This document shows, piece by piece, positions 1-34,881 of a stretch of DNA of 34,881 nucleotides. Where the stretch lies: positions 1 to 34,881 of the forward strand of contig CANGLD010000004.1 in assembly GCA_947454475.1 (NCBI GenBank). Direction: 5' to 3'. Under the pieces are notes generated by a model that saw only the letters and a program-made list of their open reading frames with translations, was not told the DNA's origin and searched no databases. Every line of letters begins with the position of its first letter. Position 1 is the first letter of the stretch. This stretch comes from Oxalobacteraceae bacterium. Lineage in GTDB: Bacteria > Pseudomonadota > Gammaproteobacteria > Burkholderiales > Burkholderiaceae_D. Both the position numbers and the translations under genes were made by a program.

Positions 1-1037
1 TTATCCATCCACTTCAGATAATCACCTGACTGTACTTTACGTACCCACTCTTGATTCGCGAGTGTCCATTGCACTGTTTTACGCATACCGGTTTCAAATG
101 TCTCAGCAGGTTTCCATCCTAATTCACGTTCTATTTTGCGTGCATCAATGGCGTAGCGTCTGTCATGTCCTGGTCTATCCGTGACAAATGTAATTTGCTC
201 ACGATAAGAACGTGCTGCTGGTGATAATTCATCGAGTAAATCACACAGGGTATGTACCACATCAAGATTGGCTTTTTCATTCCAACCACCGATGTTATAG
301 GTTTCACCTGGCTTGCCATCTGCGAGTATGCGACGCAATGCTGAACAATGATCACCGACATACAACCAATCGCGCACTTGTTGGCCATCACCATAAATTG
401 GCAAAGGCTTACCTGCTAAAGCATTCGCTATCACTAAAGGAATGAGTTTTTCTGGAAATTGCAAAGGACCATAATTATTTGAGCAATTGCCTGTCACTAC
501 GGGTAATCCATAAGTGTGATGCCAAGCGCGCACTAAATGATCTGAAGCTGCTTTAGAAGCAGAATAAGGACTATTCGGTGCGTAGGCAGTGGTCTCAGAA
601 AATTGTGGATCGTTGGGACCTAATGATCCAAAGACTTCATCAGTAGAGACATGGAGAAAACGGAAGTTAGAACGATCCGATTCAGACAAGGTAGCGCTAT
701 AAGCACGCGCCGCTTCCAATAAGCTAAATGTGCCATCCACATTTGTGCGTATGAAGTCACCCGGTCCATGGATAGAACGATCCACATGACTCTCTGCAGC
801 AAAATGCAAAATAGCGCGCGGCTTATGCTGCTTTAATAGCGATGCAATCAACTTGCGATCGCAAATATCACCATGCACAAAATGATGATGAGGATTATTC
901 GCCAATGGCGTCAAATTGTCGGGATTGCCCGCATAAGTGAGTTTGTCTAAATTGATAACAGGCTCATCACTAGCAGCCAACCAATCTAAAACAAAATTCG
1001 CTCCAATAAATCCGGCACCGCCGGTTACAAGAATCAT
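1..1037 (-). CDS. rfbB: dTDP-glucose 4,6-dehydratase, C-terminus cut by window edge
   Basis: Not in the ORF track because it has no stop inside the window. Reverse-strand translation from ATG at 1037: [20 protein letters not shown]...[12 protein letters not shown]...STDEVFG...[16 protein letters not shown]...[16 protein letters not shown]...[11 protein letters not shown]; open to base 1. Confidence 0.95.
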
Positions 1038-1262
1038 GCTCGACCTTATCAATTAATTAATTTTTAACGCTGACTTACACAGGTGCTTCAGACCCCAATA
1101 TCGTCTAAAACCCTAGTGTTTACTGGAGATTAGCTTCATCCCAGCTTAGTAAACGCTGTATTTATACTTACTATATCGACCGCACTGCATTTTACGTGAG
1201 TGGTCACTGTCCCTACAACAAACTAGAATGATTAATCTTCCTCTTTTTGAGCATTTTCCCCC

Positions 1263-2081
1263 ATGTCCATCTACGCCATAGGCGATATTCAGGGCTGCGC
1301 CGAGCGTCTCGATGCTTTGCTCGCTCTAATTCATGCAGCATCTCCCGATGCACAGCTGATTTTTCTGGGTGATTTAGTCAATCGTGGTCCAGATTCACTA
1401 GCGACCTTACGCAAAATTCGCGGACTGGGAACACGTGCACGAGTCGTGCTGGGTAATCATGATTTGCATTTGCTGGCAGTGTCTTTAGGCATACGCAAAC
1501 CTCATCCGGCCGACACTGTGATGGAGATACTAGAAGCCCACGATAGAGATGAATTACTCAATTGGTTACGACATCAGTCGCTCGCTCTTTATGAACAAGG
1601 ACATTTACTGGTGCATGCTGGTGTACTTCCGCAATGGAGTACAACGCAAGTGTTAGCTCTGGCTCAGGAAGTTGAAACACGCTTGCGTAGTGAAAACTGG
1701 GGTGATTTTTTACGTGAGATGTATGGCAATGAACCCACTAGCTGGAATGACAATCTCGAAGGAGCAGCGCGTATGCGTTGTATCGTGAATGGATTAACGC
1801 GTTTACGTTATTGCACAGCAGTGGGTGAAATGGAATTTATTACGAAAGAATCACCTGGCAATCCCATGCCCGGTTACATGCCTTGGTTTCGTGTGCCAAA
1901 TAGACAAACTGCTGACACCACAGTTATCTTTGGACATTGGTCCACACTCGGACTCTCACTGCAAGATAACATCATAGGATTAGACACGGGTTGTGTATGG
2001 GGCGGCAAACTAACTGCATTGCGCCTCTCTGATAGAGGCTTACTACAAGTGGCCTGTCCTCAGTATCAACGCCCATGCTGA
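1263..2081 (+). CDS. apaH: symmetrical bis(5'-nucleosyl)-tetraphosphatase
   Basis: Metallophosphatase motifs [35 protein letters not shown]; 272 aa, typical ApaH length. Confidence 0.95.
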
Positions 2082-2113
2082 ACATCTCTTAAGCGTCAGA
2101 GCGAAGGTGTAAA

Positions 2114-2866
2114 TTAACTATTTACGTTCAATGCTTTTATAATTGCGGTGTGCATAGTTGATGCTAATTCTCGTCTATGCGCCCCTGCACTACTTATCGC
2201 AGGCAAACGAATCAGTTCTGCATGCATAGCTGAATGACGCATAATCATCAGCACACTTTGCATAAAGCTCATCTCACCGATGAAATCAGCAGCAGGATGA
2301 TTATTACCAGCAGCGTCACGATAACGAATTGCATAAGCTTGTACTGGCACTTTAGCTTCAATTGCGGCTTCAAATAAATTTGCATGAAACGGCAACACCG
2401 TACCTTGAGGTGCTGTCGTCCCTTCAGGAAAAAAAGCTACGCGTTCACCATCGTGAATACTACGTACGAGTCCAGCATAAATACGTCGTACATCACGTTG
2501 CTTACCCCGCGCGATAAAAATCGTTCCTGATTTATCGCATAACCAACCTATTAAAGGCCAATCACGTATATCTGATTTCGCGACAAAGCGGCATGCATGT
2601 ACGCTATTAATCACGAAGATATCTAACCAAGAAATATGATTACAAATAATCAGTGCAGGTGATGCAGGCTCAGACTGTGCCAGATTATGCAGACGTAGGG
2701 TGACACCGCAAATGGCAATCAGTTGTGCTGACCAACGTTGTATACGTCGTTCTTTGCCAGCATGATCAAGGAAGGGAAAAAGTAAACCGCATTTAATTAG
2801 TCCTACACATAAATGCAGAGCTAATCTCAGCAAAGGAAAAATTGGCACGCTCCGCATCATCGACAA
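2114..2866 (-). CDS. 1-acyl-sn-glycerol-3-phosphate acyltransferase (PlsC family)
   Basis: ICNHISWLDIFV (NHxxxxD motif) and FFPEGTTAPQG (FPEGT motif). The 2866 start codon is TTG; an in-frame ATG at 2860 (MMRSV...) is an alternative. Confidence 0.9.
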   Translation of the reverse strand: MSMMRSVPIFPLLRLALHLCVGLIKCGLLFPFLDHAGKERRIQRWSAQLIAICGVTLRLHNLAQSEPASPALIICNHISWLDIFVINSVHACRFVAKSDIRDWPLIGWLCDKSGTIFIARGKQRDVRRIYAGLVRSIHDGERVAFFPEGTTAPQGTVLPFHANLFEAAIEAKVPVQAYAIRYRDAAGNNHPAADFIGEMSFMQSVLMIMRHSAMHAELIRLPAISSAGAHRRELASTMHTAIIKALNVNS

Positions 2867-2869
2867 CAG

Positions 2870-4156
2870 TTAGCGTTGAAAAACAATACGGCCAGCTACT
2901 AAGGTAGTGTGTACCTGTCCCTGTAATTCATAACCTAAGAATGGGGTATGTTTGCCCTGACTCAGTAAAGCTGAGGCTTGTACTGTCCAACGTGTATCGG
3001 GATTAAAAATACACACATCCGCCGCACTTCCCACACTTAACTCACCGGCATGTAAACCAGCGATACGTGCAGCATCAACAGTTATACGTGACAGTGCAGT
3101 ACTTAATTTTTGCTCTGTTTTTTCATTAGATGTTTCAGCCCACTTTAATGTGAGTGAAAGCAGTAACTCTAAACCGGTAGCGCCAGGTGAAGCTTCGCCA
3201 AAGGGCAAGAGTTTTTCATCATCATCAACCGGTGTGTGATCAGAACAAATGGCATCGACCGTACCATCCGCCACCGCAGCACAAATTGCTTCTCTATCAC
3301 GTTGACTACGTAATGGAGGAACCATACGTGCATTCGAATCAAAGAAACCTATGTCAGCATCGGTGAGATGCAAGTGATGTGCACCTACATCACAGGTGAC
3401 AGGCAATCCTTCTGCTTTTGCAGCACGCACTAAAGCAATACCATCTGCAGAAGATAAACGACATAAATGTACTCGCGCACCCGTCGATCGCATCAATTCA
3501 AATATCGTATGTAAGGCGATGGTTTCACTAATCACGGGCACACCAGCTAAACCTAAACGTGATGCCAAAGGACCACTATGCGCAATACCGCCTTTACCTA
3601 GATGCGGATCTTGTGGACGCAACCACACTGTGTAGCCAAAAGTTTGCGCATACTGCAAGGCACGCAACAACACTGTTGTATCTTGTATGGCATGTTCAGC
3701 TTGAGAGAAACCAACACAACCTGCTTCAGTTAACTCTGCCATCTCAGTCAGTTCATGGCCTTTGAGAGCAATCGTTAATGCTCCTAAGGGATAGACATGC
3801 GACTGATTCAAACTACGCGCTCTATGTACAAGCATTTCTACTAAGCCCGGCTCATCTAATGCAGGATCAGTATCAGGAGGACAAACTAAACTCGTCACAC
3901 CGCCTGCTAATGCAGCTAGTAATTCAGATTCGAGTGTGGCTTTATATTCATAACCTGGTTCTCTTAAACGTACTGATAAATCCACCAGACCAGGTGCCAC
4001 GATTAAACCTTGCGCATCAATCGTTTGCTCAGCAATAAAACCTGCAGGGGCTTTGCCTATCGCAGCAATCTTACCGTCTTGGATGAAAAGATCTTGCTTA
4101 GCATCGATCTTATTCGCAGGATCAATTAAGCGTCCGTTTTTGATCTGAAGTTTCAT
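2870..4156 (-). CDS. pyrC': dihydroorotase-like protein, probably non-catalytic PyrC' (PyrX)
   Basis: Dihydroorotase fold motifs APGLVDLSVRLREPG, GGVTSLVCPPDT, ICSDHTP; adjacent to pyrB. The HxH metal motif is replaced by SxR. Confidence 0.9.
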   Translation of the reverse strand: MKLQIKNGRLIDPANKIDAKQDLFIQDGKIAAIGKAPAGFIAEQTIDAQGLIVAPGLVDLSVRLREPGYEYKATLESELLAALAGGVTSLVCPPDTDPALDEPGLVEMLVHRARSLNQSHVYPLGALTIALKGHELTEMAELTEAGCVGFSQAEHAIQDTTVLLRALQYAQTFGYTVWLRPQDPHLGKGGIAHSGPLASRLGLAGVPVISETIALHTIFELMRSTGARVHLCRLSSADGIALVRAAKAEGLPVTCDVGAHHLHLTDADIGFFDSNARMVPPLRSQRDREAICAAVADGTVDAICSDHTPVDDDEKLLPFGEASPGATGLELLLSLTLKWAETSNEKTEQKLSTALSRITVDAARIAGLHAGELSVGSAADVCIFNPDTRWTVQASALLSQGKHTPFLGYELQGQVHTTLVAGRIVFQR

Positions 4157-4201
4157 CTCTTATTCTCGTTATTCAGCGTATTGTTAAGTCAGATGCGTAA
4201 T

Positions 4202-5161
4202 TTAAGTGCCCGCCAACATACTCATGACTGCCATGCGTACTGCGATACCAAAGGTTACTTGCGGCAGAATCACAGCTTGAGAACCATCAGCAACTGCAGA
4301 ATCAATTTCCACACCACGATTCATAGGACCAGGATGCATCACAATCGCATCCGGCTTAGCCAGTGCCAGTCGTTCTGGTGTTAATCCATAGCTTTTAAAA
4401 TATTCTTGCGCTGAAGGTAAGAGCGCACCTGTCATACGTTCATTTTGCAAGCGCAACATGATGATGACATCCACACCTTTTAAACCTTCATTCATATCGG
4501 TAAAGACACGCACACCCATTTGTTCTAAACCACTAGGCAACAAGGTGCGTGGTCCAATCGCTCTTACTTCAGGCACGCCTAAGGTAGTTAATCCATGTAT
4601 GTCAGAACGCGCTACTCGACTATGCAGAATATCTCCCACCACCGCTACAGTGAGATTAGTAAAATCTTTTTTGTAGTGACGTATGGTGTACATGTCTAGC
4701 AAACCTTGCGTAGGATGCGCATGTCGACCATCACCTGCATTCACCACATGGACATGAGATTGTCCGGTTTCGATTAAGTGTTTAGCGATGAGATAAGGCG
4801 CGCCTGATTGTGCATGTCGCACGACAAACATATCTGCATGCATCGCCGCTAAATTATCAATCGTGTCGAGTAGTGATTCACCTTTACTCGCACTCGATGC
4901 GGAAATATTCAAATTGATGACGTCTGCAGATAAACGCTTAGCTGCAATTTCAAACGTGGTGCGAGTGCGGGTAGAGTTTTCGAAGAATAAATTGAATACA
5001 CTTTTACCACGCATGAGCGGGACTTTTTTTACATCTCTATCACCTACTCCAACAAAAGAAGAAGCGGTATCTAATATCCGTGTTACAACGGCACGCGGCA
5101 AACCTTCTATGGTGATTAAATGTTGTAACTCACCGTTTTTATTAAGTTGCGGATTATGCAT
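4202..5161 (-). CDS. pyrB: aspartate carbamoyltransferase catalytic subunit
   Basis: [50 protein letters not shown]; 319 aa. Confidence 0.97.
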
Positions 5162-5657
5162 GGTCTACCGTAAGAGTAAGGCGGCCATCATCAGCCTTTT
5201 TCAAAATGAGTGATTGATTCGCTTCGAGATCAATTTTTTTTGCGATAAAATCGGCGGCTATGGGTAATTGTCTACCACCTCTATCTAACAACGCTGCCAA
5301 CATGATGTTGGCTGGCCGACCATAATCAAATAAGGTATTAATAGCAGCACGTGTTGTCCGTCCTGTGTAGAGCACATCATCAACAAGCAATATCGTGGCG
5401 TCTTCAATTTCAAAAGGGATATGACTAGGTTTAACATCCGCATGTAAACCTCGTTCAGCATAATCATCACGATAAAACGACACATCAAGAAAACCTATAT
5501 CTGAGACCTGCAGGCTTAAAGCGAGTCGCTCTGCAAGCCAGGCACCACCAGAATAAATACCCACAATAGCGAGTCGTTCACACCCAGTCAGTTTTTGTTT
5601 GACTTGTGCTTCTAGTGTTTTATATAGCGCTTCAGCGTCAAGTTCGGGGAGAGTCAT
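5154..5657 (-). CDS. pyrR: PyrR-type uracil phosphoribosyltransferase / pyrimidine regulator
   Basis: [25 protein letters not shown] loop [17 protein letters not shown]. The track ORF starts at 5801, but family homology begins at [12 protein letters not shown] (ATG at 5657). Confidence 0.9.
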
Positions 5658-6051
5658 AATCATCAAAATATTGTTGAAGAATGATGGCAGCAGCTTGATC
5701 ATCCACATGTTGGTTTTGTTGTTGCACAAGTACTGCTGATGAATAACGTTCATCCACGAGCACTGTTTCGACACCAAAACGACCGTGCAACTGATTGGCA
5801 AAACGTCGGCAGCGCTGGGTCATTTCATGCTCAACACCATCTGGATGTAAAGGCAGTCCAACCACAGCAAGTTGCGGCTGCCATTCTTTTACTAGCTGCG
5901 CAATCGCATTAAATTTTTCTTCGTTACTTGCGGCAGTGATGATAGTCAAAGGACTCGCTTGCTTTAAAACAGTATTACCAACCGCAACACCGATACGTTT
6001 TAGGCCAAAGTCAAACGCCAATATTGTTTTCACGCTGACACGTTTTCGCAA
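5638..6051 (-). CDS. ruvX: Holliday junction resolvase-like RuvX/YqgF
   Basis: ILAFDFGLKRIGVAVGN, VVGLPLHPDGVEHEMT, VDERYSSA; 137 aa. Confidence 0.95.
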   Translation of the reverse strand: MRKRVSVKTILAFDFGLKRIGVAVGNTVLKQASPLTIITAASNEEKFNAIAQLVKEWQPQLAVVGLPLHPDGVEHEMTQRCRRFANQLHGRFGVETVLVDERYSSAVLVQQQNQHVDDQAAAIILQQYFDDYDSPRT

Positions 6052-6064
6052 GAGACTACATCAA

Positions 6065-6736
6065 TCAAGCATGCCCCGCATCGCCAGTCAAACGGCTAGG
6101 ATCTATGCCAAGTAAATTCATCGCTGCGACAAAGCGTTCTTGTATAGGGATATCAAACAAGATCGCTGGATCAGCACGTACAGTCAACCAACCATTGCGT
6201 AAAATTTCTTCTTCCAATTGTCCAGCACCCCATCCTGCACAACCCAGTGAGACCAAAAACCGACTAGGACCAGACCCTGCTGCAATCGATTCCAACACAT
6301 CACGCGAAGTGGTCAGAGCCAATTCATCATTAATTTTTAGTGATGAACTATAGGAAGCTGCAGATGCATGTAAAACAAATCCACGCTCTACTTGCACCGG
6401 ACCACCAAACATCACAGGATCAGCTGGTAATAAGCCAGCATGTGGATTGATCTCTAGCGTCATATCTAAACGCGAGAACAAGACATCCATCGTCATGTCA
6501 GTTGGTTTATTAATAATCACACCCAAGGCACCACCTATGTGATGTTCACAAAGATAAACCACTGTGCCACCAAATAGTGGATCCAGCATAGAGGGCATAG
6601 CGATCAGGAAGTGGTCTGATAAGTCGAGCTTGATATCGTTATCAGCAGCTTGGGGAATAGAATAAATGCGGTCATCCTCTGCCGAAACCGGCGCAGAAGA
6701 GGAGGAGGCGGGACGTATCTTGCCTTGCTTGGCCAT
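6065..6736 (-). CDS. YqgE/AlgH family protein (UPF0301)
   Basis: LSDHFLIAMPSMLDPLFGGTVVYLCEHHIGGALGVIINKPTDMTM and CAGWGAGQLEEEI. Likely start MAKQGKIRP (ATG 6736) inside the longer track ORF; adjacent to ruvX. Confidence 0.9.
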   Translation of the reverse strand: MAKQGKIRPASSSSAPVSAEDDRIYSIPQAADNDIKLDLSDHFLIAMPSMLDPLFGGTVVYLCEHHIGGALGVIINKPTDMTMDVLFSRLDMTLEINPHAGLLPADPVMFGGPVQVERGFVLHASAASYSSSLKINDELALTTSRDVLESIAAGSGPSRFLVSLGCAGWGAGQLEEEILRNGWLTVRADPAILFDIPIQERFVAAMNLLGIDPSRLTGDAGHA

Positions 6737-6951
6737 AGCCTGAATTTTATCAGCTTTGCAGATTCTTAGATCGATAGTTCCGCCGTTTTTACACAAACTG
6801 ACTGCTTGTCTGCGTTAAAAAATGAGGATCATGTCGTTCATGCTTGCGGCGGCAAGAAAAAATAGCTGAGAAACGCTACACTTCTTGCAATTCCATTCAT
6901 CTGCTGCGCACATTGCAGCACTTGATCCAGCCCTTACTTCGACTTTCTCAC

Positions 6952-8448
6952 ATGACCGATACGACTAGATTTGAACATGCACTGGTGTGGTTACGCCGTG
7001 ATTGCCGTATTTTTGATCAGGCAGCTCTGCATCAGGCCTTGGTTCAAAGCCGGCATGTGTATGTTGCTTTCATTTTTGATAAAGCTATTTTAAACCCACT
7101 ACTGCAAAACGGACCAGAAGACAGGCGCGTCGCTTTTCTTCACGCGAGTTTAATGGAATGTGATGTCGAATTAAAAAAACTAGGCGGTGGTCTCATCGCG
7201 CGTCATGCCTATGCGGTAGATGAAATTCCCCAACTTGCAAAACAATTAGGTGTACAAGCCGTTTTTGTGAATCATGACTATGAACCCGATGCTATCGCGC
7301 GCGATGCAAAAGTCGCCTCAGCATTAGAAAAAGAAGGTCGAGTCATGCTGAGCTTTAAAGATCAAGTTATCTTTGAAAAAAGCGAAGTCTTATCTTTACA
7401 AGGCAAACCATTTTCTGTTTTCACACCGTATAAAAATGCATGGTTAAAAAAATCCCAAATCTCACCAGGCGAATTTGATTTATCACTCATAGCGCCCTAC
7501 CCGACCGAACCACAACGCGGTCAACTATTACCCCCTCCCGCTAAAGAGAAAATGCCTACTTTAAAGGACATGGGATTTGCAGACTGTGATTTGCATGCAC
7601 TAAAAATACCGACAGGTATGCAAGGTGGACAAGCATTACTCGATGACTTTGTTCATCGAATGGCAAATTATGAAGAGACACGTAATTTCCCCGCTGTGAA
7701 AGGCCCCTCTTATTTATCCGTGCATTTACGCTTTGGCACAGTCTCTATACGCGCCTTGGCTAGACGCGCTATGGAAGCCATACAAACAGGAACGGGAGGA
7801 TCGGGTGCTGCTGTATGGTTAGCAGAATTAATTTGGCGTGATTTTTATTTTATGATTTTGCATCACAACCCACATGTGGTGCATGGCGCTTTTAAAGCAG
7901 ATTATGATGGAATAGCTTGGGAAACAGGACCAGAAGCTGATGCAGCATTTCAGGCTTGGTGTGATGGAAAAACTGGATATCCTTTAGTTGATGCAGCTAT
8001 GCTGCAACTCAATCAAACAGGTTATATGCACAACCGACTACGTATGGTCACTGCTTGTTTTTTGATTAAAGATTTAGGTATAGATTGGCGTCGTGGCGAA
8101 GCCTATTTTGCGCAACACTTAAATGATTTTGATCTGTCCGCTAACAATGGTGGTTGGCAATGGGCTTCTTCATCTGGATGTGATGCTCAGCCTTATTTCC
8201 GTATCTTCAATCCGATTACGCAATCAGAAAAATTTGATGCAGAAGGAAAATTCATCAAACGTTATTTACCGCAACTAGCTAAACTCAACGCCAAACAAAT
8301 TCATGCGCCATGGCTGCTAACTAATATGGAATTAACGATGGCGGGCATAGAATTAGGTGGCAACTATCCTCATCCCATCGTGGCGCATGATGAAGCACGC
8401 AAAAAAACTTTAGCAAGATATGCCGTCGTTAAAAAGGTAGCCGCTTGA
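6952..8448 (+). CDS. phrB: deoxyribodipyrimidine photolyase / FAD-binding cryptochrome family
   Basis: HALVWLRRDCRIFDQAAL, GYPLVDAAMLQLNQTGYMHNRLRM, NNGGWQWASSSGCDAQPYFRIFNP. Likely start MTDTTRF (ATG 6952) rather than the track start 6844. Confidence 0.95.
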   Translation: MTDTTRFEHALVWLRRDCRIFDQAALHQALVQSRHVYVAFIFDKAILNPLLQNGPEDRRVAFLHASLMECDVELKKLGGGLIARHAYAVDEIPQLAKQLGVQAVFVNHDYEPDAIARDAKVASALEKEGRVMLSFKDQVIFEKSEVLSLQGKPFSVFTPYKNAWLKKSQISPGEFDLSLIAPYPTEPQRGQLLPPPAKEKMPTLKDMGFADCDLHALKIPTGMQGGQALLDDFVHRMANYEETRNFPAVKGPSYLSVHLRFGTVSIRALARRAMEAIQTGTGGSGAAVWLAELIWRDFYFMILHHNPHVVHGAFKADYDGIAWETGPEADAAFQAWCDGKTGYPLVDAAMLQLNQTGYMHNRLRMVTACFLIKDLGIDWRRGEAYFAQHLNDFDLSANNGGWQWASSSGCDAQPYFRIFNPITQSEKFDAEGKFIKRYLPQLAKLNAKQIHAPWLLTNMELTMAGIELGGNYPHPIVAHDEARKKTLARYAVVKKVAA

Positions 8449-8485
8449 TTTGTAAACTTTGATATGCCTTTTCTGGAAAATTATA

Positions 8486-11400
8486 TTAAGCAAAACTTTT
8501 TAACAATGTGAGTAATTCTGTTTCATTAAAAGGTTTGCCTAAATAGGCCGTTGCGCCTAATTCCATTGCATGCTTGCGATGTTTTTCTGCAGTACGCGAA
8601 GTAATCATCACCACCGGTATTTCACTCGTCTTTGCATCCTGACGTAGGTAGTGCAAAAACTCAAACCCATCCATGCGTGGCATTTCTATATCTAATAAAA
8701 TTATTGCAGGTTGCTCTGTCTGCAGAATCTCTATCGCATGCAAACCATCTCTGGCTAATAAGACTGTATAGCCTGCTCGCTCTATTAATCTTTGGCTGAC
8801 TCTACGTACTGTTAATGAATCATCTACCACCATCACTTTATAAATCTGCGCTGCTTGAGTTGAAGATGTTGGTTGCGCATGGCGCACTTGCTGCTCAGTC
8901 GTTAAAAATAATAAAGGATTAATAATTAAAGCAAGACTACTATCTGGCATAACCGAAGCCCCTACTATGCCTTTTACTGAAGATGCTTGAGGACCTATGT
9001 TACGCACCACCACCTCGCCATTGCCTAATATCGCCTCAACTTCTAGTGCAAGTTGGCCATGCACTCCACGTAGAACAATGACAGAGTTCAGGGTATGACT
9101 TAGCTCTGCCTCAGATGACAGAGCATCATCAAGTAAGAGGGCTAATTGGTATAAAGGTAAAGATGCATTGCGCCACATTAGCTGTCCACTTTGTCGCGCA
9201 AGTTGTAAGTCCGATCTTGATAATTGCAATACTTGTTCCACCATATTAGCCGGCAAGGCAAGTTGCTTATCTCCGTGTTGAATCAGTACGACCGCAGCCG
9301 TTGCTAAAGTTAAAGGCAGGAATAAAGTAAAGGTCGCTCCCTGTCCTGATTGACTTTTTACTTGTATGACTCCGCGCTGCGCTAAAACAGTCTCACGTAC
9401 TGCATCCATACCTATGCCGCGTCCCGCAATCGCAGTCAACTCCGCTGATGTAGAAAAACCCGGCTGAAAAATAAATTCAGTTAGCGCATCTTGATGAGTG
9501 ACAGCATCCTCAGCCAATAAGCCCATGGCCTTAGCACGTTGTTCTATACGGTCAAAATCCAAGCCACGACCATCATCAGTGACTGTGATGACAATTTCAT
9601 TTCCTTGCTGAATAAGATTAATCTCAATATTTCCACATTTATCTTTTCCAGCACTCAAACGATTTTCACTCTCCTCAATCCCGTGTGTGATTGCATTACG
9701 TAGCAAATGCTCTATAGGGCTAATTATTTTTTCTAGCAGACTGCGGTCTATCTCTGTATGCGCACCTGTTATTAGCAACCGTACCTCACGCTGAGACTCA
9801 CGCGCCACTTGACGAACCAAATGATGCAGTCGTTCAGACACACTAGAAAATCGTACTACGCGTACGCGTTTAAGATCATGTTGAATAGCACGTGCATATT
9901 TTTCATGACTAAATAAAATAGTCTGGGTTTTTTCTACATGCCGACTAAGACTACGCTCTATACTGGCAATGTCACTCATACTCTCTGCCATCATGCGCGT
10001 TAATTCTTGTAATCGGGTAAAGCGATCAAACTCTAAGGGATCAAAATCAAGTTGCTGTGTCTCCTGCATTTTTGAAGCAATACTGGATTCCGCTACCAAC
10101 TCACACTCTCTTAATTGTGATCGCAGACGTATTAAAGTATCCGTCAAATCGAGCAAGGATTTTTTATGCTGCTGAATTTCAGAGCGCAGTCTAGCGCCAT
10201 CCACAATCAACTCAGCAGCAGAGCCTGCTAGTTTATCGAGAGCTTCTGTACGCACTCTAACAAGACTAGTATCCTGAGTAACTGATGAAACAGGAGTAAC
10301 TAGCTCCATATCGTTTTGATGGTCAGTCTGATTTTCTAATTGAATAACTGCATACGTATCAAGCACATTATCTTTTTGAAGAATTGTGTTTTTTATTTCT
10401 GTAAGTGCCGCAATAGCTAAATCAAAGTCCTGTAAGAGGTGTGAAATTCTCTCAGCATCGCAATCTGATATGTGCGCAAGCTGTTCAATCTCGGTTTCCA
10501 TTGCATGAAAATGCTGACCCAATGCGCGACACCCTGCCATACGCGCACTCCCTTTGAGTGTGTGGAGTATCCGTAATGCCGCATTAGGGATATCAGGATT
10601 TTGTGGATTATCTAACCAGCCACGCAATACAGTATCTAACTGTGGAAAATAATCAGCAGCTTCCTCTATGAATATTTCTACTAGCTCTAGATCCATCTCC
10701 GCATCAACTTCAGACCCTAAATGATTAGCTGACTCAAAAGTAAAAGCTTCGCCACCATCATCATTAACAGCCTCAACATCAGGCGATACAACAGTAGCCA
10801 TGGTTTGCAATGACAAGTCAGGATTTTTTTCTTCAGTCTCATCCAGAGTGGTTGCACGTAAGATCGTGGAGGAATTATGCGTATCGCCCTCAACGTTAAA
10901 GGATTGCTCTAATAAATTAAATTCATGCTCAGATTCATGCAATGGCGTCATCACACCAATCATGGGCTCGCCGTGTAATTGCCCTCTTAGTGCATACAAT
11001 TTTTCTAACAATTCAATTTGGCTACTAGGTACACAGCCATTGATGGTTTCTTGTAATTGGCTAGATAAGGCCACAGCGGCTTCAAGTAATATGCCAGAAG
11101 ATTTCACCTCCGCATAAGCATCATCATTCAAACTATGTAAGACCTGTTCTAATACTGTAGATAGTGCGCTTACACTAGGCAAACCTACCGTTGCAGAACT
11201 ACCAGCCAAAGAATGAACCGCATGTGATGCTAGTAGCAATGCCTCATCATCCGGAAAAGCTATCCAGTTATCTAAAGCATTTGTGAGTTGATTGATTAAT
11301 TGCTGCGCTTCTTTGAGATAAATTTTTTGTAATGCGGGACTTGCAATTAAAGGATAGTCAGTAGTACTAGCATGGTCTTCAACTACCCCCTCAGTTTTCC

Positions 11401-13183
11401 CCGTATCTTTATATTCCTCTAATTTCTCATTTTTTACACTTACATGATGCTTAGGCTCTTGCTCACTAGCCAGTGAAAAAAACTGCATTAAATCTCTTTC
11501 ACCTTCCTTAAAGTCCATGACCATTACGCGACAATTTTTTTCAAACTGTAGAAAGATGTTTACTATGCCCTCTACTAAAGGTAGGTTTTCATTACATTCA
11601 TTTAAAAAAACAGTAATTGCATCTTTCAAATGATTACATTCCAAAATTAATTCTTTCTTATCTAAAAATTTAAGTACTGAAATTATTTCAAATAAAATTT
11701 TATTAATTAATTTTTCTTCAATTTTTGTAGCGTCTGCTGTAAAGACCACATCCAACTTTACTTCCAAAGTTGCTAGGGCCATCTGCAAGCACCGCAACAA
11801 AGCTAGTTCTGCATGTTTTTTCTCAAAATACTGAGGTGATCGTCCCAGCTTTATCATTTTTTCTGAATTCGTTGAATCTAATTGCACATCACTGAGAATA
11901 ATTTTTATATATGCTTTATTTTTCTCTGAAAATATCCATTGTTTTTTGTTTGCTGCTATCTGCTCCAGCAACAATAAGAAAGCTAAAAAACACAATACCT
12001 GTTGTTCATTTTTAGAAGATGAGCTAAAGACAGAACAGCAACCAGTCCACGCATGCGCTATAGCCTCATCTACAGTAACTGCTGCTTCCATGACGTTGAC
12101 TAAGGCCGCACCAAATAAACTATGATCAATTTTTTCTCTACTGGCAGGTTCAGCTAATGAATAATGATCGACTATGATATTTTTGACCTGCTCAACCGAC
12201 TCAGCAAATACATCCCATGCATGTAAATTTGTATATAAATCCTTACAAATAATTTGACTGTGCTGCAGCATTTCCAACTGCTGCTCTATCTCGAAATAAT
12301 TAAGTAGCTCAATAATAGAATCATCTTTTTTTTCAGCACGACCCATCTCAAATAAGACTTCTTGTAGCAATACACCTCGTAACGTTACATTGGTATCGGT
12401 GCTTAGTAGATATATTTTTTTTCTCAGTGCAGAGAAAATTTTTCTTGCGGCATGTAAGTTATAGTCACATCCTTCAGAAATTTTTTGCGCATAGAGTTGA
12501 AATATCTGACTATACAATTGCTCTCTGCTCGCCTTAGCATCTGATTTATCAGCGTTTCTATATTTGTGTAACGCCGCAATACGAGAAAAAAGTAAGGCTA
12601 TTTGTTCCGCAGCCTCTTTTACATTCCTTAATGACTCATTTTTTAAAAAAATAAGTAAAGCAGATTCAAATGCTGATCCTATTTCCGGCAAAGCCATGCC
12701 CACAGCATCTACCTGACTCACTGTTTTTAATGCAATTGGTAATTTCTCTTCCTGAGGCAAGCTTATTAAATGCGCTACGACTGCTTCGTCGTCAAACACG
12801 ATTTCGTGAATCGACTGATAGATTGAAAATAATGCAGTGGGAAATATCTCCACACCTTCTAGTCGCATTTCTAAAAATAGAATCGTTGTGCGTTGCGCTT
12901 GGGACAGCGTAGTGAATAAATGCGTGCTACGAGCAAGATCCCCTTTAGCTACGGCCGATATGGCCTGACTTTGTATTTTAATTAACCCTGCTAGGCCTGA
13001 AATATCGACAAAATTCAATGCGCAATCTATTTGATGCAAAATTTCTTGCCATTGAATACATTTTTTATTTTTTTCATTCTCATTACTACCTTGTATAGCC
13101 TGTATATTTGCAAAATCTTCAGCAAGCCAAGTGCATGACTGGTTAACTTCTTCTATAACAACTGAAGCATACGAATTAAGCAT
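8486..13183 (-). CDS. chpA: hybrid CheA-type histidine kinase ChpA/PilL (Hpt domains, CheA kinase core, CheW-like domain, C-terminal receiver)
   Basis: Canonical Hpt ILHTLKGSARMAG and a second VHSLAGSSATVG; kinase N-box HLLRNAITHGIEE; DDGRGLDFDRI; GRGIGMDAVRE; C-terminal receiver VMVVDDSLTVRRVS...LLDIEMPRMDGFEFL. Clustered with pilGHIJ. Confidence 0.9.
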   Translation of the reverse strand: MLNSYASVVIEEVNQSCTWLAEDFANIQAIQGSNENEKNKKCIQWQEILHQIDCALNFVDISGLAGLIKIQSQAISAVAKGDLARSTHLFTTLSQAQRTTILFLEMRLEGVEIFPTALFSIYQSIHEIVFDDEAVVAHLISLPQEEKLPIALKTVSQVDAVGMALPEIGSAFESALLIFLKNESLRNVKEAAEQIALLFSRIAALHKYRNADKSDAKASREQLYSQIFQLYAQKISEGCDYNLHAARKIFSALRKKIYLLSTDTNVTLRGVLLQEVLFEMGRAEKKDDSIIELLNYFEIEQQLEMLQHSQIICKDLYTNLHAWDVFAESVEQVKNIIVDHYSLAEPASREKIDHSLFGAALVNVMEAAVTVDEAIAHAWTGCCSVFSSSSKNEQQVLCFLAFLLLLEQIAANKKQWIFSEKNKAYIKIILSDVQLDSTNSEKMIKLGRSPQYFEKKHAELALLRCLQMALATLEVKLDVVFTADATKIEEKLINKILFEIISVLKFLDKKELILECNHLKDAITVFLNECNENLPLVEGIVNIFLQFEKNCRVMVMDFKEGERDLMQFFSLASEQEPKHHVSVKNEKLEEYKDTGKTEGVVEDHASTTDYPLIASPALQKIYLKEAQQLINQLTNALDNWIAFPDDEALLLASHAVHSLAGSSATVGLPSVSALSTVLEQVLHSLNDDAYAEVKSSGILLEAAVALSSQLQETINGCVPSSQIELLEKLYALRGQLHGEPMIGVMTPLHESEHEFNLLEQSFNVEGDTHNSSTILRATTLDETEEKNPDLSLQTMATVVSPDVEAVNDDGGEAFTFESANHLGSEVDAEMDLELVEIFIEEAADYFPQLDTVLRGWLDNPQNPDIPNAALRILHTLKGSARMAGCRALGQHFHAMETEIEQLAHISDCDAERISHLLQDFDLAIAALTEIKNTILQKDNVLDTYAVIQLENQTDHQNDMELVTPVSSVTQDTSLVRVRTEALDKLAGSAAELIVDGARLRSEIQQHKKSLLDLTDTLIRLRSQLRECELVAESSIASKMQETQQLDFDPLEFDRFTRLQELTRMMAESMSDIASIERSLSRHVEKTQTILFSHEKYARAIQHDLKRVRVVRFSSVSERLHHLVRQVARESQREVRLLITGAHTEIDRSLLEKIISPIEHLLRNAITHGIEESENRLSAGKDKCGNIEINLIQQGNEIVITVTDDGRGLDFDRIEQRAKAMGLLAEDAVTHQDALTEFIFQPGFSTSAELTAIAGRGIGMDAVRETVLAQRGVIQVKSQSGQGATFTLFLPLTLATAAVVLIQHGDKQLALPANMVEQVLQLSRSDLQLARQSGQLMWRNASLPLYQLALLLDDALSSEAELSHTLNSVIVLRGVHGQLALEVEAILGNGEVVVRNIGPQASSVKGIVGASVMPDSSLALIINPLLFLTTEQQVRHAQPTSSTQAAQIYKVMVVDDSLTVRRVSQRLIERAGYTVLLARDGLHAIEILQTEQPAIILLDIEMPRMDGFEFLHYLRQDAKTSEIPVVMITSRTAEKHRKHAMELGATAYLGKPFNETELLTLLKSFA

Positions 13184-13197
13184 CAGCTATGACTGAC

Positions 13198-15405
13198 TTA
13201 GGCTATACGGAAACGCGCTACTGCTGATTTCAATTCTTCAGCAAGAACTAATAGTTCGTGTATTGCATTTGCAGTTTGTGTCGTTCCATTTCTAGTATGT
13301 TCTGTAATAGTTAAAATACTATCTATGTTTTTAGCAACGCCATCGGCCAAACTCGATTGCGCTAGTGTGGAATTTGAAATGCCATGTATTAGTTCTGCGA
13401 GATGCTGTGATATATGTCTAATCTCAGCAAGTACAGCACCAGCAGAATCAGAAAGACGAGCACCTTCCACCACGCCTTGTGTAGATTTTTCCATCGCCAT
13501 GACAGCATCATGTGCGTCTGTTTGTATGGTTTGTACTAAAGCTGAAATTTGTTTAGCAGCCTCACCAGATCGCTCAGCTAAACGCTGCACTTCTTCTGCT
13601 ACCACTGCAAATCCACGGCCTGCCTCACCTGCGGAAGCAGCTTGTATTGCTGCGTTAAGTGCTAATACATTCGTCTGTTCTGTGATGTCGGTAATTAATT
13701 CAGTAATGTCACCAATTTCTAGCGAAGATTCACTCAAACGTTTTATACGTTTCGAGGTTTCTTGTATTAAGTCGCGAATATCATGCATGCCCTTAATCGC
13801 AAGCTGTACCGCTTCTTCTCCTTTTTTTGCAGCTGCTAGTGAAGTTTGCGCCACGTCGGTTGATGCTGTCGCTGCCTGCGATACTTGATGAATTTGATTT
13901 GTCATCTGTAATATATCGCGACCTGTTTGCTGAATTTCAGTTGCCTGATGTGCTGCTAAAGTAAGTGATTCAGTAGAAATATGTTGACTATGCTCTGAGG
14001 CCAATGCGACTCGCTGCGTCATCTGCATTACTTTATCTAATAGAGTACGTAGCTCCTCTAACATGAAGTTAACCGAATCAGCGATGGCACCTGTGATGTC
14101 CTCACTCACTGTTGCATGTACTGTTAGATTCCCATCCGAGACTTCTTGCAATTCATTCATTAACCGCAAGATGGCAGCTTGATTCTGCTGATTCAATTGT
14201 CGAATTTTTTCTTCTTGTTCTATCGCTACCTGCTTTTGCTTCTCAGCCTCGGCTTGACGCTGCTCCGCCTCCATAGTGCGTAAGCGACTTTGTCTTAGCA
14301 ATATCAATGCCAGAGCGATCATGGTAGATAGCGCAAATACGCCTGCAATCAACATACCCCAGCTAGTCCAATTACTTTGATTTTGCTTGAGCAAATATTC
14401 ACGCTGAAGTATTTGTAATTTATCGCGCAAGATCTCATTTTCACTAAAAATTAAATGCTCAGCATCTTTAGCTGCAATAAATTGTTCGAGATTTTTTAAA
14501 ATCTCACTCACTAATTGCTGATATTCAGAAAATGACTGCTGTAATTCATTTAACTTTAGTCTCACATCAGGATGGGATGCTGCAGGCAAACGCAGCACTG
14601 CACTGCCCTCTAAAAATCCACTCACAATATCTTTAAAGGTATTGCTATCTTTCCCTAGTTGAAATGCAGTTTCAGGATTAATACCATCTGAAGTCATAAA
14701 TTCATTCACACCTTTACCGAGCCGCTGAGTCAGCATCACGAGCTGTCCTGATGCTGAAATCTCCCGCGGCGTTGCGCTTGTTTGTGCATTCAGCGTTGCA
14801 ATTTGCTCTGATATTTCTAATAAGTTAGGACTGAGTTTATTCAGTTTTTGCTGAATCTCTCTAAAACCTACTAACTGCTTTTCTACATTCATGATGCGTA
14901 TGGCAGAATGATCCGAGCGCGACCATAGCGCTTTAATTTCTTTGAGCTGTTTACTCGCTTCCTCATCTGCTTCTGGAACGCTTCTGCCTTGCGCAACGCC
15001 TCCGTGAGTTAAGACATGTAGATAATCATTAATAGCAGCACGACTTTGCTTTAATTGATTAAATGCATCGTGATTTCCTTGGATTGCATTTGGCGATGCT
15101 TTGCCTATACGTTGTGAATGCATTAATACTTCAGCTGCTAATTGCGTCTGAGCGGATGCTTTCGCAGTCTCTTCAGCATTCAACCACGTTAAAACAAATA
15201 ACACGGCGACCCAAAAAGCGAGCGCACCTGTAGTTACACGTAGCCAGGTTTGTAAATTTACATCGCTTATATTTTTCTTAATTTTTTCACTTAATTTATT
15301 CGTAAAATTTTTCCATATCCCTTTTGGTATTATTTTCCCTGACTCCAAGCGCGCATTGCTAGCTGAGGCTGCTTCATTCGCATTTATTTCATTTTCAAAT
15401 TTCAT
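13198..15405 (-). CDS. pilJ: methyl-accepting chemotaxis protein PilJ
   Basis: Two predicted TM segments ([15 protein letters not shown] and [22 protein letters not shown]), MCP signalling hairpin [40 protein letters not shown]; adjacent to pilI and chpA. Confidence 0.92.
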
Positions 15406-15434
15406 CTTTATTCCTGCTTACTTAATTTTTTAGA

Positions 15435-16004
15435 TCAAAGGGAAATATCTACAAAAGTTGGATGATTCATTAATATTTGCAAATTAATTTCTGCCCACTT
15501 ATTGTTGTTATCATCGATGTAGTAACGTGTTAGCCACGGCCACTCTTTTTCTGCATTCGTCTGTACTGACATCACTGCACTATCAACTAGCCCAACGATG
15601 CGTGTGACGCGAAATGCGCAATGCAGTGATAAAGCTGGGGCACACGTCAGTACTTTGTCTGTTTTATTTTTTTCACAGATTGATTTACCCATCATTCCTG
15701 CTAAGTCTGTGAGTCCAAGCAATCGATCACGATGGCTGAATAAACCAAGAAACCAAGATTTAGCGTTAGGAACTCGAGTAACAACGGGATAACTCAGCAC
15801 TTCTCCGGTTTGCACGAGATGCATCAACAAATACTCTTCTCCAACTTGCACAGCCAATCTACGACTATCAGGTGCAGAATTTTTTCCCTCTGACTTAAAT
15901 GTTTTTTCTGCGATTTCTCTTTGAAATTCCCGTAACTGAAGTCGACGTGCAATTTTTGATTGCTCTCGCTTATTCAGTGCTAAGTCTGATGGACTATCCT
16001 GCAT
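15435..16004 (-). CDS. pilI: CheW-like protein PilI
   Basis: CheW-type segments GEEYLLMHLVQTGEVLSYPVVTRVPNAKSWFLGLFSHRDRLLGLTDLAGMMG; position between pilJ and pilH. Confidence 0.85.
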   Translation of the reverse strand: MQDSPSDLALNKREQSKIARRLQLREFQREIAEKTFKSEGKNSAPDSRRLAVQVGEEYLLMHLVQTGEVLSYPVVTRVPNAKSWFLGLFSHRDRLLGLTDLAGMMGKSICEKNKTDKVLTCAPALSLHCAFRVTRIVGLVDSAVMSVQTNAEKEWPWLTRYYIDDNNNKWAEINLQILMNHPTFVDISL

Positions 16005-16005
16005 A

Positions 16006-16383
16006 TCAAACAGTTGGACGTAAATGATTAGCGATTTTTTGCAATAACAATTTCGTATTGACTGGTTTTACTAGGTAATCTCTTGCACCTTGCCGCAGAC
16101 CCCAAATACGATCTGTCTCTTGGTTCTTACTAGTACAAATAATGATAGGTAAATGCTCCGTTAAAGGATTGCGTGCAATTTCTCGTGTTGCCTGAAAACC
16201 GTTCTGCCCTGGCATGACAACATCCATCAAAATTAAATCTGGCATATCTTTACGAATAGATTCGATTGCATCCTCACCATTTTCTGCAGTAGCGACTACA
16301 TAGCCATTCGATGTGAGTAATTCAGATAAATAAAATCGCTCTGTCGGTGAATCATCTACGATTAAAATTTTTTGCATGGGCAT
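16006..16383 (-). CDS. pilH: CheY-like response regulator PilH
   Basis: ILIVDDSPTERFYLSELL, LILMDVVMPGQNGFQATR, ARDYLVKPV; stand-alone receiver of 125 aa in the pil cluster. Confidence 0.9.
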   Translation of the reverse strand: MPMQKILIVDDSPTERFYLSELLTSNGYVVATAENGEDAIESIRKDMPDLILMDVVMPGQNGFQATREIARNPLTEHLPIIICTSKNQETDRIWGLRQGARDYLVKPVNTKLLLQKIANHLRPTV

Positions 16384-16402
16384 AAAACTTATTGATTAAA
16401 AA

Positions 16403-16828
16403 TTAAGCGTGACTAAGGCTAGGCTCAGCACGCGTCAAATGCATAGCCACTGTTTTTAACAAACTATCTTTGGTAAAAGGTTTGGTGAGATAGGCATTGG
16501 CACCGACCAAAACGCCACGCGCACGATCGAATACGCCATCTTTGGAAGACAGCATCACAACGGGGATATGTTGGAAGCGAGGGTTATGCCTGACCAAACT
16601 ACAGATCTGATAACCATCTAATCTGGGCATGATCACATCACACAAAATCAAGGCCGGTGCATGCTCCATGATTTTTGCAATGCCTTCAAAGCCATCTTCG
16701 GCAAACACCACCGAATAGCCAGATTGAGCGAGAAAAATTTCAGCGGATCGTCGTATCGTGCTGCTGTCATCGACAACCAGAATAGGCGACGCGATCCGCC
16801 CTTGAGTTACATCCATTGCGCCACCCAT
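16403..16828 (-). CDS. pilG: CheY-like response regulator PilG
   Basis: ILVVDDSSTIRRSAEIFL, LILCDVIMPRLDGYQIC, ANAYLTKPF; first gene of the pil chemosensory cluster. Confidence 0.9.
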   Translation of the reverse strand: MGGAMDVTQGRIASPILVVDDSSTIRRSAEIFLAQSGYSVVFAEDGFEGIAKIMEHAPALILCDVIMPRLDGYQICSLVRHNPRFQHIPVVMLSSKDGVFDRARGVLVGANAYLTKPFTKDSLLKTVAMHLTRAEPSLSHA

Positions 16829-16985
16829 TAAACGTTGCAGGGAATCGGGCGCAACTGTAACAAAAAGAGAAACTATTTAAAATATTGGCAACATCAAATT
16901 TTTTTACTGTCGTCGTTTTGGCGACAAATTTGAGTGGGGCTTAAAGATTAGCCCTAGAAAAAGGACTTTTCGAGAAATCTATTAA

Positions 16986-17180
16986 TTAGATAGCAACCAT
17001 CTCAAAATCTTCTTTGCGTGCGCCGCATTCTGGACAGGTCCAGTTCATGGGCACATCATCCCAACGTGTGCCAGGAGCGATGCCTTCGTCTGGTAAACCA
17101 GCAGCTTCGTCGTATACCCAGCCACAAATCAGGCACATCCATGTTTTGAATTCTTGTTCAGTTGTCTTGTTATCGCTCAC
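16986..17180 (-). CDS. rubA: rubredoxin
   Basis: MCLICGWVYDEAAGLPDEGIAPGTRWDDVPMNWTCPECGARKEDFEMV with two CxxC motifs. Most likely start is GTG at 17180 (MSDNKTTEQEF); the track start at 17195 is a TTG. Confidence 0.93.
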   Translation of the reverse strand: MSDNKTTEQEFKTWMCLICGWVYDEAAGLPDEGIAPGTRWDDVPMNWTCPECGARKEDFEMVAI

Positions 17181-17231
17181 AGCACTGCCCTTCAAGTAAA
17201 ATGCAAAGTGATCTATCTTAATCTAGTCCCA

Positions 17232-18062
17232 GTGCAAAACCAAACTTCGCCTCTTGTGCTGACTTTCGGACTGACCGATCCTGTAGGAGCGATTGGTATT
17301 CAGGCCGACCTTGCCTCCTTTGCAGGCATGGGTTGCCATGGTTTATCCGTTATCACTGCGATCTCGATTGCCGATACTACTGGCACTGAAGATGTTCAGC
17401 CTATTGATGCCGACTGGGTTGCCGATCAAGCTCGTGTCATGCTTGAAGATATGCCAGTTGCTGCTTTTAAAATTGGCTATACCGGTGGTGTAGAAACCAT
17501 TGCCGCGATTGCAGAAATCGTCTCCGATTATCCGGAAGTTCCACTTGTACTCGATCCATTTTCCACTGCACTTGCTGATACTGATGTGGATGAAGAAATT
17601 CTGATTGCACTGCGTGAGTTATTGATTCCCCAATCAACCATACTCCTGCTATCAGTAGATGAACTAGCCAAGCTTGCAGAAACCTGGCGTGAACCGAGTG
17701 AAGAATCTATGCTGGAAATCGATGTCATGCATTTGATTCAACTCGGTTGTGAATTTGTGATGGTGACTGGCACGCCAGCTGAGAAACAAGATGTTATGAA
17801 TACCTTGTTCAATTCTGATGGCATAATCCGCACAGATAGCAGAAGTCGACTTGCGGGTGCTTTTGTTGGTGCGGGCAATACTATCTCTGCGGGTATTGCT
17901 GCCATGCTTGCTAATGGCATTACCGTACCTGAAGCGGTAGTCGAAGCAGAAGAATATACTGCCGCAGCATTAAGTCATGCACAACGATTAGGAATGGGTA
18001 AGCTGATACCCGATCGCTTTTTTTGGGCACGTGAATCCGATCTTAAAACTGATATTTTGTAA
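17232..18062 (+). CDS. thiD: ThiD-like (hydroxymethyl/phosphomethyl)pyrimidine kinase family protein with divergent motifs
   Basis: LTFGLTDPVGAIGIQADLASFAGMGCHGLSVITAISIADT, FKIGYTGG, LVLDP, GAGNTISAGIAAMLANG. The track start (17154) overlaps rubA; homology fits a GTG start at 17232 (MQNQTSPLVLTFG). Confidence 0.8.
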   Translation: MQNQTSPLVLTFGLTDPVGAIGIQADLASFAGMGCHGLSVITAISIADTTGTEDVQPIDADWVADQARVMLEDMPVAAFKIGYTGGVETIAAIAEIVSDYPEVPLVLDPFSTALADTDVDEEILIALRELLIPQSTILLLSVDELAKLAETWREPSEESMLEIDVMHLIQLGCEFVMVTGTPAEKQDVMNTLFNSDGIIRTDSRSRLAGAFVGAGNTISAGIAAMLANGITVPEAVVEAEEYTAAALSHAQRLGMGKLIPDRFFWARESDLKTDIL

Positions 18063-18185
18063 GACCTGCTATTAGTAGAAAAAATTAATGTAACAACTGT
18101 AATAAAAATAAATCAGTCCGTGCAGTAGTAACTAAGAAAAATTTCATTTCAAGATTTCATACTCACTCAACAAAACACGATAAAA

Positions 18186-19469
18186 ATGTCGAATAACGAA
18201 ACTTTATTTGCACGCGCTCAAAAAAGCACACCAGGTGGTGTTAACTCTCCCGTTCGTGCTTTTCGCTCAGTAGGTGGTACGCCACGTTTTATTACCAAAG
18301 CTGAAGGTCCTTATTTTTGGGATGCTGATAATAAACGCTATATTGATTACATAGGTTCATGGGGTCCTGCAATTGTTGGACACACTCATCCTAAAGTCGT
18401 CAAAGCGGTGCAAGACGCAGCAGCAAAAGGATTGAGTTTTGGTGCACCCACTGAAGGTGAAATTTTAATGGCAGAAAAAATCTGCCAATTAGTTCCTTCG
18501 ATTGAACAAGTCAGACTGGTTTCATCGGGCACAGAAGCCGCAATGAGTGCATTGCGTCTAGCGCGTGGTGCTACGGGTCGCGACACCGTCATTAAATTTG
18601 AAGGTTGTTACCACGGCCATGCTGATTCCTTATTAGTCAAAGCAGGTAGTGGACTACTCACTTTTGGCAATCCTACTTCTTCCGGCGTACCTGCTGATTT
18701 TGCTAAGCACACTATGGTGCTTGACTATAATAATTGCGAACAACTAGAAGAAGTTTTTAAATCTAAAGGTTCAACCATTGCTTGCGTTATTGTTGAACCG
18801 GTTGCAGGCAATATGAATTTATTACCTGCCTCACTAGAATTTTTGCAAACTATGCGTCGCCTCTGTAGTCAGCATGGTGCTTTGTTATTGTTTGATGAAG
18901 TGATGTCTGGATTTCGTGTTGCACTAGGTGGCGCGCAATCAATTTATGGCGTTACGCCTGATATGACAGTGCTTGGTAAAGTCATAGGTGGTGGACTACC
19001 TGTTGCTGCTTTTGGTGGGCGTGCAGATTTAATGCAGCATTTAGCACCTATCGGTGGTGTGTATCAAGCAGGTACCTTATCGGGCAATCCGGTTGCGGTT
19101 GCAGCAGGTATGGCGACTTTAGAAATTATTCAACAACCTGGTTTTTATGAATCACTCACCACGCAAACTAAAAAGCTCACAGATGGTATGAGTGCAGCAG
19201 CGAAAGAAGCAGGCATAGATTTTTGTGCTAATGCAGTGGGCGGCATGTTTGGTTTGTATTTCACATCTCAAGTACCAACCAATTATGCTGAGATGATGCA
19301 CTGCGATAAAAATCGCTTTAATACCTTCTTCCACTTGATGCTAGATCGCGGCGTCTATCTGGCACCCTCTGCGTTTGAAGCAGGTTTCGTGTCTGCTCAA
19401 CATGATGATGTCGTCATCAATGAAACTTTACGTTGCGCACGTGAAGCTTTTGCTCAAGTCGCGGCATAG
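18186..19469 (+). CDS. hemL: glutamate-1-semialdehyde 2,1-aminomutase
   Basis: [93 protein letters not shown]. Confidence 0.97.
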
Positions 19470-19520
19470 TAAATATTGACTGCGTAATAAAAATTATTGC
19501 AGCAAAAAATTTACGAAAAA

Positions 19521-19564
19521 AAATGGTGGATTACCTCGTTATGGAATCCACCATTTATTTTTTC
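19521..19564. terminator. bidirectional intrinsic terminator between convergent hemL and corA
   Basis: Perfect 12-bp inverted repeat AAATGGTGGATT (19521-19532) / AATCCACCATTT (19545-19556), 12-nt loop, then ATTTTTTTT on + and an A-rich stretch before the stem, giving a U-rich tail on -. Confidence 0.85.
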
Positions 19565-19584
19565 TGACTTCACAGCGCACTTTA

Positions 19585-20550
19585 TTACTTCAACCATCCT
19601 CTGTATCTGAAATACCAAAATGGCGTGATTGCACTTGCTAACATCAGCAATAAAGCAAACGGATAACCCCAACTCCAATCTAATTCCGGCAACCAGCGGA
19701 AATTCATGCCATAAATACTAGCAATCAAAGTAGGTGGCAAAAACGCGACCGATGCGACAGAAAATATTTTAATAATTTTATTCTGATTAATATTAATGAA
19801 ACCTACAGTTGCATCCATTAAGAAGTTAATCTTATCGAATAAAAAAGCAGTGTGTCCATCAAGTGATTCAATGTCACGCAAAATCTGTCGTGCATCATCA
19901 AATTGATCTGCGTTTAATAAACGACCCCGCATCATGAAACTTACTGCACGACGTGTATCCATCATGTTGCGTCGTATACGACCATTCAAATCTTCTTCAC
20001 GCGCCATGGCATTCAGTAATTCAGCCGCATCTTGGTCACTAATGTCTTTCTGTAAAACGCTATGACTGACATCTTCAAGATTTTGATAAATGCCTTCCAA
20101 CGCATCTGCAGAATATTCCACATCCGTTGCATATAAATCTAACAGCACATCTTTGAAGTCACCAATGGAACCGGGACGTGATCGTGCACGCATACGCACC
20201 AAACGAAAGACTGGCAAATCATCGTTATGCATAGAAAACAATAAATTCTTAGCCAGTATGAATGCAACTGTCACCACACGTGATTTATCGTCTTCAACCT
20301 CTAGCAAGAAGTCTGAGCGCAAATGCAAATCGCCATTATCTGCTTCGTAATAGCGTGCAGACGCTTCGATGTCTTTTACTTCATCTTCATCCGGTAAGGT
20401 CACGCCGTAAATACTACGTACCCAATCACGCTCTTCATCGGTAGGATCAGTTAAGTCAACCCAAATAGGCGCAGCGCGCTCAAGATCGGATCTGGTCTCA
20501 ATATTGACCTGACTGAGTCGTCCGCCTTGCAATACAAATACATTAATCAT
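19585..20550 (-). CDS. corA: CorA-family magnesium/cobalt transporter
   Basis: MINVFVLQGG start, C-terminal signature SIYGMNFRWLPELDWSWGYPFALLLM (GMN motif) and a second C-terminal TM segment. Confidence 0.94.
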   Translation of the reverse strand: MINVFVLQGGRLSQVNIETRSDLERAAPIWVDLTDPTDEERDWVRSIYGVTLPDEDEVKDIEASARYYEADNGDLHLRSDFLLEVEDDKSRVVTVAFILAKNLLFSMHNDDLPVFRLVRMRARSRPGSIGDFKDVLLDLYATDVEYSADALEGIYQNLEDVSHSVLQKDISDQDAAELLNAMAREEDLNGRIRRNMMDTRRAVSFMMRGRLLNADQFDDARQILRDIESLDGHTAFLFDKINFLMDATVGFININQNKIIKIFSVASVAFLPPTLIASIYGMNFRWLPELDWSWGYPFALLLMLASAITPFWYFRYRGWLK

Positions 20551-20780
20551 GGGCTCTCCTGACCGTAACGAGTACGGTTTGAACTGCGCAAATTTATTTG
20601 CAGTTGATTATTTTCAGGGGGCGCAGCAACTTAGCTACATGCGCCTACTCACCATGCAAAGTGAGAGGCGCCCAAGAACTACATGAGGAGGGAGGAGCTC
20701 TCACCGAGGTCGCTGTAAGACGACTGGTGATGGTATAAGGGACTACCCAAGTGGGGTCTCCGGTAACAAAAACAGCGCAA
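20551..20780 (-). ncRNA. candidate structured 5' leader RNA of corA (cis-regulatory; family not identified)
   Basis: Inverted repeats in the corA upstream region: GCGCCT-A-CTCAC/GTGAG-AGGCGC (20641-20671), TCACC..GTCG/CGAC..GGTGA (20701-20730), ACCGTA/TACGGT (20562-20578), AACT/AGTT plus GCAAA/TTTGC (20582-20605), plus alternative pairings of the GGCGC segments. No RNA search or folding was run. Confidence 0.5.
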
Positions 20781-20845
20781 GTTTACTTTCATAGAGAGGA
20801 TGAGGCAAGCAAGAATAGAAACAAACAGCCTTGTATGACCAACTC

Positions 20846-21535
20846 TTACGGCAAATCGGCACTATTCATACGCTGCATGATCAACGCAGTGCGACGATTC
20901 AGATAATTAGAATCTAAATGTCGACCAAAATAGCGTGGATTAGGCAGCATCACAGCCAACCGCGCCGCTTCCTGAGGACCTAGTGCTGCTGCAGGCACAC
21001 CAAAATAACGACGCGCTGCGGCTTCAGCACCAAATACGCCATTCCCCCACTCCACTACATTCAAATAAATTTCGAATATGCGTTGTTTATCCATCATTAT
21101 TTCAAGCATGAAAGTAATCATCATCTCTTCTGCTTTACGCAAATAACTGCGCTCACCTGAAAGAAAAAGATTTTTTGCGAGCTGTTGAGTGATGGTTGAT
21201 CCACCCGACACAATCTTGCCTTTTTTCGCGTTCTTTACATAGGCCTTTTGTAAAGCATCCCAATCCACACCTTCATGCTCTGCAAAATTTGCATCTTCTG
21301 ACGCAATAATGGCGCGCTTAAGATTATTTGAAATACGATTGTAGGGAACCCACTGATGCTGCAATTTTATTTCAGGTTTTTTTTCTTGCAAGCGCTCTAA
21401 TTGAGTTCGCATAAATGAGGTGGAGGTTGGATTGTGATCCACCCACCACCATATATGCAGCAAATACCAAAACTGCACTAAGACTACGAGTGCAACTGGA
21501 AAGCCTAAAACCAATAGAATAATTTTTTTCTTCAT
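20846..21535 (-). CDS. mtgA: monofunctional biosynthetic peptidoglycan transglycosylase
   Basis: AIIASEDANFAEHEGVDWDAL, GGSTITQQLAKNLFLSGERSYLRKAEE; N-terminal TM. Likely start MKKKIILLVLG (ATG 21535), overlapping the aroE stop (ATGA). Confidence 0.95.
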   Translation of the reverse strand: MKKKIILLVLGFPVALVVLVQFWYLLHIWWWVDHNPTSTSFMRTQLERLQEKKPEIKLQHQWVPYNRISNNLKRAIIASEDANFAEHEGVDWDALQKAYVKNAKKGKIVSGGSTITQQLAKNLFLSGERSYLRKAEEMMITFMLEIMMDKQRIFEIYLNVVEWGNGVFGAEAAARRYFGVPAAALGPQEAARLAVMLPNPRYFGRHLDSNYLNRRTALIMQRMNSADLP

Positions 21536-22368
21536 GAAGATTGATCTAGCTGTGATCGCAACCATGTATAAACTGCTGCAGTATCAGGACGCACACCACG
21601 CCACAATTCAAAAGACTCCGCTGCTTGCTCTATCAACATACCCAAACCATCGCGCACAGTAGATTGTTGTTTGCTAGCCCATTGCATAAAACGAGTTGGC
21701 TTTGCACCATACATCATGTCGTAAGCAAAACTTTGTTTATTGAGTAAAGATGAAGAGATATTCGGCACACTGTCAGATAGGCTAGCAGATGTCGCATTAA
21801 TCACCACATCGAATTCACCACTTAAAGCTTCAAAACTACTTGCAGCTAATGCGACCAAATGACCATGAAAATGCGCAAGCAAGTCTTGCGCTTTTTGTAC
21901 AGTACGATTTGCCACTACCAATTCTGCAGGCAATTCTGACAGCAAGGGCAAGATCACACCACGAGCAGCACCACCTGCGCCTAATAATAAAATTCGACTA
22001 CCTTGGAGTGATACACCCGCATTCACGACTAGGTCGCGAACCAAACCAACACCATCTGTGTTGTCTCCTAAAATTTTATCGCCTTCAAATTTAAGCGTAT
22101 TCACTGCACCGGCTGCATGCGCACGTGGTGTTAAATCAGTCGCGATCTGGTAGGCATCTAATTTAAACGGCAATGTGACATTCGCTCCACGCACACCCTT
22201 TGCAATTAAGTCCTTAATGGCGCCTTCAAATCCATCAACGGGAACCAATAAGCGTTCATAACTCAGCGCTTGCTGCGTTTGCAATGCAAACTGCGTATGA
22301 ATTGCTGGTGACTTACTATGCTCAATAGGGTTACCTATAACAACATAGTGATCGTGTGCTTGGCTCAA
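21532..22368 (-). CDS. aroE: shikimate dehydrogenase
   Basis: YVVIGNPIEHSKSPAIHTQFA, GANVTLPFK, GDNTDGVGLVRDL, LLLGAGGAARGVI, NATSASL. Start codon is TTG (caa at 22366-22368). Confidence 0.95.
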   Translation of the reverse strand: MSQAHDHYVVIGNPIEHSKSPAIHTQFALQTQQALSYERLLVPVDGFEGAIKDLIAKGVRGANVTLPFKLDAYQIATDLTPRAHAAGAVNTLKFEGDKILGDNTDGVGLVRDLVVNAGVSLQGSRILLLGAGGAARGVILPLLSELPAELVVANRTVQKAQDLLAHFHGHLVALAASSFEALSGEFDVVINATSASLSDSVPNISSSLLNKQSFAYDMMYGAKPTRFMQWASKQQSTVRDGLGMLIEQAAESFELWRGVRPDTAAVYTWLRSQLDQSS

Positions 22369-23258
22369 TTGGCATCCTTTTGATTCGTAGTTGTGAGCAC
22401 ATCATCTTTAGAAAAAGAAAAGCGCGTTACAATTTCCCATACCCGTGTTTTGCCTTGCGCATTAATCTCGGGAGGTAAAGTAGTAAACGGAGCTGCACTA
22501 CGCACTATCGCTAACGCAGCATTATCTAAAATAGGATTACCTGAACTACGTTCAACTCGTGGACCACCTTCCACCATATATAAGGATCCATCTTGAAAGA
22601 TGGGTATATACATCACCAACTCTCCATATAATTTTTTTCCATTTTGCTGCGGAAAGCGTGCCGTTCCTATCGTTTCTATTCGTTTTTGTACAGCCGCATA
22701 ATACAAAGCATAATTCACCGCTTTAGTACTGGGCGTGATTTGTGTTTTAACTGGACGCTTGTTGTAATCTTGTATGCGCTGCGCTATCTCAGCTTCTCTG
22801 CGTGCTAAAGCCAATGCTTCTTCTTGTTGTTTTGCGCTTAACGCTGCATCGGGCTGCTGCGATTTAGTTTTATCTGTTAATTGCTTCACGCGTTGTGGCG
22901 TTTTCGTTGCCATCTGAGCGAGAACGCGATTTTGCATTTGCTCAAGCTCTGCAATACGTTTGCGACGCGCTTCTAATGCACTACCCTCTACCGATTTTTT
23001 CATATCTGGCAAAGGTGATTTTGCTCGCCCTTCTTTTGCATCACCCCCACCATTCAGATTCGCTTGTGCCAACGCATCGGCTTTGAGTGGTGCTTGCTGA
23101 TGACTGGAATTAACAAGAATAATTTCTAATGCAGGATCTAAGGGCTTAAAACGAAATGGCTCTGGCGCGACAAAATGTATGCACAATAGAATGACATGCA
23201 GCAGCAGCGATACACCGACCGCTATCGTTAATGAACGATTTGGTGGCGGTGTATGCAT
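22365..23258 (-). CDS. TonB-like energy transducer protein
   Basis: Single N-terminal TM (IAVGVSLLLHVILLCIHFV), charged linker, C-terminal TonB-like domain (YAAVQKRIETIGTARFPQQNGKKLYGELVMYIPIFQDGSLYMVEGGPRVERSSGNPILDNAALAIVRSAAPFTTLPPEI). Likely start ATG 23258 (MHTPPPNRS). Confidence 0.8.
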   Translation of the reverse strand: MHTPPPNRSLTIAVGVSLLLHVILLCIHFVAPEPFRFKPLDPALEIILVNSSHQQAPLKADALAQANLNGGGDAKEGRAKSPLPDMKKSVEGSALEARRKRIAELEQMQNRVLAQMATKTPQRVKQLTDKTKSQQPDAALSAKQQEEALALARREAEIAQRIQDYNKRPVKTQITPSTKAVNYALYYAAVQKRIETIGTARFPQQNGKKLYGELVMYIPIFQDGSLYMVEGGPRVERSSGNPILDNAALAIVRSAAPFTTLPPEINAQGKTRVWEIVTRFSFSKDDVLTTTNQKDAN

Positions 23259-23259
23259 C

Positions 23260-25320
23260 TTATTCCGTGTTGACAGGAGATGTAGCATGCACCCCCGCTG
23301 ATGGATGTTGTGTCACTTGCTCATCCTGATTTAAATTCTCACTTATATTCTCTGTTACATTCTCTTCCGCTTCTTCATCAGCTAATTCACTCTCATCGTT
23401 AGCAAGCTCTGATTTCACTACCTCTAGCAGGCGTGCTTGCACAGATAAATCAACTTCATCACTACCTAACAATTCCAACTTAACTTGTGATCCACGCGCT
23501 AGTGTGGGCAAGCTAGGCATTTGTATGACTAAAGGAATCTCAGTTAAGCGCAGCATTTCATCTTTTAAAACGACCGCATCCACATTGCGTTGTGATTCTT
23601 GTCGCTGCGATTCCTGCTTTAACCAACGCAAACACCAATAACGCTCCATGGTGTTTTGAAAATCTGCATAGGCTGCATAGGCGCCATCAAATGCAGAAAC
23701 TATCGCGAATAAATCTGCATCTTTAGGTTTGAATGGCGCGACCAAAGGCGCAGTGACAGAGTGTGAAACACAGGCCATGATCTGCCATTGATTCACTAAA
23801 TCGGTATAGCGTCGTAGTGGTGATGTACTCCAAGCGTATTGATCTACACCTAGACCTTGATGCGGTGCTGCATGTGTTTGCATGCGCACTTGTAGTCGAG
23901 ATGACCAGCCATTCCCACCGCCCTGCGCACGATAAATGCCAGGCACGCCACACTCATGCATTAATTTTCCCCAACTACTATTAGCGAAAATCATTAACTC
24001 AGCAACGATTTTATCCAGTGGTGCGCCACGCTTTCTACGCGTGATGGTGACAGTCTCATCTTCTACATAAAAATTAAAATCTACACGATTATTTTGCTCA
24101 GGACGCAAACCAAACTCTTCGCGTTTTTTCATGCGACCTTGTTCTAGCACTTGCGCCCATTGCCAAAGCACACTGATTTCATTTTTAAATGGATAGTCTC
24201 CTTCGCCATTTTGCAAAGCTTCTTCTGTAACCAAGTCATCTAAATCGTTGTGGCGTAAATTTGCTGCTACTGGCACTTGCTCTATCACTGTCTTCGTAGA
24301 TCGTACCGACCAGTCATCTTTATTTAAGGTGACATATAAAGAGAGTGCTGGCCTAGGTAAGCCTTCTGCTAATGTAAATAGGTTAACAAACTCATCTGGC
24401 AACATCGTTATTTTGTCACCAGGCATATACACCGTACTCATACGTGATCGCGCAATCACATCAATTGCATCATCTCTTTGTATGGCTAAAGCAGGTGCTG
24501 CGATATGTATGCCTATACAAATATCACCATCTGATAAATGCTGCACCGAGAAAGCATCATCAATCTCTGTGGTTGTCACATCATCAATTGAAAAAGCTTG
24601 CACACTTGCCATAGGAAGTTCAGGCGCACTTGGCAATGTGATCGCAGGAAAACCTCGTCCCTTAGGAAACTGCTCTAATAAAAATTTAGAGAAATGTAAT
24701 TGCAAGGTATTCGGTATGGCCCCTACCGTTAACATCAGTCTTGCAGGTGTTGTTTGCAATGCGGTGCATGCCGCTTCTAATGCTTTGTACTCAATCGTAT
24801 TTTTATCAGGCTTAAATAATAATTGCGGCATCATGCTAGCCATAGAAGCTGGTAACTTACCTGCCTTGAGTTCTTCTACATAGGTCGCTTGTAGTATGGC
24901 CTGCTGTTTTTTCTTTTCCAAGCCGAGTAGTGCTGCTTGCAATGAAGCTTGCGGTGCAGCTTTATAACGGCCTTTACCTTTTTTGTAAAAATAAATCGGT
25001 GCAGTGGAAAGCTTCATTAACAAACCGGCTGCTTCTTGTGGCTCAGGTTTATGTCCGAAATATTCCATACCTAGATCAGCAAAATCAAATTCCTGCTCAC
25101 CTGCTACTTCCCATAAAAAAGCGGTGTCCATATCTTTTGCTAAATCACTAGCAAGCGACATTAATTCACTAGGAGTAGGGCTAGCAAACTGCAACAAGAC
25201 ATCACGTGCACGCACTTTAGTGCGCTTGCCCGAAGGTGTTTCGACTTGATAAGCCTCACCCTGCTGGGACAAGATGGCGCCCACTTTGAAGTCACCGGCT
25301 TCTTCAAAAAATAAATTCAT
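23260..25320 (-). CDS. RNB-domain (RNase II/R family) ribonuclease
   Basis: SIDDVTTTEIDDAFSVQHLSDGDICIGIHIAAPALAI, STVYMPGDKITMLPDEF, YAWSTSPLRRYTDLVNQWQI; 686 aa. Confidence 0.9.
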   Translation of the reverse strand: MNLFFEEAGDFKVGAILSQQGEAYQVETPSGKRTKVRARDVLLQFASPTPSELMSLASDLAKDMDTAFLWEVAGEQEFDFADLGMEYFGHKPEPQEAAGLLMKLSTAPIYFYKKGKGRYKAAPQASLQAALLGLEKKKQQAILQATYVEELKAGKLPASMASMMPQLLFKPDKNTIEYKALEAACTALQTTPARLMLTVGAIPNTLQLHFSKFLLEQFPKGRGFPAITLPSAPELPMASVQAFSIDDVTTTEIDDAFSVQHLSDGDICIGIHIAAPALAIQRDDAIDVIARSRMSTVYMPGDKITMLPDEFVNLFTLAEGLPRPALSLYVTLNKDDWSVRSTKTVIEQVPVAANLRHNDLDDLVTEEALQNGEGDYPFKNEISVLWQWAQVLEQGRMKKREEFGLRPEQNNRVDFNFYVEDETVTITRRKRGAPLDKIVAELMIFANSSWGKLMHECGVPGIYRAQGGGNGWSSRLQVRMQTHAAPHQGLGVDQYAWSTSPLRRYTDLVNQWQIMACVSHSVTAPLVAPFKPKDADLFAIVSAFDGAYAAYADFQNTMERYWCLRWLKQESQRQESQRNVDAVVLKDEMLRLTEIPLVIQMPSLPTLARGSQVKLELLGSDEVDLSVQARLLEVVKSELANDESELADEEAEENVTENISENLNQDEQVTQHPSAGVHATSPVNTE

Positions 25321-25381
25321 TGCTTACTTTAGTCGTTGTATTTGTTTGCTCAATTGCTTACGCGATAAATCACGCATAACA

Positions 25382-25951
25382 CTAAGCATGACCGCAAAAT
25401 GCGATAACTTCATCGATGTACTTATCAAAATCTGAAATGCCGTGATCGCTACCGTTAATCACTAATTGTCGTGCGCCTTGATAATGTTCAGTCATGCTAT
25501 GCCAATCTAATACTTCATCGCCCGTTGCAGCCACTAAAAAATAGCGTTCTGGTTGTGTGATGTTAGTCACAGCGATGGCTTCTAACTCGGCAATGTATTC
25601 TGTTTTAAACTCGAAAGGCTCATTAGCATGCCATGTTGTGAGTGCGCCCACATGATCTTGTAAATCTTGTGCTGGTCTTACAGCAGGATTAAGTAACACT
25701 GCTCTACAACCTATTTTTTCAGCCAAAGCTGTTGCGTAATATCCGCCCAAAGAAGAACCCACTACAGTTAACGCATCTGCATCGTAGTTGCTCGCTAAAT
25801 TCTCAATTAATTGCATAGCGGAGGCAGGTGAAGCAGGCAATTGTGGGCAAATAAATTGGTCTACTATTCCGCAAGCTTCACAATGTGAACGCATCATGCG
25901 GGCTTTAAAAGATGCAGGTGAAGATCGAAAGCCATGCAGATAAAGAATCAT
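25382..25951 (-). CDS. YqiA/YcfP-type alpha/beta-hydrolase (esterase)
   Basis: MILYLHGFRSSPASFKA, nucleophile elbow VVGSSLGGYYATALAEK, INGSDHGISDFDKYIDEVIAF. Confidence 0.85.
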   Translation of the reverse strand: MILYLHGFRSSPASFKARMMRSHCEACGIVDQFICPQLPASPASAMQLIENLASNYDADALTVVGSSLGGYYATALAEKIGCRAVLLNPAVRPAQDLQDHVGALTTWHANEPFEFKTEYIAELEAIAVTNITQPERYFLVAATGDEVLDWHSMTEHYQGARQLVINGSDHGISDFDKYIDEVIAFCGHA

Positions 25952-25961
25952 GAATAGAATG

Positions 25962-27350
25962 TCAATCTGCGCGACTATTTATAGCATCTAATAATTTTTG
26001 GTGTACACCACCAAAGCCACCATTACTCATTACCAGTATCGTATCGCCCGATTGTGCTGCAGCAGCAACTGCATGCACGAGTAAATCTAACTCATCAAAT
26101 GCCTTTGCTTTATTTCCTAAAGGCGCAAGCGCTGCACTTAAATCCCAACCTAATGCGTTCTTTCCATCGCCTTTAGCGCCATAACCAAATACTAAATCTG
26201 CTTCTAGCAGACTACCTGGCAAGGCATCTTTCATCGTGCCTAATTTCATGGTGTTAGAACGTGGCTCTAATACGGCGAGTATTCTTGCTTGTCCTACTTT
26301 ATGACGCAATCCGGCTACAGTCGTCGTAATCGCTGTGGGATGGTGAGCAAAATCATCTATGACCGTTACACCTTTAGCGACTCCACGCGTCTCCATACGA
26401 CGCTTCACATTTTCAAAACTTGCTAATGCATGTATCGCCTGCGCAGGTGGCACACCAGCATGACGTGCTGCGGCAATTGCAGCCACTGCATTTAATCGAT
26501 TATGTTCGCCAGATAAAGACCAATGCACAGTCCCTATCAAATCATTTTTAAGTAAGACATCAAATGAGGCATCATCATGTTCACGCATAGCCCAACCTTC
26601 TTCTGCTGCACCACCAAACCATTCAGTATGACTCCAACATCCACGTTGAATTACACGGCGCAAAGAAGCTTCACGACCATTCACAATTAATCCACCTATC
26701 TCTGGCACAGTACGCACGAGATGATGAAACTGGGTTTCTATTGCAGTTAAATCAGGAAATATATCTGCATGATCATATTCAAGATTATTCAGGATTGCTG
26801 TGCGCGGACGGTAATGCACAAACTTACTACGTTTATCAAAGAAGGCAGTGTCATATTCATCGGCCTCAATCACAAAGAAAGCGTTTTCATTTTGCTTGCC
26901 TTGTAACCGCGCTGAGATACCAAAATTCATAGGTACACCCCCTATGAGAAAGCCTGGATGATATCCAGCATCTTCCAGTATCCAAGCGAGCATAGATGCA
27001 GTAGTGGTTTTACCATGGGTACCCGCCACAGCTAATACCCACTTATTTTGTAAGATGTGCTCACCTATCCATTGTGGTCCCGATGTATAAGGCAAACCTT
27101 GGTTAAGAATTGCCTCCATTAATGGATTACCACGTGAGACCACATTCCCCACCACAAAGAGATCTGGCTTTAATTTCAGTTGATCAGGATCGAAACCCTC
27201 GATCAGCTCTATGCCTTGTGCACGTAATTGTGTGCTCATAGGAGGGTAGACGTTGGCATCGCAGCCAGTGACTTTGTGTCCAGCTTCTTGTGCCAGTACA
27301 GCCAGTCCGCCCATGAAGGTGCCGCAGATACCAAGTATGTGAATATGCAT
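25962..27350 (-). CDS. mpl: UDP-N-acetylmuramate:L-alanyl-gamma-D-glutamyl-meso-diaminopimelate ligase
   Basis: MHIHILGICGTFMGGLAVLAQEAGHKVTGCD, AVAGTHGKTTTASMLAWILEDAG, FVIEADEYDTAFFDKRSKFVHYRPRTAILNNLEYDHADIF, VIDDFAHHPTAI. Start placed at ATG 27350. Confidence 0.95.
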   Translation of the reverse strand: MHIHILGICGTFMGGLAVLAQEAGHKVTGCDANVYPPMSTQLRAQGIELIEGFDPDQLKLKPDLFVVGNVVSRGNPLMEAILNQGLPYTSGPQWIGEHILQNKWVLAVAGTHGKTTTASMLAWILEDAGYHPGFLIGGVPMNFGISARLQGKQNENAFFVIEADEYDTAFFDKRSKFVHYRPRTAILNNLEYDHADIFPDLTAIETQFHHLVRTVPEIGGLIVNGREASLRRVIQRGCWSHTEWFGGAAEEGWAMREHDDASFDVLLKNDLIGTVHWSLSGEHNRLNAVAAIAAARHAGVPPAQAIHALASFENVKRRMETRGVAKGVTVIDDFAHHPTAITTTVAGLRHKVGQARILAVLEPRSNTMKLGTMKDALPGSLLEADLVFGYGAKGDGKNALGWDLSAALAPLGNKAKAFDELDLLVHAVAAAAQSGDTILVMSNGGFGGVHQKLLDAINSRAD

Positions 27351-27571
27351 TGTAGAATCAGGTTTTTGCAACGTTGAGATTTTACCTGAGCCTAGCCTCT
27401 GGCTAATGTGTTCAAGCATGGAATTTCAGACTAAAACACCCTAGCTACACTAAGCTCGTACTGAAAGCATCATGATTAAGGCTTAGCTTGTTGTGCATTT
27501 GGTGATTTTTACTCTTGCATTCAGTATCCCTCAATCCGTATTCCCGTAAAACTGCAGGCTATTCAACTCTT

Positions 27572-28186
27572 ATGATCCTCTACCCTAGCGATGGCGAACA
27601 CCTCAGAGCAGAAATAGCTATGGCTGCAGCACGCATGATTGCTGAGGATGGCGCAGACTATGCAACTGCAAAACGTAAAGCCGCAAAACTCATACTCGGC
27701 AACAGCAAAACACGTGGTGATGTCTTACCTGATAACGCGCAAATTGAGGCAGAAGTTCGTGAATATCAGGCGCTGTTCATGGGTGATGAACAACCTGCAC
27801 GCTTAAAGTCGCTACGATTATTAGCTGTAGAACTGATGCAAAGATTTGAACGCTTTCATCCACGATTGGTGGGAGCTGTTGCGAATGGTACGGCGGGTGA
27901 GCATTCCGATATTCATATTCAGCTTTTCCCAGAAAGCGGCAAAGATGTTGCTGTTTTCTTATTAAATGCAGATGTGGATTATGTGGTCGGTGAGACGCCT
28001 CATTACAAACAACGCGGTGAAATGTTAGAGACGCTCTCTTTTATGTGGAAGAACGAAGGTGTGCACCTGACTATTTATGAACCCGATGATGTGCGCAGTA
28101 CCCCCCGAGCGGGAAACGGCAAAGTGCAAGAACAACTTACGTTGACCATGCTAAATGCTCTACTAAATGAAAGCGATCCAGCATGA
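27572..28186 (+). CDS. conserved hypothetical protein, possible nucleotidyltransferase-like fold
   Basis: Long ORF with MILYPSDGEHLRAEIAMAAARMIAEDG..., containing VGAVANGTAGEHSDIHIQLFPESGKDVAVFLL. Start placed at ATG 27572; stop overlaps the next ORF. Confidence 0.75.
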   Translation: MILYPSDGEHLRAEIAMAAARMIAEDGADYATAKRKAAKLILGNSKTRGDVLPDNAQIEAEVREYQALFMGDEQPARLKSLRLLAVELMQRFERFHPRLVGAVANGTAGEHSDIHIQLFPESGKDVAVFLLNADVDYVVGETPHYKQRGEMLETLSFMWKNEGVHLTIYEPDDVRSTPRAGNGKVQEQLTLTMLNALLNESDPA

Positions 28187-28701
28187 AGATCAAAACCACA
28201 TTATTGATTGTGGCAGCGCTGCTGTTTACAGCATTCGGGGCTTATGTAAGCTGGATGAAAAGTAAACCCACAGCAGAGCAAGTTGCTGTGACTAGTTTGA
28301 TGGCGACCGCGCTGCCCGACACAGAGAATAAGCTACATAAATTGCAAGAGTGGCAAGGTAAGCATCTCTTAATTAATTTTTGGGCAACTTGGTGCCCTCC
28401 CTGTGTTTCAGAAATGCCAGAGTTGGTCGCACTGCAAACTGAAATGGCAGATAAAAATCTACAAATAATCGGCATAGGTATAGATTCACCCTCGAATATT
28501 CGTGAATTTTCTTCAACCCATCACATCACTTATCCACTTCTGGTGGCGGGCATGAACGGCACTGAACTGTCGAAGCTATTTGGAAATCAGGCGGGGGGGC
28601 TACCTTTTACCGTCTTGATCAGCCCGCAAGGTCAGGTTCGTCAAGTCTATCTTGGCCGGCTAGACATGAAAAAATTGCGCGAAGATTTACTCCCCCCCTA
28701 A
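28183..28701 (+). CDS. TlpA/ResA-family membrane-anchored thiol-disulfide oxidoreductase
   Basis: N-terminal TM, INFWATWCPPCVSEMPELVALQ (CPPC redox motif), GLPFTVLISPQGQV (cis-Pro loop). Confidence 0.92.
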   Translation: MKIKTTLLIVAALLFTAFGAYVSWMKSKPTAEQVAVTSLMATALPDTENKLHKLQEWQGKHLLINFWATWCPPCVSEMPELVALQTEMADKNLQIIGIGIDSPSNIREFSSTHHITYPLLVAGMNGTELSKLFGNQAGGLPFTVLISPQGQVRQVYLGRLDMKKLREDLLPP

Positions 28702-28783
28702 TCCCATTAAGGCTTTTCGCTTGCCTTAACTCTGCATTTTCCGGCAAAATGCCCCCTTCTTCGTCAAACCGAGTGCTATCTCG

Positions 28784-29221
28784 ATGGCAACAAACCTGCT
28801 ACTACTGAATGGGCCTAACCTAAATTTATTGGGTAGCCGCGAGCCCGAGGTATATGGGGCAACGACTTTGGCTGAAATTGAGCACGCTGCAATTGCTCAA
28901 GCAAAGGCTGCAGGTGCTCAATTGGCTTGCCTGCAAAGTAATCACGAAGGTGTATTAATTGACAAGATACAAGCTGCTAAAGCAGCAGGGGTAGATGCAA
29001 TTGTGATTAATCCTGGCGGACTTACCCATACTAGCGTCGCATTACGTGATGCACTGGCTGGGGTCGCCATACCGTTTGTAGAGGTTCACATCTCTAATAT
29101 CTATAAGCGGGAAAGCTTTAGACATCACTCTTTTTTGTCTGAATTAGCGGCCGGCGTGATCTGCGGCCTGGGACCAGATGGTTATCGCATTGGTATCGAA
29201 TTTGCCATCAAAAAGCTTTAA
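28784..29221 (+). CDS. aroQ: type II 3-dehydroquinate dehydratase
   Basis: [75 protein letters not shown]. Confidence 0.97.
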
Positions 29222-29231
29222 ATTTAGCTAA

Positions 29232-29261
29232 TTTCCATTATCTCGCTGCAAAGCTTATAAT
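29232..29261 (+). promoter_or_regulatory. candidate sigma70 promoter for accB
   Basis: Perfect -10 TATAAT (29256-29261) with a weak -35 TTTCCA (29232-29237), 18-nt spacer, ~55 nt upstream of the accB ATG. Confidence 0.45.
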
Positions 29262-29316
29262 CGCGGCTCATTCTTATTACGGCCATTTTTCTTTTGTTTC
29301 ATAAAACGGATCTTCA

Positions 29317-29778
29317 ATGGATTTAAGAAAACTCAAAACTCTCATCGACTTGGTTGCTGAATCAGGCATCTCCGAACTGGAAGTCACAGAAGGAGAAAGC
29401 AAAGTCAAAATCGTTAAATCATCTGCTGCTTCTAACCAAGTGGTGATGATGCAGCAACCGATGTCACACGCTCCTGGCACGCATATGCAAGCTCAACCAG
29501 CTGCACCTGCAGTTGCAGCGGCTCCTGCTGCAGCCGAGCCGACTGGACATATCGTTAAGTCTCCTATGGTTGGGACTTTCTATCGCTCCTCTGCTCCTGG
29601 TGCAGCGCCGTTTGTAGAACTAGGCTCTACGATTAAAGACGGTGACACGATTTGTATTATCGAAGCTATGAAGCTGTTAAATGAGATTGATGCTGATGCT
29701 TCTGGCGTCATCACACAAATCCTGGTCGAAAACGGACAACCAGTTGAGTTCGGCCAGCCTCTGTTCGTCATTGGATAA
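29317..29778 (+). CDS. accB: biotin carboxyl carrier protein of acetyl-CoA carboxylase
   Basis: Ala/Pro-rich linker and biotinylation motif [15 protein letters not shown]; upstream of accC. Confidence 0.97.
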
Positions 29779-29857
29779 CTTCACAAAGGTGTTGTGTTAC
29801 TGCTAGCAGCAAACCGTCCTACGACGAGCTTGCTGGCAGTGATATACAGATCTCACT

Positions 29858-31240
29858 ATGTTCGAAAAAATTCTAATCGCCAACCGTGGTGAAATCGCTC
29901 TGCGTATTCAACGCGCTTGTCGCGAAATGGGTATTAGGACCGTTGTTGTCCACTCAGAAGCAGATCGCGAAGCGAAATACGTCAAGCTTGCAGATGAATC
30001 TGTTTGCATAGGACCGGCTGCTTCTGCCCAAAGTTATTTAAGCATGCCCGCTATTATTAGCGCAGCTGAAGTCACTGATGCTGAAGCGATTCATCCGGGT
30101 TACGGCTTCTTGTCTGAAAATGCAGACTTTGCAGAACGCGTAGAAAAATCTGGTTTTGTTTTTATTGGTCCGCGCTCCGATTCCATTCGCTTAATGGGCG
30201 ATAAAGTCTCAGCTAAGCAAGCCATGATTAAAGCAGGCGTGCCTTGCGTACCAGGTTCAGAAGGTGCTTTACCGGATGATCCAAAAATTATTATTCAAAC
30301 CGCACGCAAGATTGGTTATCCCGTCATTATTAAAGCAGCGGGTGGTGGTGGTGGTCGTGGCATGCGCGTGGTGCACACTGAAGCTGCATTATTAAATGCA
30401 GTCACGATGACTAAGACTGAAGCCGGTGCTGCTTTCAGTAATCCTGAAGTGTATATGGAAAAGTATTTGGAAAATCCACGTCACGTGGAAATCCAAATAC
30501 TCGCGGATGAATATAAAAATGCGATTTGGTTAGGTGAACGTGATTGCTCTATGCAACGCCGCCATCAAAAAGTAATAGAAGAAGCGCCAGCAGTTGGCAT
30601 TCCACGCAAACTCATAGAAAAAATTGGTGATCGTTGCGCAGAAGCTTGTCGCAAAATTGGTTATCGTGGCGCGGGTACTTTCGAATTTTTATATGAAGCA
30701 GGTGAGTTTTATTTCATAGAAATGAATACGCGTATTCAGGTTGAGCATCCCGTGACTGAAATGGTGACCGGTGTAGATTTAGTTCAAGAACAAATACGTG
30801 TGGCATTCGGAGAAAAACTTAAACTGCGTCAGCGCGATATCGTTATTGAAGGTCATGCGATTGAATGCCGTATCAATGCAGAAGATCCCTTTAAATTTAC
30901 GCCTTCACCAGGTCGTATCACCGCATGGCATGCACCAGGCGGTCCAGGTATACGGGTAGATTCGCATGCTTATGCAGGTTATTACGTACCACCGCATTAC
31001 GACTCTATGGTCGGCAAAGTGATTGCATATGGCGCAACACGTGAACAAGCCATACGACGTATGCAAATCGCTTTATCTGAAATGGTGGTGGAAGGTATAC
31101 AAACTAACATTCCCCTGCATCGTGAATTAATGGTAGATGCTCGCTTTGCAGAAGGCGGCACTAACATTCATTATCTCGAACATAAACTGGCAGACAAACC
31201 AGATCTGGAACACAACCCCAAGCTCGCTGCCAAAAAATAG
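29858..31240 (+). CDS. accC: biotin carboxylase subunit of acetyl-CoA carboxylase
   Basis: [94 protein letters not shown]. Confidence 0.98.
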
Positions 31241-31249
31241 GCGGCCATC

Positions 31250-32170
31250 ATGAGCTGGACTGAAATAGTGTTAGAAGTACCGCGCCAGCATGCAGAGTTG
31301 TTATCTGATGCGTTGATGGAAGCTGGCGCGCTTTCCGTTTCTGTTGAAGATGCTGATGAAGGTACCGATGCAGAGCGTGCACTATTTGGTGAACCTGGCA
31401 TGGAGCCTGAACAACAAGCTTGGGAGCGTAGTCGCGTTATCGCTCTAGCAGAGTCGAATGAAAATCATGCTGCGTTAGTTGCTGCTGCTTGTGCGTCCTG
31501 TGAATTAACCCATCCAGAAAAAAATCATTCTTGGCCTTTTACATTACGTGAAGTGGCAGAACAAGATTGGGTGCGTCTCACGCAATCCCAATTTGAACCT
31601 ATACATATTGGTGAACGTATTTGGGTCGTGCCTAGTTGGCATGCTGCTCCGGATGCCAATGCTTTAGTACTCGAACTTGATCCAGGTTTAGCCTTTGGTA
31701 CTGGTAGCCATCCAACTACACGTCTGTGTATGGAATGGTTAGAAAAACATGCACCACAATCTTCCACAGTACTGGATTATGGATGTGGCTCCGGCATACT
31801 CGCTATGGTGGCCGACAAACTTGGTGCAAGTTCTGTACATGGTGTCGATATCGATCCACAAGCAATTGAATCCGCTCGCTATAATGCAGAGCGTAATGCT
31901 TGCACTATTGATTATTTTCTACCTGAAGATTTTGGTGCTTTGTATCCTCATCAGCAATATGATTATTTGCTCGCGAATATATTAGCAAGTCCATTGAAAC
32001 TCATGGCACCCATGCTGTGTGGTCGATTAAAAAAACAAGGCAAGATGGTGTTATCTGGTGTGCTTGCACGACAAGCTGAAGAAGTGATTCATGCTTATCA
32101 ACCCTTTATTCAACTGGCAGTTTGGGCTGAACATGAAGGATGGGTTGCTTTAGCTAGTCAGTCTCAATGA
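31250..32170 (+). CDS. prmA: ribosomal protein L11 methyltransferase
   Basis: [87 protein letters not shown]. Confidence 0.96.
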
Positions 32171-32218
32171 CAAACAAAAACATTCTTAAATTAATTCTTG
32201 GCGTTAGTTAAATCTAGT

Positions 32219-33133
32219 ATGTTGATTACGACTTGTCCTCACTGCGAAACGCGCTTCAAGGTCACCACAGAACAACTGTTGCTGCGCAATGGTACGGTTC
32301 GCTGTGGCGCTTGCAGACAAGTCTTTGACGGTGGTGCTCGCTTAGTCAGTGATGAAGCAGCTGATCTCTTACTCAATCCAATAGCAGCAGTAGAAACTGA
32401 ACTCGCTTCAACAGCTTCTGAATCCATGCCTGCCACAGGCAAAACTGAACCCAACATGCAAGATGAGTTAGAAACACTCTCTAAAGCTATCTCGGATTGG
32501 CAAGTTCAACCTCGTAAAGATTTACCAAAGTTTGATCCTCTGCTCGAGGAATATGAAGTTGATTCTCCACCTGTAGTGAGCACAACTGCAAACAGCACAT
32601 CAGCGAACGAACCTGCGTTTGTTCAAGAAGCGAAGCAAAAAGCGCGTCGCTCTCGACTTTGGAAAACAGTTGTTTGGGTAGGTATACCGTTATTGTTCAT
32701 CACTCTCGCACTACAACTTGTGATTCATTTTCGGAATGAGATTGTTGCGCAATCACCTGAGAGTGATCCCGCTATGCGTATTGCATGTGCTTATTTAGGT
32801 TGCACTATTAATCTACCAGCGCAAATCAAACAACTCTCTTTGCAATCTAGTCAGTTACGCGCGATTCCAGATCAAGTGAATCAATTCGAATTAATCGCTT
32901 TGTTACGTAATCAAAGTCCATCACCACAATCATGGCCTTCACTAGAATTACAACTCAAAGATGACATAGGCGACGTCATTACGCGCAAAGTTTTCTTACC
33001 GCAGAATTTTTTGACTCAACCTAGCTTATTAAAACTAGGCATTGCTGCGCAATCGGAACATGAGATACGCCTGGTGTTTGAACTCACTGGACCTGCGCCT
33101 ACTGACTTCCAGCTCACCATGTTCTACCCCTAA
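32219..33133 (+). CDS. zinc-ribbon (MJ0042-type) and DUF3426 membrane protein
   Basis: MLITTCPHCETRFKVTTEQLLLRNGTVRCGACRQVFDG (paired CxxC), central TM (TVVWVGIPLLFITLALQLVI), C-terminal DUF3426-like domain. Start placed at ATG 32219. Confidence 0.85.
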   Translation: MLITTCPHCETRFKVTTEQLLLRNGTVRCGACRQVFDGGARLVSDEAADLLLNPIAAVETELASTASESMPATGKTEPNMQDELETLSKAISDWQVQPRKDLPKFDPLLEEYEVDSPPVVSTTANSTSANEPAFVQEAKQKARRSRLWKTVVWVGIPLLFITLALQLVIHFRNEIVAQSPESDPAMRIACAYLGCTINLPAQIKQLSLQSSQLRAIPDQVNQFELIALLRNQSPSPQSWPSLELQLKDDIGDVITRKVFLPQNFLTQPSLLKLGIAAQSEHEIRLVFELTGPAPTDFQLTMFYP

Positions 33134-33186
33134 GCACCCTAAGACCAATAAATTTTTTGCTTTTTGAACTTTGATATAGGCCCATC

Positions 33187-34119
33187 ATGACCTCACTTAT
33201 TTGTGGATCACTTGCATTCGACACCATCATGTCCTTTGGCGGACGTTTTTCTGAAGCCTTACTCGCTGACCAGCTACATAAAATTAATGTCGCTTTTTTA
33301 GTGCCAGGTATACGCCGTGAATTCGGTGGTTGCGCAGGAAATATCGCTTACAACTTAAAACTCTTGAATGGCGATCCACTTATCATGGCAACCATAGGTC
33401 AAGATAGTGCACCCTACATAGAACGCTTAGATAAATTAGGTATTAGTCGTCGTTGCGTAAAAATGATTGATTCATCTTATACAGCGCAAGCTTTTATCAC
33501 CACAGACGTCGATAGCAACCAGATTACCGCTTTCCATCCTGGCGCAATGGCGATGTCGCATCAAATTAAAATTGCAGATGCTGGCAAAGTGAGTTTAGCT
33601 ATCATCGCTCCAGATGGTCGTGACGGCATGGTAGAACATGCGCGCGATTGTGCAGAAGCGAATATTCCTTTCATCTTCGATCCAGGCCAAGGTCTGCCTA
33701 TGTTTAATGGCGAAGAATTAACGCACTTCATTGAACTCGCGACTTATGTCGCAGTGAATGATTATGAAGCTGAGTTACTGACTGAGCGCACAGGTTTGTC
33801 CTTACAACAAATTGCAGAACGTGTTTCTGCTTTGATTGTGACCCGCGGTGAACAAGGCGCTGAAATTTTTACTAGCGATGGCCGCCTTGATATACCAGTA
33901 GTTAAAGTAGCAGATATCGTTGATCCTACGGGCTGCGGTGATGCCTTCCGAGCTGGCATGTTGTTTGGTTTAACGCGTGATATGGACTGGATGACGATAG
34001 GACGTTTATCTAGCCTTATGGGTGCAATTAAAATTGCTAGCCAAGGTGGACAGAATCATGCACCTACTTTAGATCAAATCGAAGATCGATTTTTCCAAGA
34101 ATATGGATATCGCTTTTAA
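33187..34119 (+). CDS. PfkB-family carbohydrate/adenosine kinase-like protein
   Basis: ICGSLAFDTIMSF, FGGCAGNIAYNLKLLN, VTRGEQGAEIF, DIVDPTGCGDAFRAGMLFGL (PfkB signature 2). Confidence 0.9.
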   Translation: MTSLICGSLAFDTIMSFGGRFSEALLADQLHKINVAFLVPGIRREFGGCAGNIAYNLKLLNGDPLIMATIGQDSAPYIERLDKLGISRRCVKMIDSSYTAQAFITTDVDSNQITAFHPGAMAMSHQIKIADAGKVSLAIIAPDGRDGMVEHARDCAEANIPFIFDPGQGLPMFNGEELTHFIELATYVAVNDYEAELLTERTGLSLQQIAERVSALIVTRGEQGAEIFTSDGRLDIPVVKVADIVDPTGCGDAFRAGMLFGLTRDMDWMTIGRLSSLMGAIKIASQGGQNHAPTLDQIEDRFFQEYGYRF

Positions 34120-34132
34120 TTGATCACCATGT

Positions 34133-34163
34133 AAAAAGGCGATGCTTTTGCATCGCCTTTTTT
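34133..34163. terminator. bidirectional intrinsic terminator between the convergent pfkB-family and YggU-type genes
   Basis: AAAAAGGCGATGC-TTTT-GCATCGCCTTTTTT: perfect GC-rich stem with TTTT loop, T6 tail on + and A5 before the stem (U tail on -). Confidence 0.92.
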
Positions 34164-34191
34164 ATTTCCATCACGAGTATGTGTAGTGCCT

Positions 34192-34491
34192 TCACAATGG
34201 CAGCAATAGTCGACTGATTTCTTCTATTTCTCGCTGCGCTTTTATTTCCACTACCTTGAGCCTACTCGTTATTCCTCGCACCACACTGATTTGTTTTTTT
34301 GGCACTTTAATTTGGGTCGCAATAAAACGAATTAATTCCTCATTCGCCTGACCTTCTATGGGTTGTGCTTTAAGTCGTATTTTTAAAGCCCCATCTAACA
34401 AACCGACTACTTCTGTGTTTTTCGCATTCGGCAGTACTTGCACACTTAGCCTGATAGCATCGCCATGCTGACTACACCACTCGGCTTTCAT
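34192..34491 (-). CDS. DUF167/YggU-family protein
   Basis: SVQVLPNAKNTEVVGLLDGALKIRLKAQPIEGQANEELIRFIA matches the DUF167 core; adjacent to a YggT-like gene. Confidence 0.88.
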   Translation of the reverse strand: MKAEWCSQHGDAIRLSVQVLPNAKNTEVVGLLDGALKIRLKAQPIEGQANEELIRFIATQIKVPKKQISVVRGITSRLKVVEIKAQREIEEISRLLLPL

Positions 34492-34881
34492 TAAGCCAAA
34501 CTGAGTAGGATTTCATCCGCCACAAACAACACAATACGTAACAGAAGGAATGCAACCAAAGGAGATAAATCTACTCCTCCTATAGCCGGTAATAATCGAC
34601 GCAATGGGCGCATCAGTGGTTCATTCAATGCTCGTACCATAGGCGCAATAGGTGCATGTGGATTCACCCAACTAAAAATCACTTCTATGAATAACAATCC
34701 GATTAAGCCGTACACCATCCAATGCACCATGGTTAAAACGGATAGCAAAATAATAGAGGGTGCGCTGAATGGAGCAGAACGTGCTGCCAGCTGTAAGACG
34801 ATTGATAATAAAGAAATCAGAAAAGCGCCAAATAGACTTGCCCAATCAAATCCACCCAAACCAGGCAAAATACGACGCAAA
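34491..34881 (-). CDS. YggT-family membrane protein, N-terminus cut by window edge
   Basis: ORF remains open at the right edge; the track start is a TTG reading as an internal Leu (LRRILPGLGGFDWASL). The second half-repeat RPLRRLLPAIGGVDLSPLVAFLLL matches the YggT repeat. Confidence 0.88.
   Translation of the reverse strand, partial: LRRILPGLGGFDWASLFGAFLISLLSIVLQLAARSAPFSAPSIILLSVLTMVHWMVYGLIGLLFIEVIFSWVNPHAPIAPMVRALNEPLMRPLRRLLPAIGGVDLSPLVAFLLLRIVLFVADEILLSLA

Follow-up and report, generated by a model that had tools for sequence, protein, structure and literature searches.

The corA gene in the window (the whole 34,881-nucleotide stretch of Oxalobacteraceae DNA analysed here) is preceded by a leader whose family is conserved and apparently undescribed; a search of the literature found no description of the element. 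We consider it fairly probable that this leader works as a leader-peptide attenuator that responds to Mg2+, akin to corL and mgtL but in a new order and before new genes. Judged from sequence comparison, relatives of the leader precede at least three unrelated Mg transporter gene families in Burkholderiales, and the element has the look of a common, so far undescribed device for magnesium control. Comparative analysis identifies a predicted promoter, conserved helices, two mutually exclusive pairings (antiP1 and P5), a constrained open reading frame (ORF) and sharing of the element with Mg2+ transport genes. Because relatives precede mgtA, nrmT and mgtC genes, the corA leader is very probably tied to Mg2+.

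The regulated gene is encoded on the minus strand at 19585-20550, with its ATG at 20550 (Pfam CorA, 4.1e-56; NCBIfam TIGR00383, above cutoff). The initial annotation had described four hairpins in its leader, and all were found on the minus strand where it had placed them: TCACC/GGTGA with GTCG/CGAC at 20730-20701, GCGCCT-CTCAC...GTGAG-T-AGGCGC at 20671-20641, AACTGC...GCAGTT at 20605-20582 and ACCGTA-CTCGT-TACGGT at 20578-20562. The Shine-Dalgarno sequence AGGAG (20560-20556) directly follows the last of these, ahead of the corA start codon. The fold of 20551-20780 has a predicted energy of -72.9 kcal/mol, versus -60.8 ± 4.4 kcal/mol for shuffled sequences (z -2.77, with 3 of 200 shuffles as good), and z is -1.65 for the complete 295-nt gap upstream of corA. 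Taken alone, the fold is only moderately unusual; the case for the leader is carried by conservation and covariation. The element is larger than 20551-20780, with a conserved promoter that extends to 20808.

Rfam covariance searches at the gathering cutoff gave no match in the window or in 12 corA-leader relatives. At permissive E-values, only chance matches were obtained for the stretch 20400-21000, and there was no match in four NRMT/permease-type and 12 order-wide loci. M-box (RF00380), yybP-ykoY (RF00080) and Mg_sensor (RF01056) were rejected, as none gave a covariance-model match in any of these searches. The initial annotation had suggested a metal-responsive or otherwise regulated leader, possibly of an undescribed family. 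This reading stands insofar as the leader is conserved, structured, absent from Rfam and in all probability linked to Mg2+; the kinship to M-box or yybP-ykoY RNAs does not. The block GGUGAGAGCUCCU, which had seemed slightly similar to the opening of the M-box, is this leader's version of GGCGAGAUAGCGCU; it contains the end of a leader peptide (final codons and stop region) together with the antiP1 5' strand. The initial annotation had overlooked the peptide, the alternative pairing and the start site, which is located at the element's 5' end. Like the M-box (ykoK), which precedes unrelated Mg2+ transporters including nrmT (PMC4072509), the element is one RNA family upstream of unrelated Mg2+ transporters, but the M-box fold is absent and the leaders here contain an ORF. 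The yybP-ykoY Mn2+ riboswitch is alike as a metal-transporter leader, whereas its genes and fold differ.

Among 146 genomes from the window's own bacterial family, 39 contain the conserved block by DNA search, and all 30 block loci that were fetched, including that of the window, are upstream of corA. Among named carriers, Oxalobacteraceae predominate (Noviherbaspirillum, Herminiimonas, Oxalicibacterium, Paucimonas, Lacisediminimonas); a Contendobacter record has a short block match only, with no corA behind it. A covariance model built from 30 corA leaders only (R1) matched in 72 of 394 family genomes. Inspection of the downstream genes placed all matches of at least 26 bits 213-282 nt before corA, bar one, a 31-bit match that precedes an NRAMP-family gene. 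Several weaker R1 matches also lie before or beside NRAMP-family transporter genes. Altogether, 65 Oxalobacteraceae corA leaders from 65 genomes carry the element. The studied leader (20694-20780, minus strand) scores 65.7 bits with R1, a value that is not independent because this leader (L002) is part of the R1 building alignment. It is the sole R1 match in its genome, indicating one copy, at corA; a search of the same genome with the broadened model R3 gave no match. Matches to R1 at approximately 19-22 bits (L064, L065, L066, L068, L133, L134, L137 and L082) were set aside as chance, being within genes or lacking a Mg2+ gene; two of them, L066 and L068, overlap loci later found with R3.

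A second model (R2), built from seven NRMT-type leaders, most of them at nrmT genes and none at corA, matched in 136 of 295 family genomes and independently recovered many corA leaders. Conversely, the corA-only R1 recovered leaders of nrmT loci. As the model of each class recovers members of the other, corA-type and mgtA/nrmT-type leaders are treated as one family; their P2-P3 regions differ. The order-wide search with R3 found matches in 35 of 330 Burkholderiales genomes, which represent many families and 26 of the 145 genera. Outside the order, nothing convincing was found in class-sampled genomes (274 searched with R2 and 56 with R3).

A -35 box (TTGCCT, 20803-20808, minus strand) and a -10 box (TAAACT, 20780-20785; TACACT in most relatives) are separated by 17 bp and were identified by direct reading and promoter scoring. 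The best -35/-10 pair occurs at the same place in 65 of 65 corA leaders, with a score of 7-8 out of 12, and random sites in the same loci mostly have no promoter site or a lower score. The distance from the end of the -10 box to the G of GUUUU is 6 nt in 63 of the 65 corA leaders and in 57 of 68 other leaders of the same bacterial family. From this spacing, the RNA is predicted to begin at a conserved sigma-70 start at about G20773. A start downstream of about 20580 would have left the hairpins outside the transcript; with the predicted start at G20773, they are transcribed. A CGCT stretch between the -10 box and the start (20775-20779) is strongly conserved in most corA leaders and probably untranscribed. 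The GCGCU stretch before GUUUU was at one stage assigned to helix P1, an assignment that was dropped, as the start site follows it and it does not covary. A GC-rich discriminator at 20775-20779 might add stringent control.

Covariation was evaluated by per-column simulation without covariation on a FastTree tree, using a G statistic and an RNAalifold-like score; the test was our own rather than R-scape, and its smallest possible per-helix p is 1/301. All helices are on the minus strand. Helix P2 (20740-20761) pairs GGA 20761-20759 with UCC 20742-20740 and ACCC 20757-20754 with GGGU 20748-20745, enclosing the Shine-Dalgarno sequence and start codon of the upstream ORF (uORF). It is almost invariant in corA leaders (94% of cells paired), where P1 and P2 vary too little to be informative; P1 is poorly supported there, and the ACCC/GGGU part of P2 covaries weakly in the order-wide set. 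Helix P3, within the uORF (20701-20730), covaries in corA leaders (p = 0.02) and in the wider family (p = 0.003). For the alternative helix antiP1 (20661-20704; GUGAGAG 20704-20698 with CUCUCAC 20667-20661), the corA leaders (GGCGAGA/UCUCGCC) give a summed G of 77.6 versus a null of 0.4 ± 10.7 (p = 0.003). Helix P5 (20641-20671), which excludes antiP1 and pairs GCGCCU/AGGCGC with CUCAC/GUGAG, has p = 0.003 in the wider family; in corA leaders it is 90% paired, with p of 0.09-0.2. In mgtA/nrmT-class leaders the complete structure scores 420 versus 3 ± 26 in the tree-aware test, with p = 0.003 each for P3, P4 and P5. A structure-naive order-wide alignment gives p = 0.003 for P3, antiP1 and P5 and p = 0.007 for P4.

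Nearer to corA, the small hairpin P6 (20623-20638; GUAGC/GCUGC, GGCC/GGCC in relatives) has p = 0.02 (RAF) and p = 0.11 (G), and hairpins P7 (20582-20605) and P8 (20562-20578, directly before the corA Shine-Dalgarno sequence) each have p = 0.003 in corA leaders. A candidate anti-Shine-Dalgarno sequence, GCGCCCCCUG (20615-20624), is the local form of a conserved GCGUUCCC and complements the corA Shine-Dalgarno region GGGAGAGC; 81% of cells can pair in corA leaders, where no covariation of this pairing was detected. A search of the corA leader for an intrinsic terminator-like site found none. Across corA orthologs the leaders are conserved, with covariation in P3, P7, P8 and antiP1.

Since antiP1 and P5 share nucleotides and both are conserved, a switch between two mutually exclusive leader structures is indicated, as in leaders of the corL/mgtL type. 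In the window, both helices are perfectly paired (GUGAGAG/CUCUCAC and GCGCCUCUCAC/GUGAG-U-AGGCGC). When corA leaders are folded with either antiP1 or P5 forced, the two states differ little in energy. Of 64 leaders, 36 have a more accessible corA Shine-Dalgarno sequence in the antiP1 state and none a less accessible one, the shift being small (mean 0.23 vs 0.14). These pairings bear on a quite improbable alternative, in which a PhoP-like regulator acts on promoter-proximal sequence, as a protein-bound DNA or RNA element, and the hairpins merely stabilise the mRNA. Conservation is highest between the -10 box and P2, where covariation is lacking in corA leaders, as this alternative would have it; however, P3, P4, P5 and antiP1 covary, two of them being mutually exclusive, and the conserved core runs far past the start site and contains the uORF.

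The uORF (20679-20750, minus strand) begins with UUG at 20750-20748, encodes 23 codons (MGSPLYHHQSSYSDLGESSSLLM) and ends with UAG at 20681-20679. Its Shine-Dalgarno sequence, GGAG (20758-20761, in helix P2), is near-invariant in the alignments. A short ORF with a Shine-Dalgarno sequence thus lies between the predicted start and a Mg2+ transporter gene, again as expected of the corL/mgtL type. The window copy is divergent, with a stop five codons past the usual place and a weak P1; in most relatives the uORF has 18 codons and encodes MGSPxxxxxPSxDGxxA(R/S). The layout consists of GGAG, a start codon usually 7-8 nt further on and a stop that closes an ORF of 12-28 codons. All 65 corA leaders use UUG as the start, and nearly all others use AUG or GUG; of the non-corA leaders matched, a single one has a first letter other than A, G or T (C). 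Typical peptides are MGSPFSSAQPSSDGQSAR (corA), MGTCSSDSCCQTRSGAASAR (mgtA) and MDSPSSRSCIGHTLAR (order-wide mgtA). In most leaders the stop is inside GGCRAGAUAR, which is the end of the antiP1 5' strand and adjoins P4. Because frame +1 is nearly as open as the uORF frame, openness alone is no evidence for the uORF. Codon-column permutation gave a peptide similarity of 2.23 for the corA ORFs versus 1.23 ± 0.24 when shuffled (0 of 200 shuffles reached it); the mgtA/nrmT class shows the effect weakly (9 of 200), and 11 order-level ORFs not at all. By this comparison, the leader ORFs before corA are constrained at the codon level.

Discovery of the leader ORF made a pure aptamer model less favoured. 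It is rather unlikely that P1-P3 form an aptamer that binds Mg2+ directly, with antiP1/P5 as the expression platform of a metal-binding riboswitch and the ORF incidental. A compact covarying fold from +1 would suit such an RNA, as would gene associations shared with the M-box (PMC4072509) and the P2-P3 core of the mgtA/nrmT class, which is near-invariant even at third codon positions, a conservation unneeded for the peptide alone. In corA leaders, however, the P2-P3 region is variable while codon structure is kept; the Shine-Dalgarno spacing is invariant, the start letter is confined to A, G and T apart from the single C, and TAA and TAG stops interchange, with replacement stops nearby. We give hardly any credence to attenuation of the amino-acid type, in which a Ser/Cys-rich or Pro-containing peptide would sense charged tRNA rather than Mg2+. 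The peptides are serine-rich, those of the mgtA/nrmT class also containing Cys and those of the corA class Pro, yet these residues vary between classes while the RNA switch is constant, and the genes concerned are those of Mg2+ transport, not amino-acid synthesis.

Downstream genes were tallied for 101 further loci, a set selected for its diversity rather than drawn at random. Among recognised genes, mgtA comes first in 47 loci, an OprB porin in 20, an ABC permease in nine, nrmT in eight, an unknown protein in seven (with mgtA or mgtC next in six of them), NicO in two, mgtC in one and another Nramp clade in one; six have none. The many OprB porins and the two NicO-like genes are not obviously Mg2+ genes and count against the attenuator reading. 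The NRMT proteins have the metal-site residues DDDPSG and GTTISP (DxxG and TxxS), close to the published signature DxxG-TxxA/T (PMC8806188).

Other loci have features of their own. The two NicO/RcnA nickel-cobalt transporter relatives (L228, L230) fit a pure Mg2+ regulon poorly. A secreted-looking protein without a Pfam match (ARPMITDDARIVD...) is directly behind the element in L231, L235, L238, L247 and L252, mostly followed by mgtC or mgtA. One genome (G196) has five R2 matches, one of them a corA leader; two (L204, L205) are apparently identical copies before an OprB-porin and ABC-permease gene pair. The small plasmid NZ_AP021883.1 of Sulfuriferula nivalis (L279) carries the element with an annotated mgtA, adjoining a metal-sensing repressor and an antitoxin-like gene. 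In G002:C79, G025:C94, G163:C1 and G185:C366, nrmT is near corA and convergent with it, and these genomes have the corA leader. An Nramp clade whose first metal-site motif reads GDNDAGA occurs directly behind the element (L221) or, after an OprB porin, as the second gene (L213, L222, L226); Mg2+ is a possible substrate of this clade.

For the attenuator we infer that the peptide is translated and that Mg2+ is the signal, and also in which direction the switch works and at which step (termination or translation) it acts. Transcription would begin at about G20773, and the first ~100 nt would hold a weakly started (UUG) leader peptide with its Shine-Dalgarno sequence and start within P2 and its stop at or just beyond the antiP1 5' strand. 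When Mg2+ is plentiful, the ribosome would complete the peptide and cover this region, blocking antiP1 and allowing P5 to form. In the P5 state, corA expression would be low, via an exposed Rho-loading sequence and/or pairing of GCGUUCCC with the corA Shine-Dalgarno sequence. When Mg2+ is scarce, translation of the peptide would be slow or fail, antiP1 would replace P5 and corA would be expressed. That plentiful Mg2+ should mean low corA is proposed because E. coli corL behaves in this way.

In E. coli, translation of corL, which has a UUG start, lowers corA, and two leader structures matter; Rho is involved, and corA is up at low Mg2+ (PMC11552253). This ORF (ysgD, b4799) has 18 codons, begins with UUG and stops 151 nt upstream of corA. 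As here, corL of E. coli and Salmonella corA is a UUG leader ORF between promoter and corA, with two alternative structures and a hairpin that starts at the uORF stop. Anchored at the start codon, its start TGGACACACCCAGTAG matches TGGACAGTCCCAGTAG of a Burkholderiales mgtA leader at 14 of 16 nt, a match found at 4 of 25,902 background NTG sites (~1.5e-4 per site). The remainder of the peptide differs, and at the E. coli corA locus R1 gave background-level scores only and R3 no match. Homology of the Burkholderiales leaders to corL is, on this comparison, a lead. The mgtL leader of enterobacterial mgtA (RF01056) likewise combines a leader peptide and alternative RNA structures before a Mg2+ importer, but its Asp/Glu-Pro repeats are absent from the peptides here, and the present family is common to several transporter types.

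In enteric bacteria, mgtL and corL are known examples of Mg2+ uptake controlled by a leader peptide. We tentatively suggest, as a possibility that falls short of the probable, that all of these leaders, including enterobacterial corL, descend from one ancestral Mg2+-sensing peptide and switch, reused before CorA, MgtA, NRMT, OprB porins, ABC permeases and MgtC as a Mg2+ regulon of ribosome-sensing RNAs with no protein regulator. A family-wide relative before several transporter families in the Burkholderiales would make Mg2+ sensing by leader peptide old and general, and would allow substrates to be predicted for transporters not yet characterised (OprB-like porins, an ABC permease and the GDNDAGA Nramp clade). 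The family also offers many natural variants for studying how ribosomes may sense Mg2+.
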